Of a stretch of DNA of 64,000 nt, positions 1-64,000 are shown piece after piece; the stretch's first letter is position 1; the number at the start of each line of letters is the position of its first letter. Position numbers and translations under genes: made by a program. The DNA is from Polyangium fumosum (GTDB taxonomy: Bacteria; Myxococcota_A; Polyangia; Polyangiales; Polyangiaceae). A model generated the notes under the pieces. That model was given only the letters and a program-made list of their open reading frames with translations. It made no database searches and had not been told where the DNA came from. The stretch spans positions 372,001-436,000 of the forward strand of contig NZ_SSMQ01000001.1 of the NCBI RefSeq assembly GCF_005144585.1, given 5' to 3'.

Positions 1-820
1 TGTCGTCCGGCGCGAGGGTCAGGAAGTGAAAAGGGCGAATCGAGGGGCCGTCGAAGAGGTCGCGGAACATCTGCCGCTCCTTCGGGCGCAGCCGATGCCG
101 CGGGCCTCCGCCGCCGCCACAGACGACGAAATGGCGGCCCTCCCGGACGAAATGCTCGTAGGCGTGCACGTGCCCCGAGAGCATCAAGACGGCCTTGCGG
201 GAACGGAAAAATGCGGGGACGAACGCGCGCTGGGTGCGCGCCGATGGACCGGTGACGGTGCCATTCGTGAACGGCGGGTGGTGGACGAGCACGAGAATGC
301 CCCGCACGTCCGGATCGGCGTCGAGGCGGGCGAGCATTTCGTTATAAAAGAGCGATTGTTCGTCCCATTGCCGTGAGGGCATGAAGAGCCGGTTCGAATC
401 GAGCGCGACGATGCCGAGGGGCCCGAGGCGCGCCGTGTAGAACCGGCTTCCTTCGAGCCGGGGGAAACGCGAAAAATAATGGCGGAGCCCCCGCGGCCCG
501 ATCGACCAGCAATCGTGGTTGCCGAGGATCGGCAAGAGCTCGACGCCCGCGGCGCGGAGCGGCTCGACCAGCCGATCGAAAAACGCCCAGGCCCGGGACG
601 AGGCGCCGAGGAAGACGTGATCGCCGAGCAGGAGCGTGGCGTCGGGGCGCGCCGCGGTGAGCGCCGCGAGGATGCCCGTCCGCTCGGCGTCGTTCTGCTC
701 GGCGCGCCGGAAGAGGCGCTCGACGAGGGCCGTGCGTTGCAGATCGGAGACGACGGCGACGCGCCCGCCCTCGCGGAGAGGGACGACGATCGGTGCCGCG
801 CGTGTCGGGGCAGGGGCCAT
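1..820 (-). CDS. Calcineurin-like metallophosphoesterase, 3' end outside window
   Basis: This gene runs off the left edge, so only its first 273 codons are visible. The protein shows the ordered metal-binding motifs of calcineurin-like phosphoesterases: VVSDLQ (in place of the usual GDxH), LLLGDH, PILGNHD, LVHHPPF and the late SGHVHAYEH. Family members use a dinuclear metal centre to hydrolyse phosphomonoesters or phosphodiesters; the substrate cannot be read here. The chosen ATG lies 82 bases from the divergent EI24-like gene, so the gap probably holds both promoters. The first motif is atypical (SDLQ, no His), which may reduce binding of one metal. No signal peptide is visible at the N-terminus, so a cytoplasmic location is inferred. 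Confidence 0.85.
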   Translation of the reverse strand, partial: MAPAPTRAAPIVVPLREGGRVAVVSDLQRTALVERLFRRAEQNDAERTGILAALTAARPDATLLLGDHVFLGASSRAWAFFDRLVEPLRAAGVELLPILGNHDCWSIGPRGLRHYFSRFPRLEGSRFYTARLGPLGIVALDSNRLFMPSRQWDEQSLFYNEMLARLDADPDVRGILVLVHHPPFTNGTVTGPSARTQRAFVPAFFRSRKAVLMLSGHVHAYEHFVREGRHFVVCGGGGGPRHRLRPKERQMFRDLFDGPSIRPFHFLTLAPDD

Positions 821-901
821 GGGCGAGGGGAGGCATCCTAGCGCGCGCCTCGCGCGGAAGCCGTTGACCAGATGCCCGCGCGCTGGGACGTTCGTAGCCG
901 A

Positions 902-1729
902 ATGATCACCCCCGATGCATCCGGCGTCCCCGCCGCGCCCGTCCAGGGCCCGTCCGCAGCGCTCGTCCCGTTCGAACGCCCTGGCTTCGGCGCGGGCCTC
1001 AAGGCGGTGCTCGGCGGATACGGCTACCTCTTCCGCACGCCGGATCTCTGGCCGCTCGCGCTCGTCCCCACGGGCATCGCGCTCGTGCTCTCGATCGTGC
1101 TCGGCATCTCCGGCGTGAAGCTCGCGCCTGCGCTCGTCGCGCTGATCGTGAAGGAGCCCGGGACAGGCGCGCTGTGGACGGTGCTCGGCTTCGTGCTGCA
1201 AGTTCTCTCGGTCGTGGTGATGCTCGTGGCCGCGCTCGCGACCTCGTTCGCGGTCGCGAAGCCGCTCTCGGGGCCCGCGCTCGAGCGGATGGTGCGGCGC
1301 GCCGAAGCCGATATGGGCGCACCCACGTGGCCCGAGGTCGGGCTCCTCGACGACATGTGGCGCGCGCTGCAGTCGTCGCTCGTGGCGCTCGCGGTCACCG
1401 CGCCGATCCTCATCATGCTCGGCCTCCTGAGCTTCTTCTTCGCGCCGATGAGCGTCGTCGCGTTCCCGCTCCAGCTCGCGGTGGCGGCGCTCGGGGGAGC
1501 GTGGGATCTCTGCGATTGCCCGCTCTCGATTCGCGGCGTGCCCGTGGGCGCGCGCATCGACTTCGTGCGCCGGAACATCGGCGCCGTGATGGGCTTCGGC
1601 TTCGGGCTCGCGTTGCTCTCGTTCCTGCCGTGCACGCTGCTCATCGTGCTGCCGGCCGGCGTCCTCGGCGCGGCGCGGCTCGTGGTCCTGCTGGAGCGAT
1701 ACGAGGCCGCGGGACAGCAGCCGCGCTGA
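902..1729 (+). CDS. EI24/CysZ-like integral membrane protein
   Basis: The protein has about 275 residues with at least four hydrophobic stretches: near residues 35-60, 80-110, 155-190 and 225-260. Between them lie short loops such as the conserved-looking WDLCDCPLSIRG segment. This layout, and the FGAGLKAVLGGYGYLFRTPDLWPLALVP opening split over loop and helix, fit the EI24/CysZ family. Some members import sulfate; others have no known role. I start at the ATG at 902, which directly precedes the conserved part, rather than an in-frame ATG 30 bases upstream. The gene is followed 60 bases later by hemE on the same strand and may be cotranscribed, but nothing ties its function to haem. Transport of an anion is only a family-based guess. 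Confidence 0.75.
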   Translation: MITPDASGVPAAPVQGPSAALVPFERPGFGAGLKAVLGGYGYLFRTPDLWPLALVPTGIALVLSIVLGISGVKLAPALVALIVKEPGTGALWTVLGFVLQVLSVVVMLVAALATSFAVAKPLSGPALERMVRRAEADMGAPTWPEVGLLDDMWRALQSSLVALAVTAPILIMLGLLSFFFAPMSVVAFPLQLAVAALGGAWDLCDCPLSIRGVPVGARIDFVRRNIGAVMGFGFGLALLSFLPCTLLIVLPAGVLGAARLVVLLERYEAAGQQPR

Positions 1730-1789
1730 GCTTCGGCGGGCCGCGCTTCGTCGTTGCCACGGGCGGGGCCCGAGGTCACTGTTTGGGCC

Positions 1790-2824
1790 ATGTTCGATCG
1801 GTTTTTGCGCGCCTGCCGTCGCGAGAAGACGGACGTCACGCCCGTCTGGTTCATGCGACAGGCCGGCCGCTACATGGCGGAGTACCGCGCGCTTCGCGAA
1901 AAACACACGCTGCTCGAGATCTGCAAGACGCCGGAGCTCGCGCTCGAGGTCACGCTGCAGCCGCTGCGGCTCGGTGTCGACGCCGCCATCCTGTTCGCGG
2001 ACATCCTCCTGCCGCTCGAACCGATGGGCGCGCCGTTCTCGTTCGAGAAGGGCGAGGGCCCCGTGATCCACGCGCCGGTGCGCGACCGCGCGGACATCGA
2101 TCGGATGCGCGTCTTCGAGCCGGAAGAAGGGCTCGGCTACGTGCTCGAAGCGATTCGCCTGATCCGGCGCGAGCTCGACGGCAAGACGCCGCTCATCGGC
2201 TTCGCGGGCGCGCCGTTCACGATGGCGAGTTACCTCGTCGAGGGCGGCAAATCGTCGGACTACTTCCGCACGAAGCAGCTCATGTGGGGCGACCCCGCGT
2301 CGTTCTCGTTGCTCATGAGCAAGATCTCCGAGGTCGTGCGGCGTTACCTGCACGCGCAGGTCGAGGCCGGCGCGCAGGCCGTGCAGCTCTTCGACTCGTG
2401 GATCGGCGCGCTCTCGCCCGAAGACTACCGGACGCACGTCGCGCCGCACGTGAAGAACATCCTGCAGAGCATCGAGACGACGGGCGTGCCGGTGATCCAC
2501 TTCGGCACGAACACGTCGACGCTGCTCGAAGCGCAGCGCGATTGCGGAGGCACGGTGATCGGCGTGGACTGGCGTTTGCCGCTCGGCGAGGCGTGGAAGC
2601 GCATCGGCTACGATCACGCGATCCAGGGCAACCTCGATCCGCTCCTGCTTTGCGCTCCGCCCGACGTGGCCGCGGCGCGCGCGCGGGCCGTGCTCGCGGA
2701 GGCCGCCGGCAGGCCGGGGCACATCTTCAACCTGGGGCATGGGATCGTGCCGCAGACACCGGTCGATCACGTGAAGGCGCTCGTCGACGTGATCCACGCC
2801 TACCGGCACGAGGGCGCGGCGTGA
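1790..2824 (+). CDS. hemE: Uroporphyrinogen decarboxylase
   Basis: HemE removes four carboxyl groups from uroporphyrinogen III to give coproporphyrinogen III in cytoplasmic haem synthesis. The 344-residue length is normal. Hallmarks are the N-terminal VWFMRQAGRYMAEYRALR segment (catalytic loop with Arg), GFAGAPFTMASYL, LFDSWIGALSPEDY, the substrate-site GNLDP and the C-terminal FNLGHGIVPQTPVDHV. I start at the ATG of MFDRFLRA; an upstream in-frame ATG would add twelve residues unlike the family. Its stop overlaps the GTG start of hemG by four bases (GTGA), so the two haem enzymes are probably translationally coupled. No other haem gene is nearby in the window. Confidence 0.95.
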   Translation: MFDRFLRACRREKTDVTPVWFMRQAGRYMAEYRALREKHTLLEICKTPELALEVTLQPLRLGVDAAILFADILLPLEPMGAPFSFEKGEGPVIHAPVRDRADIDRMRVFEPEEGLGYVLEAIRLIRRELDGKTPLIGFAGAPFTMASYLVEGGKSSDYFRTKQLMWGDPASFSLLMSKISEVVRRYLHAQVEAGAQAVQLFDSWIGALSPEDYRTHVAPHVKNILQSIETTGVPVIHFGTNTSTLLEAQRDCGGTVIGVDWRLPLGEAWKRIGYDHAIQGNLDPLLLCAPPDVAAARARAVLAEAAGRPGHIFNLGHGIVPQTPVDHVKALVDVIHAYRHEGAA

Positions 2825-4257
2825 CGGCTCGCCGCGTCGTCGTGGTCGGCGGCGGCGTGACCGGGCTCGTCGTCGCCTACCGCTTGCTCTCCGCGCAAAA
2901 AGGTCCGCGATGCGAGGTCACGCTGCTCGAATCGCGGGCGCGGCTCGGCGGCAACATCCAGACCGAGCGCGAAGGCGGGTTCGTGATCGACGGCGGGCCC
3001 GACTCGTTCGTCGCCGCCAAGCCCTTCGCCACGGATCTCTGCAAGGAGCTCGGCCTCGGCGAGCGGCTCATCGGGACGACGCCGAAGAACCGTCGCGTGT
3101 ACATCCCGCGCCGCGGCGCGCTGCACACGATGCCCGAGGGGCTCGTGCTCGCGGTGCCCACGCGCTTCTTGCCGTTCGCGCGGACGCCGCTCTTCAGCCT
3201 GCCGGGCAAGGCCCGGATGGCGCTCGACCTCGTCTTGCCGCAGCGCCCGAGGGAAAAAGGCGACGAGTCGATCGGAAGTTTTTTGCGCAGGCGCCTCGGC
3301 GCGGAGGCGCTCGACGTGCTCGGTGAGCCGCTGCTCGGCGGCATCTACGCGGGCGACGTCGACCTGCTCAGCATTCGCAGCACCTTCCCGCAGCTCGCCG
3401 ACCTCGAAGATCGCTACGGCAGCCTGATCCGCGGCGCGCTCGCCGAGCGCCGGAAAAAGCCGGCGACGAAGGGACCACCGCCGAGCCCGTTCCATTCGCT
3501 CCTCGGGGGCATGGGCGAGCTCATCGAGGCGCTCGCCCGGCGCATCGAGAAGGCGGGCGGCGACATCCGCGTGGGCGCGCCCGTCGTGTCGGTCGAGCGT
3601 TCGAGCGGCGCGGAGGCGAACGCCCCTCCGCGCTGGGTCGTGCGGTACGGCGCGCGGGACGGGCAGACCGAGTCGATCGAGGCCGACGACGTGGTGATGG
3701 CGGCGCCCGCGCACGCGGCGGCGAGCGCGCTCGGCGAGATCGACGCGGAGCTCGGCGCGCTCCTCCGCGGCATCCCGTACGTCTCGACGGGCACCGTCGT
3801 CCTCGCGTACGCGCGGCCCGACGTCCCGCACCCGCTCGACGCGGTGGGCATGGTCATCCCGAAGGACGAGCGGCGTCGTATCCTCGCGGCGACGTTCATC
3901 TCCAGCAAGTGGGCGGGACGCGCCCCGCAGGATGCGGCGCTCGTGCGCGTGTTCGTGGGTGGGCACCGGGATCCCGGCGCGCTCGCGTCGAGCGACGAGG
4001 CGCTCGTGTCGCTCGCGCGTGAGGAGCTCGGCTCGCTCCTCGGTATCCGCGCCGCGCCCATGCTCGCGCGCGTTTTCCGCTACGAGCAGGCGAACGCGCA
4101 GCCGATCGTGGGGCACGCGGCGCGGGTGTGGCGGATCCGCGACATCGCGCGCAGGTTCCCCGGCCTCCACTTCGCGGGCGCTGCGTTCGACGGCGTCGGC
4201 ATCCCCGACTGTGTGCGGCAGGCGAACGAGGCGGCGGCGGCCGTCGCGGCGCGCTGA
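2821..4257 (+). CDS. hemG: Protoporphyrinogen oxidase, oxygen-dependent HemY/PPO type
   Basis: This 478-residue FAD enzyme oxidises protoporphyrinogen IX to protoporphyrin IX. The N-terminus carries the dinucleotide-binding VVVVGGGVTGL motif followed by LLESRARLGGNIQTE and FVIDGGPDSF, typical of the amine-oxidase/PPO fold. GEPLLGGIYAGD and HSLLGGMGEL are PPO landmarks, and the C-terminus ends with HFAGAAFDGVGIPDCV, the FAD-contacting segment. The GTG start overlaps the end of hemE. The architecture is that of the oxygen-dependent enzyme known from Myxococcus, not the small flavodoxin-like HemG of E. coli, so the symbol follows the PPO usage. It acts in or at the cytoplasmic membrane. Confidence 0.93.
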   Translation: MTARRVVVVGGGVTGLVVAYRLLSAQKGPRCEVTLLESRARLGGNIQTEREGGFVIDGGPDSFVAAKPFATDLCKELGLGERLIGTTPKNRRVYIPRRGALHTMPEGLVLAVPTRFLPFARTPLFSLPGKARMALDLVLPQRPREKGDESIGSFLRRRLGAEALDVLGEPLLGGIYAGDVDLLSIRSTFPQLADLEDRYGSLIRGALAERRKKPATKGPPPSPFHSLLGGMGELIEALARRIEKAGGDIRVGAPVVSVERSSGAEANAPPRWVVRYGARDGQTESIEADDVVMAAPAHAAASALGEIDAELGALLRGIPYVSTGTVVLAYARPDVPHPLDAVGMVIPKDERRRILAATFISSKWAGRAPQDAALVRVFVGGHRDPGALASSDEALVSLAREELGSLLGIRAAPMLARVFRYEQANAQPIVGHAARVWRIRDIARRFPGLHFAGAAFDGVGIPDCVRQANEAAAAVAAR

Positions 4258-4286
4258 GTTTCGCCTATACTTCCGGGCACGCGGAG

Positions 4287-5138
4287 ATGTGCGAGTTACT
4301 CGGGATGGAGTGCAACGTCCCCACGGACATCGTCTTCTCGTTCTCTGGCTTGTGCCAGCGAGGCGGGAAGACGGGCCCGCATGCGGACGGCTGGGGCCTG
4401 TCGTTTTACGAGGGGTACGCCGCGCGTGTGTTCCTCGAACCGACGTCGGCGTGCGCGAGCCCGCTCGCGCGGTTCCTCGGGCAAAACCCGATCAAGACGA
4501 TGCTGGCGATCGGCCACGTCCGCAAGCGGACGCGCGGGCCCACGAGCCTCGCGAACACGCACCCGTTCGTGCGTGAGCTTTGGGGCCGGCACTGGGTCTT
4601 CGCGCACAACGGCACGCTGCCGCGCGTGCGCCAGCGCAAGCTCGGCCGCTTCACCCCGATCGGCACGACCGACAGCGAGTACGCCTTCTGCGTCCTGCTC
4701 GAAGAGCTGCGCCGCACGTTCGACGATTATCCGCGCAGGCCGAGCGAGCTCTGGCGGGTCGTGGCGGACGCCGGCGCGCGTATCGCGAAAGACGGCACGT
4801 TCAACTTTCTGCTCGGGGATGGGCGGCACCTGTTTGCCCGTTGCGGCACGCGGCTCTGCTACATCATCCGAAAGGCGCCGTTTGGCCTCGCGCACCTCGC
4901 GGACGACGACCTCGCGGTCGACTTCTCGGCCGTGACCACGCCGCGTGATCGCGTGGCGGTCGTGGCGACGGCGCCGCTCACGAAGAACGAGACGTGGACG
5001 CAGGGCAAACCCGGGGAATTGTGGGTCTTCGACCACGGCCGGCTGCTCGCGACGTTGCCGTCGGGCACGCCGGATCGGCGGCCCGCGCGGGCCGAACGCG
5101 AGCTACGCGCGAGCGCGGCGCGAGACCTCACGGCTTGA
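4287..5138 (+). CDS. Class II glutamine amidotransferase, YafJ-like
   Basis: The protein begins Met-Cys, and Cys2 is the expected N-terminal nucleophile after Met removal. Further class II glutaminase features follow: HADGWGLSFY, LAIGHVRKRT, the NTHPFVRELWGRHWVFAHNG segment divided around the active site, and GTTDSEYAFCVLLEEL. At 283 residues it is a stand-alone glutaminase domain of the YafJ/Gat_II type, not a fused synthase. The true amide acceptor is unknown. The start is fixed by the Cys at position 2; the gene begins 29 bases after hemG, so cotranscription with the haem genes is possible. The last bases overlap an antisense stop codon of a dubious reading frame described separately. Confidence 0.87.
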   Translation: MCELLGMECNVPTDIVFSFSGLCQRGGKTGPHADGWGLSFYEGYAARVFLEPTSACASPLARFLGQNPIKTMLAIGHVRKRTRGPTSLANTHPFVRELWGRHWVFAHNGTLPRVRQRKLGRFTPIGTTDSEYAFCVLLEELRRTFDDYPRRPSELWRVVADAGARIAKDGTFNFLLGDGRHLFARCGTRLCYIIRKAPFGLAHLADDDLAVDFSAVTTPRDRVAVVATAPLTKNETWTQGKPGELWVFDHGRLLATLPSGTPDRRPARAERELRASAARDLTA

Positions 5139-5459
5139 GCGGCTTCTTCGCGTCGTATGGGCGCACGGGTCCGTCGCTGCTGTCCGGGCCACGCGCCTTG
5201 CATTCGTACAATCGCCGCACAACAATGTCGCAAACCTCGCCGTGGAGCCTCGGCAACCAGGCCCCGGAGACGAGACACGGCAAGGACGAAACCCAGTAAT
5301 CGAATTCACCTTGACGCCTGTGCGGGGGGATGGATACGCTGAAGCTGGAAGATCGGCTGGATCCGGGTGATTGAGCTTGGAACGGGCCGCTTCCGAGGGG
5401 CCCCCCTTCGATTGCTTCCCGACGTAACCGAAGTAGCAGGCAGACCGGGCTGAAACCGC
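5139..5459. other. 321-bp gap upstream of the FHA-GGDEF gene
   Basis: No convincing gene lies here. The minus strand has an open frame that ends at 5128 and, over its last 55 codons, looks coding (ends YDAKKPLKP), but it has no ATG or GTG start with a ribosome site in the right place. The segment from about 5190 to 5320 is visibly less GC-rich than the flanking genes, as expected for promoter or decayed DNA. It probably contains the promoter of the downstream GTG-started cyclase gene; I could not identify a convincing -35/-10 pair. Confidence 0.4.
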
Positions 5460-6365
<906 letters not shown>

Positions 6366-6447
6366 CCCCGAGGTCCTTGGTTCCGAGGGGACGCTCGTGT
6401 CCAGTCCACCGCTGCTCGCCGCGCTCGTGCGTGCTAGTTGAAACGTC

Positions 6448-7797
6448 ATGCCCCTGAGCGAGTTTCCCGCCCCCGCAGAGGAACTGACGGGTGATCAGCT
6501 CCCCGAGATCCGTGTGCCGCCTCCGGGCCCTGCGTCGCGTAGCCTCCTCGGCAGGCTCGAACGCGTCGAGTGCCCGGCGTTCGGCACGCGGCGCAAGACC
6601 CGCGAGGAGACGAGCGGCGCAGAGATGGCGCCGATCGTGCTCGCCTCGGGGAAGGGCGCGAACCTGTTCGACGTCGATGGCAACCGCTACGTCGACCTCG
6701 TGGCCGGCTTCGGATCGCTCCTGCTCGGGCACGGCGCGACGAGCGTGACGCGCGCGATCGAGGCGCAGTCCGATCGGCTCATCCAGGCGCTCGGCGACGT
6801 GTACGCCGCCGACATCAAGGTCGCGCTGCTCGAACGGCTCGCGTCGTTGCATCCAGGCGTGTCGCCGCGCGTCCTGCTCTGCCAGAGCGGCAGTGACGCC
6901 ATCACGGCCGCGCTGAAGACAGTGACGCTCGCCACGGGCAAACCCGGCGTCGTCGCCTTCGAGGGCGCGTACCACGGCCTCGGATACGGGCCGCTCGCCG
7001 CGCTCGGGCTGCGCGAGAGTTATCGCGAGCCGTTCCACCACCAGCTCAACCCGCACGTCTCGTTTGCGCCGTATCCCGTGGCGGAGGGCGATCTCGATCG
7101 CTCCCTCGGCGCCGTGGAGAAGGCGCTCGCGGCCGGCAACGTCGGCGCGGTGCTGGTCGAGCCGATCCTCGGCCGCGGCGGCATCATCGTGCCGCCCGAG
7201 CGGTTCTTGCGGGACCTTTGCGAGCTCGCGCATCGGCACGGCGCGCTCGTCATCGCCGACGAGATCTGGACCGGTCTCGGTCGTTCGGGCTCGATGGTGC
7301 GATCGACGGCCACGGGCGCTGCGATCGACGTGCTCGTGTTCGGCAAGGGCCTCGGCGGAGGCTTGCCGATCGCGGCGTGCATCGCGGCCGACGAGGTCAT
7401 GCAGGCGTGGGCGCGCGAGGGCGAAGTCGTGCACACGTCCACGCACGCGGGTGCGCCGCTCGCGTGCGCGACGGCGATCGCCACGCTCGACTCGCTCCGG
7501 TTCCGGCAGCTCGTCAACAAGACGCGTGAGATCGGCGCGCGAACGAAGGAGTACCTCACGGCGGTGCTCGCGGGCGCGCCGGGCGTCGTCGAGGTGCGCG
7601 GCGAGGGCTTGATGCTCGGCGTCGCGTTCGAGAGCGGGGCGCTCGCTTTGCAGACGATGCGGCGCATGCTCGAAGCCGGGTACGTGGTGATCACGGGCGG
7701 TCAGAAGGGCGAGGTGATCACCTGGACGCCGCCGCTCACGATCGCCGAGGAGCAGCTCACGGCGGCGGCGAACGCGATGAAGGCGTCGCTCGCCTGA
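6448..7797 (+). CDS. Class III (omega-type) PLP-dependent aminotransferase
   Basis: This 449-residue fold-type I aminotransferase has the class III pattern: LFDVDGNRYVDLVAGFGSLLLGH, CQSGSDAITAALK, FEGAYHGL, LVEPILGRGG, VIADEIWTGLGRSG with the cofactor Asp, and the PLP-binding lysine K300 in VFGKGLGGGLPIAA. Relatives transfer amino groups to or from omega carbons or aldehydes (4-aminobutyrate, diamines, alkylamines). About 60 residues precede the fold proper. It is followed after 60 bases by LuxE- and LuxC-like genes on the same strand. LuxC makes aldehydes, so this enzyme could convert a long-chain aldehyde into an amine; that role is inference from context. A glutamate-1-semialdehyde mutase assignment seems less likely because neighbours are not tetrapyrrole genes. 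Confidence 0.88.
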   Translation: MPLSEFPAPAEELTGDQLPEIRVPPPGPASRSLLGRLERVECPAFGTRRKTREETSGAEMAPIVLASGKGANLFDVDGNRYVDLVAGFGSLLLGHGATSVTRAIEAQSDRLIQALGDVYAADIKVALLERLASLHPGVSPRVLLCQSGSDAITAALKTVTLATGKPGVVAFEGAYHGLGYGPLAALGLRESYREPFHHQLNPHVSFAPYPVAEGDLDRSLGAVEKALAAGNVGAVLVEPILGRGGIIVPPERFLRDLCELAHRHGALVIADEIWTGLGRSGSMVRSTATGAAIDVLVFGKGLGGGLPIAACIAADEVMQAWAREGEVVHTSTHAGAPLACATAIATLDSLRFRQLVNKTREIGARTKEYLTAVLAGAPGVVEVRGEGLMLGVAFESGALALQTMRRMLEAGYVVITGGQKGEVITWTPPLTIAEEQLTAAANAMKASLA

Positions 7798-7857
7798 CGG
7801 CTCGCACGAAGGCCGCTCGCTTGGCGGCCTTGCCTCGCTCCTGCTAGGAATCGCCGC

Positions 7858-8973
7858 GTGACGGTCCGGCCTACGAGCGAAGCGCTGCATGGGCGCGTGC
7901 GGGCGTTCGTCGAGGGGATCTTGCGCGGCGCGCCGCCCGAGCCCTTCGACGACCTCGCGCTCGCGCTCGCGCGTTTCCAGGCCGCGCACGTGCCTGCCCT
8001 CGGGCGCCTCGTCCGCGCGCGAGGCATCGACCTCGCGAGCGCGCGCGACGCTGCCGTGATCCCCGCGCTGCCTTGTGACGTCTTCCGGCTCGCGCGCATC
8101 GCCGCGCACGCGCCCGACGAAGACACGCTCGTGTTTCGGACGAGCGGCACGTCCCAGGGCAAGGAAGCGCGCGGGGAGCACCCGTTCCGCACAACCGCCA
8201 CGTACGAGCTCGTCGCACTTCGTTGGGGCGAACGGATGCTTTGGCCCGATCGTCAAGACCTCGGCGTCCTCGTGCTCGCGCCGTCCGTCGAGGAGGTCGC
8301 CGACTCGTCGCTCGGCTTCATGCTCGATCTCTTCACCCGCGAGCTCGGCGGCCCTGTGAGCTTCCACGTGCGCGGCGGCGTGCTCGACATCGACGGCGTG
8401 GCGCGCGCCGCGGCCGAAGCACGCGCCGCAGGCAGGCCCGCGCTCGTGCTCGGCGCATCGTTCGCGTTCGTGCACCTGCTCGACGGCGCCGGGGCGCGGG
8501 ATCTCTCGCTCCCGCCGGGCAGCCGCGTCATGCAGACCGGCGGCTTCAAAGGTCGCTCGCGCGAAGTCGAGCCGACCGAGCTCCGGCGCGCGATGGCCTC
8601 CCTGTTCGCCGTCCCCGAGGCTCACATCGTGGGCGAGTACGGCATGACCGAGCTTTCGAGCCAGCTCTATGAAGGCACGCTCGCCGCCGCGCTCGGCGCT
8701 CGTTCCCCGGCGCGGCATGGCGTGTACGCGCCGCCGCCGTGGATGCGCGTGACCGCCTGCGAGCCCACGACGCTCGCGCCGCTCTCGCTGGGCGAGACGG
8801 GCATCCTGCGGTTCGTCGATCTCGCGAACGTCGACTCGTCCGTGGCGATCCAGACGTCGGACCTCGGGCGCGTGACCGACGAGGGGGTCGAGCTCTTCGG
8901 CCGCGCGCCGGGCGCCACGCCGCGCGGATGCTCGCTCGCGATCGACGAGGTTCTCTCGCGCGGTTCGTCATGA
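7858..8973 (+). CDS. LuxE-like acyl-protein synthetase
   Basis: This 371-residue protein resembles LuxE, the ATP-dependent acyl-protein synthetase of the bacterial fatty acid reductase complex, which activates a fatty acid as acyl-AMP and passes it to the reductase. Visible landmarks are the nucleotide-binding loop LVFRTSGTSQGK near residues 89-101, the following HPFRTTATYE segment, MQTGGFKGRSREV and the GEYGMTELSSQLYEG motif shared with adenylate-forming enzymes. The start is GTG. The stop overlaps the ATG of the LuxC-like gene by four bases (ATGA), so the two are translationally coupled, as expected for a two-subunit enzyme. No luxA or luxB is near, so a role in luminescence is not supported. 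Confidence 0.82.
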   Translation: MTVRPTSEALHGRVRAFVEGILRGAPPEPFDDLALALARFQAAHVPALGRLVRARGIDLASARDAAVIPALPCDVFRLARIAAHAPDEDTLVFRTSGTSQGKEARGEHPFRTTATYELVALRWGERMLWPDRQDLGVLVLAPSVEEVADSSLGFMLDLFTRELGGPVSFHVRGGVLDIDGVARAAAEARAAGRPALVLGASFAFVHLLDGAGARDLSLPPGSRVMQTGGFKGRSREVEPTELRRAMASLFAVPEAHIVGEYGMTELSSQLYEGTLAAALGARSPARHGVYAPPPWMRVTACEPTTLAPLSLGETGILRFVDLANVDSSVAIQTSDLGRVTDEGVELFGRAPGATPRGCSLAIDEVLSRGSS

Positions 8974-10055
8974 GCGCCGAGGCCGAGGCGAGGGCGCGTG
9001 TCCTCCGCGTGATCGCCGCGGGCAGGCGCATTCAGGATCCGAACGATCCGCTCGGCGCCGAGGCGCGGGCGCGTTTGCCCGAGGTCACCGGCCTCGATCC
9101 GAGGGGCGTCGAGCTCGCGCTCTCCGCGCACCTGGAGACGCAGCCGACGGACGCCGAGATCGACACGCTGCTCGCGCGCACGGGCCGCGCGCCCCGCTGC
9201 CACGTCGTCCTCGCGGCCAACGTTTGCACCGCGCCGCTCCGCGCGCTCGTGCTCGCCGCCGCGACCTCACCTGACATCGTCGTGCGTCCCTCGCGCCGTG
9301 ATCCCGTCGTCACCGACCTCCTCGTCCGCGCGCTCTCCGCCGACGAAGCGTTCGTCCAGACGCACCACGCCTCCCTCACGCGCGCCTCCACCATCGCACC
9401 CGCGCCGGGCGACGAGCTACACGTCTATGGCTCGGACGCCTCGATCGAAGCCGTCACACGAGGCCTTCCGGCAGGTGTCTGCGTGCGGGGACATGGCACC
9501 GGCATCGGTCTCGCGATCGTGGGTGCCGACGCCGCGCTCGACGCCGCTGCCGAGGCCCTCGCGTGGGACGTCGTCCCCTTCGATCAACGCGGCTGTTTGT
9601 CCCCGCGCTTCGTCCTCGTCGAGGGAGGAGAACCGCACGTTGAACGGTTTGTCCAAGCGCTCGACGCTGCCCTTGCCCGCGCCGCCGAGCGTGTCCCGCG
9701 CGGCCCCCTCGACCCCGCGCTCGCTGCCGAAATCACGCTGTATGGCGCCTCGATGGAGGCCGTCGGCCTCTTCCTCGCGCGCCCCTCGCACGCCGTCGGC
9801 TTCGACCCTTCCCCACGGGCGCTCGTCTTGCCGCCGGCTGCGCGCGTCGTTCACGTCGTCGCGCTCGCGCCCGAACAAGCGCCGAAGCTCCTTGCCCCAT
9901 GGGCCCCGTTCGTCACGGCCGTCGGCGCGTGGGACGACGGTGCTCTTGCGCGCGCCGTCCTCGAACGTGCACCGTTTGCGCGCTGCTCGCCGCTCGGCGC
10001 GATGCAGCGCCCGCCCCTCGATGGGCCTGTGGACTTGCGCCCGTCCCGCGCATGA
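8970..10055 (+). CDS. LuxC-like acyl-CoA/acyl-protein reductase
   Basis: The 361-residue protein belongs with LuxC, an aldehyde-dehydrogenase-fold reductase that turns an activated acyl group into the fatty aldehyde with NADPH. The catalytic cysteine appears as C209 in FDQRGCLSPRFV, the expected context. The segment near residues 98-115 (ATSPDIVVRPSRRDPV) matches the start of the family, and GHGTGIGLAIVGADA fits the cofactor region. It is shorter than typical LuxC by roughly 100 residues, mostly at the N-terminus. Start codon overlap with the LuxE-like gene sets the start. Together with the aminotransferase upstream it may form an acid-to-aldehyde-to-amine pathway. The chain length and final product are unknown. 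Confidence 0.82.
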   Translation: MSAEAEARARVLRVIAAGRRIQDPNDPLGAEARARLPEVTGLDPRGVELALSAHLETQPTDAEIDTLLARTGRAPRCHVVLAANVCTAPLRALVLAAATSPDIVVRPSRRDPVVTDLLVRALSADEAFVQTHHASLTRASTIAPAPGDELHVYGSDASIEAVTRGLPAGVCVRGHGTGIGLAIVGADAALDAAAEALAWDVVPFDQRGCLSPRFVLVEGGEPHVERFVQALDAALARAAERVPRGPLDPALAAEITLYGASMEAVGLFLARPSHAVGFDPSPRALVLPPAARVVHVVALAPEQAPKLLAPWAPFVTAVGAWDDGALARAVLERAPFARCSPLGAMQRPPLDGPVDLRPSRA

Positions 10056-10112
10056 TCGGGACCTCTTGCGACCGCTTTCCAAGACCGTCCCTCCTGGTAT
10101 GGTACGGCCCGA

Positions 10113-11540
10113 ATGCCGTCGCGTCCCTCCGACGAAGTCCTCGCCCACGACCCCGCGGTGACGCCGGTCGTCTCGACCTTGCCCCCGCCGCCGGAGTCGC
10201 AGAACCCAGTGCGCCGCGAGGTTCGCCTCGACCGCGTCCTCGACTTCGTTTCGTTCGTGGCCAAACCGATGCCGCTCTCGGTCCTCCTCGACGAGGCCCC
10301 GAAGCGCATCGCTGCCATCGTCCAGGCCGAGATCGTCTCGCTCTACCTGCTCGAAGGTGACGGCGACGCGCTCGTCCTTCGCGGCAACGTCGGGTTTCCC
10401 GTGGGCGCGCGCGGCACCGTGCGCATGTCCGTCGGCGAGGGCCTCACGGGGACGGCCGTCGCGACCCGGCGGCCCGTCGCCGTCGTGAAGGCGCCCGGCG
10501 ATCAGCGCTGGCGCGCGTTTCCGTTCATCGACGAGGACCGTTACCCCGTCTTCCTTGCCGTCCCCATCCTCGGCCACGACCGCGTGCTCGGCGCGATCGT
10601 CGTGCAGCGCTCGGGCGACAAGCCTTACCGCCCGAGCGACGTCCGACTCCTTGTCGCGCTCACCGCGCCGATCGCCTCGGCGATCCGGCATGCCGAGGTT
10701 CTCCGCGAGTTACGCGACAAGAAGCTTCGCCGTACGGGCGGCGGCACGCGCAAGGTCACGCTCCCCGGCGTCCCTTCGGTCCCGGGACGATCGCTCGGCG
10801 CCGTCGCGGCCTTGCGCCGCCCGGCCACCTCGCCGCACCGCAAGGCCACGGGCGAGGATCCGAAGCTCCTCCGTGGTGCGTGGAGCGCGGCCGAGAAGGC
10901 GCTCTCGGCGCTCGTCGCCCGCGCGGGCAAGCTCGGGCTTTCGCGCGAGGCGGCGTTCCTCTCCACGTACGAGCTCATGATCGGCGACCTGCGGCTTCGT
11001 CAGCGCGCGTCCGAGCTCGTCGCCGAGGGCCACGGCGTCGCGCAGGCGCTCGGCCTCGTCGCGCGCGAGGGCGTGCGCGCGGCGAATGGCATCGTTGGAG
11101 ATCCCTTCCTGCAAGAGCGCGCGCGCGACATGGAGGACCTCTGCGATGCGCTCGTCATGCTCGCGTCGCCCGACGCGCGCGCCGAGCTTCCGACGAAGGC
11201 GGTGCTCATCGGTGATCGGCTCACCGTCTTCGACCTCGTCGTCTCGGCGCGCACGCATCCTGTGGGCGTCGTGCTCAGCGAGCGCGCCTCGGATCCCCGC
11301 ACGCCGGTGCTCTTGCGGCTGCTCGGCTTGCCGTCGATCACGCAGGTCGAGGGCCTCTTCCAGTGGGCGTCCCCCGGCGACGTCGCGCTGCTCGACGCGG
11401 ATCACGGCTTCCTCGTGATCAACCCGTCGCGCGCGGAAATGGCCACGCTCCGTGCCGAGCGGAAGAAGGGCAAAGCGCTGCCCGACGCGTCCGAAACGAC
11501 CGAGGCTGAGGTCGAGGTGGACAGCGGCGAGATGGAATGA
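10113..11540 (+). CDS. GAF protein with degenerate PTS enzyme I N-terminal region
   Basis: The 475-residue protein opens with a GAF domain (about 35-200) of the type found at the front of PtsP (enzyme I-Ntr). It continues with enzyme I-like sequence: LPGVPSVPGRSLGAV near 213-227, the helical HPr-binding-like segment near 265-360 (EAAFLSTYELMIGDL) and the phosphohistidine-domain scaffold (about 365-450). In active enzyme I the latter contains a Gly-Gly-x-x-Ser-His-x-Ala-Ile loop. Here the equivalent stretch reads SERASDPRTPVLLRLLG, with no histidine, and the C-terminal PEP-binding barrel is absent. It is therefore unlikely to transfer phosphate and may instead sense a ligand and bind a PTS partner. 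It follows the LuxC-like gene after 57 bases. Confidence 0.75.
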   Translation: MPSRPSDEVLAHDPAVTPVVSTLPPPPESQNPVRREVRLDRVLDFVSFVAKPMPLSVLLDEAPKRIAAIVQAEIVSLYLLEGDGDALVLRGNVGFPVGARGTVRMSVGEGLTGTAVATRRPVAVVKAPGDQRWRAFPFIDEDRYPVFLAVPILGHDRVLGAIVVQRSGDKPYRPSDVRLLVALTAPIASAIRHAEVLRELRDKKLRRTGGGTRKVTLPGVPSVPGRSLGAVAALRRPATSPHRKATGEDPKLLRGAWSAAEKALSALVARAGKLGLSREAAFLSTYELMIGDLRLRQRASELVAEGHGVAQALGLVAREGVRAANGIVGDPFLQERARDMEDLCDALVMLASPDARAELPTKAVLIGDRLTVFDLVVSARTHPVGVVLSERASDPRTPVLLRLLGLPSITQVEGLFQWASPGDVALLDADHGFLVINPSRAEMATLRAERKKGKALPDASETTEAEVEVDSGEME

Positions 11541-11603
11541 AACTCCGGCGCGCGGCGTGATCACGCGCGCTTCGTGGATCGTGCCGTCGAAAATGTCCGT
11601 CCG

Positions 11604-11630
11604 GTGCCGTGCGCGCGGGACGCACGGCAC
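11604..11630. terminator. Stem-loop between convergent genes
   Basis: A perfect 10-bp inverted repeat (GTGCCGTGCG / CGCACGGCAC) encloses a 7-base loop. It lies between the end of the GAF protein gene on the plus strand and the end of the small basic protein gene on the minus strand. Read on the minus strand, a short T run (ATTTTC) follows about ten bases beyond the stem, so it may end transcription of the small gene better than of the plus-strand gene. Confidence 0.55.
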
Positions 11631-11640
11631 GGACGTGACT

Positions 11641-11775
11641 TCAGGACGCCGACTTCGGCGCGGGGCTCTGCTGCGCCTGCGTCTGGGCTTCGGCAGCCTT
11701 CTTCGCGCGCCAGCGGGCGAGCCTGCGCGTCTGGCGGACCTTCTCTTTGGCACGAACCTGCGGTTTCTGAGGCAT
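11641..11775 (-). CDS. Small basic protein, 44 residues
   Basis: A short open frame starts MPQKPQVRAKEKVRQTRRLA, continues RWRAKKAAEAQTQAQQ and ends SPAPKSAS. It is strongly basic in the first 30 residues and Ala/Gln/Pro-rich at the tail, with an ATG start, a proper stop and a stem-loop just beyond the stop. The basic half could be one amphipathic helix that binds nucleic acid or ribosomes; this is inferred from composition only. A TATATG hexamer lies ten bases before the ATG on the minus strand, so the transcript could be leaderless or have a very short leader. I do not recognise a named family. Coding status rests on codon use, the clean context and the divergent arrangement with the ferredoxin-like gene. 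Confidence 0.68.
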   Translation of the reverse strand: MPQKPQVRAKEKVRQTRRLARWRAKKAAEAQTQAQQSPAPKSAS

Positions 11776-11833
11776 GCGCCCCATATAGCCGATCCCCCCG
11801 GGGGGGCGCTACCATCCCGCGAGAGGTTCGTGC
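11776..11833. promoter_or_regulatory. Short divergent promoter region
   Basis: These 58 bases separate two divergently transcribed genes and must hold both starts of transcription unless longer transcripts read through. A CATATAGC segment near 11782-11789 gives a -10-like hexamer on the minus strand (TATATG). A palindromic run of six C and seven G lies at 11795-11807. No confident -35 boxes could be assigned. Confidence 0.3.
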
Positions 11834-12142
11834 ATGAAAACCCTGGTTTGCCGCTGTGAGGACGTGACGCTCCACGAGCTCGAAGCGGCCCTCGATCGTG
11901 GCTACCGCGACATCGAGTCGGTCAAGCGGTACACGGGCTTCGGGACCGGCTGGTGCCAGGGCAAGTGGTGCCTCGCGCTCTGCGCGCGGCTCGTACACGA
12001 GCGCGGCGGTGATGTCGACAAGCCCATCACCCCGCGGCCGCCGTATCACCCCGTCTCGCTCTCCGTCCTCGCGGGCCTCGACGACCTCGACCTGCCCGGC
12101 GGCGGCACGCACCACGGCGAAGGCCACGACCCCAAGGGCTGA
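11834..12142 (+). CDS. BFD-like [2Fe-2S]-binding protein
   Basis: This 102-residue protein has four cysteines in the BFD/ferredoxin-like arrangement: C6 and C8 in LVCRCEDVTLHEL, and C41 and C46 in FGTGWCQGKWCLAL. This is the [2Fe-2S] motif seen in bacterioferritin-associated ferredoxin and in the C-terminal domains of amine and sarcosine oxidases. After residue 60 the tail is Pro/Gly/His-rich with no recognised fold. It likely carries one electron for a partner enzyme in the cytoplasm. Its stop codon directly abuts the stop of the convergent radical SAM gene (shared TGATCA). An electron-donor role for that enzyme would be attractive but is not shown. A GAGAGG site lies upstream of the ATG. 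Confidence 0.75.
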   Translation: MKTLVCRCEDVTLHELEAALDRGYRDIESVKRYTGFGTGWCQGKWCLALCARLVHERGGDVDKPITPRPPYHPVSLSVLAGLDDLDLPGGGTHHGEGHDPKG

Positions 12143-13027
12143 TCACGCAGGAACGGCGCGCACCTCGTCTGCGCCGTGCCGCTCCACGTAGTCCGGGCGC
12201 AGCCCCGGGCACGTCTCGAAGTGCCGACAGCCCTCGCACCCCGCGGGCTTCACGCCGCCCGTGAGGCGCGAGTTTTTCAGGTCGAACACCTCGTCCGGCG
12301 TCACGACCCGCACGACGTCCGCGCCCGGGTGCCGCACGTGATCCTCGTACCCCGGCAAAAAACACCGCGGGATGTGCAGCGCGTGCACCTCGTAGCCACC
12401 TTCCCGCGCCGCCTCGAACGCCTCGCGCGCCTTCGCGGCCACGTCCGAGAGCCGCGGGAGCTGGTCCACGTTCGCGCGGTTTCCATCCGTCAACGACACG
12501 AGCCACAACCGAAGATGCCGGATCCCCTGCGCGAAAAGCCTCTCGACCCAGGCGCGCACGTCCCGGTACGTGTCCTCCTTCAGGATCAGATCCGCGATCG
12601 GATCGAGCCCCCGCGCGACGAGGTTCTCGATCGCCTTTCGCCGCAGCTCCGCCGTCCCTTCGCGCTGCACCGTCTCCTCGTAGGCCGCGTCGCTCGGCGC
12701 GTGCATCGACACGTGGAACTGATCCACGCCCGCTTCGGCGAGCAGCGCGAGGTACGGCGCGTGCGCGTACCTGAGGCCGTTCGACGCGACCTTCACGTGC
12801 TCGAACCCGCGCTTCTTCGCGTACCGCACGAGCGCCGGCAGATCGCTCCGGATCGTCGGCTCGCCGCCGGTGAACGCGACATCGCGGAAGCCTCGTGTAG
12901 CGGCCCGATCGATCTCCTGCGCCACCTGCTCCGTCGACAGCGCGCGACGCCGCATCTCCTCGGTGATCGTGCAGTAGGTACACGCGAGGTTGCAGTCGTA
13001 GCCGAGGACCACATCGAGCAGCGGCAC
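12143..13027 (-). CDS. Radical SAM protein with C-terminal Cys cluster
   Basis: The protein begins with a beta strand and the radical SAM motif DCNLACTYC (Cys-x3-Cys-x2-Cys), which binds a [4Fe-4S] cluster that cleaves S-adenosylmethionine. FTGGEPTIRSDLP is the GGEP SAM-contacting motif. Near the C-terminus CEGCRHFETCPG supplies three more cysteines, reminiscent of a shortened SPASM/twitch auxiliary cluster. The substrate is unknown; MoaA/PqqE-like peptide or small-molecule chemistry is possible. The frame stays open upstream to a TTG at 13087, but that extension falls in a stem-loop repeat and resembles no family. I therefore start at the GTG at 13027, just before the conserved core; a start at the TTG remains possible. 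Confidence 0.87.
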   Translation of the reverse strand: MPLLDVVLGYDCNLACTYCTITEEMRRRALSTEQVAQEIDRAATRGFRDVAFTGGEPTIRSDLPALVRYAKKRGFEHVKVASNGLRYAHAPYLALLAEAGVDQFHVSMHAPSDAAYEETVQREGTAELRRKAIENLVARGLDPIADLILKEDTYRDVRAWVERLFAQGIRHLRLWLVSLTDGNRANVDQLPRLSDVAAKAREAFEAAREGGYEVHALHIPRCFLPGYEDHVRHPGADVVRVVTPDEVFDLKNSRLTGGVKPAGCEGCRHFETCPGLRPDYVERHGADEVRAVPA

Positions 13028-13048
13028 CCCGTCATCGTACCAGACGAC

Positions 13049-13074
13049 GCCCCGAGCCTTTCGACGCTCGGGGC
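13049..13074. repeat. Intergenic stem-loop, copy 1 of a dispersed motif
   Basis: A perfect 9-bp inverted repeat (GCCCCGAGC / GCTCGGGGC) encloses the 8-base loop CTTTCGAC. It lies just upstream of the radical SAM gene core. A closely similar sequence sits at 40103-40123 between another divergent gene pair. Both share the CGAGC-CYTT-GAC-GCTCGGGGC pattern, which suggests a short dispersed repeat rather than gene-specific control. Confidence 0.5.
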
Positions 13075-13147
13075 TACGCGCGGACAAGCCGAGCTACGCC
13101 CCGAACCCCCTTGCGCGCTCGCGGCCCCTGGTCCACGTTCCCGCCCC

Positions 13148-13654
13148 ATGGCAGCCCTCGCTGGCCGAGTTTCTGTTCTCCTCGCGCTCGCGTTCGTCTG
13201 TCCCGCGTGCACCTCGCTCGCCACGGGGCCGGACTGGACGGGGGGTGGGCTCGAAACGATCGGCCCTGCGCGGGCGGCCGAGCGCGAGGCCGTCGAGGAG
13301 CGCGAGCGGCAGCGGCTCGCCCGCCTGCCGACCCGTATTGGCGCGCGCCACATCCTCGTCATGCACCAGCGCTCCCAGCAGCGCCCCGAGGACGTCACCC
13401 GCACCCGCGACGAGGCGAAGCAGAAGGCGCAGGAGTGCCTGCGCGCGTTGCGGTCGGGCGCGGCGTGGGCGTCGGTCGTCACCGAGTGCTCCGACGAGCC
13501 TGGAGCGGGCGATCGCGGCGGGGATCTCGGCCAGTTCGAGCGTGGCGCCATGGTCAAGGCCTTTTCGGACGCCGCGTTCGAGCTCCAGGTCAACGAGATC
13601 AGTGAGGTTGTCGAGACCGCTTACGGATTTCACATCATCCAGCGCACCGAATGA
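13148..13654 (+). CDS. Parvulin-type (PpiC) peptidyl-prolyl isomerase lipoprotein
   Basis: The 168-residue protein has a hydrophobic N-terminal segment (LLALAFVCPACTSL) that probably acts as a lipoprotein signal, with Cys21 the candidate lipidated residue, although the lipobox is imperfect. A single parvulin domain follows (about 60-168): IGARHILVMH, the CSDEPGAGDRGGDLGQFERG core, MVKAFSDAAFEL and AYGFHIIQRTE. Family members speed cis-trans isomerisation of prolines and help fold exported proteins. The start is the ATG preceding the signal; the long open frame upstream is antisense to the radical SAM gene. It stands between a divergent radical SAM gene and the glucosidase, which begins 49 bases after its stop. 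Confidence 0.88.
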   Translation: MAALAGRVSVLLALAFVCPACTSLATGPDWTGGGLETIGPARAAEREAVEERERQRLARLPTRIGARHILVMHQRSQQRPEDVTRTRDEAKQKAQECLRALRSGAAWASVVTECSDEPGAGDRGGDLGQFERGAMVKAFSDAAFELQVNEISEVVETAYGFHIIQRTE

Positions 13655-13676
13655 TCGTGCCTCGGGCGCTTGGGGG

Positions 13677-13704
13677 TGCCTCGAACCCTGATATGTTCGA
13701 GGCA
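13677..13704 (+). promoter_or_regulatory. Stem-loop overlapping the glucosidase start codon
   Basis: A perfect 10-bp inverted repeat (TGCCTCGAAC / GTTCGAGGCA) surrounds the 8-base loop CCTGATAT. The last base of the right arm is the A of the ATG of the GH63-like gene, and no clear Shine-Dalgarno sequence lies free outside the stem. In RNA this hairpin would mask the start codon. As DNA it could be an operator, and it could also terminate the parvulin transcript. Confidence 0.5.
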
Positions 13705-16355
13705 TGCAGGCGTGGAAAACCGAGGAGCACCATCGACTCGCCCAGGCGCGCGAGCGTGTTCTTCGCTGGAAGGACTGGGGACCCTACGTCGCGGATCGCG
13801 CCTGGGGCACCGTCCGGGAGGACTACAGCGCGAGCGGGGATGCCTGGGGGTATTTCCCGCACGATCACGCGCGGAGCCGCGCCTATCGCTGGAACGAGGA
13901 CGGCCTCGCGGGGATCTGTGATCGCGCGCAGATCCTCTGCCTCGCGCTTGCCCTGTGGAACGGCCGCGATGCCATTCTGAAAGAGCGCCTCTTCGGCGTC
14001 ACCGGCCCCGAGGGCAATCACGGCGAGGACGTCAAGGAGGTCTACCATTACGAGGACGCGACCCCGACGTCGAGTTACCTCCGTTTCCTCTACAAATATC
14101 CCCAGCGCCGTTATCCGTACGAGGAGCTCGTCGCGGGGAATCGAATGCGCGGCGGCGACGAACCCGAGCTCGAGACCTGGGACCTCGGCCTCTACGACGA
14201 GGGTCGATACTTCGACGTCACCGTCGAATACGCGAAACGCGCGCCCCAGGACATCTTGATGGTCATCACCGTCGAGAACCGCGGCCCCGAGGACGCCCCG
14301 ATTCACGTCCTGCCGCACCTCTGGTTCCGCAACACCTGGTCGTGGGATGAAATCGTCGTCGCGCCGCCCGAGATCCACGAAGGCGAACGCGGCGAGGGCT
14401 TCGCCTCCCTCCGCTGCACCCACCACGACCTCGGCGCCTTCCATCTGTACATCGAGGGCGACGACACGACCCTCCTTTTCACGAACAACGAGACCAACAC
14501 CGAGCGCCTCTTCGGCTCGCCCTCGCGCACGCCCTACGTCAAGGATGCCTTCCACGCGCGCGTCGTCCACGGCGACGAATCCAAGACAAACCCCGCCGGG
14601 CGTGGCTCGAAGGCGGCGGCGTGGCGCGTGTTCAATGTACCCGCCGGGGGCCGTGTCGTTCTCCGCGCGCGGCTTTGCCCCGAGCCCGAGCGGGCTCCGT
14701 TCGAGGGCTCGGATGAGCTCCTCGCGAAACGCAAGGCCGAGGCGGACGCGTTTTACCTGGCCATGCAAGGCCCGCACATGTCCGACGAGCGCCGGGCGAT
14801 CCAGCGCCAGGCCTCCGCGGGTTTGCTCTGGTCCATGCAGCTTTACCATTACGACGTCGACGTCTGGCTCCGCGGCGACGCGATCGCGCCGCCGGCCGAG
14901 CGGCTCCGCGGCCGGAACAAGGACTTCCGGCATCTCTCGGTCGCCGACGTCATCTCCATGCCCGACAAATGGGAATACCCCTGGTTCGCGGCCTGGGACC
15001 TCGCCTTCCATGCGCTCGCGCTCGCGCCGATCGACATGGACCTCGCGAAAAACCAGCTCAAGCTGATGGTCAAGGAGTGGTACCAGCACCCGAACGGCCA
15101 GGTTCCGGCCTACGAATGGGAGTTCGGCGACCTCAATCCCCCGATCCTCGCTTGGGCCGCCTACCAGCTCTACAAGATCGAGCGCAAGCAGCGCGGGAAG
15201 GGCGATCGGCTCTTCCTCGAACGCATGTTCCACAAGCTGCTCATCAACTTCGCCTGGTGGGTGAACAAGCGCGACGCCGAGGGAAACAACGTCTTCGAGG
15301 GCGGCTTCCTCGGCCTCGACAACATCTCCGTCTTCGACCGCAGCGAGCCGCCGCCGCCCGGCATGAAGCTCGAACAGGCCGACGCGACCGCGTGGATGGC
15401 GATGTATTGCATCGACCTCATGCGGATCGCGCTCGAGCTCGCGATGGAAAATTCCGCATACGAGGACGCGGCGAGCAAGTTCTTCGAGCATTTCCTCCGC
15501 ATCGCCTACACCTTCCACCACGCCGAGCCCCCCGAGATCCCGCTCTGGGACGACGCCGAGGGGTTTTACTTCGACATCCTCACGGTCCACGGCGAGCCCC
15601 ACCACCTGCCCGTGCGCTCCATGGTCGGCCTCATTCCCCTCTTCGCCGTGCACGTCATCGGCCCCGAGGTCTATCGCAAGCTCGACAACTTCCGTCGCCG
15701 CATGGAGTGGTTCCTCGGGAAAAACCCCCACCTCGCCGAGGCCCTCGTCAAGCGCCCCGACGGCCGGTATGTCCTCACGGCCGTCCCGCCCGGCAAGCTC
15801 GAACGCGTCCTCGGCCACCTCTTCAACGAGGACGAGTTCCTCTCGCCGTTCGGCCCGCGCTCGCTCTCGAAGGAGCACCAGAAACGGCCTGTCGTCCTTT
15901 GGCAGGGCGAACGCCGGCTGGAGGTGAGCTACGAGCCGGGGGAATCGAAGAGCCGCATGAAAGGCGGGAACTCGAACTGGCGTGGCCCCGTCTGGATGCC
16001 CACGGCATACATGATTTATCGCTCGCTCCTCCGCCTCGACCACGGCTTCGGCGATGTTTTGTGTATTCCCGCCACGCGCACGCATGGGCCCCGCACGCTC
16101 CGCGAGGCGGCCGACGAGATCGCGACGCGCCTCGTCGCCCTCTTCGAGCGCGGACCCGACGGCAAGCGCCCCGTGTATGGCGATTCCGACATCTTCCAGT
16201 TCGACCCGCATTTCCGGGACAACCTCCTCTTTTACGAATACTTCCACGGAGACACCGGCGAGGGGCTCGGGGCCTCGCACCAGACCGGCTGGACGGGCCT
16301 CGTCGGGGATCTCGTGTTGCGACTCGAACGACATCGGAGGGACGACTCGGCATGA
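13704..16355 (+). CDS. GH63-like (MGH1/mannosyl-oligosaccharide glucosidase-type) glucosidase
   Basis: This large 883-residue protein matches bacterial glucosidases related to glycoside hydrolase family 63. An N-terminal beta-rich region (RAWGTVREDYSASGDAWGYFPHDHARSRAYRW split by a turn, then HVLPHLWFRNTW) precedes an (alpha/alpha)6-barrel. Barrel landmarks are EYPWFAAWDLAFHALAL, QVPAYEWEFGDLNPP, GGFLGLDNISVFDR and the late GGNSNWRGPVWMPTAYM. There is no signal peptide, so it probably acts in the cytoplasm on an alpha-glucoside such as a trehalose-, glucosylglycerate- or maltooligosaccharide-like compound. The stop overlaps the ATG of the giant regulator by four bases. A hairpin covers the start codon, hinting at control of translation. 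The substrate assignment is uncertain. Confidence 0.85.
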   Translation: MQAWKTEEHHRLAQARERVLRWKDWGPYVADRAWGTVREDYSASGDAWGYFPHDHARSRAYRWNEDGLAGICDRAQILCLALALWNGRDAILKERLFGVTGPEGNHGEDVKEVYHYEDATPTSSYLRFLYKYPQRRYPYEELVAGNRMRGGDEPELETWDLGLYDEGRYFDVTVEYAKRAPQDILMVITVENRGPEDAPIHVLPHLWFRNTWSWDEIVVAPPEIHEGERGEGFASLRCTHHDLGAFHLYIEGDDTTLLFTNNETNTERLFGSPSRTPYVKDAFHARVVHGDESKTNPAGRGSKAAAWRVFNVPAGGRVVLRARLCPEPERAPFEGSDELLAKRKAEADAFYLAMQGPHMSDERRAIQRQASAGLLWSMQLYHYDVDVWLRGDAIAPPAERLRGRNKDFRHLSVADVISMPDKWEYPWFAAWDLAFHALALAPIDMDLAKNQLKLMVKEWYQHPNGQVPAYEWEFGDLNPPILAWAAYQLYKIERKQRGKGDRLFLERMFHKLLINFAWWVNKRDAEGNNVFEGGFLGLDNISVFDRSEPPPPGMKLEQADATAWMAMYCIDLMRIALELAMENSAYEDAASKFFEHFLRIAYTFHHAEPPEIPLWDDAEGFYFDILTVHGEPHHLPVRSMVGLIPLFAVHVIGPEVYRKLDNFRRRMEWFLGKNPHLAEALVKRPDGRYVLTAVPPGKLERVLGHLFNEDEFLSPFGPRSLSKEHQKRPVVLWQGERRLEVSYEPGESKSRMKGGNSNWRGPVWMPTAYMIYRSLLRLDHGFGDVLCIPATRTHGPRTLREAADEIATRLVALFERGPDGKRPVYGDSDIFQFDPHFRDNLLFYEYFHGDTGEGLGASHQTGWTGLVGDLVLRLERHRRDDSA

Positions 16356-19300
16356 GCCGCTTGGGGAAAGGAGACGAGCGTGGACAATCGACCCTCGCCG
16401 CCCTCCTCGCGTCTGGAATGCAAACCCCCGAGGTGGCCGCGCGCGTCACCCTCGCGCTCGCCCTCGTGCTCGACGAGCTTCATCGCGCAGGCCGCGCGCA
16501 CGGTGATCTCTCGCCCGCGACCATCCTCGTCGAGCCCGCGTCGGACGACGCATTCCTCGCCGACGCCGGCCCTCGCAGCGGCGCCGATGGGCGTGGCCCG
16601 GTCCGCGAGTCCTCGCTCGCGTATGCAGCCCCGGAGCGCACGCGGCGCACGAGCCGTGGCTTCGATGGGCGCGCCGATCTCTATTCCCTCGGCGCCATTC
16701 TTTATGAAATGCTCACGGGCGCGCCGCCGTTCGTCTCCGCCGATCCCTTGGCGCTCGCCCACGCGCACCTCGCGCGCGTCCCCGTGCCCGCACACGAGCG
16801 GGATGCGGCTGTCCCGCGCGTGCTCTCCGACATCACGCAGAAGCTCCTCGCGAAGGCGCCCGCGGCGCGATACCAGACGGGCCGCGCGCTCGCGCTCGAC
16901 CTCGAACGATTCTTGCGCGAAGGCCCCGTCGCCGCGCCGTTTCCCCTCGGTACCCGCGACGGCCCCGACGATCGGCGTATCTGGGACAAAACCTTCGGCC
17001 GCGAGGCCGAGGCCCGCGCGATTGCTGCATGCGCGCGGCGGGCCATGGCGGGCGCGCCCGAGCTCGTGCTCGTCGTGGGCCCGGCCGGCTCTGGCAAATC
17101 CACGCTCGTCGCCGAGGCGCGTGAGCAAATCATCCACCAGGGCGGCCTGTTTGTCGCGACGAAGCCCAAGGAAGGAGCCGCGCCCCGCGCGCCCCTCGCC
17201 GAGGTCGTCACGGCCCTCGCGCGCCGCGCCCTCGCCGAGCCGGAAGCACGCCTCGATGCGATCCGCGCGCGCCTCCTCGAGGCCCTCGACGGTCAGGGCG
17301 CGCTGCTCGAAGACCTCGCGTCCGTCGTGGCCCTCGTCCTCGGGCCATCTCCATCGCTGCCGGATCTCGGGGCCGCCGAGGCGCGCCGCCGCGTGGGGCG
17401 TGCGGTTTGCCTTTTCCTTCGGGTCTTCTGCGAGCACTGGCCCCTCGTCGCCGTCTTTTTCGACGACCTCGATCACGCCGACGCCGACACGCTCGCCATT
17501 CTCGCCGATGTCCTCGCCGACGAGGGCCTCTCGCGCCTGCTCGTCCTCGGCGCAGCGCACGAGGAGGACACGGCACCCGCGCGGCCGCTCGGCGCCTTCC
17601 TCGAATCCATCACCTCGCGTGGCGTCTCCCTTCAAAAAATCGTCCTCGGCCCGCTCGAACCCGAGGACGTCGGGCGTATCATTGCGGACGTCCTCTCCGT
17701 GGCCGAGCACGAGGTCGCGGCGCTCGCGCGCCTCTTGCACCGCAAAGCACGCGGCAATCCATTTCTCGTCCTGCATGTGCTCGACGCCCTCTTCTCCGAA
17801 GGCCTCGTCGATCGGGATCCCACGACGAACGCCGTTTGCTGGGACGAACGGCGTATCCTCGATGTGCCCATTCCCGACGACGCCGCCCGTTTCGTGGCCG
17901 ACCGGCTGAGCAAGCTCTCGCCCAGGGCGCGCCGCGTCCTCGCCGCCGCGGCCGTGCTGGGACAGGGATTCGAGCAGGACAAACTCCTGCCGATCCTCGG
18001 CGCACCCGAGGCCGACCTCTCCGAGCCGCTCGCCGAGGCGATCGATCTGGGGATGATCGTCCCGGGGACCGGCACGTACCATTTTGTGCATGAAAAGGTG
18101 CGTGAGGCGGCCCGAGCGCTGCTCGAAGAGGACGCGCGTGCGCGCGTGCACCTCGCCATCGGCCGCGGGATGCGCGCCGAGACGGGCGCCGAAGGCGATC
18201 GTCTCTTCGAGATCGCCCACCATTTTCGTGAAGGCGCCTCCCTGCTCGACGACGGGGACGAACGCCTCTCCGTCGCGCACCTGCTCTTCGATGCGGGCCG
18301 CAAGGCGCAATCGCAGGCTGCGTTCCGCGTCGCCGTCGATTTCTACGACGCCTCGGCCGCGCTCCTCTCGGCGTCCGCGCTCGCCACCGATCCCGCGTTT
18401 GCCCTCGTGCTTTTTTCCTCGTGGGCCGAATGCGTGTACATCGAGGGACACGCCGAGCGCGCCGAGGCGCTTTTTTCCGAGGCGCTCTCGCACGCTCGAA
18501 CGCCGCTCGAACGCGCACGCGTGCACGGGCAGCGCCTCGCCCTCCAGGTCTCGCGCGGCCGGTACATGGATGCCATTGCCGCCGGGCGAGAAGGTTTGTC
18601 CGAGCTCGGCGTCCTTTTGCCTGAGCGAGGGGCCGAGGCTGCTTCGCTCCCTGCGGCGCTCGCCGATATCGCGCGCCTCGTCGGCGGGCGCACGCCGGTA
18701 GACCTCGCCCGCGCCCCGCGCATCGCGGATCCGCGTGTCGTCACGCAGCTCGATCTGCTCACGGCGCTCGTCCCGCCCACGTACATCGCGGATCAGGCGC
18801 TTTACCTCGTCGTCATCGTGCGGCTCGTCGCCGCTTGTGTCGAGCACGGCCATGCCGACGTCGCGTCGTATGCGTATGCCAGTTACGCGCTCATGCTGGC
18901 GATGATCCTCGGCGACGGGCCAGCCTCGCGGGCGTTTTTCGACCTCGCGGTGCTGCTCGAAGATCGCATCGAAAACCCGGCGCTCCGCGGCAGGACATCC
19001 TGGACCCTCGGCGCGTGCTCCACGCCTTTCTTGCCCGTCCGGCGCGCGCTCCCGTTCGTCGAGCGCGCGCTCGTCCATAGCCTCAGAATGGGCGACGTCC
19101 CGTACGTCTCGTATTCGCTCTACCTCGGCGTCGCCCTGCGGTACTGGGCGGGCGAGCCCATCGCCTCGGTGCGCGAGGCCTGGGCCAAGGCCACGGTGAT
19201 CCTGCCGGACGTGCGGGATCCGCTCGCCACATACACGCTCGCCGCGTTCGGTCGGATGCTCGCCGCCCTCGAAGGGCGCACCCGGGCGCCGGCCTCGTTC

Positions 19301-20995
19301 GACGGCGAGACGTTCGATGATACGTCGTTCGTCGCGACAATCGAACGCAACTTCGGATTTGCGGCGTGTATGCACCACGCCCTGCGGACGCAGCTCTGCC
19401 TGTTCCACGGCGATCTCGACGGCGCGCTCGTATGGGCCGAGCGCACCGAGGGGCAGATGGCCGCGGGCATGTGGCTTTATCTGGAGACCTTCGCCACCTT
19501 CCTCGTCGCCCTCACATTCGCGGTGCGCCTCGCCGGCGCGGACGAGGCCGAGCGCGCGCGCTTGAAAGAACGCCTCGCGCCGTACCACGCGAAGCTCGGC
19601 GCCTGGCTCGGGCTTTTTCCGGACAACTGTCTCCCGTTGCATCGCCTCATCTCCGCGGAGATTCACGCGGCAGATGGGCATCATGGCGAGGCCCGCGAGC
19701 TTTACGACGAGGCGATCGAATCATCCCGGACAAGCGGCTTCGTTCACCATGAGGCGCTCGCCTCCGAGCGTGCGGCGCATTATTACGCCAGCCGCGGGCG
19801 GCACGAGCTCTCGCGCCCCTACCTCGAAGCTGCGATGCGCGCGTATGCGCGCTGGGGCGCGACTGCGAAGGTGCGTGACCTCGAAGCGCGGCACCCCGAC
19901 GTCTTCGGAGGAACATCGTCCGGACAGGGAGGGAGCGGTCGCGCGGACAAACCGGCGCGCGTCACCGATCGCCCCTCGCGCGGCGGCAGGTCGCTCGACG
20001 CGATGGCCATCGTGCGGGCGGCGCAGGCCATTGCCGGCGAAATGGACCTCGATCGCCTGCTCGAGCGCCTCCTCCGCACGGTGCTCGAGGTCGCGGGCGC
20101 CGACCGCGCCGTGCTTGTCCTCGCGCGTGAAGGAGAGCTTTTCATCGGCGCCAGCTTGACCGTCGACGGCGCGGAGGTCGGCGCGATGCGTCCGCTCGCC
20201 GGAGCCTCCGGCGTCGCGCCGAGCGTCGTGCAATACGTCGCGCGCACGCGCTCGCCGGTCGTCATGGGTCGCGGCGCGGCCGGCACGCCGTTCGAGGCCG
20301 ATCCGCACCTCGGCCTCGCCGCGCCCCGCTCCTTCCTCGGATTGCCGCTCGTCCACCGCGACGCCCTCTCGGGCGTCCTCTATCTCGAAAATCGCCTCGT
20401 CGAGGACGCATTCTCGGAGGACCGCGTCGAGCTGCTCTCGCTCCTCGCGTCGCAGGCGGCGATCGCCCTCGAGAATGCGCTCCTCCTCGCAGACGTGCGG
20501 CGCCGGACGGACGACCTCGCGCGGGCGAACGACGGGCTTCAGGCCGAGCTTCTGCGCCGCGCCAAGGCCGAGGCGGAGCGCGCCTCGTTCGAGCAGGCGA
20601 TGATCGAAATGCAGCGCGCGCGCCTCGCCGAGCTTTCTGCGCCGCTCGTTCCGATCACCGACAAGGTCATGGTGATCCCGCTCATCGGCGCGATGGACGC
20701 CGGGCGCGCCGAGGATCTCCTGCGCGTCGCGCTCGAAGGCGCGAGCAAGCGGCCCTTGCGCGCGCTCATCATCGACATCACGGGCGTCCGTGTGGTCGAC
20801 ACCCACGTCGCGAGCCGCCTGCTCGACACGGTCCGCGCGGTCGAATTGCTCGGCGCCGAGGTCGTGATCACCGGTATCCGGGGCGACGTCGCGCAGGCGC
20901 TCGTGAAGCTCGACATCGACTTCGGCGCGAAGGTCCCCACGCGGAGCACGCTCCAGGCGGGGATTGCGTATGCTCTTTCCCGCTGTCGGCGCTAA
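16352..20995 (+). CDS. Giant regulator: pseudokinase lobe, AAA ATPase, helical repeats, GAF, STAS
   Basis: The 1547-residue protein begins inside a Ser/Thr kinase fold. It has the catalytic loop as HGDLSPATI (HRD changed to HGD, metal-binding Asn lost), ADAG instead of DFG and YAAPERT, but no N-lobe, glycine loop or ATP lysine, so it is almost certainly a pseudokinase. An AAA/STAND-like ATPase follows with Walker A VGPAGSGKST near residue 243. Then come several hundred residues of helical TPR-like repeats, a GAF domain (about 1215-1390), a coiled coil, and a C-terminal STAS domain of RsbR type (about 1430-1547). Such proteins sense ligands and control partner-switching modules. Its ATG overlaps the glucosidase stop, so the two are cotranslated. 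Two amylase lipoproteins follow, which suggests carbohydrate-linked signalling. Confidence 0.88.
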   Translation: MSRLGKGDERGQSTLAALLASGMQTPEVAARVTLALALVLDELHRAGRAHGDLSPATILVEPASDDAFLADAGPRSGADGRGPVRESSLAYAAPERTRRTSRGFDGRADLYSLGAILYEMLTGAPPFVSADPLALAHAHLARVPVPAHERDAAVPRVLSDITQKLLAKAPAARYQTGRALALDLERFLREGPVAAPFPLGTRDGPDDRRIWDKTFGREAEARAIAACARRAMAGAPELVLVVGPAGSGKSTLVAEAREQIIHQGGLFVATKPKEGAAPRAPLAEVVTALARRALAEPEARLDAIRARLLEALDGQGALLEDLASVVALVLGPSPSLPDLGAAEARRRVGRAVCLFLRVFCEHWPLVAVFFDDLDHADADTLAILADVLADEGLSRLLVLGAAHEEDTAPARPLGAFLESITSRGVSLQKIVLGPLEPEDVGRIIADVLSVAEHEVAALARLLHRKARGNPFLVLHVLDALFSEGLVDRDPTTNAVCWDERRILDVPIPDDAARFVADRLSKLSPRARRVLAAAAVLGQGFEQDKLLPILGAPEADLSEPLAEAIDLGMIVPGTGTYHFVHEKVREAARALLEEDARARVHLAIGRGMRAETGAEGDRLFEIAHHFREGASLLDDGDERLSVAHLLFDAGRKAQSQAAFRVAVDFYDASAALLSASALATDPAFALVLFSSWAECVYIEGHAERAEALFSEALSHARTPLERARVHGQRLALQVSRGRYMDAIAAGREGLSELGVLLPERGAEAASLPAALADIARLVGGRTPVDLARAPRIADPRVVTQLDLLTALVPPTYIADQALYLVVIVRLVAACVEHGHADVASYAYASYALMLAMILGDGPASRAFFDLAVLLEDRIENPALRGRTSWTLGACSTPFLPVRRALPFVERALVHSLRMGDVPYVSYSLYLGVALRYWAGEPIASVREAWAKATVILPDVRDPLATYTLAAFGRMLAALEGRTRAPASFDGETFDDTSFVATIERNFGFAACMHHALRTQLCLFHGDLDGALVWAERTEGQMAAGMWLYLETFATFLVALTFAVRLAGADEAERARLKERLAPYHAKLGAWLGLFPDNCLPLHRLISAEIHAADGHHGEARELYDEAIESSRTSGFVHHEALASERAAHYYASRGRHELSRPYLEAAMRAYARWGATAKVRDLEARHPDVFGGTSSGQGGSGRADKPARVTDRPSRGGRSLDAMAIVRAAQAIAGEMDLDRLLERLLRTVLEVAGADRAVLVLAREGELFIGASLTVDGAEVGAMRPLAGASGVAPSVVQYVARTRSPVVMGRGAAGTPFEADPHLGLAAPRSFLGLPLVHRDALSGVLYLENRLVEDAFSEDRVELLSLLASQAAIALENALLLADVRRRTDDLARANDGLQAELLRRAKAEAERASFEQAMIEMQRARLAELSAPLVPITDKVMVIPLIGAMDAGRAEDLLRVALEGASKRPLRALIIDITGVRVVDTHVASRLLDTVRAVELLGAEVVITGIRGDVAQALVKLDIDFGAKVPTRSTLQAGIAYALSRCRR

Positions 20996-21104
20996 AATCG
21001 ATTCGAACCAGGAACCCCGCCGATCCGTCCCCGCGCTCGGGCGTCGCTTCGTGCTCCATGCATGACGAACGGCCGTCCGGTGTGGTAATGCATAACGAGG
21101 AGCC

Positions 21105-23246
21105 ATGCGAACGACGTCCTTCCTTCACGCATGGGGTTTGGTGCTCGGGCTTGCCTCCGCGGGCTGCGGCGGACCCGAATTCCCGCGGCGTGATTGCGCG
21201 ACCGTGATCTGGGCCGAACCCGGCTCGGGAGACGACATCCGCGTCGAGGGGAGCTGGGACGGCTGGGCCGAGGCGAAGCCCCTGGAGCAACGCGACGACG
21301 GATGGTTTCTGCTCCCATTGAATCTTTCCCCCGGGGAGTACGGATACCGCATGGTCCAGGGGGGCAAGCGCTCGATCGACAGGCTCAATCCGCTGACCAC
21401 GTGGAAGGGCGAGGAGGAGGTCTCGCTCGCGATCGCCGAGAGCTGCGGCGCGCCGGAGATTCGTGTCGACGCCGTGGATGTCTCCGGCGACGAGGTCACC
21501 GTGAGCGGCGTCTTTCTGGCGTCGCCCGAGGGATCTGCGCTCGACCCTGCGTCGCTGCGGGCCGAGCATCGGGGCGGCGGCGAGATATTGCCCTGGAATG
21601 CCCAGGCGGCAGACGGGCGATTCACGTTCGTCGCGCGCGGGCTCGGCCGTGGCAAGCATACGTTCACCCTTCGCGGCGCCGACGAATCCGGGGCCGAGGC
21701 GAGCCCGAAGATCGCCGTCGCGTGGGTCGATCCAGCGCAGAACGCCTGGCACGAGGGGCTCCTGTATCACCTCATGATCGACCGTTTCCGCGGGGACGGG
21801 GGCGCGCCGCTCGCGCCGTTGCCTCCGGACAAATCCGGCTCGCGCGCGGGCGGGACGCTCGACGGCGTGCGTACGGAAATCGAGCGCGGCACCTTCGACG
21901 AGCTCGGCGTCACGGCGCTGTGGATCTCGCCGGTCTACACGAATCCCATCGAGATCCGCGAGGGGCGCGGCGACGGCCGGCCTTATGAGGGATATCACGG
22001 CTACTGGCCGCTCGAATCACGCGGGGTCGAGCCGCGCATCGGCGGCGAGGACGCCCTGCACGCCATGGTCGACGAAGCGCATCGGCATGGGATCCGCGTG
22101 ATCTTCGACCTCGTGCCGAACCACGTCTACGAGCACAACGAGCGATATCTCGCGAACCGGAACAAGGGCTGGTTCAACGACGGCCTCGACAAATGCGTGT
22201 GTGGCTCGCCCGGCTGCGGCTGGGGCGAGAAGCTCTCCACGTGCTGGTTCACCTCGTACATGCCCGACGTGCGATTCGAGCACCCCGATTCGATGCGGGC
22301 CCAGGTCGACGACGCCGTCTTCTGGATGAAGGAGTTCGACGCGGACGGCGTGCGTATCGACGCGGTCCCCATGATGCCGCGCGCGGCCACGCGCCGGATC
22401 ACGCACGCCTTCGGCCGCCTTGCGGCCGGCAAGGACGCTCTCTTTTCGATCGGCGAGGTCTTCACCGGCCCCGGCGCGGTCGGCATCGAGAGCATTCGGT
22501 ATTTCCTGGGCCCGCATAGCCTCTCCGGTGCCTTCGATTTCCCGCTCATGTGGAAGCTCCGTGAGGTCTTTGGCCTCGACCGCGGAAGCCTCTCCGAGCT
22601 CGAAGACATCCTCGTCTCGACCGACGCCGCTATTGTTGGCTCGGGCGCGGTGCTCGGCCGCATGATCGACAACCACGACACGTCGCGGTTCGTCTCCGAG
22701 GTGACGGGCGACGGCGCGAACGACCCCTGGTACGACAAACCCGCGCAGCCGACGGATCCCATCGTGTATGCGCGGGCGAAGATGGCGCTCGCGTTCATCC
22801 TGACGCTCCACGGCCTGCCCGTCCTCTATTATGGCGACGAGCTCGCGCTCGCGGGCGCGGGGGATCCGGACGCGCGCCGGGTGATGCCGGATCTCGCGGC
22901 GATCGGGTCTTTGCAATCGGAGGTGCGGGATCTCGTCCGAAGGCTCGGCCATTTGCGCCGCTGCTCGCCTGCGCTCCGTACGGGCACGCGCAGGCCCATC
23001 GTGGCGACCAAGGACGAATATGCTTATTTGCGGGACACGGGGGATGGGGATCCCGTGCTCGTGTTTTTCGCGCGCAAGACGGCGCTCGTCTCCGTGCCGA
23101 CCGGCGCCGTGCCGCTCGGCAGCTACATCGACGTCCTCTCCGGCGAGACGATCGAGATCACCGCCGGCGGCGCCGTTCCGCTCGAAGCCCACTCCTTCCG
23201 CGTGCTCGTGCGCGCGGGGAGCCCTTGCCGCAACCCCTCACCTTGA
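21105..23246 (+). CDS. GH13 alpha-amylase family lipoprotein (first of two)
   Basis: A signal with lipobox LASAGC marks a lipoprotein of 713 residues. Residues about 30-90 (IRVEGSWDGWAEAKPL, GEYGYRMV) look like a starch-binding CBM48/E-set module, followed by a second beta domain. The GH13 barrel has all three catalytic acids: nucleophile D419 in DGVRIDAV, acid/base E451 in SIGEVF and D525 in MIDNHDTSRF; VIFDLVPNH is region I. Activity on alpha-1,4-glucans outside the cytoplasm is expected; exact specificity is not readable. A GAGGAG site precedes the ATG. The next gene encodes a second enzyme of the same layout only 11 bases downstream, and both probably form one operon. Confidence 0.93.
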   Translation: MRTTSFLHAWGLVLGLASAGCGGPEFPRRDCATVIWAEPGSGDDIRVEGSWDGWAEAKPLEQRDDGWFLLPLNLSPGEYGYRMVQGGKRSIDRLNPLTTWKGEEEVSLAIAESCGAPEIRVDAVDVSGDEVTVSGVFLASPEGSALDPASLRAEHRGGGEILPWNAQAADGRFTFVARGLGRGKHTFTLRGADESGAEASPKIAVAWVDPAQNAWHEGLLYHLMIDRFRGDGGAPLAPLPPDKSGSRAGGTLDGVRTEIERGTFDELGVTALWISPVYTNPIEIREGRGDGRPYEGYHGYWPLESRGVEPRIGGEDALHAMVDEAHRHGIRVIFDLVPNHVYEHNERYLANRNKGWFNDGLDKCVCGSPGCGWGEKLSTCWFTSYMPDVRFEHPDSMRAQVDDAVFWMKEFDADGVRIDAVPMMPRAATRRITHAFGRLAAGKDALFSIGEVFTGPGAVGIESIRYFLGPHSLSGAFDFPLMWKLREVFGLDRGSLSELEDILVSTDAAIVGSGAVLGRMIDNHDTSRFVSEVTGDGANDPWYDKPAQPTDPIVYARAKMALAFILTLHGLPVLYYGDELALAGAGDPDARRVMPDLAAIGSLQSEVRDLVRRLGHLRRCSPALRTGTRRPIVATKDEYAYLRDTGDGDPVLVFFARKTALVSVPTGAVPLGSYIDVLSGETIEITAGGAVPLEAHSFRVLVRAGSPCRNPSP

Positions 23247-23257
23247 CGGGCCTCCGA

Positions 23258-25309
23258 ATGAAAATTTCGATGAATACGTTCACAGCGCTCGCCCTCTCGG
23301 GCCTCCTCGTCGCGCCACTGCTCGGCGCGGCGTCCTGTTCGAGCGACGACCTCAATGGGTATCAGCCGCCCGATGGATTGGGCGGCTACGATCCCGGGGA
23401 AAAACCCCCGGTGCTCAGCGGCTCCGGCTCCGGCGTCGGCGCGGGCGGCCCCACGGGCCAGGGCGGCGCGGGCGGCGGCGAGCCTCCGGGCCCGCCCATG
23501 TGTGACGATAGCTTGAAGCGCTGCGATTACATCTTCACGCTCGCCGACATGGGCCAGACCAGCGTGGTCGTGCGCGGCAATTTCGCCGCTGACGGTTGGG
23601 ACGTGGGCGTCCCCATGACGAAGGCGAACGGGCAATGGGAAGCCACCGTCCCGATTCCCTACAACCAGCCCGTCCAGTACAAGTTCGTCATCGACGGGAA
23701 CAACTGGATCAATGACCCGGGCAACCCGAACACGATCGACGACGGGTTTGGTGGGAAAAACAGCCTCGTCTCGCCGACGACCTGTGACCCCTGGACGTGC
23801 GACGATCCGCCGGAGGACAGCCCCGTCGAAGCCTGGCGCGACGCGGTCCTTTATTTCGTCTTCGTGGACCGCTTCCTCGACGGCGACCCCTCGAACAACG
23901 GCGCGGCCGTGCCGAACGTCCCGACGGCGTCCAATTACCAGGGCGGCGACTGGCAGGGCGTCATCAACAAGATCAAGGACGGGTATTTCACGAAGCTCGG
24001 CGTGAACTCCCTCTGGCTCACGGTCCCGATCGACAACACCGAGCTCGCCGGCTTCGGCAACGACGGCAAGAACTACAGCGCTTACCACGGCTACTGGCCG
24101 AAGGATTTTTACAAGGCCGAGGAGCGCTTCGGCACGATGGCGAAGTTGAAGGAGCTCGTCGACGAGGCGCACAAGGTGAACATCACCGTCCTCATCGATT
24201 ATGCGGCGAACCACGCGCACGACTCGGCGCAGGTCTACAAGGACAACACGAGCTGGTTCTGGCCGAACACGAACGGCAGCGGCGGCAACTGCGTTTGCGG
24301 CGAGGGCTGCTCCTGGGACGGCGCAACCACCGAAAAATGCTGGTTCACGCCCTACCTGCCTGATTTCAATTACGAGAACGCGGCGGCGCGCAAGTACAGC
24401 ATCGACAACATGGTCTGGTGGTGGCAGCAGACAGGCATCGACGGCTTCCGCCTCGATGCGCTGAAACACATGCACATGTCGTGGCTCACCGATCTCCGCT
24501 CGCGCGTCACGGCCGAGATCGACTCCGTCACGGGCAAGCATTTCTACATGGTCGGCGAGACGTATACGGGCGACAAAGCGCTCATCAAGAAGTACGTCAA
24601 TCCGTCGACCATGCTCGACGGCCAGTTCGATTTCCCGCTCCGCGCCGAGATCTGCTCGAAGGTCCTCATGCGCCAGGGCACGATGCAGCAGCTCGAAGGC
24701 TTCTTGAATGGCAATGACGACGCCTACGGGAACGGCGTCATGAGCACGTTCATCGGCAACCACGACCTGCCCCGTGTCATTCACCTGGCCCAGCAAAACC
24801 CGCTCTGGAGCGATTCCTGGGACGGCGGCAAGAACATGAACTGGCAAAACCAGCCGGGTCTGCCCGCCGGGCAGGACGCATTCGAGCGCATGGCGAACGG
24901 GTTCACACTCATCATGACCACGCGCGGCGTCCCGCTCATCTATTACGGCGACGAGATCGGCCTGCCCGGCGCGGGTGACCCGGACAACCGGCGGTTCATG
25001 CAATGGAGCGGGTACTCCGCCGGCCAGACCCTGCTTCGCACGCACCTCGAAAAGCTCGGGCAGATCCGCAAGGATCACGTCGCGCTCCGGCGGGGCAAGC
25101 GCTCGTCGTTATGGGCCTCGAACGACACGATGGCCTACAAGATGGTGCACTCGACCGAGACGGTTTACGTTGCCATCAACCGCGGCGACACGCAGGGTTC
25201 CGTCGGAAACCTGCCGAGCGGCAACCTCACGAACTTGCTCACGGGTCAGGCCGTGAGTGGACCCACCGTAAACTTGCCGCCGCGCAGCTCGATGATTCTC
25301 GTGCAGTAA
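23258..25309 (+). CDS. GH13 alpha-amylase family lipoprotein (second of two)
   Basis: The 683-residue product has a lipobox LLGAASC, a Gly/Ser/Pro-rich linker (about 40-80), then a CBM48-like module (TSVVVRGNFAADGWDVGVP, YKFVIDGNNW). The GH13 barrel follows with D400 in GFRLDAL, E434 in VGETY and D503 in FIGNHDLPR as the catalytic acids. A Cys-rich insertion (CVCGEGC...EKCWF) also occurs in the preceding amylase (CVCGSPGC...STCWF), showing close paralogy of the pair. I start at the ATG just before the signal; an in-frame ATG 33 bases earlier lies inside the neighbouring gene. It likely digests alpha-glucan at the cell surface, feeding sugars to intracellular enzymes such as the GH63-like glucosidase upstream. 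Confidence 0.93.
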   Translation: MKISMNTFTALALSGLLVAPLLGAASCSSDDLNGYQPPDGLGGYDPGEKPPVLSGSGSGVGAGGPTGQGGAGGGEPPGPPMCDDSLKRCDYIFTLADMGQTSVVVRGNFAADGWDVGVPMTKANGQWEATVPIPYNQPVQYKFVIDGNNWINDPGNPNTIDDGFGGKNSLVSPTTCDPWTCDDPPEDSPVEAWRDAVLYFVFVDRFLDGDPSNNGAAVPNVPTASNYQGGDWQGVINKIKDGYFTKLGVNSLWLTVPIDNTELAGFGNDGKNYSAYHGYWPKDFYKAEERFGTMAKLKELVDEAHKVNITVLIDYAANHAHDSAQVYKDNTSWFWPNTNGSGGNCVCGEGCSWDGATTEKCWFTPYLPDFNYENAAARKYSIDNMVWWWQQTGIDGFRLDALKHMHMSWLTDLRSRVTAEIDSVTGKHFYMVGETYTGDKALIKKYVNPSTMLDGQFDFPLRAEICSKVLMRQGTMQQLEGFLNGNDDAYGNGVMSTFIGNHDLPRVIHLAQQNPLWSDSWDGGKNMNWQNQPGLPAGQDAFERMANGFTLIMTTRGVPLIYYGDEIGLPGAGDPDNRRFMQWSGYSAGQTLLRTHLEKLGQIRKDHVALRRGKRSSLWASNDTMAYKMVHSTETVYVAINRGDTQGSVGNLPSGNLTNLLTGQAVSGPTVNLPPRSSMILVQ

Positions 25310-25344
25310 TTTTCCACGTCCGGCGGGCGTCGTCATGGCGTGCT

Positions 25345-26580
25345 ATGCATACGCTCATGACGACGCCCGCACCTCTGCGTTACGATCCGATGGATCCTTC
25401 GTTCACCAAGGATCCGCACCCCTTGCTCGCTCGCTTTCGTGAAGAGTCGCCTGTCTACCACTGGGAACAGGGAGGCGGGTACATCTTCTTCCGCTACCGG
25501 GATTGCATGGCGCTCCTGCGAGAGTCGAGGCTCGGAGTCGATCCCACCCTCGGTGCCGGCTTTCCTCCCGAATTGAAGGCCGCCTTCCCCGAATTCGCAG
25601 CGCTGCGCGAAAATGACCTCTTCATGGTCCCCCCGGCGGCGCACGCGCGGCTGCGCAAGCTCCTGAACCCAACGTTCGGCCCCCGCGCGGTCGAGGCGCA
25701 TCGCCCGAAGGTGAAGGCGATCATCGCCGCGCTGCTCGACAAGCTTCCGAAGGAGGGCGAGGTCGACATCTCCACCGAATTCACCCGGCAATATCCCGTG
25801 CGGGTGATCGCCAGCATCCTGAACATCCCCTCGGACCACGTGCCGGAGTTCGTGGCTTTCGCCGAGGCCCTTATCTCCACGATCATGCCGGGGCTCTCGC
25901 CCGAGCAATTCGCGGCGTGCATGCCGATCATCTCGCGCGGCATGGGGATCGTGCGCGCCGTCATCGCCGATCGCCGGGCAAACCCGATGCCAAACGACCT
26001 GACGACCGAGCTCATCAACGCGTGTGATGAGCAGGATCGGCTCTCCGACGCCGAGCTCGTCTCGCTCGTCGCGGGTCTGCTCGTCGGCGGCACCGACACC
26101 ACGTACCACGGGACGAATCAGGCGATCCTGACGTTGCTCCAGCACCCCGAGCAGCTCGCGATCTTGCGAGATGACCCGAGCCTCGCGCGGAATGCCTTCG
26201 ACGAGACCCTCCGGTTCAACATTTTCGGCCGGGTGCCGATGGTTCGGTATGCAACGGAGTCGTTCGCATACGGGGACATCCACCTGGAGCGGGGCCGGCC
26301 CGTCTTCCTGTTCCTGATGTCGGCGTTCCGGGATCCGGAGTATCTGGCCGATGCGAACACGTACGACATTCGCCGCCAGCACACGGGGACCCACTGGTTC
26401 GGCCTGGGTCCCCATTTCTGCCTCGGCGCCTCGCTCGCCCGCATGGAGGCCGAGATCGCGCTCCAGAGCCTGTTCGCGCGGTATCCGAAGATCGAGATCG
26501 CGGGCGAGCCGGTCTATGGGATGCACCCGATCATGCGCACCATGGACCAGTTCCCCCTCCGCGTCAGCGCTTCGGCCTGA
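25345..26580 (+). CDS. Cytochrome P450
   Basis: This is a soluble bacterial P450 of about 411 residues. The I-helix oxygen-binding motif is GLLVGGTDTT, the K-helix ExxR is ETLRF, and the haem loop FGLGPHFCLG carries the thiolate Cys at residue 359. FMVPPAAHARLRKLLNPTF corresponds to the C-helix haem-contact region. It needs an external ferredoxin and reductase, none of which is adjacent. The substrate is unknown; myxobacteria use such enzymes on lipids, terpenes and natural products, but no biosynthetic cluster is present here. A second ATG 12 bases downstream is an equally good start. Its stop lies only 3 bases from the convergent lipoprotein gene. Confidence 0.95.
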   Translation: MHTLMTTPAPLRYDPMDPSFTKDPHPLLARFREESPVYHWEQGGGYIFFRYRDCMALLRESRLGVDPTLGAGFPPELKAAFPEFAALRENDLFMVPPAAHARLRKLLNPTFGPRAVEAHRPKVKAIIAALLDKLPKEGEVDISTEFTRQYPVRVIASILNIPSDHVPEFVAFAEALISTIMPGLSPEQFAACMPIISRGMGIVRAVIADRRANPMPNDLTTELINACDEQDRLSDAELVSLVAGLLVGGTDTTYHGTNQAILTLLQHPEQLAILRDDPSLARNAFDETLRFNIFGRVPMVRYATESFAYGDIHLERGRPVFLFLMSAFRDPEYLADANTYDIRRQHTGTHWFGLGPHFCLGASLARMEAEIALQSLFARYPKIEIAGEPVYGMHPIMRTMDQFPLRVSASA

Positions 26581-26583
26581 CGT

Positions 26584-28758
26584 TCATTCAGGACAAACTG
26601 TCCGCTCCGCGAGCGTCTGCCCGTCGATCCCGAAGACCACGATGTCTTTGCCGGTCACCGCGGCGCCGAACGCGCCATACCCATAACTCGACAGGAGCTT
26701 CCGCTCGGGCCGGCGCACCTCGCCGTTCGGCCCGAGTTCGATGGTGATGACTTCCCGCGCGAAAGGCCCGGTCGCGGCAATCAAGAAGCCGTCGGCCGTG
26801 CCGATCACGGACGGATTCCGCAGCAAGGCGTAGGGCCCGGATGCGAGCGACGGGGCGCCGATCGCCTTTCCCGTGTCGTCGAGGCGCGCCACGCGGATCA
26901 CGCTCGTCTCGGTCCGCTCGGTGCCGGTCACGCACGCGACGAGCAGCCCCTTCGGGCCATGGCCGAGCGCGCAATCGCCGGGCTGGAAGGGGAATCGCGC
27001 CGCCGGGGCGGGCTGCGAGACGATACGCGCGGCGCCGTCGAGCAGCGCCGTCACGACCGCGCCCCCGCGCGCGTAGGCGACCACGAGGCCCTTGCTCGTC
27101 CAGGCGAGGCCAGGCCGGCTCGTCATGGGGTCTCCGGGCAGGCGCGTCGTTTTCCGCATGGCGCCGGCCTCGTCGATTCTCCCGACCTCGACGCCGCCCT
27201 GTTCGTCGATCCACGCGGCCGCGAATCCCCCGGGCACGCGCGCGAGCGTTGGCTCGCGTCGGCCTGCCGCCGCGGGAAGGACGGCGCGCGTCGTGGTTTT
27301 TCCTTCGCGATCGACGCGCACGAAAATCATCTCCTCCTTTTCGAGGCGGAGCGCAGCCCAACCGCCGTCGTCGAGCGAAAGGACGGACGCCGCGCCCGTG
27401 TTTGGTTGCAGGCGCAAGGCTTCGGGCGCGGGGCGCGTGCGCGCATCACACGGGCCCGCCGGGGTCGTCTCGCTCGGCGCCGGGGCTTCACGGCAGGCGA
27501 GGCGGGCGGCCACGACCTCGGGCTTTTTCCCTTTCTGCAATCGATCCCGGTTGTACACGACGAGCCATTCTTTCCCGGTCCAGAGGACGGCGGGCATTTC
27601 TCCGGACGAATCCTTGTCGTGCAGGGGCAGCGGCGGCGCCGCGCCGCCATTCGGATCCACGACCGCGATAAGCGCCTCCGGATCCCGCGCGACGATGACC
27701 GACGCGTGGAAATGCGCCTCGTAGGCCACCGCGAACCGCACGCCGTCCCAGGCGAGGACGGGCTTGCGCGGCGACGCAATGGGGTCGGGGTGTGTCGCGA
27801 CGACCCGCGGCGCGAGCTTGGGATGGCCCGCGGCGTCGAGGACCGCGAGCCATATCTTGTGGTCCTGATCCCAGGCGACGGCGAGGCCCGTAGGCGTGGG
27901 CAAGAGGAAAGGATTGACCCCGCCCTGGAGCGTCGCGCCCACGCCCGAGAGCCCATTCTCCGTGAGGCGCCGGATCTCGATCGTGCCGCGCGTCTCGCGC
28001 GAATGCCAGCCGACCCAGTACGCCTCGCCGTCCCACACGATCGAGGGGACGCCGGGATTCTCGCCCGTGGAGAGCTCGAAGGTGCGCTTGACCTTGCCCG
28101 TATTCGCGTCGACGAGCGCGACACGCACCGACTCGTGCATGGGATAGGGGCCGCGTGTCCAGGCGACGGCGATCTCGTCCTTGCCCCACGCGATCGCGGG
28201 CGTGCCGTCGAGCCGCGGCGAAGGATCGACGCGCGCCGACCAGAGCGGGCGATCCTGCGCGTCGAGCCGCACGAGCTCGATATCGGCCTCCTGCTGCGCG
28301 TGATACACGACCGACGCGACCACGACGTCGCTCCCGCGGAAGGCCCCCACGACGTGCGAGCGCTCGTGTTTGTCCGGGAATACGATTTCGCGCACGCTCT
28401 TCGCCGCGCCCGAGGCTTCGAGCCGCGCGACGAATGCTCCCTGGTTGTCGTGATCGAGGTACACGTACCCCGCGCCCGCATCCAGCCTGCCGAGCGAGGG
28501 CCGGTCCTCGTAGAAAAACGCGGACGCGCCGCGGGCGACGTCCACCGAGGCGCGCGCCTCGAGCCCGTGCGCGCACGAGGCGGGCGGCGCCTCGGCCCCC
28601 GGGACCGACGGCGTGGGGCCCTGGTCCGGCTCGGGCGTCGTGGGCGCGGGGACCGGCTCGCTCTTCGTGGGCACGATAGGGGTGCCACATCCGAGCCAAA
28701 GACCCATGAGCGCAGCCGGCAGGCCAAGGGAAAGGCGCTTGCCTTGCGAAATCGTCAT
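26584..28758 (-). CDS. Secreted lipoprotein, probable beta-propeller
   Basis: The 724-residue protein has an N-terminal signal with lipobox LWLGC, a Pro/Thr-rich linker (about 28-55) and then repeated short segments of the type TPAIAWGKDEIAVAW, VPSIVWDGEAYWVGW and KPVLAWDGVRFAVAY. Spaced tens of residues apart, these look like blades of a beta-propeller. No catalytic motif is seen. It is likely anchored in the outer membrane facing periplasm or surface and may bind a ligand or protein. A GGAGAG ribosome site precedes the ATG. The promoter region is shared with the divergent PrcB-domain gene. The name of the family is not recognised beyond the repeat type. Confidence 0.8.
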   Translation of the reverse strand: MTISQGKRLSLGLPAALMGLWLGCGTPIVPTKSEPVPAPTTPEPDQGPTPSVPGAEAPPASCAHGLEARASVDVARGASAFFYEDRPSLGRLDAGAGYVYLDHDNQGAFVARLEASGAAKSVREIVFPDKHERSHVVGAFRGSDVVVASVVYHAQQEADIELVRLDAQDRPLWSARVDPSPRLDGTPAIAWGKDEIAVAWTRGPYPMHESVRVALVDANTGKVKRTFELSTGENPGVPSIVWDGEAYWVGWHSRETRGTIEIRRLTENGLSGVGATLQGGVNPFLLPTPTGLAVAWDQDHKIWLAVLDAAGHPKLAPRVVATHPDPIASPRKPVLAWDGVRFAVAYEAHFHASVIVARDPEALIAVVDPNGGAAPPLPLHDKDSSGEMPAVLWTGKEWLVVYNRDRLQKGKKPEVVAARLACREAPAPSETTPAGPCDARTRPAPEALRLQPNTGAASVLSLDDGGWAALRLEKEEMIFVRVDREGKTTTRAVLPAAAGRREPTLARVPGGFAAAWIDEQGGVEVGRIDEAGAMRKTTRLPGDPMTSRPGLAWTSKGLVVAYARGGAVVTALLDGAARIVSQPAPAARFPFQPGDCALGHGPKGLLVACVTGTERTETSVIRVARLDDTGKAIGAPSLASGPYALLRNPSVIGTADGFLIAATGPFAREVITIELGPNGEVRRPERKLLSSYGYGAFGAAVTGKDIVVFGIDGQTLAERTVCPE

Positions 28759-28969
28759 CGTGCTCTCCAGACCAGGCAACGAGCAGGCTGAACCTAGCGC
28801 GCGGCCCGCCGCCCGTCCACGGCCCAGCGCCGCGCCCCCCGCCCCGAACCTGGGCTTTCTTCGAATTCGGAATGCCGAGTGATTCCACCTTCGGGGAGCT
28901 GGAAAAGCGGAATGCGTGGTCCAGCCTGGTCGGCCCAGCTCTTGCCGGGCACCTCGCCCCGGGGGAATC

Positions 28970-29527
28970 ATGAAGACGTTTTCCCGGAAGAACGTGCTCG
29001 GCTGGGCTCTCGTGGCGATCGTTTCGTGCACGGCCCTCGGTGACGCCTCGGCCAGGGAAGGAAGCAGACGTGCGCCGCGGGCTCCGAACCCGGGCGAGAT
29101 CGCCGTGCCTTTCACGGAGCTGGAAGTGCGCGCCTCCGGCCGGCCGCGCGGCGAGCTGCGGACCCTCTTGACGTCGCCGCGGATGTACCAGGCTTTCGTC
29201 GGCAGCCGGCCGCCGGAAGACCTCGATTTCCAGCGTGAATGGGTGATCCTGTACGCGCCCGGCACGATGCCGACCGGCGGCTACGAGGCCGACATCTCGT
29301 ACATCGGGCAATCCACGGACGGGCGTACGCTCACGATCGAGACCCGGCTCTTCGAACCGGGCCCCCATTGCTTCGTGACGCAGGCGCTCACGAATCCATA
29401 CGTGCTCGTACGATTTCAGCGGCCGGAGACCACGCGGCGTGTGGTCTTCAGCCACGTCACGGAGGAGCGCGACTGCACCTCGGAGCCGATGCTCTCGCGC
29501 CCCGGCGACGAGGCGTCGAGCGAGTGA
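28970..29527 (+). CDS. PrcB-domain secreted protein
   Basis: The 185-residue product starts with a signal peptide (VLGWALVAIVSCTALGDASA). Its C-terminal half resembles the PrcB_C domain: REWVILYAPGTMPTGGYEADI, then TLTIETRLFEPGPHCFVTQ and PYVLVRF. PrcB was named in a Treponema protease complex, where it assists a subtilisin-like protease, but stand-alone copies have no established role. The ATG is chosen by the signal peptide. A strong stem-loop follows the stop codon and the next gene is convergent, so the gene is monocistronic on the downstream side. Confidence 0.72.
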   Translation: MKTFSRKNVLGWALVAIVSCTALGDASAREGSRRAPRAPNPGEIAVPFTELEVRASGRPRGELRTLLTSPRMYQAFVGSRPPEDLDFQREWVILYAPGTMPTGGYEADISYIGQSTDGRTLTIETRLFEPGPHCFVTQALTNPYVLVRFQRPETTRRVVFSHVTEERDCTSEPMLSRPGDEASSE

Positions 29528-29551
29528 ACGCGTGAACGGATGAGCGAGGCG

Positions 29552-29588
29552 CGCACGCCCGTGGCCCTCTGCGAGCCGCGGGCGTGCG
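29552..29588. terminator. Strong stem-loop between convergent genes
   Basis: Arms CGCACGCCCGTGGC and GCCGCGGGCGTGCG pair over 14 bases with a single G-T wobble around a 9-base loop. It sits between the 3' ends of the PrcB-domain gene and the MopE-like lipoprotein gene, so it can serve both strands. There is no T tract on either side, as is common for terminators in very GC-rich genomes. Confidence 0.6.
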
Positions 29589-29619
29589 GAGAAGGGTGTG
29601 TCCTTCCGTTACATTCGGA

Positions 29620-31851
29620 TCACTGCGCGAGCTTCATGACGACCGCGTCCTCGCCGCCCGCGTTCGTCGTGAAGGTGCCGTCGCCGAAGAGGACGTTGTT
29701 GCTCCGGTAGCTGCCGCCGACCCACACGTTGGCCGAGCTGTCCGCGGCGATGGTCTCGCCCGACTCGGTCATGCCGCCGCCGAACTTCTTGGTCCAGGCC
29801 GCGGTGCCGGTGGGGTTGTACTTCGCGACGAAGATGTCGTGCTCGCCGTTCGACGAGACGTCGCCCTTGCCGAAATTGGTGGTGGCCCAGAATTGGCCCG
29901 TCACGAGCACGTTGTTGAACGCGTCGACCGCGATGTCCTTGCCCCGCTGCGTGCTGATGCCGCCCATGGTCTTGCTCCACATGTGGAAGCCGGAGGGGCT
30001 GTACTTCGCGATGAACACGTCCTCCGCGCCGCCGCTCGTGACCGTGCCATTGCCGATGTCCATCGAGCCGTTGAACTCGCCGGTCACGAGCACGTTGCCC
30101 GCGCTGTCGATCGTCACGGCGTTCGCGCGCTGGAGCTCCGCGTCGCCCGCGCCGAGCACGAAGAGGGGGTTGCCCATGGTGTCGAGCTTCGCGACGAAGA
30201 TGTCATAACCGCCGGCGCTCGTGAGCGTCTGGCCGCCGCCGAAATCGAGGCTGCTCTGGAACGCGCCGGCGAGCGCGATGTCGCCTGCGGGCGAGACCGC
30301 GAGGTCGTAAATGTATTGCGTCCCCGGCCCGGTGTACGCCTTCGCCCAGAGCGCCGTGCCATTCTTGTCCATCTTCGTGACGAACAATTCGAGCCCACCA
30401 CCCGCGCTCGGGCTGATGACGTGCGCGCCGATCGTGAGGTTGGCCGAGAACGTGCCGGAGACGTAGACGTTGTCCGCCGCGTCGACCGCGACGCTTGGCT
30501 CCTCCTGCGTGTACGCGTTCGCGATGGCCTGGCTCCAGACCTGGTTCCCCGTGGCGGCGGCGAGCTTCGCCACGAAGATATCACGCGAGCCCATGTTGCT
30601 CGTGAGCGCCCCGTCGCCGAAATCGATGCTGCCGAGGAACTCGCCCGTGATGAGCACGTCGCCCGCGCTGTCGATGGCGACGCTGGTCACGTCCTGCCCG
30701 GCCGCATCGCCGTACTTCTTCGCCCACACGACGGTGCCCGCCGAATTGTACTTGATGACGAAGATGTTTTCGTTGCCCGTGCTGGTCAGCGTGCCGATCG
30801 GCGCGGGGAGGGTGATCGCCCCCGAGAACCTGCCGACGACGACGCCATTGCCCTGCGTATCGGTCGCAGAGGCCAGCACGATCTGAGCCTGGTTGTTGCC
30901 GAAGGTCCGCACCCAGCTCGTGTCGCCGGTGCACGCAGGCGCCTGGCCATTGCAATCGTCGTCGCCGGCCGTCGCGCAGTTCTCCGGCGTCGGCACGACC
31001 TCGCCCGTGCACGGCCCGTACCCGGAGCCGTTCGGCGTGCACGTCTCGATGCCCATCTTGCACAGGCCCACGCCCGCCGTGCCATTCGGCCCCGTGTAGC
31101 AGGCCTTCGTCGAGTTCGGCGCGCACGCGCAGTTCGCGCCGTCGTCCACGAACATGTCGCAATCGTCGTCGATGGCATTGCAGGTCTCGGCCTGCGGCAG
31201 GACCTGGCCCACGCACGCGCCGTACGAGAGGCCGTCGGGCGCGCACGTCGCGGTGCCGCCCTTGCAAATGCCGACGTTTTCCGTGCCGTTCGGGCCCGTG
31301 TAGCAGGGCATCGAAGCGCCCGGCGAGCACGCGCAGTTCGCGCCGTCGCCGACCACGCCATTGCAGTCCTCGTCGGTCAGGCCGCACGACTGGGTCCCCG
31401 GGACGACCTCGCCCACGCACGGGCCGTAGCTGAGGCCGTCGGGGTTGCAGGTCTTCACGCCCGCCATGCAGGCGCCGACGCCCATCGTGCCGTCGGGGCC
31501 CGTGTAGCAGGCCTGCGTGCTGCCCGGCGTGCAGCAGCCCTCGTCGACCTCGCCGTCGCAGTTGTTGTCCTTGTTGTCGCCGCAGACCTCGGGCGTGGGG
31601 ACACACGCCATTCCGCCGCCGCCGCCCATGCCGCCGCCGCCCATGCCGCCGCCGCCCTGGCCGCCCACGCCGCCCTCCCCGCCCACGCCGCCGGTGCCGC
31701 CGCCGCCCTGCCCACCGGTGCCGCTCGACGAGCTGCTCGACCCCGTGATGTTCGGAAGCGGCTCGTCGCCGCCGCAGCCCGCGAGTCCCGCGCCGAGGAC
31801 CAGCGCGAGGGACGAAAGTGTGAACGAAGCAAGATGACGCCGATGCAACAT
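29620..31851 (-). CDS. Lipoprotein with MopE-like Cys repeats and beta-propeller repeats
   Basis: The 743-residue protein has lipobox LGAGLAGC, a Ser run and a Gly-rich linker (about 36-80). Then come three Cys-rich units of about 60 residues, each containing patterns like CYTGPNGTxxVG, TCxPDGLSYG and DxDCNG, resembling the putative metal-binding motif of MopE-like proteins. From about residue 300 to the end there are SBBP-type beta-propeller repeats with recurring DIFVAK(Y/L) and DSAGNVLVTGEF segments. The Asp/Asn-rich NNCDGEVDEG motif suggests calcium binding. It is probably a surface or outer-membrane protein. The start is supported by a strong GGAGG site nine bases before the ATG. No enzymatic motif is seen. 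Confidence 0.87.
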   Translation of the reverse strand: MLHRRHLASFTLSSLALVLGAGLAGCGGDEPLPNITGSSSSSSGTGGQGGGGTGGVGGEGGVGGQGGGGMGGGGMGGGGGMACVPTPEVCGDNKDNNCDGEVDEGCCTPGSTQACYTGPDGTMGVGACMAGVKTCNPDGLSYGPCVGEVVPGTQSCGLTDEDCNGVVGDGANCACSPGASMPCYTGPNGTENVGICKGGTATCAPDGLSYGACVGQVLPQAETCNAIDDDCDMFVDDGANCACAPNSTKACYTGPNGTAGVGLCKMGIETCTPNGSGYGPCTGEVVPTPENCATAGDDDCNGQAPACTGDTSWVRTFGNNQAQIVLASATDTQGNGVVVGRFSGAITLPAPIGTLTSTGNENIFVIKYNSAGTVVWAKKYGDAAGQDVTSVAIDSAGDVLITGEFLGSIDFGDGALTSNMGSRDIFVAKLAAATGNQVWSQAIANAYTQEEPSVAVDAADNVYVSGTFSANLTIGAHVISPSAGGGLELFVTKMDKNGTALWAKAYTGPGTQYIYDLAVSPAGDIALAGAFQSSLDFGGGQTLTSAGGYDIFVAKLDTMGNPLFVLGAGDAELQRANAVTIDSAGNVLVTGEFNGSMDIGNGTVTSGGAEDVFIAKYSPSGFHMWSKTMGGISTQRGKDIAVDAFNNVLVTGQFWATTNFGKGDVSSNGEHDIFVAKYNPTGTAAWTKKFGGGMTESGETIAADSSANVWVGGSYRSNNVLFGDGTFTTNAGGEDAVVMKLAQ

Positions 31852-31979
31852 GGAACGAACCTCCGGAATGGAACGGGCTGCGAAGCCAAATGCAGCGCAT
31901 CATCTACGAAATTGGGGCCCGCGCACAATAGGTCAGGCAAGAAATGCGCGCCGCGGCAAATTTGGAGATGTGGTCGGCG

Positions 31980-32945
31980 TTACTGAGCCGTCGTCGGGAA
32001 GATCAGCACGAACGAGCCCTTTGCGGGCCGAAAGACCGTGGTCTTCGTGGGATGGGCGTCCCGCTTGAAATGCGGCATCCAGGGGAGCGCCTTCCACGCG
32101 TCGTTGTCCTGAATGAACTCGGGCACCACGAGGTCGAGCTCGACGTACCGGTCCGCGGTCGCGGCCGCGAGATCCGGCCCGAACGTCCACTTCTCGCGCC
32201 CGGGGCGCGCGGTGAGGTCGTTGTGAATGGCGCCGCCGTACGTGAGGACCATCTTGCCCGCGCCGGCGTTCGCGTTGCGGGAGGCGAGGGCCTTGGCCTT
32301 TTCATCCATGAGCCGCGTGATCATCTCCAGCATCACGATGACCGAATCCGGCCCGGCCTTCACGATCGCGTCGTAATCGGCGCAGCTCGCCCGCAGGATA
32401 TGGGGCTTCACGCCGAGCGCGTACGCCGCGTCGCCGAGCGTGACGAACTCGTTCTGGTTCGTCTTGGCCTGGCCTTGCGTGACGGGCTTCTGCTGCTCCG
32501 CGACCTGCGCCTCTTTTTCCTTCCCGCATTTGCCTTCGGACACCCAGATCTCGAGCACGATGTCGCTCGCCTTGCCGGCGAGCATGAGCAAAAACGTGTC
32601 GGTGAAGCGCTTCGTGGCCGTCGGGATGCCCTCCTTGCCCTTCTGCGCGTGCGACTCGCCGATGCCGAGGATGAGCGGGTTTTCCGCGAGGATCGCGGCA
32701 AACGCGGCCTGGGGCGTGTCGTAGAGCAGGCACCCCATCTCGCCACAAGGCTCGGGCGGAGCCGCAGGAACGGGCGCCGCGCTCGCGGAAGGGGGCGGAG
32801 CGGCGCTCGCGATCGGGGCGGGCATGGCGCTCGGGGTCGCCGCGGCGGTGGCCGTCGCGGGCGGCGGAGGCGAAGCGCTGTCGGGCGTGCGGCACGCGGC
32901 GAGAGAGACGAGGCAAAGGAGCGGGAGGAGGCGAGCGCTCAGCAT
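31980..32945 (-). CDS. Lipoprotein, possible ChaN/Tiki-superfamily domain
   Basis: The product (321 residues) begins with a signal and lipobox LVSLAAC, followed by a Pro/Ala/Ser-rich spacer to about residue 65. The folded part contains ILGIGESHAQKGKEG near 93-107, VLEIWV, VIVMLEMI and MVLTYGGAIHNDL near 245-257. A GESH motif early and a G-x-x-H motif late recall the paired motifs of the Tiki/ChaN/TraB and erythromycin-esterase-like superfamily, which includes metalloproteases and haem-binding proteins. The match is weak and no activity can be assigned. It lies upstream of, and in the same direction as, the MopE-like lipoprotein gene, separated by 128 bases. Confidence 0.7.
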   Translation of the reverse strand: MLSARLLPLLCLVSLAACRTPDSASPPPPATATAAATPSAMPAPIASAAPPPSASAAPVPAAPPEPCGEMGCLLYDTPQAAFAAILAENPLILGIGESHAQKGKEGIPTATKRFTDTFLLMLAGKASDIVLEIWVSEGKCGKEKEAQVAEQQKPVTQGQAKTNQNEFVTLGDAAYALGVKPHILRASCADYDAIVKAGPDSVIVMLEMITRLMDEKAKALASRNANAGAGKMVLTYGGAIHNDLTARPGREKWTFGPDLAAATADRYVELDLVVPEFIQDNDAWKALPWMPHFKRDAHPTKTTVFRPAKGSFVLIFPTTAQ

Positions 32946-33005
32946 GGCGGCAGGAGTGACGCGAGGACACGGAAGTTCCTCGGCGCTGTCAAGCGCTTCC
33001 GCGGC

Positions 33006-33461
33006 TCAGCGGAGGCCGGCGATTCGTTCGAGCTGCATCTGGTACGATTTCGAGAGCTTCGACTCGTCGACCCGCGGCCGGAGCGCCTTCAGCGCCGATC
33101 GCGTCGGCACGTCGACGTCGGCGCCGAGCCGCGCCGCTTCGAGGTGCAGCTCGAGCGCGCGCTTGTAGCCCGTCTGCGCCTTCCACACGTCGCCGCGCAA
33201 ATCGTCGAGCTCGGCCCGATGCTGGGTGAGCATTGCGCACGCCGAGACCTTCTCGCGGCTGCCGAGCATCATCGCCGCGCTCGAAGCGTCGTGCCGCGAG
33301 AGCGTGTCCCACATCGGGCCAAACAGATGGAGCGCCGTCGTGTGGACGAGCTCCACCGCCTCGTCGAGCCGTCCCGTCCGCTTCAGGCCGACGACACGAC
33401 CGAAGACGTCCGCGAGCTGCTGGACCATACGGACCTTCAGGTCCTTGTGCGTGCTCGACAT
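33006..33461 (-). CDS. Hypothetical helical protein, 151 residues
   Basis: I do not recognise this protein. It is charged, predicted mostly alpha-helical, without signal or membrane segments, and includes the helix-rich stretches VRMVQQLADVFGRVVGL and AQTGYKRALELHLEAARLG, which look TPR-like. The ATG start is in a good position relative to the divergent gene. Codon use is typical for the genome and the reading frame is closed cleanly, so I regard it as real. It could be an adaptor protein. Its product shows no similarity by eye to the divergently encoded coiled-coil protein. Confidence 0.65.
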   Translation of the reverse strand: MSSTHKDLKVRMVQQLADVFGRVVGLKRTGRLDEAVELVHTTALHLFGPMWDTLSRHDASSAAMMLGSREKVSACAMLTQHRAELDDLRGDVWKAQTGYKRALELHLEAARLGADVDVPTRSALKALRPRVDESKLSKSYQMQLERIAGLR

Positions 33462-33538
33462 GCGCTTTTCCCCCGCACCCCTGGCGGAACGTGAACGTTA
33501 CCAAACGGAAGTCCGCGGGTCGATATTCCGGCGGACGG

Positions 33539-33569
33539 TTGACGGCGCGGCGCCCGTGCATGGTAGCTT
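33539..33569 (+). promoter_or_regulatory. Possible sigma-70-type promoter
   Basis: TTGACG (33539-33544) and TAGCTT (33564-33569) resemble -35 and -10 boxes ahead of the gene starting at 33591, but the 19-base spacer is longer than the usual 17. The AT-richer sequence here, compared with coding DNA, is consistent with a promoter. A strong GGGAGGAG ribosome site follows just before the start codon. Confidence 0.3.
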
Positions 33570-33590
33570 CGACCCCGCAGGGAGGAGCCT

Positions 33591-34274
33591 ATGGCCACAC
33601 ATCTCCGCGAAGACATGGCGGCCCAGACCGCCGCGGACATCTGCGCCGCGATCACGAGCGCGCTCGACAGCGATCCGATCACGCGACCGCTCGCACCGTT
33701 ATGGGACGCGCTGGCGCAGAAGGGGGACGGGCTCGCCGCGCAGCGCCGCGCGCTGGAGCGCGCGCTCGGGCGGGCGAGGGCGCGGCTGTCCGTGGCCGAC
33801 GCGCGCTGGGACGCGGAGACGGCGAGCTTCGGTCGAGATGTCGTCAACGAATCGGATGGGCGGCGTGATCGTCCGCCCTACACGCGGTTTTTCGTGGGCG
33901 TGACCCCGTCGGACGCGCAGGCATTCGGGGTCGATCGGGAGGTGAAGCAAGGGCGCGCGTGGATCGAGGAGCTCGGGCGCGAGCCGGACGTGGCGCTCGC
34001 GACGAAGTGGACGCCGCGCCTTTCGAACGCGACGGACACGCTGGAGACGAACAGCAAGGAGCGTGAGGCGGCGATGTCCGCGCTCGCGCTGCAAGGGACG
34101 TCGGAGCTGCTTTACATCGGGGAGATCAACGTGGAGATCGATAAGCTGGAGGGCGCGTTGCTCCAGCACTTCCCTGGGCAGCCGAAGCGCGTCGCGTCGT
34201 TCCTCGCGGCGACGAAGCCGCGCCGCAAGCGAAACGACGACGGAGACGAGGGGCCGTCGGGCAGCGAAGGCTGA
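33591..34274 (+). CDS. Hypothetical coiled-coil protein, 227 residues
   Basis: The function is unknown. The protein is predicted mostly helical, with Ala/Arg-rich heptad-like runs near residues 45-75 (QRRALERALGRARARLSVAD) and a basic-acidic low-complexity C-terminus (KPRRKRNDDGDEG). There is no signal peptide. A very strong ribosome site (GGGAGGAG) six bases before the ATG suggests efficient translation. The first 30 residues are amphipathic. It ends next to a tandem array of palindromic motifs and could be transcribed into it. It might be a structural or adaptor protein, but that is speculation. Confidence 0.65.
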   Translation: MATHLREDMAAQTAADICAAITSALDSDPITRPLAPLWDALAQKGDGLAAQRRALERALGRARARLSVADARWDAETASFGRDVVNESDGRRDRPPYTRFFVGVTPSDAQAFGVDREVKQGRAWIEELGREPDVALATKWTPRLSNATDTLETNSKEREAAMSALALQGTSELLYIGEINVEIDKLEGALLQHFPGQPKRVASFLAATKPRRKRNDDGDEGPSGSEG

Positions 34275-34313
34275 CGGACGGCGAGAGGGCGTCGCTCGAA
34301 GGGGGGAGCGAGC

Positions 34314-34558
34314 GACGTGGCGCACGCGAGAGGGGGGATCGACGCGGGGAGGAGGGATCTTGCGTGGCGCACGTGGGGTGCCCGGCGCGGGGGTGAGAGG
34401 GGCGTGCGTGACGCACGGAGGTCCCTCGGGGCGGCGAGTGAGCATCTTGCGTGGCGCGCGGGGGTGGATCCTCACGTCGAGGAGGGGTCGTGCGTGAGGC
34501 ACGAGGGGGTGCGGAGGCGTCGAGGGAGGGCCGTGCGTGTCCCGGGGGACAAGGCACG
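34314..34558. repeat. Periodic array of short palindromes, about 43-bp spacing
   Basis: A 13-bp imperfect palindrome of the form TGCGTGRCGCACG recurs at 34361, 34405, 34448 and 34491, with a degenerate first copy at 34314 (GACGTGGCGCACG) and a split last copy at 34534. Steps are 47, 44, 43, 43 and 43 bases. The roughly 30-base spacers differ but share a purine-rich block just before each palindrome (for example GGAGGAGGGATCT, GAGGAGGGGTCG). A 43-base step is about four helical turns, so the copies face the same side of the DNA. The period is not a multiple of three, so it is not a protein repeat. The array fills the gap between convergent genes. Possible roles are protein binding, RNA hairpins or a terminator series; none is established. 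Confidence 0.8.
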
Positions 34559-34559
34559 G
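34531..34559. terminator. Nested stem-loop at the end of the palindrome array
   Basis: CCGTGC pairs with GCACGG, and inside it TGTCC pairs with GGACA around a CGGG loop; a G and an AG form small bulges. It lies 20 bases beyond the 3' end of the minus-strand partner gene and could end that transcript, or the plus-strand transcript after passing through the array. It appears to be the last array copy with an inserted inner palindrome. Confidence 0.5.
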
Positions 34560-34578
34560 GTTCGGGGTGGTGTCAAGC

Positions 34579-36201
34579 TCACGAAGTGGGCGGGGATTTG
34601 CCGAGTTCCTGGTCGCGTTGCGCTTCGACCTCGGCGGCTTCGAGGTGGCGACCCTGGGAGCGGAGGGCTTTGGCGAGTTCGGTCCAGAGGTCTTTGCGAA
34701 CCTGGGGGTCGAGCTCGATAACCTCGGTGCCTCGCACGAAGGCGAGCAGGGCTTCGCGGGACGTGAGGCCGAGGAATTGAGATTCGAGCTTTCCCTCGAT
34801 GGGGAGCCCGAGGACTCTGCGAAGGAAGACTTCGGCATCCGCGGCGCGGCCGGTCTGGTTGAGCATTTGGGCGAACCCGCGAACGCCGTCGAGCCATCGA
34901 AGTTGTTGGACCTGCTTCATCACCCAGCTCGCGCCTTCCATCGCGTCATGGTTGGCCGAGTGCTTCTTCAGCGTCAGCGCCTGCCCCGCCCACGCCTGCG
35001 CGATGTCCAAGTGTGCATGCTCGTATGCGAGCTTTGAGAGTTCGCTCCAGCGCTCCGCTGTCCGTTGGCCTCGGCCGAGGAGAAATTCGATCCGGGGTGC
35101 GTGACCTTGGAGCAGAGGAGATTCGCCGTCGTCATCCAATTCAAGCCATCTCTCGGCCTCTCGGGTGGGGCGGCGCGACCATCGCCATAGGCCGATACGT
35201 TTGCCGAGGTAGCGCTGGACGGGCGGAGGAATGAAAAGACCCTGAATCGGATTACGCGCGAGGCCCGCGCTCAGAATTTTCTCACAAAGCCCCGCACCCG
35301 GATCCGCAGAGCGTAACATGGATGCGAGGAGTCCCTCCTCGGGATAGTCCCTCTGTAGGAGCTCGATGAGGTATCGGATGACCATCCCCTCCAGCCCGGA
35401 GACCGCTGCGAGCCTTCCCGGGTGCCTGGCGCCCGCGTCTGCGAGGCATTCCATCGCGCTTTGGAGATGAATCCAAACATCATCGGAGATGTTCCAGTAG
35501 CGATCTTCATAGAAGTGCGGGACGAGCAGGATCGCCCTGGTCTTGCGCCGTGCTTGCGCGAGCGCCCAACGGAACCGCTCGACTTGCGAGGAACTCACGG
35601 TGTCGCAAGCGACCCAAGCCCGGCCCGCCGTCGTGATGTCGTACACGATCCTGGCATAATGATTATTGGCATTGATCCACCGGATCGCTCGTCCCGGCAA
35701 AGCCTCTCGAAAGGTCCGCTCGACCCGCTCGATCCGCGCCTGCCGATCGCTCGTGTACTCATCCCCATAAACAAACAAAATCCCCGGCGCCCGACACCGA
35801 AGCGCCTGCCGGATCCCGAACACGGCATGCTCCGCCACGCCCGGCGGACACTCGTGCCGCTGCGCGATCCAATCGTAAAAATCCGGCGCCTCCCGGGCGA
35901 GCACCTCCGTCACCTCGCGCCGGCAGAAGAGCACGACCTTCAGCAATTTTCGCGCGAACACCGGCCGGTTGATGTTGAGCCACCCCGCGTCCTCCCCCTC
36001 GAGGACAAGCACCACGACCGAGCCGTCGGGCAGATCGACGAGCCCGCTCGGCTTCGCCAGCACTTCGAGATCGGGATGATCCGCGAGCAGCGCGCGCACG
36101 AGCCCGCCGAGCCGCTCAAGGACCGCGTCGTCCACCAGGATGAGGACGCCTCGCGGGCTCAGCCGAAGGCCCTGGCGGATCTCTGCGATCCAGTCGCTCA
36201 C
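34579..36201 (-). CDS. Unrecognised protein coupled to a P-loop NTPase gene
   Basis: No known family was recognised in this 540-residue product. The N-terminal part (about 1-110) alternates strands and helices (GVLILVDDAVLERLGG, SVVVLVLEG, LKVVLFCRREVTEVLA), like a Rossmann-type or TIR-like alpha/beta domain. The middle part includes GILFVYGDEYTSDRQ and AILLVPHFYEDRYW, again strand-rich. The C-terminal 150 residues are helical and TPR-like (AYEHAHLDIAQAWAGQALTL). There is no signal peptide. I start at the GTG at 36201 because it overlaps the stop of the NTPase gene by four bases (GTGA); an ATG 45 bases upstream would overlap more. Cotranslation points to a shared complex, perhaps an effector whose activity the NTPase controls. 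Confidence 0.8.
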   Translation of the reverse strand: MSDWIAEIRQGLRLSPRGVLILVDDAVLERLGGLVRALLADHPDLEVLAKPSGLVDLPDGSVVVLVLEGEDAGWLNINRPVFARKLLKVVLFCRREVTEVLAREAPDFYDWIAQRHECPPGVAEHAVFGIRQALRCRAPGILFVYGDEYTSDRQARIERVERTFREALPGRAIRWINANNHYARIVYDITTAGRAWVACDTVSSSQVERFRWALAQARRKTRAILLVPHFYEDRYWNISDDVWIHLQSAMECLADAGARHPGRLAAVSGLEGMVIRYLIELLQRDYPEEGLLASMLRSADPGAGLCEKILSAGLARNPIQGLFIPPPVQRYLGKRIGLWRWSRRPTREAERWLELDDDGESPLLQGHAPRIEFLLGRGQRTAERWSELSKLAYEHAHLDIAQAWAGQALTLKKHSANHDAMEGASWVMKQVQQLRWLDGVRGFAQMLNQTGRAADAEVFLRRVLGLPIEGKLESQFLGLTSREALLAFVRGTEVIELDPQVRKDLWTELAKALRSQGRHLEAAEVEAQRDQELGKSPPTS

Positions 36202-37529
36202 AATTTGATCATGTGGCGGAGGAGGAGCGGATGCGGGAAATACCACTCCGAGTCGTTCGGGTACGGCAAGAGCGTCCCGTAGCTGAGGAGCTCCTGCGCC
36301 AGCGGGCCCTGGGGGAGCCGATGATCCGGGTCCCGCGCGATCTCCTCCAGGGTCTGGATGTGGCCCTTGTGCAGCCCCGTCTCCCGCTTGCGCCGGAACT
36401 CGTCGAGCACACGCTTCACGAGGTCGTCCGTCGCTTGCGGGAGGTCATTCAGCGAGGCGAGCCCGGCGATGCGGAAGATGAATGCGACGAACTCCCGCGC
36501 CCGCCCGCCCGAATAGTAAGCGAGCTCGTCGATCTGCTCCGCCGTGAAGAGCGCGGGCCCGCCCGGCAAGTCGGACACGCGCCTCGCATAAAGTTCGCGG
36601 AAGAACTCGATGCCGGGCCCCCTTTGCTTGGGCTTGGACTTCAGGAGGACCGGCTCGTTGACGAGCGAGGGGACGTCGTGAAACCCCCGGATCGACGCCG
36701 TCGCCGGGTGGTGCCGCAGCGCGAACGGCCCGCAGATCACGAGGGGGCATGCGAGCTGGGAGATGAGCACCGAATCGATGAACAGCGCCTTCGCGCGGTC
36801 GAAGTCGCGGATCCGATCGAGCCCGTCGATGATAAAGAGAATGCGTGACCCCCGCTGCTGTACCAGGCCGATCAGCGTGTTGACGCAATCGAGCAGGGCC
36901 TGGACATCGGACTCCTGGTCGGCGAGCGCTTCCCGCGTCTTGCCAAAAGGCGCCGTCCATTTCACGGCCTCGGCGCCAGCCTTGAGGAGCTGGAGCCCCG
37001 CGCCCACGGCCCCGGGCGCCCCCGTGGCGGCCGAGGAGGCCAGCACGACCATCGATTTCGCGAGGGAGCCGATGTCGATCTGTGGCGGCGTATCCGGGTT
37101 CGTCCGCTTCGCGAGCGTGGCCCAGCGGTTCGCCAGGTCCTCGCGGTGCTTCTTGGGGAGCTCGAAGTCGAGCCGCTCCTCGGCCGCGCGAAGGAGCGCG
37201 ACGCCCATGAGGAAACAAACCTCCCACGGGCTCACGCGTTCGATCGCCTGCGCGTCGTGCACGACGTCGGCGCAATGGCGCTCGAGGTCGACGAAGACCA
37301 CGAACTCCTTGCCCGACCGCTCCTCCGCGATGCGCTGGAGCTCCGTGGTCTTGCCCGTCCCGATCGTGCCTGTCACGAGCAGCCGCGGGACGCCGCGGGC
37401 GATCTCCAGCCACTCGCAGACCATCCGCGCAGGGCTCCGGCTCCGCGGCGCGCGCCACGCGGGGTTTCGTGGCGAAAGCTCCGGATCGAAACGATCGATC
37501 ACCGCGAGCCAGGTTTCACGTCGAGACAT
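36198..37529 (-). CDS. P-loop (AAA/STAND-like) NTPase
   Basis: A 443-residue ATPase with Walker A VTGTIGTGKTTEL (residues 52-64) and Walker B ILFIIDGLDRI (about 228-238). The conserved Leu-Asp after the hydrophobic strand and the HHPATASIRGF downstream region are compatible with an AAA/STAND ATPase. A hydrophobic, Gly/Ala-rich segment near 150-185 (VVLASSAATGAPGAVGAGLQLL) could insert into membranes or form a switch helix. The helical C-terminal third resembles a winged-helix or arm region. The start is the ATG of MSRRETWL. It overlaps the downstream partner gene by four bases. Family-based guess: it assembles or changes state upon a signal and regulates its partner, as in STAND-type conflict systems. 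Confidence 0.88.
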   Translation of the reverse strand: MSRRETWLAVIDRFDPELSPRNPAWRAPRSRSPARMVCEWLEIARGVPRLLVTGTIGTGKTTELQRIAEERSGKEFVVFVDLERHCADVVHDAQAIERVSPWEVCFLMGVALLRAAEERLDFELPKKHREDLANRWATLAKRTNPDTPPQIDIGSLAKSMVVLASSAATGAPGAVGAGLQLLKAGAEAVKWTAPFGKTREALADQESDVQALLDCVNTLIGLVQQRGSRILFIIDGLDRIRDFDRAKALFIDSVLISQLACPLVICGPFALRHHPATASIRGFHDVPSLVNEPVLLKSKPKQRGPGIEFFRELYARRVSDLPGGPALFTAEQIDELAYYSGGRAREFVAFIFRIAGLASLNDLPQATDDLVKRVLDEFRRKRETGLHKGHIQTLEEIARDPDHRLPQGPLAQELLSYGTLLPYPNDSEWYFPHPLLLRHMIKL

Positions 37530-37672
37530 GCGTCGAGAGATCCTCCGACGCGGACTTCTGCACGAAGGCCCCGAGGGCGTCAAGCAAGCGACAGAGCACG
37601 CTCGGCCTTCGCATCCGCCCGCAACTCGTGCCATGCTCGCGCCGCTCCGTCCCTGGCGCCCCCACGTCCCGA

Positions 37673-38761
37673 ATGCTCCACACGATCCGTTACGGCAGGC
37701 TCTTCGACGATTTCGTTCCCGGGTCGATCTACGCGCATCCCTGGGAAGTGACGGTCGACGAAGGCATGCTCGCCTTCTTCGCCGCCTCCTTCCAGGACGC
37801 GATGCCGACCTACGCGAGCCGGCGCGCGGCGGAGGAGCTCGGCCTCCGCGACAGGCCCGTCCACCCGCTCTTGCTGCTCAACCTCGGCCTTTCCTTCAGC
37901 GTGCACGACGTGAGCGAGCAGGCGATCGCCCACCTCGCGTACATGGATGTGCGCTTTCCGAACGCCTGTTACCCGGGCGATACCGTGGTCGCCGCGTCGC
38001 GGGTCATCGCCACGCGGCCCGTCTCGACCGGCGACAAAGGCGTGGTCCACGTGCGCACCGAGGTCTCGAACCAGGACGGCGAGGTCGTCTGTTCGTTTGA
38101 ACGCAAAGTGCTCGTGCGCGTGGGCAAGGTGGCCGGGCGGGCCGCGATCGTCCCGCAAAGCCCGGTCGACGAGCGCGCCGCCGTGTCGCCCAAGCTCCGC
38201 GCGCCCGCCGCGCTCCTCGGGGATCTGCCGGCGCCGCGCCGGGCGGTGTTTCCCACGTTCTGGGACGATTTCGAGGTCGGCGACGTGTTCGCGCACGAGG
38301 GCGGACGCACCGTGAGCGAGGCCGAGCACATGCAGCTCACGACGCTCTTTCGGAACTCGCATCCGATGCACGTGGACGAGCGGTATTGCCAGAAAAGCTC
38401 GTTCGCCAAGACGCGCGTCGTCTTCGGTGGCCTCGTGCTCGCCTGGGTGCTCTCGTTGTCGAGCCGCGACACCGCGGGCAATGCCGTGTGGGACCTCGGC
38501 CTCGACGACGGCGCGCACCCGAGCGGCGTGCTCGCCGGCGATACGCTCTACGCCGCGTCGTCGGTCGTCGCGAAGGAAGAACGCGGCAAGGACACGGGGG
38601 TCGTGGTCCTGCGCGTGATCGGGCTCAAGAACACGCCGGCGCGGATCCTGCTCGAGCGCGGCGCGGATCTGTTTTCGCCCGAGCTCGGCAAGACGGCCGG
38701 CCGCGTGCCCGAGAAGGCCGTCGAGATCACCCGCACGCTCCTCGTGCGGCGTCGCACGTGA
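37673..38761 (+). CDS. Double-hotdog MaoC-type dehydratase, mesaconyl-CoA hydratase-like
   Basis: This 362-residue protein has two MaoC hotdog repeats. The first half shows FDDFVPGSIYAHPWEVT and RFPNACYPGDTV; the second, FWDDFEVGDVFAHEGGRTVSEAEHMQLTTLFRN (split here by a turn) and VVFGGLVLAWVLSLS. This layout and the EAEHMQ and YPGDT landmarks resemble the two-domain mesaconyl-CoA hydratase of the ethylmalonyl-CoA pathway. It would interconvert mesaconyl-C1-CoA and beta-methylmalyl-CoA. The next gene, 31 bases on, is a methylmalonyl-CoA epimerase, which acts in the same pathway, so the assignment gains support. No crotonyl-CoA carboxylase/reductase gene is in the window. It could instead be another enoyl-CoA hydratase. 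Confidence 0.78.
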   Translation: MLHTIRYGRLFDDFVPGSIYAHPWEVTVDEGMLAFFAASFQDAMPTYASRRAAEELGLRDRPVHPLLLLNLGLSFSVHDVSEQAIAHLAYMDVRFPNACYPGDTVVAASRVIATRPVSTGDKGVVHVRTEVSNQDGEVVCSFERKVLVRVGKVAGRAAIVPQSPVDERAAVSPKLRAPAALLGDLPAPRRAVFPTFWDDFEVGDVFAHEGGRTVSEAEHMQLTTLFRNSHPMHVDERYCQKSSFAKTRVVFGGLVLAWVLSLSSRDTAGNAVWDLGLDDGAHPSGVLAGDTLYAASSVVAKEERGKDTGVVVLRVIGLKNTPARILLERGADLFSPELGKTAGRVPEKAVEITRTLLVRRRT

Positions 38762-38792
38762 ATTGCATTCATTCACCGGCCCGGAGAGCATC

Positions 38793-39206
38793 ATGATCAA
38801 GATCAAGCGCATCGATCACGTCGCCATCGCCGTCGACAACATCGATCACGCGCTCGTGAAGTGGCAGCAGGCGCTCGGCCTCGAGCCCACCGTGCGGGAG
38901 CTCGTCTCCTCGCAGAAGACCGAAGCCGTGCTGCTGCCCGTGGGCGAAAGCAACGTCGAGCTCATCGAGCCGAAGGGCAACGAGGGGCTCCAGAAGTTTC
39001 TGGAGAAGCGCGGCCCCGGCCTGCACCACATCGCCGTCGAGGTCGAGGGCATCGAGGCCGCGCTCGCGTTCTTGAAATCGCTCCACGTCCCGCTGATCGA
39101 CGAGACCCCGCGCATCGGCGCGCGCGGGCACAAGGTGGCGTTCGTGCACCCGCGCGCGACGGGCGGCGTGCTCGTCGAGCTCGTCGAGCCCGAGGCGTCG
39201 CATTGA
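38793..39206 (+). CDS. mce: Methylmalonyl-CoA epimerase
   Basis: A 137-residue protein of the vicinal-oxygen-chelate fold. IKRIDHVAIAVDNID supplies the first metal His, NVELIEP a strand, GLHHIAVEVEGI the second His and GGVLVELVEP the C-terminal Glu, matching the known metal ligands. The enzyme epimerises (2R)- and (2S)-methylmalonyl-CoA, linking propionyl-CoA carboxylation to the mutase and hence succinyl-CoA. The length is normal. It sits between a MaoC-type hydratase and a cupin, 31 and 10 bases apart, and the three are likely cotranscribed. It may also accept ethylmalonyl-CoA, as shown for some relatives in the ethylmalonyl-CoA pathway. Confidence 0.92.
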   Translation: MIKIKRIDHVAIAVDNIDHALVKWQQALGLEPTVRELVSSQKTEAVLLPVGESNVELIEPKGNEGLQKFLEKRGPGLHHIAVEVEGIEAALAFLKSLHVPLIDETPRIGARGHKVAFVHPRATGGVLVELVEPEASH

Positions 39207-39216
39207 CGAGCACGCC

Positions 39217-39531
39217 ATGACGATCACCCCGATCCGGCTCGGCGACGCGCTCCGCGGCGAGGGCGATCGCGAGGTCCGCACCGTCCTCGCCGACGAGCGC
39301 CGCAAGCTCGTGCTCATCGCGCTGCGCGAGGGCGCGGTGCTCGCGGCGCACCACGCGATCCACCCGATCACCATCCATTGCCTCGAAGGCCAGGGCGAGC
39401 TCCGCGTGGGCGAGGAGGTGTTCCCGATGTCGCCGGGCGTCGTCGTGCCGCTCGACGCCCACGTCGTGCACGAGGTGGAAGGAAAACCCGCGCTCGTGCT
39501 GCTCGTGACGATGTTCCGCGACAAGAAGTGA
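39217..39531 (+). CDS. Small cupin-fold protein
   Basis: A 104-residue single-domain cupin. The motif segment HHAIHPITIHCLEGQGELRVG carries the first cupin motif, and PLDAHVVHEVEGK carries the second. Histidines at the expected positions (HPITIH, AHVVHEV) suggest a metal site, but the Glu usual in cupin motif 1 is not evident. It may be an enzyme or a sugar/acyl-binding accessory. It starts 10 bases after the epimerase gene and is likely in the same transcript. A strong stem-loop terminator follows. No specific function can be assigned. Confidence 0.78.
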   Translation: MTITPIRLGDALRGEGDREVRTVLADERRKLVLIALREGAVLAAHHAIHPITIHCLEGQGELRVGEEVFPMSPGVVVPLDAHVVHEVEGKPALVLLVTMFRDKK

Positions 39532-39540
39532 GGTCGCCGC

Positions 39541-39574
39541 GTTCGTCGGGGCTGATCGAATTGCCCGGACGAAC
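39541..39574. terminator. Stem-loop between convergent genes
   Basis: GTTCGTC pairs with GACGAAC and, after one G-G mismatch, GGGC pairs with GCCC, leaving a 10-base loop TGATCGAATT. It lies 10 bases after the cupin stop and 35 bases before the end of the convergent minus-strand gene, so it probably terminates the epimerase transcript and could also act on the opposite strand. Confidence 0.6.
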
Positions 39575-39608
39575 AGCGCGTTTGTCCCGCCCTACGATTG
39601 TCGTCCGG

Positions 39609-40037
39609 CTACTTGCGCCTCTCGGCGGCGGCGACGGCGGCGACCACCTCCGAAAAATCCCACTTGTCGGTCGCGGCGTCCGCGCTGCTCGGCGGCGGCG
39701 GCGGGAACGCGCTCTTCCGGGCGACGGCGGCGAGGAGCTGCCCGAGCGTCACCTCGGCCTCGCGGGGGCTGCCCGCGACCCCGAGCTTCGCGCCCACGTC
39801 CTTCGCCACCATGTCGAATGCCTCGGGGTCGAAGTCGTAGAGCTCGGCGTCCACGAGGAGCACGAGCGGCCGATACTGCGCCGAGTCGCTGCGCAGATCG
39901 AGCAGGTTCGACTCGCGCAGGCCCACGCCGGAGGGCTCGAGCACCACGCCCGCCCGCGTGAGGGTGTCAGGCGGCAGACCCACGGCGAGGACCGTCGGGG
40001 CATGGAAGCTCACGGGGGTCGGGCGATCGAAGGCCAT
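39609..40037 (-). CDS. Hypothetical protein with receiver-like alpha/beta N-terminus
   Basis: The function of this 142-residue protein is unknown. Strand-helix alternation (VLAVGLPPDTLTRAGVVLEPSG, LVLLVDAELYDFDPEAF) recalls a response-regulator receiver or similar flavodoxin-like fold, but the invariant acidic pocket and phosphoacceptor Asp cannot be confirmed by eye. The last 40 residues are Pro/Ala/Lys-rich and end in a helix. It starts at an ATG facing the divergent quinone oxidoreductase gene, with a 107-base gap between the two. It might be a pseudo-receiver adaptor, as is common in myxobacteria. Confidence 0.65.
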   Translation of the reverse strand: MAFDRPTPVSFHAPTVLAVGLPPDTLTRAGVVLEPSGVGLRESNLLDLRSDSAQYRPLVLLVDAELYDFDPEAFDMVAKDVGAKLGVAGSPREAEVTLGQLLAAVARKSAFPPPPPSSADAATDKWDFSEVVAAVAAAERRK

Positions 40038-40102
40038 GGCTCCCCCGCAATACCAGAATCCGATCGGCTTTGGAATGTGGCCGCTCGTTCTCGGCCACCC
40101 AT

Positions 40103-40123
40103 CGAGCCCTTGACGCTCGGGGC
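40103..40123. repeat. Intergenic stem-loop, copy 2 of a dispersed motif
   Basis: CGAGC pairs with GCTCG around CCTTGAC, followed by GGGGC. The element closely matches the sequence at 13054-13074 upstream of the radical SAM gene. Just before it, at 40077-40098, a second inverted repeat (GTGGCCG / CGGCCAC, 8-base loop) is present. Both lie in the divergent region ahead of the quinone oxidoreductase gene and could influence its expression. Confidence 0.4.
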
Positions 40124-40144
40124 CACCTCGGCGAATTGCACCGC

Positions 40145-41113
40145 ATGCGCGCCATCGCCGTTTCCACGCCGGGCGGCCGGGAGGTTCTCTCCCTCGCCGA
40201 GATCGACACCCCCACCCCAGGACCAGGTCAAGTGCGCGTCCGCGTCGAGGCCGCGGGCGTAAACTACATTGACGTCTATCAGCGCACCGGTCTCTACAAG
40301 ATGCCCCTTCCTGGGCGGATCGGCCTCGAAGGCGCCGGTGTGGTCGAGCTCGTGGGCCCCGACGTCACGTCGCTCGTGCCCGGCCAGCGCGTCGCCTGGT
40401 CGAGCGTGCCCGGCTCCTATGCGAGCCACGTGATCGCACCCGCGGACAAGCTCGTCGTCGTGCCCGACGGCGTCGACACGAAGACGGCCGCGGCCGTGAT
40501 GCTGCAAGGCATGACCGCGCAATACCTCGTGACCTCGACGTACGCGCTCGGCCCGGGCGATACGTGCATCGTGCACGCGGCCGCGGGCGGCGTGGGCCTG
40601 CTTTTGTGCCAGCTCGCCGATCACGCGGGCGCATTCGTGTTCGGCACGGTCTCGACCGCGGAGAAGGCCGCTCTCGCGCGCGCCGCGGGCGCCGACGAGG
40701 TGATCCTTTACCGCGAGGTCGATTTCGCCGCAGAAGCCCGGCGTCACACGGATGGCGCGGGCGTCGACGTCGTGTACGACTCCGTCGGCAAAGACACCTT
40801 CGATCGCAGCCTGCTGGCGCTCAAGCGGCGCGGCATGCTCGTGCTTTACGGGCAATCGAGCGGCATGGTCCCGCCCTTCGATCCGACGCGCCTCTCCACG
40901 GCGGGTTCGGTGTTCCTGACGCGGCCGAGCCTCAACGACTATACGGCCACGCGCGAGGAGCTCGCTTCTCGCGCCGCGCAGCTCTTCGCGCGGATCGTCG
41001 AGGGCGTGCTTTCCGTCCGCATCCATGCCGAGCTTCCGCTCGCGGACGCCGCCGAGGCCCACCGCCGCCTCGAAGGCCGCGAGACGACGGGCAAGCTCCT
41101 CTTGATCCCGTAG
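40145..41113 (+). CDS. Zinc-independent NADPH:quinone oxidoreductase
   Basis: This medium-chain dehydrogenase (322 residues) has the N-terminal GroES-like part (PGPGQVRVRVEAAGVNYIDVYQRTG split over turns, then GRIGLEGAGVV) and a Rossmann NADPH-binding segment, IVHAAAGGVGLLLCQLA. No zinc ligands are seen, which fits quinone oxidoreductases of the QOR type (qorA-like), which reduce quinones or enones with NADPH. The gene is divergent from a hypothetical protein. hutU follows 45 bases downstream on the same strand. A crotonyl-CoA reductase role is excluded by size and by the lack of the carboxylase features. The physiological substrate is not known. Confidence 0.88.
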   Translation: MRAIAVSTPGGREVLSLAEIDTPTPGPGQVRVRVEAAGVNYIDVYQRTGLYKMPLPGRIGLEGAGVVELVGPDVTSLVPGQRVAWSSVPGSYASHVIAPADKLVVVPDGVDTKTAAAVMLQGMTAQYLVTSTYALGPGDTCIVHAAAGGVGLLLCQLADHAGAFVFGTVSTAEKAALARAAGADEVILYREVDFAAEARRHTDGAGVDVVYDSVGKDTFDRSLLALKRRGMLVLYGQSSGMVPPFDPTRLSTAGSVFLTRPSLNDYTATREELASRAAQLFARIVEGVLSVRIHAELPLADAAEAHRRLEGRETTGKLLLIP

Positions 41114-41158
41114 CGCCGAGCGGTCCCCATTCTCCGGCTGTCGTGGTAAAGCGGGGGC

Positions 41159-42838
41159 ATGTCGACCCGCCAATCAGGTCCCCGTCCGGTCCGCGCGCCC
41201 CGCGGTTCCACCCTTTCTTGCAAGGGCTGGGTGCAGGAGGCCGCGCTGCGCATGCTGCACAACAACCTCGACGCCGAGGTCGCAGAGCGGCCGGACGATC
41301 TCGTCGTGTACGGCGGCACGGGCAAGGCGGCGCGCTCGTGGGAGGCGTTCGATGTCCTCGCGCGCGAGCTTCGGGATCTCGCGGACGACGAGACGCTCCT
41401 CGTGCAGTCGGGCAAGGCCGTGGGTCGGTTTCGCACACATCCGGACGCGCCGCGCGTGCTCATCGCGAACTCGAACCTCGTCGGCCGCTGGGCGAACTGG
41501 GACGAGTTCCGCAAGCTCGAGCAGCTCGGCCTGACGATGTACGGCCAGATGACGGCGGGCTCGTGGATCTACATCGGCACGCAGGGCATCTTGCAGGGCA
41601 CGTACGAGACGTTTGTCGCGGCGCGCAAGGCGCACGAGGCGCGCTCGGGCCGCGAGGGCGGGCGCTGGGTGCTCACGGCGGGGCTCGGCGGCATGGGCGG
41701 CGCGCAGCCGCTCGCCGCGACGATGGCCGGCATGTCCTGCCTCGCGGTCGAGATCGATCCGCACCGCATCGAGCGCCGCCTGGAGACGAAGTACGTCGAT
41801 CAGCGCATCGACGACCTCGGCAAGGCGCTCGCCGCGATCGAGGCGGCCGTCGAGAAGAACCAGCCCACGTCGATCGCGATCTGCGCGAACGCGGCCGACA
41901 TCTTCCCCGAGCTCGTGCGGCGCGGCGTGGTGCCGGACCTCGTCACCGAGCAGACGGCCGCGCACGATCCGCTGATCGGCTACATCCCCGACGGCCTCTC
42001 GCTCGCGGAGGCGGCCGCGCTCCGGGCCTCGAACCCGAAGGAGTACGTGACGCGGGCGAAGCGCTCCATGCGGATCGAAGTCGAGGCCATGCTGGAGATG
42101 GCGCAATGCGGGTCGGAGGTCTTCGACTACGGCAACAACATCCGCACGTGTGCGCAGGAGGCCGGCTGCGAGCGCGCCTTCGACATCCCGGGCTTCGTGC
42201 CCGCGTACATCCGCGAGCTCTTTTGCCAGGGCAAGGGCCCGTTCCGCTGGGTCGCGCTCTCGGGGGATCCGGAGGACATCCTGGTCACGGACCGCGCGGT
42301 GCTCGAAGCCGTGCCGAACGACCCCGACCTCGCGCGGTGGATCAAGCTCGCCCAGGAGCGCGTCAAGTTCCAGGGTTTGCCCGCGCGCATCTGCTGGCTC
42401 GGGTATGGCGATCGCGCCAAGGTCGGCCTCGCGTTCAACGAGCTGGTTCGTCAGGGCAAAGTGAAGGCGCCGATCGTGATCGGCCGCGACCACCTCGATT
42501 GCGGGTCGGTGGCGAGCCCGTTCCGCGAGACGGAGGCCATGAAGGACGGCTCGGACGCGATTGCGGACTGGGCGATCCTGAACGCGCTGGCGACCACGGC
42601 GGGCGGCGCGTCCTGGGTGAGCTTCCACCACGGCGGCGGCGTGGGCATCGGCAATTCGCTGCACGCGGGCATGGTCATCGTCGCGGATGGAACGGACGCG
42701 GCGGCGCGGCGGCTCGAACGGGTATTGACGATCGACCCTGGAATGGGCGTGATTCGCCACGCGGACGCGGGGTACGAGACGGCGCTGCACGTCGCCGAGG
42801 AAAAGGGCGTCCGGGTGCCACACCGGGCGAGAGGCTGA
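41159..42838 (+). CDS. hutU: Urocanate hydratase (urocanase)
   Basis: The 559-residue enzyme converts urocanate to 4-imidazolone-5-propionate in histidine degradation, with tightly bound NAD. The NAD-binding signature [14 protein letters not shown] is present. FDYGNNIR and the C-terminal [19 protein letters not shown] are typical of the family and include catalytic residues. Length is normal. The start ATG comes after the expected ribosome-site distance. No hutH, hutI, hutG or hutC gene is in the window, so the rest of the pathway must be encoded elsewhere or is missing. The next gene, a STAS-like protein, starts 7 bases later and could be cotranscribed. Confidence 0.96.
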
Positions 42839-42845
42839 GGGCGTC

Positions 42846-43271
42846 GTGAGGGCGGGGGCGCACGACATCGACATAGAAAAGCCGGATCTCGTGGTTCTTC
42901 GTATCCGCGGGGAGATCTTTCCCGCGGATGCGGAGGCCTTCGGCACGGCCATGAAGTCGCATCTCCGGGCCGGGACCGGCTTCATTCTCAGCATCGTCGA
43001 GGGCGAGATCGCGATGAGCTCGACGAGCCGGAAGGCGTTCATCGCGGCGTTGCACGGCGTGCCTCGCTTCGTCGACGCCGTCGTCGGCGCGAGCTTCGGC
43101 GCCCGTGTGCTCGCGCAGCTCGTCGCGACGGCCGCGCGCGTGCTCGCGCGGACCAGGTTCGACCTTGGCTTTTTCGACGACGAGCCGAGCGCACGGGCGT
43201 GGCTCCGCGCCCAGGGGTGTGTCGCGTGCGGGGCGACATCCGGACCTGACAGATCGTCCGGATCGTCGTAA
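42846..43271 (+). CDS. STAS/SpoIIAA-like domain protein
   Basis: This 141-residue protein starts at a GTG. Its core (about 10-110) alternates strands and helices as in STAS or SpoIIAA-like domains: LVVLRIRGEIFPADAEAF, GFILSIVEGEIAMSSTSRKAF and FDLGFFDDEPSARAWL. Such domains bind ligands or are phosphorylated in anti-anti-sigma switches; a phosphorylatable Ser aligned to SpoIIAA is not certain here. The C-terminal 20 residues contain two Cys in CVACGA and a Ser-rich tail. An inverted repeat overlaps its 3' end. It may be linked to the urocanase gene only by position. Confidence 0.6.
   Translation: MRAGAHDIDIEKPDLVVLRIRGEIFPADAEAFGTAMKSHLRAGTGFILSIVEGEIAMSSTSRKAFIAALHGVPRFVDAVVGASFGARVLAQLVATAARVLARTRFDLGFFDDEPSARAWLRAQGCVACGATSGPDRSSGSS
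43238..43263. promoter_or_regulatory. Inverted repeat upstream of the peptidase-like lipoprotein gene
   Basis: ATCCGGAC and GTCCGGAT form a perfect 8-bp inverted repeat separated by 10 bases (CTGACAGATC), 21 bases before the ATG of the prolyl-oligopeptidase-like gene and inside the last codons of the STAS-like gene. It could be an operator or a weak terminator. Arm length and symmetry are suggestive only. Confidence 0.35.
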
Positions 43272-43284
43272 CCTGCGCCCCGAC

Positions 43285-45495
43285 ATGACCTTGGTCCGTT
43301 CGTTCGCGGCGCTCGCGCCCCTCGCGCTCCTCCTCCTCGCCTGCCCCGGCACCTCGCCGGTCACCGGCCCGAAGGACAAGGCTGGCCCGTCCCCGTCGGC
43401 CTCGGCGTCCGTCGAGGCGCCGGGACCCGAGCTCGACGCGCCCCCGCCCACGCCCAAAAAGGCCGTGTTCAAAGAATACCACGGCGAGAGCGTCGCCGAC
43501 GATTACCAGTGGCTCGAAGACGGCACGAGCTCCGACGTCAAGAGCTGGGTCGGCGACCACAACCGGCGGACGCGGGCCTTCCTGGACATCCTCCCCGGCC
43601 GTCAGGCGCTCTACACGAGCGTGCGCAAGTTCGTCGAATACGGCACGCCCGCGTTTTACGCGTTCCAGCACAAGGGCGGCGTCCTCTTTTCGATGCGCTG
43701 GCGCCCGCCGAAGCAGCAGCCGTTCCTGGTCACGCTCACGCCCGTCGACAAGCCGAACGCCGAGAAGGTCCTCCTCGATCCGAACACGGTCGATCCTTCG
43801 GGCAATACCTCGATCGATTATTACGTCGCCTCGCCCGACGGCGGGAAGGTCGCGGTCTCGCTCTCGAAGGGCGACCGCGCAGGCGGCTCGATCCACGTCT
43901 TCGACGTGGGCTCGGGCCGCGAGATCGCCGAGGTCGTCCCGCAGGGCGCCGGCCGTTACAAGGGCAAGAGCATTGCCTGGAATGCGGGCGGCACCGGGTT
44001 TTTCTACACGCGGTATCCCGCGGAGGGCGAGGGCAAACCCGAGGATCGCGGGTTTTTCCAGAAGGTCTATTTCCACAAGCTCCACACGCCCGTGAAGGAC
44101 GACGCGCCCGCCATCGACAAGCTGCCGCGCCTCGCGCAGATCGACCTCGAGACGAGCGGCGACGGCAAATTCGTCACGGCGCGCGCCGAGAGCGGCTACG
44201 GCGGGCCGAAAGAGCACCACGTCTTCCGCCAGGGCGGGGGTTTTTCCAAGGTCGCGGACGCCGCCGACGAGGTCGAGCGCACGGTCGCGGGGCCCGACGG
44301 CGACCTCTACATCATCTCGAAGAAGGACGCGCCGCGCGGCAAGCTCCTGCGCACCTCGGCGTGGAAGCCGCAGCTCGCGAAGGCCACGGTCGTCGTGCCC
44401 GAGGGCGAGTCGGTCCTGCTCGACGTGCTCCCCACGCTCCAGCGCATCTATGTGCGCAGCAGCGCGGGCGGGCCCTCCGAAATGCGCTGGTTCGACCTCA
44501 AGGGCAAGCCCGGCGGCGTCGTCCCAACCTTGCCCGTCTCCGCGGTGCACGAGGTCGTGCTGCTCCAGGAGGACGACCTCTACTTCGAGAACGAGAGCTT
44601 CACCGAGGCCTCGGCCTGGTATCGCTTCCGCGCGTCGAGCGGCAAGGTCGAGAAGACCGCGATGGCCCAGCCCGCGACGGCCGATTTCGGCGACGCGACC
44701 GTGGTGCGCGAGACGTGCACCTCGAAGGACGGCACGAAGATCCCGCTCAGCATCCTGCGCCGCAAGGACGCGAAGTTCGACGGGCAGAACCCCACGATCC
44801 TCACGGGGCAGGGCGGCTTCGGCGTGGTCGTCTCGCCGGACTACGACCCCACGCGGCGCGCCTGGCTCGACGTCGGCGGGATCGTCGCGGTCGCGAACCT
44901 GCGCGGCGGCGGCGAGGGCGGCGACGGCTGGCACAAGGCCGGCATGCTCACGCAGAAGCAGACCGTGTTCGACGATTTCTTCGCCTGCGCCGAGCGATTG
45001 TTCGAGCTCAAAGTGACGAAGAGCGACAAGCTCGCGCTCCTCGGCGCGCCGCAGTCGCCCTTGCTCATGGGCGCGGCGCTCACGCAGCGGCCCGACATGT
45101 TCCGCGCCATCGTCGCGCGCGGCGGCATCTACGACATGCTCCGGCTCGAAGGCACGCCGAACGGCGCGTACGACGTCCCCGAGTACGGCTCGATCGCCGA
45201 CGAGAAGCAGTTCAAGGCGCTCTACGGCTACTCGCCGTACCACCGCGTCGAGGACGGCAAGCCCTACCCCGCGACGCTCCTGCTCACCGGTGAAAACGAC
45301 CCACGCGGCGATCCTTCACACGCCCGCAAGATGGCCGCGCGCCTGCTCGCGGCGACGAGCGCGAAGGCGCCGATCCTCCTGCGTTCGAGCGGCGACACGG
45401 GCCGCGGCGTCGGCACGCCGCTCGACCACGCGGTGCTCGAAGCCGTGGACGTCTACACATTTCTATTTCACGTGCTCGGCATCCGGAAGCCGTGA
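43285..45495 (+). CDS. Prolyl-oligopeptidase (S9A) family lipoprotein, apparently inactive
   Basis: The 736-residue protein has a signal (LAPLALLLLACPGT) with a lipobox Cys and a Pro/Ser-rich spacer, then clear S9A sequence: EYHGESVADDYQWLEDG, beta-propeller repeats, and a C-terminal hydrolase-like part with GGGEGGDGWHKAGM and RPDMFRAIVARGGIYDML. In active enzymes the nucleophile lies in a GGSNGG motif; here it is GAPQSP (587-592), putting Pro589 at the Ser position. The His loop, normally AGHG, reads DTGRG, giving Arg707. Both catalytic residues are thus lost, so it is probably a pseudoenzyme, perhaps a binding or scaffold protein at the cell surface. The rest of the fold seems intact and codon use is normal, arguing against decay. 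Confidence 0.9.
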   Translation: MTLVRSFAALAPLALLLLACPGTSPVTGPKDKAGPSPSASASVEAPGPELDAPPPTPKKAVFKEYHGESVADDYQWLEDGTSSDVKSWVGDHNRRTRAFLDILPGRQALYTSVRKFVEYGTPAFYAFQHKGGVLFSMRWRPPKQQPFLVTLTPVDKPNAEKVLLDPNTVDPSGNTSIDYYVASPDGGKVAVSLSKGDRAGGSIHVFDVGSGREIAEVVPQGAGRYKGKSIAWNAGGTGFFYTRYPAEGEGKPEDRGFFQKVYFHKLHTPVKDDAPAIDKLPRLAQIDLETSGDGKFVTARAESGYGGPKEHHVFRQGGGFSKVADAADEVERTVAGPDGDLYIISKKDAPRGKLLRTSAWKPQLAKATVVVPEGESVLLDVLPTLQRIYVRSSAGGPSEMRWFDLKGKPGGVVPTLPVSAVHEVVLLQEDDLYFENESFTEASAWYRFRASSGKVEKTAMAQPATADFGDATVVRETCTSKDGTKIPLSILRRKDAKFDGQNPTILTGQGGFGVVVSPDYDPTRRAWLDVGGIVAVANLRGGGEGGDGWHKAGMLTQKQTVFDDFFACAERLFELKVTKSDKLALLGAPQSPLLMGAALTQRPDMFRAIVARGGIYDMLRLEGTPNGAYDVPEYGSIADEKQFKALYGYSPYHRVEDGKPYPATLLLTGENDPRGDPSHARKMAARLLAATSAKAPILLRSSGDTGRGVGTPLDHAVLEAVDVYTFLFHVLGIRKP

Positions 45496-45606
45496 ACGTG
45501 GTGTGAATCGAGTGCGAATCGATCTTCGCGCCACGTCGAGCTTGACTTGATCGGCGCGGGACCCGAAATCCTCTCCCTCTCACGGGGGGGAAACGAGGCG
45601 AATTCC

Positions 45607-48600
45607 ATGAGCGAGACGGAGACGACTGGGGGTTTGGGGGCGGCGCAGCCCGGCACCGCCGGGCATAGCCCCCAAGCGGTGAACGGAGCTGCACAGAGCA
45701 CCCCGCTGCTCCCTTCGCGTGTCCTCTCCGGCAAGCGGCTGGTGGTCGTCGGCGGGACGGGCTTCCTCGGCAAGGTCTGGGTCTCGATGCTGCTGCATCG
45801 GTTCCCCGAGATCGGCCATCTCTACCTGCTCGTCCGGCCCAAGGCGGGCCAGTCCGCCGAGGAGCGGTTCTGGTCGCAGATCGCCACCTCCGCCGCGTTC
45901 GACCCGATCCGCGAAGCGCACCCGGGCGCCGAGTTCGAGGCCTGGGTGGCCCAGAAGATCACGGCGATCGCGGGCGACATCGTCCACCACGAGTGCGGGC
46001 TCGACAAGGACCTGCTCGCGCGCATCGACGGCACGATCGACGCGGTCGTCAACGTCGCGGGCGTCGTCGACTTCAACCCGCCGCTCGACGAGGCGCTGGA
46101 GGTCAACGCGTTCGGCGTGACGAACCTCGTCTCGCTCGCCCGCCGCCTCGGGGCGCCCGTCCTGCACACGAGCACGTGTTACGTCGCGGGCTACCGCTCC
46201 GGCCTCATCGAGGAGGTCGACCCGCGCGAGGTGCCCTTCCCGCGCGCCGAGGGTGAGACCTGGTTCGGCGCGGGCATCGCCGAGCGCACGCTCGAACGCT
46301 CGCACTGGGATCCGCAGCGCGAGATCGACGAGTGCCTCGACCTCATCAAGCAGGCGCGCCACCGCTGCGAGGATGCGTTTCGGCAGAGCGCGTTCCTCGA
46401 CGAGGCCAAGGAGAACCTCCAGGCGCGCGGCGAGCCTTGCCGCGGCACGGCGCTCGACGCCGAGCTCGCCAAGGTGAAGCGCCGCTTCACGGAGAACCAC
46501 CTCACCGAGGCCGGCACCGAGCGCGCGCAGTTCTGGGGCTGGACGAACATCTACACGTACACGAAGAGCATCGGCGAGCAGGTCCTTGCGGCGAGCGGCG
46601 TGCCGTACACGATCGTACGTCCGGCCGTCATCGAGTCCTCGTGCGTCTATCCGTTCCCCGGCTGGAACGAGGGCATCAACACGAGCGCGCCGTTCATCTA
46701 CATGGCCATGCAGGGCCAGGTGCAGATGCCCGGCGATCACCGGGTCCACCTCGACATCATCCCCTGCGACATGGTCACGAGCGGCATGATCGCCTCGCTT
46801 TGCGAGCTGCTCGAAGGCAAGGCGCCGGCCGTGTACCAGTACGGCACGACGGACACGAACGGCTGCCGCATGACGCGGTACTACGAGCTCATGGGCCTCT
46901 ACAAGCGCAAGCTCGCGTATGAGGGCAAGCGGAGCGCGCTCTTCGACTGGGTCAAGGCGTACTTCGAGCCCGTCGGCCTCACGAAGAAGCAATACGAGCA
47001 GCACGGCTCGCACCAGATCGCGAAGGCGATGAACACGCTCGGCGGCGTGCTCGGCAAGCTCGCGGGCGGGCCAGTGCGGCCGCTGCTCAAGCCTGCGTCG
47101 GACATGCTCCTCAGCGCGGCGAAGGCCGAGGAGAAGATGGCCGGCGTGATGGACATCTTCCTCCCGTTCGTCGCGGAGGCGGACTGGGTGTTCTCCTGCG
47201 CGAACACGCGCGCGGCGATGGCGCGCATGCCCGAGGAGGAGCGCGCGAAGTTCTACTGGGAGCCCGAGAAGCTCGATTGGCGCTGGTTCATGTGGGAGAT
47301 CCACATTCCGGGCCTCGAAAAGTGGGTCTTCCCGCTCATCGACGAGAAGCAGAACAAACAGCTCAAGGCCCTGCGCAAGTACGACCAGCTCATCGATCTC
47401 ATCGAGGAGATGGCCGAGCGGCACGACCACGCCGTCGCGCTGCAGCTCCTCACGGACGAGGGCCTCACGCGCACCACGTTTCGCGAGCTGCGGGACGGCA
47501 TGCTCGCCACGGCTGCGCGCCTCGCGGCGGTCGGGGTTCAGCCGGGGGATCGCGTGCTGCTCGCGGGCGAGAACCAGCCTGCGTGGCCCGTCGCGTACTT
47601 CGGCATCCTGCGCGCCGGCGCGGTCGCGGTGCCCGTGGATCCTGCGCTGGAGGAGCGCCAGCTCGCGAACATCCTCCGCTCCTCGGGGGCGCGCATCGCG
47701 CTCTGGGATCCGTTCGTCGAGGGCAAGGGCGGCAAGGGCGCGCGCGCCTCGTTCCCCGAGCTCCGCGTCTACGATCTCCCGAGCTTCGCGGACCCCGATG
47801 GGCACGAACAACTGCCCCCGCCCGAGGTCACGATCAAGGGCGAGCACATCGCGAGCATCATCTACACGAGCGGCACGACGGGCGATCCGAAGGGCGTCAT
47901 GCTCTCGCACGACAACTTCACGGCGCTGCTCGCCTCGCTCGCGCCGATCTTCCCGCTCGCCCAGCACGACCGCATCCTGAGCGTCTTGCCGCTGCACCAC
48001 ACGTTCGAGTTCACGTGTGGCTTGCTCCTCCCGATCTCGCGCGGCACGCGCATCATCTACATCGGCGAGCTCAGCGGTGAGCGTGTCTCGAAGGGCCTCG
48101 CGGAGGGACGCATCACGGCGATGGTCGGCGTGCCCGCGCTCTGGCAGATGCTCGAGCGCCGCGTGACCGCGCGCGTGAAGGAGCAGGGGCCCGCGGCCGC
48201 GGCGGCCTTCGACTGGGCCCTGGAGCTGAACCGCTTGCTCGGCGAGAAGGCCGGCCTGAACCTCGGCCGCCTCTTCTTCGGCACGGTGCACAAGGCGCTC
48301 GGCGGCAACGTGCGTTTCCTGATCTCGGGCGGCGCGGCGTTGCCCAAGGACACGGCGAACGTCTTCCGGGGCCTCGGTTTGCCGCTCAGCGAGGGCTACG
48401 GTTTGACCGAGGCGGCGCCCGTGCTCACCGTGGCCAAGGCCGCGCCGGGCCTGCGCCCGGGCACGGTCGGAAAGCCCATCCCGAACGTCGAGATCAAGAT
48501 CGACAAACCCGACGCGGGCGGCGTCGGCGAGGTGCTCGCGCGCGGCCCGAACGTGATGCTCGGGTACGCAGGCAACGAGGAGGCGACGAGCGCCGCGATC

Positions 48601-50403
48601 GACGAAGCCGGGTGGCTGCACACGGGCGATCTCGGCAAGCTCGACAAGAAGGGCCGCCTCGTCATCGTCGGCCGCAAGAAGGACGTCATCGTCACGGCGA
48701 GCGGCGAGAACGTGTACCCGGACGACGTCGAGAACCTCCTCGGCGGCACCCCGCACGTCCGCGAGATCGCGATCGTGGGCATCGACGACGGGCAGGGCGG
48801 CGAGCGCGTCGCGTGCCTCGCCGTGCCCGAGCGGGACGAGGGCGAGCCCGCGGAAGGCGAGAAGCGTCCTTCCCGCGCCGAGCGCCACGAGCGCGCGATG
48901 AAGGCGCTGCGCGAGGCGTTCCAGAAGCTGCCGAAGGTCGCGCAGCCGTCGGTCGTGCACCTGTGGGATCACGACCTGCCGCGCACCGCGACCCGCAAGG
49001 TCAAGCGCAGCGAGGTGAAGAGCGTGCTCGCGAAGCTCGCGAGCGCGTCGGCCATGCCCGCGGGCGAGGGCGCGGGGCAGGCGACGAGCGCGTCGGCGCG
49101 CCACGCGATCGCTACGATCGCGAACAAAAAGTCGGCTGATCTCACGCCGGGGATGAGCCTCCGGGGCGATCTCCGGTTCGACTCGCTCATGGCGATGGAG
49201 CTCGCGGCGGCGCTCGAAGCGCAGACGGGCCGGGCGATCGACACCGACCGGCTCTCGCGTTGCGACACGGTGGGCGACGTGGAGGCGCTCGTCGTCGAGA
49301 TCGGCGGCGAGGCGGCGCACGAGGTCGAGCTCGCGAAGGTCGACGAAGGCGAGGACGAGCCGATCAAGTTCCCGAAGCCGCTCGCCGACATGGCCAAGCA
49401 GCTCCTCGGGAAGGCCCAGATGAACTTCTACGACCGGGTGATGCACCCCAAGGTCTACGGAAGGGCCTACATCCCGCACAACCGGAACACGATCGTCGCC
49501 TCGAACCACGCGAGCCACCTCGACATGGGGTTCGTCAAGTACGCCCTCGGCGCGTACGGCGACGAGCTCGTCTCGCTCGCGGCGCAGGACTATTTCTTCG
49601 AGTCGGGGAAATGGCGCCGTGCGTATTTCGAGAACCTGACGAACCTCGCGCCCTTCGATCGCAAGGGCGGCCTCCGGCAGGCGCTCCGCCAGGCGGGCGA
49701 CCTGCTCGATCAGGGCAACACGATCCTGATCTTCCCGGAGGGCACGCGGAGCACCGACGGCCAGATTCACGAGTTTGGCGCGGCGATCGGCCACCTCGCG
49801 CTGCACCACGAGGTGGACATCCTGCCGGTTTGGCTGGGCGGAACCTACGAGGCGCTGCCCAAGGGTGCGAATTTCCTGAAGAAGCGCGACCTCGTGGCGC
49901 GCGTCGGGCCGCCGCTCGAGGTGCGTGAGCTGAAGCGCCTCACGGCCGGCATGAAGACGACCGTGGCGTGTCGCAAGGTCGCGGAGCTGACGCGGCAGGC
50001 GGTGGTCCTCCTCAAGGAGGGCAAGGTGCTCGACATCCGGCACATCGACCGGATCGAGGAGGCGACGCCGAAGCAGGAGCACCCGCTCGTGCTCCTGTTC
50101 CGCGACCTCGAGACGAAGTTCGTCCCGAACCGCGTGACCGCGCCGGTCACGTATTACTTCACGCTCGGCAACGAGAACGAGGCCAAGTGGACGCTGCGCG
50201 TCGAGCCGAACAAGTGCGAGGCGAAGATCGGCAAGCCCGAGGGCGCCGCGGCCGATTGCGTGCTCAAGACGTCGCCGGAGATCTTCCTCAAGATCGTGCG
50301 TGAGGGCTACACGCCGAGCCCGATGGAGTTCATGTCGGGCGCCGTGAAATCGAACGACATCTCGCTGCTCTTGACCTTCCAGAAGGTATTCGATCTCGTA
50401 TGA
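45607..50403 (+). CDS. Five-domain lipid enzyme: reductase, acyl ligase, ACP, acyltransferase, SCP2
   Basis: A 1598-residue multidomain protein. An N-terminal fatty-acyl reductase of NAD(P)-binding type has GGTGFLG (49-55) and Y316-x3-K320. An adenylate-forming acyl ligase follows, with YTSGTTGDPKG near 753-763 and LSEGYGLTEAAP. An acyl carrier domain has the phosphopantetheine Ser1193 in RFDSLMAME. A PlsC-like acyltransferase has NHASHLD (1300-1306) and FPEGTRS (1376-1382). The C-terminus resembles an SCP2 sterol-carrier domain. It could activate, reduce and re-esterify fatty acids to make fatty alcohols, wax or ether lipids; the layout recalls, from memory, ElbD of Myxococcus ether-lipid synthesis. 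The downstream SDR gene overlaps its stop. A GAGG ribosome site precedes the ATG. Confidence 0.9.
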   Translation: MSETETTGGLGAAQPGTAGHSPQAVNGAAQSTPLLPSRVLSGKRLVVVGGTGFLGKVWVSMLLHRFPEIGHLYLLVRPKAGQSAEERFWSQIATSAAFDPIREAHPGAEFEAWVAQKITAIAGDIVHHECGLDKDLLARIDGTIDAVVNVAGVVDFNPPLDEALEVNAFGVTNLVSLARRLGAPVLHTSTCYVAGYRSGLIEEVDPREVPFPRAEGETWFGAGIAERTLERSHWDPQREIDECLDLIKQARHRCEDAFRQSAFLDEAKENLQARGEPCRGTALDAELAKVKRRFTENHLTEAGTERAQFWGWTNIYTYTKSIGEQVLAASGVPYTIVRPAVIESSCVYPFPGWNEGINTSAPFIYMAMQGQVQMPGDHRVHLDIIPCDMVTSGMIASLCELLEGKAPAVYQYGTTDTNGCRMTRYYELMGLYKRKLAYEGKRSALFDWVKAYFEPVGLTKKQYEQHGSHQIAKAMNTLGGVLGKLAGGPVRPLLKPASDMLLSAAKAEEKMAGVMDIFLPFVAEADWVFSCANTRAAMARMPEEERAKFYWEPEKLDWRWFMWEIHIPGLEKWVFPLIDEKQNKQLKALRKYDQLIDLIEEMAERHDHAVALQLLTDEGLTRTTFRELRDGMLATAARLAAVGVQPGDRVLLAGENQPAWPVAYFGILRAGAVAVPVDPALEERQLANILRSSGARIALWDPFVEGKGGKGARASFPELRVYDLPSFADPDGHEQLPPPEVTIKGEHIASIIYTSGTTGDPKGVMLSHDNFTALLASLAPIFPLAQHDRILSVLPLHHTFEFTCGLLLPISRGTRIIYIGELSGERVSKGLAEGRITAMVGVPALWQMLERRVTARVKEQGPAAAAAFDWALELNRLLGEKAGLNLGRLFFGTVHKALGGNVRFLISGGAALPKDTANVFRGLGLPLSEGYGLTEAAPVLTVAKAAPGLRPGTVGKPIPNVEIKIDKPDAGGVGEVLARGPNVMLGYAGNEEATSAAIDEAGWLHTGDLGKLDKKGRLVIVGRKKDVIVTASGENVYPDDVENLLGGTPHVREIAIVGIDDGQGGERVACLAVPERDEGEPAEGEKRPSRAERHERAMKALREAFQKLPKVAQPSVVHLWDHDLPRTATRKVKRSEVKSVLAKLASASAMPAGEGAGQATSASARHAIATIANKKSADLTPGMSLRGDLRFDSLMAMELAAALEAQTGRAIDTDRLSRCDTVGDVEALVVEIGGEAAHEVELAKVDEGEDEPIKFPKPLADMAKQLLGKAQMNFYDRVMHPKVYGRAYIPHNRNTIVASNHASHLDMGFVKYALGAYGDELVSLAAQDYFFESGKWRRAYFENLTNLAPFDRKGGLRQALRQAGDLLDQGNTILIFPEGTRSTDGQIHEFGAAIGHLALHHEVDILPVWLGGTYEALPKGANFLKKRDLVARVGPPLEVRELKRLTAGMKTTVACRKVAELTRQAVVLLKEGKVLDIRHIDRIEEATPKQEHPLVLLFRDLETKFVPNRVTAPVTYYFTLGNENEAKWTLRVEPNKCEAKIGKPEGAAADCVLKTSPEIFLKIVREGYTPSPMEFMSGAVKSNDISLLLTFQKVFDLV

Positions 50404-51401
50404 GCCGCTATCTCGTCACGGGTGCCACGGGGTTTCTCGGACGTCACCTCGTCTCGGTGCTGCTCTCGGGCGGTCACCAGGTGGTGGCGCTTTGCCGCAA
50501 GGAGCCCGCGGGCTTCGCCGGAAAAGAGGGTTTTTCCGTGGCGCGCGGCGACGTGCTCGACGCCGCGAGCGTCAAGCGCGCGGCCGAAGGCTGCGAAGGG
50601 CTCTTCCATTGCGCGGGCCGGGTCTCGCGGCGGCCGGAGGACGCGGAGGCGCTCTTCCGGGTGCACGTCGAGGGCACGAAGATCACGCTCGACGCGGCGC
50701 GGGCTGCGGGCGTGCGGCGTGTCGTCCTGGCGAGCACGAGCGGCACGATGGCCGTGAGCCGCGAGGCGAAGGTCATCGACGAGACGGCGCTCGCGCCGCA
50801 GGACGTGATCGCGCGCTGGCCGTATTACCGGTCGAAGCTTTATGCCGAGCGCGCGGGGCTCGACCGCAGCGGGCCCGGGTTCGAGGTCGTGTCGGTCAAT
50901 CCCTCGCTCCTGCTCGGGCCTGGGGACGTGCTCGGCTCGTCGACCGGCGACGTCGTGAAGTTCATGGAGAAGCGCGTGCCGATGATCCCGAGCGGCGGCC
51001 TCTCATTCGTGGACGCGCGCGACGCCGCGGCGACGATGGTGGCGGCGATGGAGAAGGGCCGGGCGGGCGAAAAATACCTGCTTGGCGCGAAAAACCTGAC
51101 GTTCGAGGCGTTCTTCGGGATGCTCGAGCGCGTGACGGGCGTGAAGGGCCCGAGCGTGAAGGCGCCGAAGAGCTTGCTCCTGGCGCAGGCGGGCGCCGAG
51201 ATCATGGAGCGGATCGCCAAGCGGATGAACACCGAGAGCCCGATCGACCGGGTGAGCGCGGAGATGAGCCAGCATTACTGGTACCTCGACGCGAAGAAGG
51301 CGACGCGGGAGCTCGGCTTTTCGCCGCGGGATGCGATCGAGACGCTCTCCGACACCGTGAAGGACCTGCGCGAGCGCGGGGTCGTCTGGCCGAAAGACTA
51401 G
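50400..51401 (+). CDS. NAD(P)-dependent epimerase/dehydratase-type SDR
   Basis: This extended short-chain dehydrogenase (333 residues) has the cofactor motif VTGATGFLGRHLV at its N-terminus and a YYRSK (Tyr-x3-Lys) catalytic pair near residue 142. It resembles dihydroflavonol-4-reductase-like and 3-beta-hydroxysteroid-dehydrogenase-like proteins. The ATG overlaps the stop of the five-domain lipid gene by four bases, so the proteins are likely made in a fixed ratio and may act on one lipid pathway, for example reducing or oxidising a ketone or alcohol intermediate. The substrate is not evident. A lipoprotein gene follows after 65 bases. Confidence 0.88.
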   Translation: MSRYLVTGATGFLGRHLVSVLLSGGHQVVALCRKEPAGFAGKEGFSVARGDVLDAASVKRAAEGCEGLFHCAGRVSRRPEDAEALFRVHVEGTKITLDAARAAGVRRVVLASTSGTMAVSREAKVIDETALAPQDVIARWPYYRSKLYAERAGLDRSGPGFEVVSVNPSLLLGPGDVLGSSTGDVVKFMEKRVPMIPSGGLSFVDARDAAATMVAAMEKGRAGEKYLLGAKNLTFEAFFGMLERVTGVKGPSVKAPKSLLLAQAGAEIMERIAKRMNTESPIDRVSAEMSQHYWYLDAKKATRELGFSPRDAIETLSDTVKDLRERGVVWPKD

Positions 51402-51466
51402 GTCGAGGACGGCCCCTCGGGGACCATTGCGATGCGCAGCCCCCTCGACTAGGGTCCGCGGGCGAG

Positions 51467-52507
51467 ATGTCCTACCGCAAGCTCGTTTCTCCCGCGATTG
51501 TCGCGTCCCTCGCCCTCTCGGTCGCCGCCTGCGGCGGGTCCGCCGCGGAAAACCCGCCCCCGGCGGACCCGGCGATGGCCACGTCGACCACGCCGAGCGC
51601 CGCTCCCTCGGCCGCTCCGACGGCGACGCCGACCGCTGCGCCCGAGGCCAAACCAGCGGCCGAGCCCGAGAAGCCCAAGGGGCTCGTGCACGACGCGGAT
51701 GGCCCGGATGGGGTTCGTCGCTGGGCGCTCTGGGATGGGCCGAAGACCGGCGCGGCCATCACGACGCCGAAGGCGTGGGTCGTCGCGCCCAATATGGGCA
51801 GCCTCAAGGAGACGAAGGATTCGTTCGGCGCGGTCCGGATCAAGCTCGTCACCGTCGCGAAGGCCGACGCGAACGAGGTCGTCTACGAGGAGCGGGGGAA
51901 CAAGTACGCGGTGCCGGCGGCGCTCGCGCGGCCCGCGGCGCCGCCGAAGGGGCTCAAGAAGGGCGCATTCGCGATTTGCAACTTCGGGCAAAGCCACTGG
52001 GTCGGGCGTATCGAGGCCGTGGACGCGAAATCGGCGACGTGCGCGCTCCGGTTCATGAAGAAGCTGCGCAAGGAGAAGCTCCCGCTGGAGGAGGTGCTCG
52101 CGTTCGAGGCGCCGCTCGGCATGGGGAGTTACGCGATGGTGCGCTTCGAGGGCGGCCCGGACACCGATACGTCGTATGCCGCGCAGGTCTTCTTGGTGAG
52201 CGGCGAGGACGCCTGGGTCACGGTCGAGACGCAGTTCGGCAATGGATACGGGGCGCGCGAGGGGCGGCGCGTGCACAAGGTCAGGGCGTCGAACCTGACG
52301 CCCATCGACGTCTCGAAGCCCCTGGCGGTGGGCGCGCCGTGCCTCACCGAGGACGTCGTGCGCTTCGGGGCCTGCACGGTCAAGAAGGTGTTCGACGGTG
52401 GCCTCGCGTATGTGCTGGCCTTCAAGGACAACGAGTCGCCGATCCAAGAGGAATGGGACCTCGGCACCGTGGCGCCGCTCCCGAAGGAGGCGAAGCCGGC
52501 CAAGTAA
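51467..52507 (+). CDS. Hypothetical lipoprotein, 346 residues
   Basis: The product starts with a signal and lipobox LSVAAC, then a Pro/Ala/Thr/Glu-rich linker to about residue 68. The rest is beta-rich with repeated tryptophan-containing strands and motifs like FAICNFGQSHWVGRIEAVD and YAAQVFLVSGEDAWVTVET, possibly Tudor/SH3-like modules. No catalytic residues or known family were recognised. It is probably anchored in a membrane, facing the periplasm. The gene follows the SDR and precedes the CvfB-like RNA-binding gene on the same strand, without evidence of shared function. Confidence 0.7.
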   Translation: MSYRKLVSPAIVASLALSVAACGGSAAENPPPADPAMATSTTPSAAPSAAPTATPTAAPEAKPAAEPEKPKGLVHDADGPDGVRRWALWDGPKTGAAITTPKAWVVAPNMGSLKETKDSFGAVRIKLVTVAKADANEVVYEERGNKYAVPAALARPAAPPKGLKKGAFAICNFGQSHWVGRIEAVDAKSATCALRFMKKLRKEKLPLEEVLAFEAPLGMGSYAMVRFEGGPDTDTSYAAQVFLVSGEDAWVTVETQFGNGYGAREGRRVHKVRASNLTPIDVSKPLAVGAPCLTEDVVRFGACTVKKVFDGGLAYVLAFKDNESPIQEEWDLGTVAPLPKEAKPAK

Positions 52508-52528
52508 AGGCCGTTCGCGACAAACCGC

Positions 52529-53386
52529 ATGCCTTACGACGATCTCCTCGGCCGATTCGTGACCCTGCCCGTGCGGCGCCTGGGGCCGCCGGGTGTATTC
52601 CTCGCCGTCGATTCGAAGGACCTGCGCCCGAATGCGCCGGTCTTGCTCCTGCCGCGCAGCGAGGTCCCCGAAGGCACGAAGGAAGGGGACGAGCTCCACG
52701 TCTTCGTGTATCTCGATTCGGACGACCGGCCCATCGCGACGTTACGCACGCCGAAGGTGACGCTCGACGAGGTCGCCTTCCTGCAGGTGACGGACGTCAA
52801 TCGGTACGGGGCGTTTTTCGATTGGGGCCTGGTGAAGGAGCTGCTCGTGCCGTACGGCGAGCAGACGCGCGATGTGCGCGTGGGCGAGCGGCATCCGATT
52901 GGATTGTTCCTCGACGGTCGGGGGCGGCTCGCCGGGACGATGCGCGTGAGCGAGCTCTTGCGCGATCAGGGCGAGTACGATCTCGACGCATGGATCGACG
53001 GGGAGGCGTGGCGGAATGATCCCGACATCGGCCTGTTCGTCATTCTGGAACGGCGGGTCGTCGGATTGGTCCCGGCGTACGAGCCGCACGGGCTTTCCCG
53101 CGGGGAGGCGGCGCGTTTCCGCGTGGCGAACATCCTCCCCGACGGGAAGCTCGAGCTCTCGTTGCGGGGACATGCGCACGAGGAAATCGAAAACGACGCG
53201 GCGCGCGTGCTCGCGGTGCTCGGGCGCCCAGGCGCGCCGCGCGTCGGCGATCGGTCGAGCCCGGAGCAAATCCGGTCCCTTTTTCAGCTCAGCAAGAAGG
53301 CCTTCAAGCGGGCCGTGGGGCACCTCTTGAAGGAGCGTGCCGTCTCGATCGACGCACAAGGGTTCCTCGTGCCAAACCGGCGTTAG
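52529..53386 (+). CDS. CvfB-like S1-domain RNA-binding protein
   Basis: This 285-residue protein matches the CvfB/YitL family, which has several S1-like domains and a C-terminal winged helix and binds RNA. Visible landmarks are LDEVAFLQVTDVNRYGAFFDWG near 70-92 (with a turn between), LVPYGEQTRDVRVGE, GLVPAYEPHGLSRGE and the late FQLSKKAFKRAVGHLLKE. In Firmicutes CvfB affects virulence gene expression; in other bacteria the role is unclear. No signal or membrane segment is present. It ends 19 bases from the convergent anti-sigma gene. Confidence 0.88.
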   Translation: MPYDDLLGRFVTLPVRRLGPPGVFLAVDSKDLRPNAPVLLLPRSEVPEGTKEGDELHVFVYLDSDDRPIATLRTPKVTLDEVAFLQVTDVNRYGAFFDWGLVKELLVPYGEQTRDVRVGERHPIGLFLDGRGRLAGTMRVSELLRDQGEYDLDAWIDGEAWRNDPDIGLFVILERRVVGLVPAYEPHGLSRGEAARFRVANILPDGKLELSLRGHAHEEIENDAARVLAVLGRPGAPRVGDRSSPEQIRSLFQLSKKAFKRAVGHLLKERAVSIDAQGFLVPNRR

Positions 53387-53405
53387 CGGCGTCAGAGCAG
53401 CGGCG

Positions 53406-54404
53406 TCAAATCCCGTTCTTCCAGCGCACGAGGGGCACGCCGCGGGCCGTCGCCGGTTGGTCGTTTCCTTCGCGCAGGGTGATCGAGATGCGCCAGATGT
53501 GATCGCTGTTGTCGACGGGCCGGCCGTCGACCGTGATCGGATCGGACCGGCTCGCGCTCAAGGCCTGGAGGATCGGCTCGTCCAGGAAAGGCAGGCCCCG
53601 CAGGATTCTGCAATTCGTGTTCCTGCCGTCCGCGCGGATCGTGCACTGGACGCTGACCTCACCCTGGACACGCTCATACGCCGCCATGCGCGGGTACTTC
53701 AAATCGAATCCGTAGAGCTTGGCAGGACGAACGATCTTCGGGGCATAGCTGCGCGCACGGCTCGGCGCCTGGATCGGCTCGGCGTTCGTCGCGGGCTCCG
53801 GAGCGGGCGCCTTTGCCTCGTTGCGCGCCTCGGACTCGGCGCGGGTCTCGGGCGCCGGCGGCGGCGCGGGCTCGTCCTGCCGCGACGGCGCCCTGGGAGG
53901 CGCGGGCGCGACGGGCCTCGGGGCGCGCGGGGGCTCCGCGTTTTCGCTCCCGTCTCCGGTCGGCACGGCGAGCGCGAGGGGCTCGGGCGTGGGCAAAAGG
54001 GTGTCCGGCTCGTTTTCGAGGACCGTGACCCTCGGCTCGACGACAGGCTCGCCCGTCACGTCCACGGCCACATCGCGGCTGCCCACGCCGAGGCCACCCG
54101 CAAGGAGCAGCGCCGCGATGCCAAGGGAAAAGGCGATCTCCGGCGCGAGGGGGCGCGACGCGGGCGCCTTTCGCGGGGCAGGCTCCGCATTCGTATCGCT
54201 CGCGCGGAGCACGCGCGCCTGCCACCCGATCGGCGGCTGCACCTCGGGCTCGGCGTGGGGCAACGCCGCGAGGATACGCTCGTATTTGCGCTGCGCGGTC
54301 GCGCAGGCGGCGCAATCGGCGAAATGCGGGTCGAGGGGTTGTCCCCGCTCGATCTGGAGGATTCCATCACGCTCGAAGCGGTCGCACATGGCCATGGTGT
54401 TCAT
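53406..54404 (-). CDS. Membrane anti-sigma factor fused to a TonB C-terminal domain
   Basis: The N-terminal 40 residues form a zinc anti-sigma (ZAS) module with H27-x3-C31-x2-C34 (HFADCAAC) and an extra Cys7. A hydrophobic segment (about 88-108) should cross the inner membrane. A long Pro/Ala/Glu-rich stretch follows, then a C-terminal TonB-like domain (about 222-315) with KYPRMAAYERVQGEVSVQC and LRGLPFLDEPI. This would place ZAS in the cytoplasm and the TonB domain in the periplasm. The gene overlaps the ECF sigma gene by four bases (ATGA). It probably holds the sigma factor inactive and may respond to outer-membrane or periplasmic contacts. An alternative reading is a plain TonB-like energy transducer. 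Confidence 0.82.
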   Translation of the reverse strand: MNTMAMCDRFERDGILQIERGQPLDPHFADCAACATAQRKYERILAALPHAEPEVQPPIGWQARVLRASDTNAEPAPRKAPASRPLAPEIAFSLGIAALLLAGGLGVGSRDVAVDVTGEPVVEPRVTVLENEPDTLLPTPEPLALAVPTGDGSENAEPPRAPRPVAPAPPRAPSRQDEPAPPPAPETRAESEARNEAKAPAPEPATNAEPIQAPSRARSYAPKIVRPAKLYGFDLKYPRMAAYERVQGEVSVQCTIRADGRNTNCRILRGLPFLDEPILQALSASRSDPITVDGRPVDNSDHIWRISITLREGNDQPATARGVPLVRWKNGI

Positions 54405-55027
54405 CGCGGATCGACCCCTTTGTTTTCGAGGCATTGACGGAGCAAGGGCATGGCGCGCGCGACGCGCGCCTGGAGCGTGGCGGGTCTCTCGCGGCAGATG
54501 CGCGCCATCTCCTCGTACGAAAAACCTTCCTGATACCGGAGCACGACGGCGATGCGCACGTGTGGCTTGAGCTTGCCGAGGCACGCTTCCAGGGCCTCGG
54601 GCAGGTCGCGCGCGGCCACCTGCGTCTCGGCCGACGGCGCCGCGTCCATTTCTTCGGGCGGCTCTTCGCCGAAGACGAAGCGCGCGAACCACCTGCGGTT
54701 CGCCTTCAAGGCGTCGAGGCATCGGTGGTTCGCAATGGCATAGAGCCACGGCCGAAATCCGTTCGAGCCAGAGAACGTGCCGAGGTCCTCGAAGGCCTGA
54801 ATGAAGACGAGCTGGTGCACGTCGTCTGCGAGAGGGCGGCTCCGGAGCACCTTATGGCAATACCGGTGGATGGCGGCGCCGTATTCCTGCATGAGAAGGA
54901 CGAGCGCGCCGCGGCGATCCCCGCACGCGAGCGCCTCCTGGGCGCGTTCGTCCGGGCCGAGCTTCCGAGGCGCGTCGTCCACCGCCCCCCACCCGTGGGC
55001 CCGTCCTGCAGCGATCACGTGTGTCAT
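54401..55027 (-). CDS. ECF-family RNA polymerase sigma factor
   Basis: This 208-residue sigma-70 family protein has region 2 (about 50-115: LADDVHQLVFIQAFEDLGTF, PWLYAIANHRCLDALKANRR across a turn) and region 4 (about 145-200: LKPHVRIAVVLRYQEGFSYEEMA, then RERPATLQARVARAM), and lacks regions 1 and 3 as expected for ECF sigmas. I chose the ATG at 55027 because a GGAGGGGAGG site lies just before it; an in-frame start 45 bases upstream is also open. It is cotranscribed with the downstream anti-sigma/TonB gene. The promoter it recognises and its regulon are not visible here. Confidence 0.93.
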   Translation of the reverse strand: MTHVIAAGRAHGWGAVDDAPRKLGPDERAQEALACGDRRGALVLLMQEYGAAIHRYCHKVLRSRPLADDVHQLVFIQAFEDLGTFSGSNGFRPWLYAIANHRCLDALKANRRWFARFVFGEEPPEEMDAAPSAETQVAARDLPEALEACLGKLKPHVRIAVVLRYQEGFSYEEMARICRERPATLQARVARAMPLLRQCLENKGVDPR

Positions 55028-55131
55028 CGGTTGCCCTCCCCTCCATGGGCGACGGAGGGCGGCCGGGGACAACAGAAAAAATTCGGGCAGGCGCTACATG
55101 CGCGAAAGAGCTTGGTTCTTCGTCCGGCCGG

Positions 55132-57153
55132 TCAGCGCCGCCCGACCTTCTGTTCGAGCTCGGCCCACCGGATCCGCATCACGACGGGGCGGCCGTGCGG
55201 GCAATGGCCGGCGAAATCGACCTCGTCGAGCGCGCGGAAGAGCGCCTCGGCTTCTTCCTTGGAGACGGCGTCGCCGGCCCGGATCGAGCCGTGGCAGGCC
55301 ATCGTGGCGAGGGCGAGGTCGATCGCGCCGGAGAACGCGCGCTCGCCGACGCGCGAGAGCTCCGAGAGCAGATCGCGCAAGAGGACGGCGGGCGTCGCGC
55401 GAGCGGCGAGGATCTGCGGGACGGCCGTGATCGCCGCGTCGCGGATGCCCCGCAACGAGACGTCGAGGCCCGTGCGGGTGATCGCGTCCTGCGCTTCCTC
55501 GATGATCGCCGCCTCTTCGGCCGTGACCGTGACCATTTCGGGGATCAGGAGCCTTTGCGAGGCGACGGCGCGTGTTTCGTACGAGCGGCGCAGGCGTTCG
55601 AAGGTGACGCGTTCGGCTGCCGCGTGCTGGTCGAGGACGAAGAGGCCGTCTTGCCCCTCGCAGACGAGGAACGTGCGGCGGACCTGCGCGACGAACGAGA
55701 GCGAGCCGAACGCGCCCGGTCGGTCGGCCGTCTGCGCGCGCTCCTCGGCCGTCGGATACGGCATCGAGCGGGGAGGGGCGGCGATCGGCGGCGGCGTCGG
55801 GGTCGGAACCGGCAGAGGCGGCGGCGTATCCGCGGCGAGGCCCCACGGGTCCGGCTCGGGCGCGGAAGGAATGGTTTGTCCCGAAGGACCATTCCGAGGT
55901 TCCGGCAGCGGCAGCTCCCCCGAGCCATTCCAGGTCGTGACCGGCGGCGTGGCCTCGTCCACCGGCTTTTGTTTTCGCTGGCCGAAGGGAGCAGGGCCGG
56001 AAGCATCGGCAGGGGCCGATGCGGGGCCCTTGCCGAAGAGCCCGGGCAAAAATGCCGTCGCCGGCGGCGGGGGCGTGGCGGGCTCGGGCGGGAGGCTGCG
56101 CTCTTCCGCGCGATTCTTGTGGTAATGCGCCCACGGCGAGGCGCCGGGCGCGGGCAAACCAAAGGCGCGCGCCAGTGGGGCGGCGATGATCTTGTAGAGC
56201 GCGTCCTGGATCGCGCGGCCGTCGGCGAATCGGACCTCGGCCTTCTGCGGGTGCACGTTCACGTCGACGAGCTCGGGCGGCAGGTCGAGGTGGACGACGC
56301 CGACCGGATAACGGCCCGGCTCGAGCACGCTGCCATAGGCATTGGCGACCATACGCGCGAGCGTGCGGTCCTTGACCGGACGGCCATTCACGAAAAACAG
56401 GAGCCGCGTCGCGCCCGCGCGCGCGCGCTCGGGCCGCGAGAGGAACGCTTCGACCGCGAGCGGGCCGCGCTCGCCCCGGCACGCCGCGAGGGGCTCGTCG
56501 TCGAAGACGTCGAGCGCGCGCTCTTCGCGGCTCTGCGTGCGGAGCCACTCGCGCGCCACACGTCCGTCCCGCGCGAGGACGAGCGTGACGTCGGGCCGGC
56601 ACAGCGCCGCCGCCTCGACGACCTCGGTGACGTGCGCGCTCTCCGTGCTGACGGCGCGCAGGAACTTGCGCCGCGCCGGGACGTTGAAGAAGAGGTCGCG
56701 CACCTCGATGCTCGTGCCCGCCGCGACGCCACACGGGCCGACGTCCGCGGGGCTCCCGCCCTCGATCCGGACGAGCGTGCCCTCGTCGTCCTCGGGCTTG
56801 CGTGTGCGCAACGAGAAGCGGCTGACGCTGGCGATCGAGGGAAGCGCCTCGCCGCGGAAGCCGAAGCTCTGGATGCGGCGCAGGTCGTCGATCGATCCGA
56901 TCTTGCTCGTGGCGTGACGGAGGACGGCGAGCGTGGCGTCCTTGCGGTCCATGCCGCTGCCGTCGTCGGTGACGCGCACGAGCGTGACGCCGCCGCCCTC
57001 GATGTCGACGCGGATCCTGCGCGCGCGGGCGTCGAGCGCGTTCTCGACGAGCTCCTTCACCACGCTCGCGGGGCGCTCGACGACCTCGCCGGCGGCGATC
57101 TGGTTGGCGAGGTCGTCCGGAAGAACGTGGACACGCCCGAGCGGCTGCGTCAC
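55132..57153 (-). CDS. mutL: DNA mismatch repair protein MutL with endonuclease motif
   Basis: The 673-residue protein has the GHKL ATPase motifs: VVKELVENALDA, TDDGSGM and FGFRGEALPS. NVHPQKAEVRF is the conserved MutL segment. A Pro-rich linker of variable length separates the ATPase from the dimerisation domain. The latter carries DQHAAAERVTFE, matching DQHA(x)2E(x)4E, the metal-binding endonuclease motif of MutL in bacteria without MutH, plus ACHGSIRAGD and GHCPHGRP. It should therefore nick DNA itself in methyl-independent mismatch repair. GTG is the start; it overlaps the stop of the upstream membrane protein gene by four bases. No mutS is adjacent. Confidence 0.96.
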   Translation of the reverse strand: MTQPLGRVHVLPDDLANQIAAGEVVERPASVVKELVENALDARARRIRVDIEGGGVTLVRVTDDGSGMDRKDATLAVLRHATSKIGSIDDLRRIQSFGFRGEALPSIASVSRFSLRTRKPEDDEGTLVRIEGGSPADVGPCGVAAGTSIEVRDLFFNVPARRKFLRAVSTESAHVTEVVEAAALCRPDVTLVLARDGRVAREWLRTQSREERALDVFDDEPLAACRGERGPLAVEAFLSRPERARAGATRLLFFVNGRPVKDRTLARMVANAYGSVLEPGRYPVGVVHLDLPPELVDVNVHPQKAEVRFADGRAIQDALYKIIAAPLARAFGLPAPGASPWAHYHKNRAEERSLPPEPATPPPPATAFLPGLFGKGPASAPADASGPAPFGQRKQKPVDEATPPVTTWNGSGELPLPEPRNGPSGQTIPSAPEPDPWGLAADTPPPLPVPTPTPPPIAAPPRSMPYPTAEERAQTADRPGAFGSLSFVAQVRRTFLVCEGQDGLFVLDQHAAAERVTFERLRRSYETRAVASQRLLIPEMVTVTAEEAAIIEEAQDAITRTGLDVSLRGIRDAAITAVPQILAARATPAVLLRDLLSELSRVGERAFSGAIDLALATMACHGSIRAGDAVSKEEAEALFRALDEVDFAGHCPHGRPVVMRIRWAELEQKVGRR

Positions 57154-57842
57154 GAGTCCTCGGTCTGCTCTTGCGCGGCCGCGACCGCTTCGAAAAACGC
57201 CTTCGTGCGCGGGCTCGTGAGTGTGATCGTCGCGAGGACGAGCGCCCCCACGTCGAACAAGATCAGCCGCGCGCGCGGCAGCCAGAGCCAGAGGCGCCGG
57301 TCGAGCAGGAGCGGCCACGCCTCGCGTTGATCCGCAGGCGCGCTCGAGGGGAGCGCCGGCAAGACGTCACCGACGCGCATGACGGAGTCGACCCACGCAT
57401 ACCGCGCGTCCCGGAGGAGCCAGAACGTCACGGTCGCGAGCGCGGCGTTCGCGAGGAGCGCCTGGATGGCGAGCATGCGCGCCCCGGGCCTGCCGCTCAT
57501 GGCCATGCCGCTCGCGATGACGAGGAGCACGGAGAGCAGGAAGCGGCCCACGGAGAGCGGGAAGGCGAGGTGGCTCATCTCGCCGAGCGTCCGCAAACGC
57601 GCGGCTTCCTGCAGGGCCATGAGCGACTCGATCGGCTCGGCGGCGTCCTTCAGGTTCGACGTCAAGCTCGCGACGTCGGGCAGGTTGCCCTCGCGCAGGT
57701 ACACGAGCGTCGCGAACGCTTCGGAGAGGCCCTGCACGCCGATGAGCCATGCGAGGATCATCGCGGCGACGAGGTACCAGGGCCGAAGCGTGCGCCTGCG
57801 CGCGGACGAGGACGGGGGCGGAGGCGGCGCGGAAGTGCTCAC
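57150..57842 (-). CDS. Hypothetical membrane protein, 230 residues
   Basis: The product begins with a Pro/Ser-rich cytosolic-looking tail (to about residue 20). Three to four hydrophobic helices follow, near residues 23-45, 95-118, 125-145 and 193-215; for example YLVAAMILAWLIGVQGL and VGRFLLSVLLVIASGMAM. No conserved motif was found and the family is not recognised. It starts at a GTG, next to the divergent RpoH-type sigma gene, and is coupled to mutL through a GTGA overlap. Coupling to mutL may be chance operon structure rather than shared function. Confidence 0.68.
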   Translation of the reverse strand: MSTSAPPPPPSSSARRRTLRPWYLVAAMILAWLIGVQGLSEAFATLVYLREGNLPDVASLTSNLKDAAEPIESLMALQEAARLRTLGEMSHLAFPLSVGRFLLSVLLVIASGMAMSGRPGARMLAIQALLANAALATVTFWLLRDARYAWVDSVMRVGDVLPALPSSAPADQREAWPLLLDRRLWLWLPRARLILFDVGALVLATITLTSPRTKAFFEAVAAAQEQTEDS

Positions 57843-57938
57843 GCAGGGGGGGCTCTAGCACGTTCCTGCCATGCCGCGAACCACAGGTGGCGCGCCGCCG
57901 CCCACGTGTACTAAGAAAATGCCCGCAAGAGGTACTGG

Positions 57939-59114
<1,176 letters not shown>

Positions 59115-59117
59115 GCC

Positions 59118-59978
59118 GTGAGCGGCGCGCCCGAGCGAGGGGTGCTCTCCGTGGTGGCCACGCCGATCGGCCACCTCGGTGATCTGTCGCCACGTGCGGC
59201 GGAGACGCTCCGCAATGCGGCCCGCGTGGCCGCCGAGGATACGCGCAGGACGCGCGGGCTGCTCACGCACCTCGGCATCACGGGCAAGCCGATCGACAGG
59301 CTCGACGCGCATGCCTCGGCGCACGACGTGGCGCGCGTGGTCGAGCGATTGCTGGCGGGGGAAGACGTCGCGCTCGTGACGGATGCGGGCACGCCCGTCG
59401 TGAGTGATCCGGGCACGGACCTCGTGCGCGCGGCGGCCGAGGCCGGCGTGCGTGTCGTGCCGATCCCGGGCCCGAGCGCGGTGATGGCGGCGCTCTCGGC
59501 GTCGGGCCTGTGCACGGGCGCATTTCGGTTCCTCGGCTTTTTGCCGCGCAAGGGGCCCGAGCGGCGCGACGCGCTCGAGCTCGTGCGCGCGACGCCCGAG
59601 TCGGTCGTGCTCTTCGAGTCGCCGGAGCGCACAGCCGAGACGCTCGCCGATCTCGCGACGAGCCTGCCGAACCGGTCCGGCGCGGTCGCGCGCGAGCTGA
59701 CGAAGATGCACGAGGAGATCCTGCGTGGCCCGCTCCCCGAGCTTGCGCGTATCGCTGCCGCGCGCGAGACGCTCGGCGAGGTGACGATCGTGATCGGGCC
59801 GGGCGAGGCGCCGAAAGGCCCGCTCGTCGGCGAGGAAGAACTCGATCGGCTCATCGACGAGCACCTCGCGCGCGGTCGTCGGCCGAAGGACATCGCCGAC
59901 GAGCTCGCGCTCGTGTCAGGCCGTCCGCGGCGCGAGCTCTATACGCGTGTGCTCGCGCGGAAGAGGGACGAGCGGTGA
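59118..59978 (+). CDS. rsmI: 16S rRNA 2'-O-ribose C1402 methyltransferase
   Basis: RsmI methylates the ribose of C1402 in 16S rRNA with S-adenosylmethionine. The 286-residue protein has LSVVATPIGHLGDLSPRA at its N-terminus, then AAEDTRRTRGLL, VALVTDAGTPVVSDPG and the tetrapyrrole-methylase-fold segments RVVPIPGPSAVMAALSASG and RFLGFLPRKGPERR. It starts at a GTG, 4 bases after the sigma factor stop. The GTG start of the next hydrolase gene overlaps its stop by four bases, so these genes probably form one transcript. Confidence 0.95.
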   Translation: MSGAPERGVLSVVATPIGHLGDLSPRAAETLRNAARVAAEDTRRTRGLLTHLGITGKPIDRLDAHASAHDVARVVERLLAGEDVALVTDAGTPVVSDPGTDLVRAAAEAGVRVVPIPGPSAVMAALSASGLCTGAFRFLGFLPRKGPERRDALELVRATPESVVLFESPERTAETLADLATSLPNRSGAVARELTKMHEEILRGPLPELARIAAARETLGEVTIVIGPGEAPKGPLVGEEELDRLIDEHLARGRRPKDIADELALVSGRPRRELYTRVLARKRDER

Positions 59979-60859
59979 CGGACATCCACGCGGTGGTGTC
60001 ACGGCCGGGCCCGGTCGAGGCCGCGATCCTCGCGTCGCTCGGCGATTCGTTTGAGGTCAAGCGAAGGGCCCTGCCGCCGGTGACGTTGCGGACGCTGGAA
60101 GGCGGGCAAGGCGCGCCGGTGCTCTTCCTGCACGGGCGAGGGGATGCGGGGACGATCTGGGCGCCGGCGCTCGTGGAGGTCGCGCGCTCGCATCGCGTGA
60201 TCGCCGTGGATTTGCCCGGGTTCGGTCACTCGTCGTCGCTGCCGTTTCGCGGCGAGGATCGCGACGCGGCAGCGCGTTTTTTCGTCGAGCCCATCGCCGC
60301 GCTCGTGCGTGAGCTCGGCCTCGCGGAGGCGTCGCTCGTCGGGCACTCGCTCGGCGGGCTCGTCGCGCTGGAGCTCGTGCTCGGCGGGCATGTGCGGCCG
60401 CCGAAGCTCGCGCTCGTCGCTTCGATGGGGCTTGGTCCCTTTGCGAGCCTGCGGTCGCGCGCGCTCTTTCGCCTCGGGCCGGAGCGCATCGCGCGGACCC
60501 TCGGCGCCCTGGCGTTGCCGCGTGCCGCGCAGGGAGATGCGTGGAGCGAACGCCTCGCGCGCCTCGAAGTCGAGCTCTTCTCCGTGCTCGGCGGCAAGGC
60601 GCCGCCGGTGCGGGCGTTCGATGCGCTCTTGCCGATCGTCGGCCCTGCGTACGAACGATCGTCGGAGCTCCAACGGATCGACGCCGACACGCTCCTCGTG
60701 TGGGGCGAGCGTGATCCGTTCTTGCCCGCGCCGATCGCGATCGGCGCCGCGGCCGCGATGCCACACGCGCGGCTCGTGATGTTGCCGGGGCTCGGGCACA
60801 CGCCGCACATCGAAGGCGCGGCGCGTGTCACCGACTTGCTTTCGTCGTTCCTCGCGTAG
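59975..60859 (+). CDS. Alpha/beta-fold hydrolase
   Basis: This 294-residue protein is a typical alpha/beta hydrolase. VLFLHGRGDAG provides the oxyanion-hole HG, LVGHSLGGLVALEL the nucleophile elbow with Ser in GHSLGG, LLVWGERDPFLP the acid and LPGLGHTPHIE the catalytic His. Substrates could be esters, lactones or thioesters; the sequence does not say. The first 30 residues precede the fold. The GTG start overlaps the rsmI stop. It ends 7 bases from a convergent small gene, so no long untranslated region is present. Confidence 0.92.
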   Translation: MTDIHAVVSRPGPVEAAILASLGDSFEVKRRALPPVTLRTLEGGQGAPVLFLHGRGDAGTIWAPALVEVARSHRVIAVDLPGFGHSSSLPFRGEDRDAAARFFVEPIAALVRELGLAEASLVGHSLGGLVALELVLGGHVRPPKLALVASMGLGPFASLRSRALFRLGPERIARTLGALALPRAAQGDAWSERLARLEVELFSVLGGKAPPVRAFDALLPIVGPAYERSSELQRIDADTLLVWGERDPFLPAPIAIGAAAAMPHARLVMLPGLGHTPHIEGAARVTDLLSSFLA

Positions 60860-60866
60860 GAGCGCT

Positions 60867-61136
60867 TCAGGCGAGGTTGACGTCGACCTCGTGGAAGCCC
60901 GCGACGTGATCGTGGGCTTCGATCTGACGGCGGACCCAGGGCGCGTCGCGGCGGGCGACGATGATGATGTTCACCTCCTGGCCGGGCTTCGCCGTGATTC
61001 CGGACGTGGAGAAGCCCATCTTGCCGGCGTCGTCGAGCGACATCACGACGGCCTGCGTATCACGCTTGGTCTCTTCCGAGAGGAGCGTATCGGCGTCTGC
61101 GCCCTTCACCATGTGCACCACGAAGGCAACGTGCAT
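60867..61136 (-). CDS. Small hypothetical protein, 89 residues
   Basis: The function is unknown. The protein begins with a hydrophobic strand (HVAFVVHMVKGADAD) and is mostly charged after that, with a beta-rich middle (GQEVNIIIVARRDAPWVRRQIE) and an acidic His-containing end (HDHVAGFHEVDV). It has no signal peptide. An ATG start, clean stop and genome-like codon use support it as a real gene. The small size and ferredoxin-like alternation could indicate an adaptor or an ACT/stress-response-like fold, but this is a guess. Confidence 0.6.
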   Translation of the reverse strand: MHVAFVVHMVKGADADTLLSEETKRDTQAVVMSLDDAGKMGFSTSGITAKPGQEVNIIIVARRDAPWVRRQIEAHDHVAGFHEVDVNLA

Positions 61137-61190
61137 GGGCGGTATGGTCGCCTCGATCGTGGGGCGAGCGCAAGGGGCAGCGAATGCGGG

Positions 61191-62276
61191 TCAGCCGCGC
61201 TTTTTCTGGAGGTGCGCCCGCAATGCGCGCGCCTGCACGCGGTTTTTGCGAATCTCCTCGGTACGCGCCCGCGGGTCCGAGGCCATTTCGAGCCGATCGC
61301 CTTCTTTTTGAAGATTCTTGTAACTCGCGAGCCGATCGGCCGAGAGCGCGCCCTCCGCGACGGCTTTCTGCACGGCGCATCCAGGCTCTTTTTCGTGACG
61401 GCAATCGCTGAAGCGGCAATGGGCCGCGAGAGCCGCGACGTCGTCGAAGGCCTCGTCGAGCCCCGAACCCGTGTCCCAGAGGCCGATCTCGCGCATGCCC
61501 GGCGTGTCGATCACGATGCCACCCGTCGGGAGCACCACGAGCTCGCGCCGCACGGTCGTGTGGCGGCCCTTGTCGTCGTCGTCGCGGACCGGCGAGGTGG
61601 CGAGGCGATCCTCGCCGAGCAAGCGATTGATCAGCGTGGATTTGCCGACGCCGGAGGAGCCGAGCAGCACGCCGGTCGTGTTGTCGCGCAGGTAGCCGTG
61701 CACGATCTCGATGCCCTCGCCCGTCAGCGAGCTCGACGCATGAATGGGCACGCCGCGCGCAATCGCCGCGGCCGCTTCGAGCGCAGGGCCGGGATCGACG
61801 AGGTCGGCTTTGCTCAGGAGGATGACGGGCTCGGCGCCGCTTTCGCGGGCGAGCGCGAGGTAACGCTCGAGCCTTCGCGGGCTGAAGTCGCGGTTGAGCG
61901 AGCTCACGAGGAAGACGTGATCGACGTTGGCCGCGACGACCTGCGGCTTCTTGTCGAGGCCCGCCGCGCGCCGAACGAAGGCCGTGCGACGCGGCAAGAT
62001 CGCCTGGATGACGGCGCGTCCTTCGGTGTCCGGCGTCTCGTCGAGGACGACCCAATCGCCGACGGCCGGCATGTCGAGCGCGCTCTCGGCTTCATGCCGC
62101 AGCCGGCCCGTGATGACGGCCCAGCGCTCGCTCGTCCCGTCGTGCACGCGGTAGGCGCCCCGGTGCTCGGTGACGACGCGGGCAGGCAGCCGCGGGGCCG
62201 CATGCTCCGCGGCGTGCGCGGTGAAATGGCCGGCGAAAGAGGGGGTGAATCCGAGTCGGACGAGGTCGGGGTTCAT
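61191..62276 (-). CDS. rsgA: Ribosome small subunit-dependent GTPase RsgA
   Basis: RsgA is a circularly permuted GTPase that helps mature the 30S subunit. The order of motifs is inverted as expected: G4-like LLSKADLVD precedes G1 LLGSSGVGKSTLINRLLG, followed by the switch region GRHTTVRRELV and G3 IDTPGMREIGLW. An N-terminal OB-like domain (about 25-105) and a C-terminal zinc-binding segment with the Cys-His-Cys set CRFSDCRHEKEPGC are present. The 361-residue length is normal. It is downstream of glyS on the same strand. Confidence 0.96.
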   Translation of the reverse strand: MNPDLVRLGFTPSFAGHFTAHAAEHAAPRLPARVVTEHRGAYRVHDGTSERWAVITGRLRHEAESALDMPAVGDWVVLDETPDTEGRAVIQAILPRRTAFVRRAAGLDKKPQVVAANVDHVFLVSSLNRDFSPRRLERYLALARESGAEPVILLSKADLVDPGPALEAAAAIARGVPIHASSSLTGEGIEIVHGYLRDNTTGVLLGSSGVGKSTLINRLLGEDRLATSPVRDDDDKGRHTTVRRELVVLPTGGIVIDTPGMREIGLWDTGSGLDEAFDDVAALAAHCRFSDCRHEKEPGCAVQKAVAEGALSADRLASYKNLQKEGDRLEMASDPRARTEEIRKNRVQARALRAHLQKKRG

Positions 62277-62328
62277 GCGGGAGGTGTCGCTGCCCCGAGA
62301 CCTTAGCAGAGGAGAGGACAGCCTTCCG

Positions 62329-64000
62329 TCAGGCTTCTTTCCGTTCGCCGAGCAGCTCCAGCCGCGCGATCGTCGCGCACGTCTCGCTGATGGCCCGCAT
62401 GAGGCGCAGGCGATTCTCGCGGACGGGCAGGTCGTCCGTCATGACGAACACGTCGAGGAAGTAGCGGTGAAGCAGCGGCGCGAAGCTCGCGACCTCGCGC
62501 AGCGCGCCCGCATAATCGCCCACGCGGCGCAGATCGACGAGCTTGGCCGCGAGCAACTGGTAGCCGTCGTGAACGGCCTTCTCGCTCGCATGATCCTCGG
62601 CCCGCGGCGGGGTCGGCGTGCCGGCCGACGCGCCGCTCGCGATGTTGGTGGCGCGCTTGAAGACCTCGCCGACCCGCGCACGCGTGTCCGCGTCGAGGCC
62701 CGCGAGCGCCGTCGCCCGCGCCCGCGCGTCGAGCGGTCGATCCGAAGCAACGGGCAACGCCGCCGCGACCGCGTCGCTCGGCAGCTTCGCTTCGAGCAGG
62801 CCGCGCAGGCGCTCGGTGAAGAAGTCGCCGAGTTTGTCGCCGAGCTCGCCGGGCCCGAGGTCGAGCGAGACGCCGCCGTAGCCGTCGTACGCCGCGCGGA
62901 ACGCGTCCGAGAGGCGCAGGTCGAACCCACGATCGAGCACGGTGCGCAGGATGCCGAGGCACGCGCGCCGCAGGCCGTAGGGATCGGCCGCGCCCGTCGG
63001 CGTGAGGCCGATGGCGAAGCAGCCGACGATGGTGTCGAGCCGATCCGCGATCGACACGAGCGCGCCCGCGTCCGACGGCGGCGTCGCTTCCTGCGCGCCC
63101 TTCGGCTGGTAATGCTCGCGGATCACGTCGGCGACCTCGGGGCTCGTGCCTTGCGCGAGCGCGTAGGAGCGCCCCATCTCGCCTTCGAGCTCGGGGAACT
63201 CGCCGACCATGAGCGAGACGAGGTCACACTTCGCGATGTGCGCGCCGCTCACCGCGGCCATGATCGTAGGCTCGGGGAGCTGGAGCAAAAGGCCGAGCTC
63301 ACGCGCGAGCCGCTCGACGCGCTCGGCCTTGCCGAGCATCGTGCCGAGCCGCTTCTGGAAGACGATGCCGGCGAGCTTCGTGCGCCGCTCGGCGAGGGGC
63401 ACCTTGACGTCTTCGCGATAGAAGAAGCGCGCGTCCGAGAGCCGCGCCCGCATCACGCTGTCGTTGCCGCGCCGGATGTTCCCCGGGTTCTCGGCGGTGT
63501 TCACGACCGAGAGGTACTTCGGCAGGAGCTTGCCATCCTGCCCTCGCAGGCCGAAGTACCGCTGGTGGCCCTTGGCGACCGCGAGGATCACGCGCTCGGG
63601 CAGCTCCAGGAACTCGTCGCCGTAGCCGCCCACGATCACGTGCGGCTCCTCGACGAGCGAGAGGTTCTCCTCGATGAGGAAGTCGTCCTCGATGAGCGTG
63701 CCGCCCGCCGACTTCGCGGCTTCGAGCAGGCGTTCGCGCATCCTCCGCGCGCGCTCTTCGGGATCGACGAGCACGTGCGCGGTGCGGAGCGCGTCCACGT
63801 ATGCGCCGGCCGAGCCGATCGAGATCATGCCCGGCGCGAGGAAGCGGTGGCCGTAGGTGACGCGCCCGCTCTTCACGCCGGCGACCTCGACGTCGAGCAC
63901 GTCCTCGCCGAAGAGCGCGATGATCCAGTGGATCGGCCTGCCGAACGCGAAGTCCCCCGCGCCCCAGCGCATCGATTTGCGGAAGGGGATCGACGTCGCG
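62329..64000 (-). CDS. glyS: Glycyl-tRNA synthetase beta subunit, 5' end outside window
   Basis: This partial gene encodes the large beta chain of the heterotetrameric glycyl-tRNA synthetase, which pairs with GlyQ. It runs off the right edge; the visible N-side starts IPFRKSMRWGAGDFAFGRPIHW, a conserved GlyS region (shown here over a break), then EEPHVIVGGYGDEFLELP and FGLRGQDGKLLPKYLSVVN. The HD-like segment GAHIAKCDLVSLMVGEFPELEG and ALAQG-x-SPEV follow. Helical C-terminal sequence near 62340-62600 corresponds to the tRNA-binding region. glyQ should lie beyond the window. The gene ends 52 bases before rsgA. Confidence 0.95.
   Translation of the reverse strand, partial: ATSIPFRKSMRWGAGDFAFGRPIHWIIALFGEDVLDVEVAGVKSGRVTYGHRFLAPGMISIGSAGAYVDALRTAHVLVDPEERARRMRERLLEAAKSAGGTLIEDDFLIEENLSLVEEPHVIVGGYGDEFLELPERVILAVAKGHQRYFGLRGQDGKLLPKYLSVVNTAENPGNIRRGNDSVMRARLSDARFFYREDVKVPLAERRTKLAGIVFQKRLGTMLGKAERVERLARELGLLLQLPEPTIMAAVSGAHIAKCDLVSLMVGEFPELEGEMGRSYALAQGTSPEVADVIREHYQPKGAQEATPPSDAGALVSIADRLDTIVGCFAIGLTPTGAADPYGLRRACLGILRTVLDRGFDLRLSDAFRAAYDGYGGVSLDLGPGELGDKLGDFFTERLRGLLEAKLPSDAVAAALPVASDRPLDARARATALAGLDADTRARVGEVFKRATNIASGASAGTPTPPRAEDHASEKAVHDGYQLLAAKLVDLRRVGDYAGALREVASFAPLLHRYFLDVFVMTDDLPVRENRLRLMRAISETCATIARLELLGERKEA

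Follow-up and report, generated by a model that had tools for sequence, protein, structure and literature searches.

What keeps a series of short palindromes about 43 bp apart between two convergent genes of Polyangium fumosum, and does this spacing belong to one locus or to the genus? The DNA analyzed here (the window) is a stretch of 64,000 nucleotides in which the original prediction had recognized a phased array of 13-bp palindromes, offering as readings a cooperative protein-binding array, a series of RNA hairpins or a partition-type site tied to neighboring NTPase genes. The observation itself is confirmed. The array (window 34314-34558) is noncoding, its steps are 47, 44, 43, 43 and 43 bp, and it sits in a 304-bp gap between the ends of the two genes. 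The features of the locus are the following.

33591..34274, plus strand: upstream gene, 227 aa, no Pfam family; its homologue (63% identical in the Polyangium genome G004) precedes an A-type array, called locus 1 below
34290..34317, no strand: first dyad after the stop codon, stem CGTCGCTCG / CGAGCGACG, read from the sequence; its counterpart in ten other A-type arrays covaries
34314..34558, no strand: whole phased array, from the sequence, TRF, orthologue alignment and the spacing test
34318..34360, no strand: unit 0, degenerate, TGGCGCACG..., in the 43-bp register shared with the orthologues
34361..34404, no strand: unit 1, 44 bp, TGCGTGGCGCACG; the version in G001 is one base shorter
34405..34447, no strand: unit 2, 43 bp, TGCGTGACGCACG, from alignment and the spacing test
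34448..34490, no strand: unit 3, 43 bp, TGCGTGGCGCGCG, from alignment and the spacing test
34491..34533, no strand: unit 4, 43 bp, TGCGTGAGGCACG, from alignment and the spacing test
34534..34560, no strand: terminal unit, TGCGTG running into a TGTCCC/GGGACA stem, then GGCACG; in register, one base shorter in G001
34579..36246, minus strand: convergent gene, 555 aa, no Pfam family, its end about 20 bp from the array
36198..37634, minus strand: AAA/NACHT-type NTPase gene, the next minus-strand gene, not counted in the array system

The copies start at 34314 (degenerate), 34361, 34405, 34448, 34491 and 34534. Two of them (34361, 34405) are exact TGCGTGRCGCACG, two (34448, 34491) have one mismatch, and that at 34534 is a variant continuing into the hairpin. 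TRF independently gives a period of 43 (34339-34466, score 124). The initial step of 47 is a question of register: when the orthologous arrays of G001 and G005 are aligned, their first copy, at window 34318, stands 43 bp before the next. The plus strand is purine-rich (0.65).

Exact copies of the 13-mer TGCGTGRCGCACG occupy 7 sites in the 12.98-Mb genome, two of which are within the array; a genome scan allowing one mismatch was uninformative (75 forward and 101 reverse matches vs 62 and 60 for the control). When the motif was relaxed to TGCGYGRSGCRCG and any start-to-start distance of 28-58 bp (31 spacings) was allowed, 18 pairs were found in the six Polyangium genomes (in three of them), 16 at 43 and 2 at 44 bp, with none in the reversed-pattern control. 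Since the exact motif is scarce and the relaxed pairs occur at 43 or 44 bp only, the array is not a product of chance, and the random spread of the motif that was proposed as a refutation is not what is seen. A similar result was obtained with the D-type palindrome TTGCRNNNNYGCAA, for which 14-44 bases between copies (31 spacings) were allowed: 31 of 34 pairs in the six genomes (four have any) are at 43 and 3 at 42, the other 29 spacings are empty, and the control gave 0. A B-type motif, searched at 41-45 only, gave 41 pairs, 38 with a distance of 43 and 3 with 44 (control 1). Ten D-type arrays with 79 units, chained within 42-44, have steps of 43 (64 times) and 42 (5 times), and their spacers are 37% alike within one array vs 31% when shuffled. 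A scan of 183 genomes of the order gave 16 TTGCRNNNNYGCAA pairs outside Polyangium vs 12 in the reversed control, with steps of 39 (four), 40 (two), 42 (four, one G036 array), 31 (two) and 32, 43, 45 and 51 (one each). These mixed, near-control spacings indicate that the 43-bp rule is not inherent to the motif. In G036, of another genus, an TTGCACTGGTGCAA array at 42 bp was noted (G036:C1:9186667-9186848); by eye, another palindrome stands at its half-period.

The region of the window array is found at the same locus in G005 (87%) and G001 (85%), that is, in two of the five other genomes of the genus that were searched, and has no match at E 0.001 in G002, G003 and G004. The spacing is retained in the relatives that have the array, so the other proposed refutation, loss of the spacing in relatives, also failed. 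Three further matches are arrays with other units at other loci, each with 43 as its best lag. A sequence-only two-unit model gave matches in all six Polyangium genomes, and 20 regions were picked from these for lag analysis; lag 43 or its double was best or joint-best in 17. In L087, the G005 orthologue, lag 43 is second by 0.01; the L090 array has alternating steps of 43 and 44 (double 87), and in L092 the array, at 43-44, is outscored by another repeat. Steps of 43 and 44 alternate in G000:C145 (G000 is the window's own genome), which implies that one base of slack is allowed. Arrays of other unit sequences with the 43-bp period are thus present in six of the six genomes. Close to one of the 43-bp arrays of G004 there is a tandem repeat with lag 52 (L084:5647 onward, identity 0.95).

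How common is this period among intergenic repeats? A lag scan counted intergenic arrays with a fundamental period of at least 25 bp in samples of G004 (40 evenly spread 20-kb stretches, 800 kb), G000 (664 kb, from the window and 30 stretches of selected contigs), G036 and G048 (400 kb each) and G024 (200 kb). In both Polyangium samples 43 bp is the commonest period, found exactly in five of eight arrays of G004 and in five of seven of G000 with the window included (four of six without it). The five of G000 include L306 (identity 0.56), known from the lag scan alone. Together this makes 10 of 15 arrays (9 of 14 without the window; the binomial test used 10/15). Extrapolation from five arrays in 800 kb suggests about 80 arrays in the 13.2 Mb of G004, and the samples likewise suggest tens of arrays per Polyangium genome. 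Five arrays of G000 have a 21-bp period and, being below the 25-bp cut, were not counted. One of these, L321 (8004 onward), is intergenic and palindromic by eye; its period, like that of the other four, is about half of 43, and it may be on the same theme. Autocorrelation of all intergenic DNA rises mildly at lag 43 (z 2.4) and falls to z 0.1 without the strong arrays; the signal therefore resides in discrete arrays. Lags divisible by three score above lag 43 in this analysis, which we think is due to the crude gene mask.

Within the limits of these samples, other Polyangiales likewise carry arrays with such a ruler, at 43 bp in G036 and mostly at 41 bp in G048: 43 bp was found in three of six arrays of G036 and in one of five of G048, where three of five are at 41 bp. 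The G024 sample had 0 of 9 at 43 bp, and among the arrays in the DNA of other organisms that had not been picked by the 41-45-bp pattern this period is again found in 0 of 9. G048 belongs to another family of the order; its 41-bp arrays, at its commonest sampled period, have dyad-symmetric units (L161:17990-18249, L338:8767-9192, L339:5173-5405). A pattern scan of named genomes, limited to 41-45 bp, returned 102 stretches, mostly chance matches by our reading. Short intergenic 43-bp arrays were seen in unrelated phyla, namely in Knoellia remsis (L277), Sphaerisporangium corydalis (L255), a Caldilineaceae MAG (L254) and Streptomyces sp. (L290); because the search pattern allowed 41-45 bp only, these finds do not show that 43 bp is preferred in those organisms.

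If the distance between units matters, is it protected in evolution? Arrays were compared at two loci, one behind the homologue of the window's plus-strand gene (locus 1, all six species, in each of which the last codons of the homologue align upstream of the array) and one behind a 465-aa gene that is 88% identical between G000 and G003 (locus 2, four species). Gapless blocks extend over 260 nt at locus 1 in six species and 246 nt at locus 2 in four. The ten orthologous arrays, in 21 pairs, have 1 indel per 1083 substitutions, vs 23 per 432 in flanking intergenic DNA and 323 per 14079 in genes (Fisher p 8e-12 and 2e-9, respectively, for pairs that share branches and are non-independent). The sole indel counted is an 80-nt gap in one pair, and the multiple alignment does not put this gap inside the array. 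The window locus, which is outside this count, has a gapless block of 153 nt and two single-base indels, G001 being shorter in unit 1 and in the terminal unit; save for these two, the fixed spacing is maintained against indels. Variable columns have no 3-base periodicity at the three loci (by phase 49/53/46, 35/31/31 and 11/10/9), so the conservation of length is not a frame constraint, and a protein-coding tandem repeat was rejected on the same ground. Stops occur in most plus-strand frames of the arrays (not in all species), and several minus-strand frames are open in all species. At locus 1 (L081, L082, L088 and relatives) a gene for a small cysteine-rich putative lipoprotein was noted by eye downstream of the array.

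Most arrays are also symmetric. In a profile test 34 of 41 arrays resemble their own reverse complement above column shuffles (p<=0.05), and by the consensus test 20 of 41 are symmetric, where the comparison sets gave 14 of 200 for random intergenic 43-mers, 9 of 200 for coding 43-mers and 8 of 78 for tandem units of other kinds. The array limits used in both tests were chosen manually, and the 41 arrays include several that are orthologous or paralogous to one another. The window array is one of those with weak symmetry (p 0.11), and its orthologues reach 0.03 (G005) and 0.002 (G001); profile symmetry is likewise not significant in L078, L092, L102, L132, L143 and L197. Symmetry extends to the three 41-bp arrays of G048. 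When consensus units were scored for local inverted repeats the signal was weak (11 of 41 at p<=0.05), and this score was superseded by the whole-unit test. In 64 A-type units the two best dyad centers are at 27.5 and 6.0, which is 21.5 apart, and symmetry near both is on average above shuffles (z 1.8 and 1.3). A whole unit that is symmetric about one point must also be symmetric half a period away; one dyad follows from the other, and the two should not be counted separately.

A dyad can be read as a DNA site or paired in RNA, and the pattern of broken dyads bears on this choice. The outer pair 2/13 of the D-type palindrome has 21 one-sided departures (11 T-G, 9 C-A, 1 G-A) and zero compensated ones, and pair 5/10 is without covariation (32 vs 35.4 permuted). 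The inner pairs exceed permutation (6/9, 50 vs 40.8; 7/8, which are adjacent bases, 56 vs 34.8). Over the symmetric pairs of arrays with at least four units, the 735 departing cells comprise 51 double changes that keep pairing, 126 G-T, 114 A-C and 444 other. Pairing in A-type units is slightly above permutation (636 vs 611 and 620 vs 597 of 1280 cells), and G-T is not. In ten A-type arrays a 19-pair dyad starts about 10 nt (locus 1) or about 20 nt (locus 2) past the stop codon; 88.9% of its cells are paired, 11 are double-change cells vs 5.0 when shuffled, and A-C mismatches are below expectation (1 vs 3.2). Both strands of the arrays give stable folds (mean z -3.9 and -3.4; 42 of 49 arrays, 30 shuffles each), a result that does not discriminate because any dyad-symmetric repeat folds well. 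As a whole this pattern resembles half-sites bound by a dimer more than bases paired in RNA, and the lack of a wobble bias in the broken dyads favors a dimeric DNA-binding protein over RNA hairpins.

The arrays are extragenic, between called genes. The orientation of the flanking genes was assessed for 49 arrays and is co-directional in 27, convergent in 16, divergent in 4 and undecidable in 2. Gaps of 250-1500 bp in G004 and G000, taken as background, gave 76 co-directional, 30 convergent and 51 divergent pairs. Arrays thus shun divergent gene pairs (4 of 47 vs 51 of 157, Fisher p 0.0007), where the 47 scored arrays include orthologues and arrays of G036 and G048 and the background is from G004 and G000 only. 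Genes were called with a simple composition-based caller; a few calls overlap arrays and some neighbors are mis-called, so that the window orthologues, which are convergent, were scored as co-directional (G005) and divergent (G001).

Among the D arrays, one kind forms a dispersed element about 350 bp long with about eight units. Five copies, from four species (two are in G004), give a gapless alignment at 72-80% identity over eight units, with flanks at 22-33%, and units at the same position are more alike than shifted units. Copy ends fall within about half a unit and are loosely inverted by eye; a sixth copy has only two or three units in common.

Which explanations can account for these observations? 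RNA hairpin arrays of 3' untranslated regions, whose units would fold in the transcript and block read-through or shield the 3' end, are an unlikely account. Folding on both strands, the position behind genes, and the covarying 19-pair dyad past the stop codon of ten A-type arrays with its scarce A-C mismatches all agree with it. It is opposed by the broken pairs, which lack a G-T excess over the tested arrays, and by the one-sided departures of D pair 2/13. Indels, which RNA loops should tolerate, are nearly absent at two loci, and in the window neither a match in an Rfam scan nor, at 33900-35000, an intrinsic terminator was found. Equally improbable is that the arrays are non-autonomous mobile elements of BIME or MITE type, in which an enzyme copying palindromic units, rather than a host function, would set the 43-bp ruler. 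The five gapless copies of the dispersed D element amid unrelated flanks are what such mobility would produce, and BIMEs, as far as described in PMC2817692, are likewise extragenic, palindromic and regularly spaced. On the other hand, arrays stay in place without gaps at locus 1 in six species and at locus 2 in four, and a transposase of RAYT type (PF01797) was found in only three of the six Polyangium genomes (the window's own included), whereas arrays are in all six. The same element at non-homologous loci with sharp ends, as in MITEs, was found for one D kind only. Palindromic units in alternating orientation are a BIME feature matched here by the whole-unit dyad symmetry of 34 of the 41 arrays, the window array not among them; most units here read the same on both strands. 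According to the same source, BIMEs bind IHF and gyrase, REPs aid Rho-dependent termination, and in Stenotrophomonas the length of the inter-REP segment varies substantially (PMC2817692). The 43-bp arrays differ in having no single common REP sequence of high copy number, the exact window motif being so rare and units differing among arrays, and in keeping one period across different sequences. BrickBuilt of Porphyromonas gingivalis, a minisatellite in a MITE with 23-nt repeats whose number varies between strains, is similar as a dispersed intergenic element with short internal tandem repeats and foldable units (PMC4596501); it is a single family, while here many unit sequences share 43 bp and the unit number is stable at two loci.

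Functionless tandem duplication of random intergenic DNA, as in ordinary minisatellites, is improbable to a much greater degree. Several arrays do have near-identical units, as from recent slippage, but slippage should favor no period, yet 43 bp recurs in two thirds of the arrays of the two Polyangium samples, and neither rare indels nor dyad symmetry would be expected. CRISPR arrays have conserved repeats of about 23 bp or more and unique spacers. The conserved part here is 13-16 bp, as the original prediction held in calling it too short, and the dispersed D copies at different loci have conserved spacers; CRISPR finds no support on either ground. Iterons and phased operator arrays are direct repeats of a protein site at whole helical turns, found at single loci with one protein; in Polyangium one spacing is common to many arrays per genome whose dyads differ. 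We regard it as very improbable that the arrays serve for partition or anchoring in connection with the NTPase genes, or that they encode guide RNAs as CRISPR and TIGR do, although short palindromes at regular spacing recall both. The partition reading found no support, as arrays adjoin unrelated genes (an epimerase, a fatty acid hydroxylase, proteins without a Pfam family) and there are tens per genome by extrapolation. TIGR arrays share short repeats twice per unit with variable DNA between, and encode 36-nt RNAs and require an adjacent Nop-domain Tas protein (PMC12045711). The Nop domain (PF01798) was not found in the six Polyangium genomes searched, with a positive control in 4 archaea, and TIGR-Tas is not supported; spacers that are conserved between D copies, not unique, also speak against any guide-RNA array. 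The tandem repeats of Borgs are intergenic too, with many unit sequences per genome, and differ in being perfect, recently formed copies, a common period not being named in the part of the source at hand (PMC9879509). No report of 43-bp arrays in myxobacteria was found in the open-licence PMC literature, which is one part of what is in print.

The cooperative protein-binding array that was originally suggested is the best-supported reading: the period is kept, indels are rare, most arrays are symmetric, and the outer half-sites in D arrays vary independently. The window array would then be one member of a class of noncoding, phase-locked arrays across Polyangium genomes, best explained by a putative protein lattice, to which we assign a probability of about 0.45. 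Sites would recur every 43 bp, about four helical turns, and as most arrays are dyad-symmetric as a whole, dyads would stand at each half-period of 21.5 bp, about two turns. A putative dimeric DNA-binding protein would most likely occupy these dyads along one face of the helix and contact its neighbors. Selection would then see the distance between sites, such that an indel breaks the complex and base changes are tolerated. The location of arrays behind genes and away from divergent promoters suggests that the complex probably has its effect where transcription units end, and there it could be an insulator, a transcription roadblock, a supercoil sink or a nucleoid anchor. Confidence is much higher for the array class, with its period, conserved phase and symmetry, than for any function. 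We observe a period, its retention in relatives, the scarcity of indels at two loci, the symmetry of most arrays, their placement and, in one kind, the pattern of the outer half-sites; we infer a protein, its cooperativity and its cellular role.

Several observations do not sit well with a protein lattice. The sequence of the dyad varies between arrays, which would call for several related proteins or one of loose specificity. The window locus has its two single-base indels and weak symmetry, six further arrays are not significantly symmetric, and steps of 43 and 44 can alternate. Compensatory changes in the first A-type dyad and in D pairs 6/9 and 7/8 fit RNA pairing equally, and the 25-bp cut omits the five 21-bp arrays of G000.

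With added reserve, we propose that the Polyangium arrays share a geometric ruler and not a sequence, that some of them travel whole, and that they may form a new class of chromosomal element, the putative footprint of a lattice at transcription-unit ends. Newness is claimed for the class of repeats and not for the mechanism. Should the ruler be functional, it would point to an undescribed DNA-organizing complex in one of the largest bacterial genomes, one that is detectable by its geometry and readily overlooked by searches for sequence similarity; should a transposase have amplified the arrays, they revert to a BIME-like variant. Lag autocorrelation of intergenic DNA is a simple route to other elements that are kept by spacing and free in sequence.

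Two other repeats were noted. In G024 a CRISPR-like array (L138:2048-5062) has a common repeat of about 36 bp and a period of 71-78 bp. In the window, a 204-bp imperfect tandem repeat (30991-31513) lies inside a minus-strand ORF (29620-31851), the translation of which has a glycine-rich region and a repeated cysteine-containing region.
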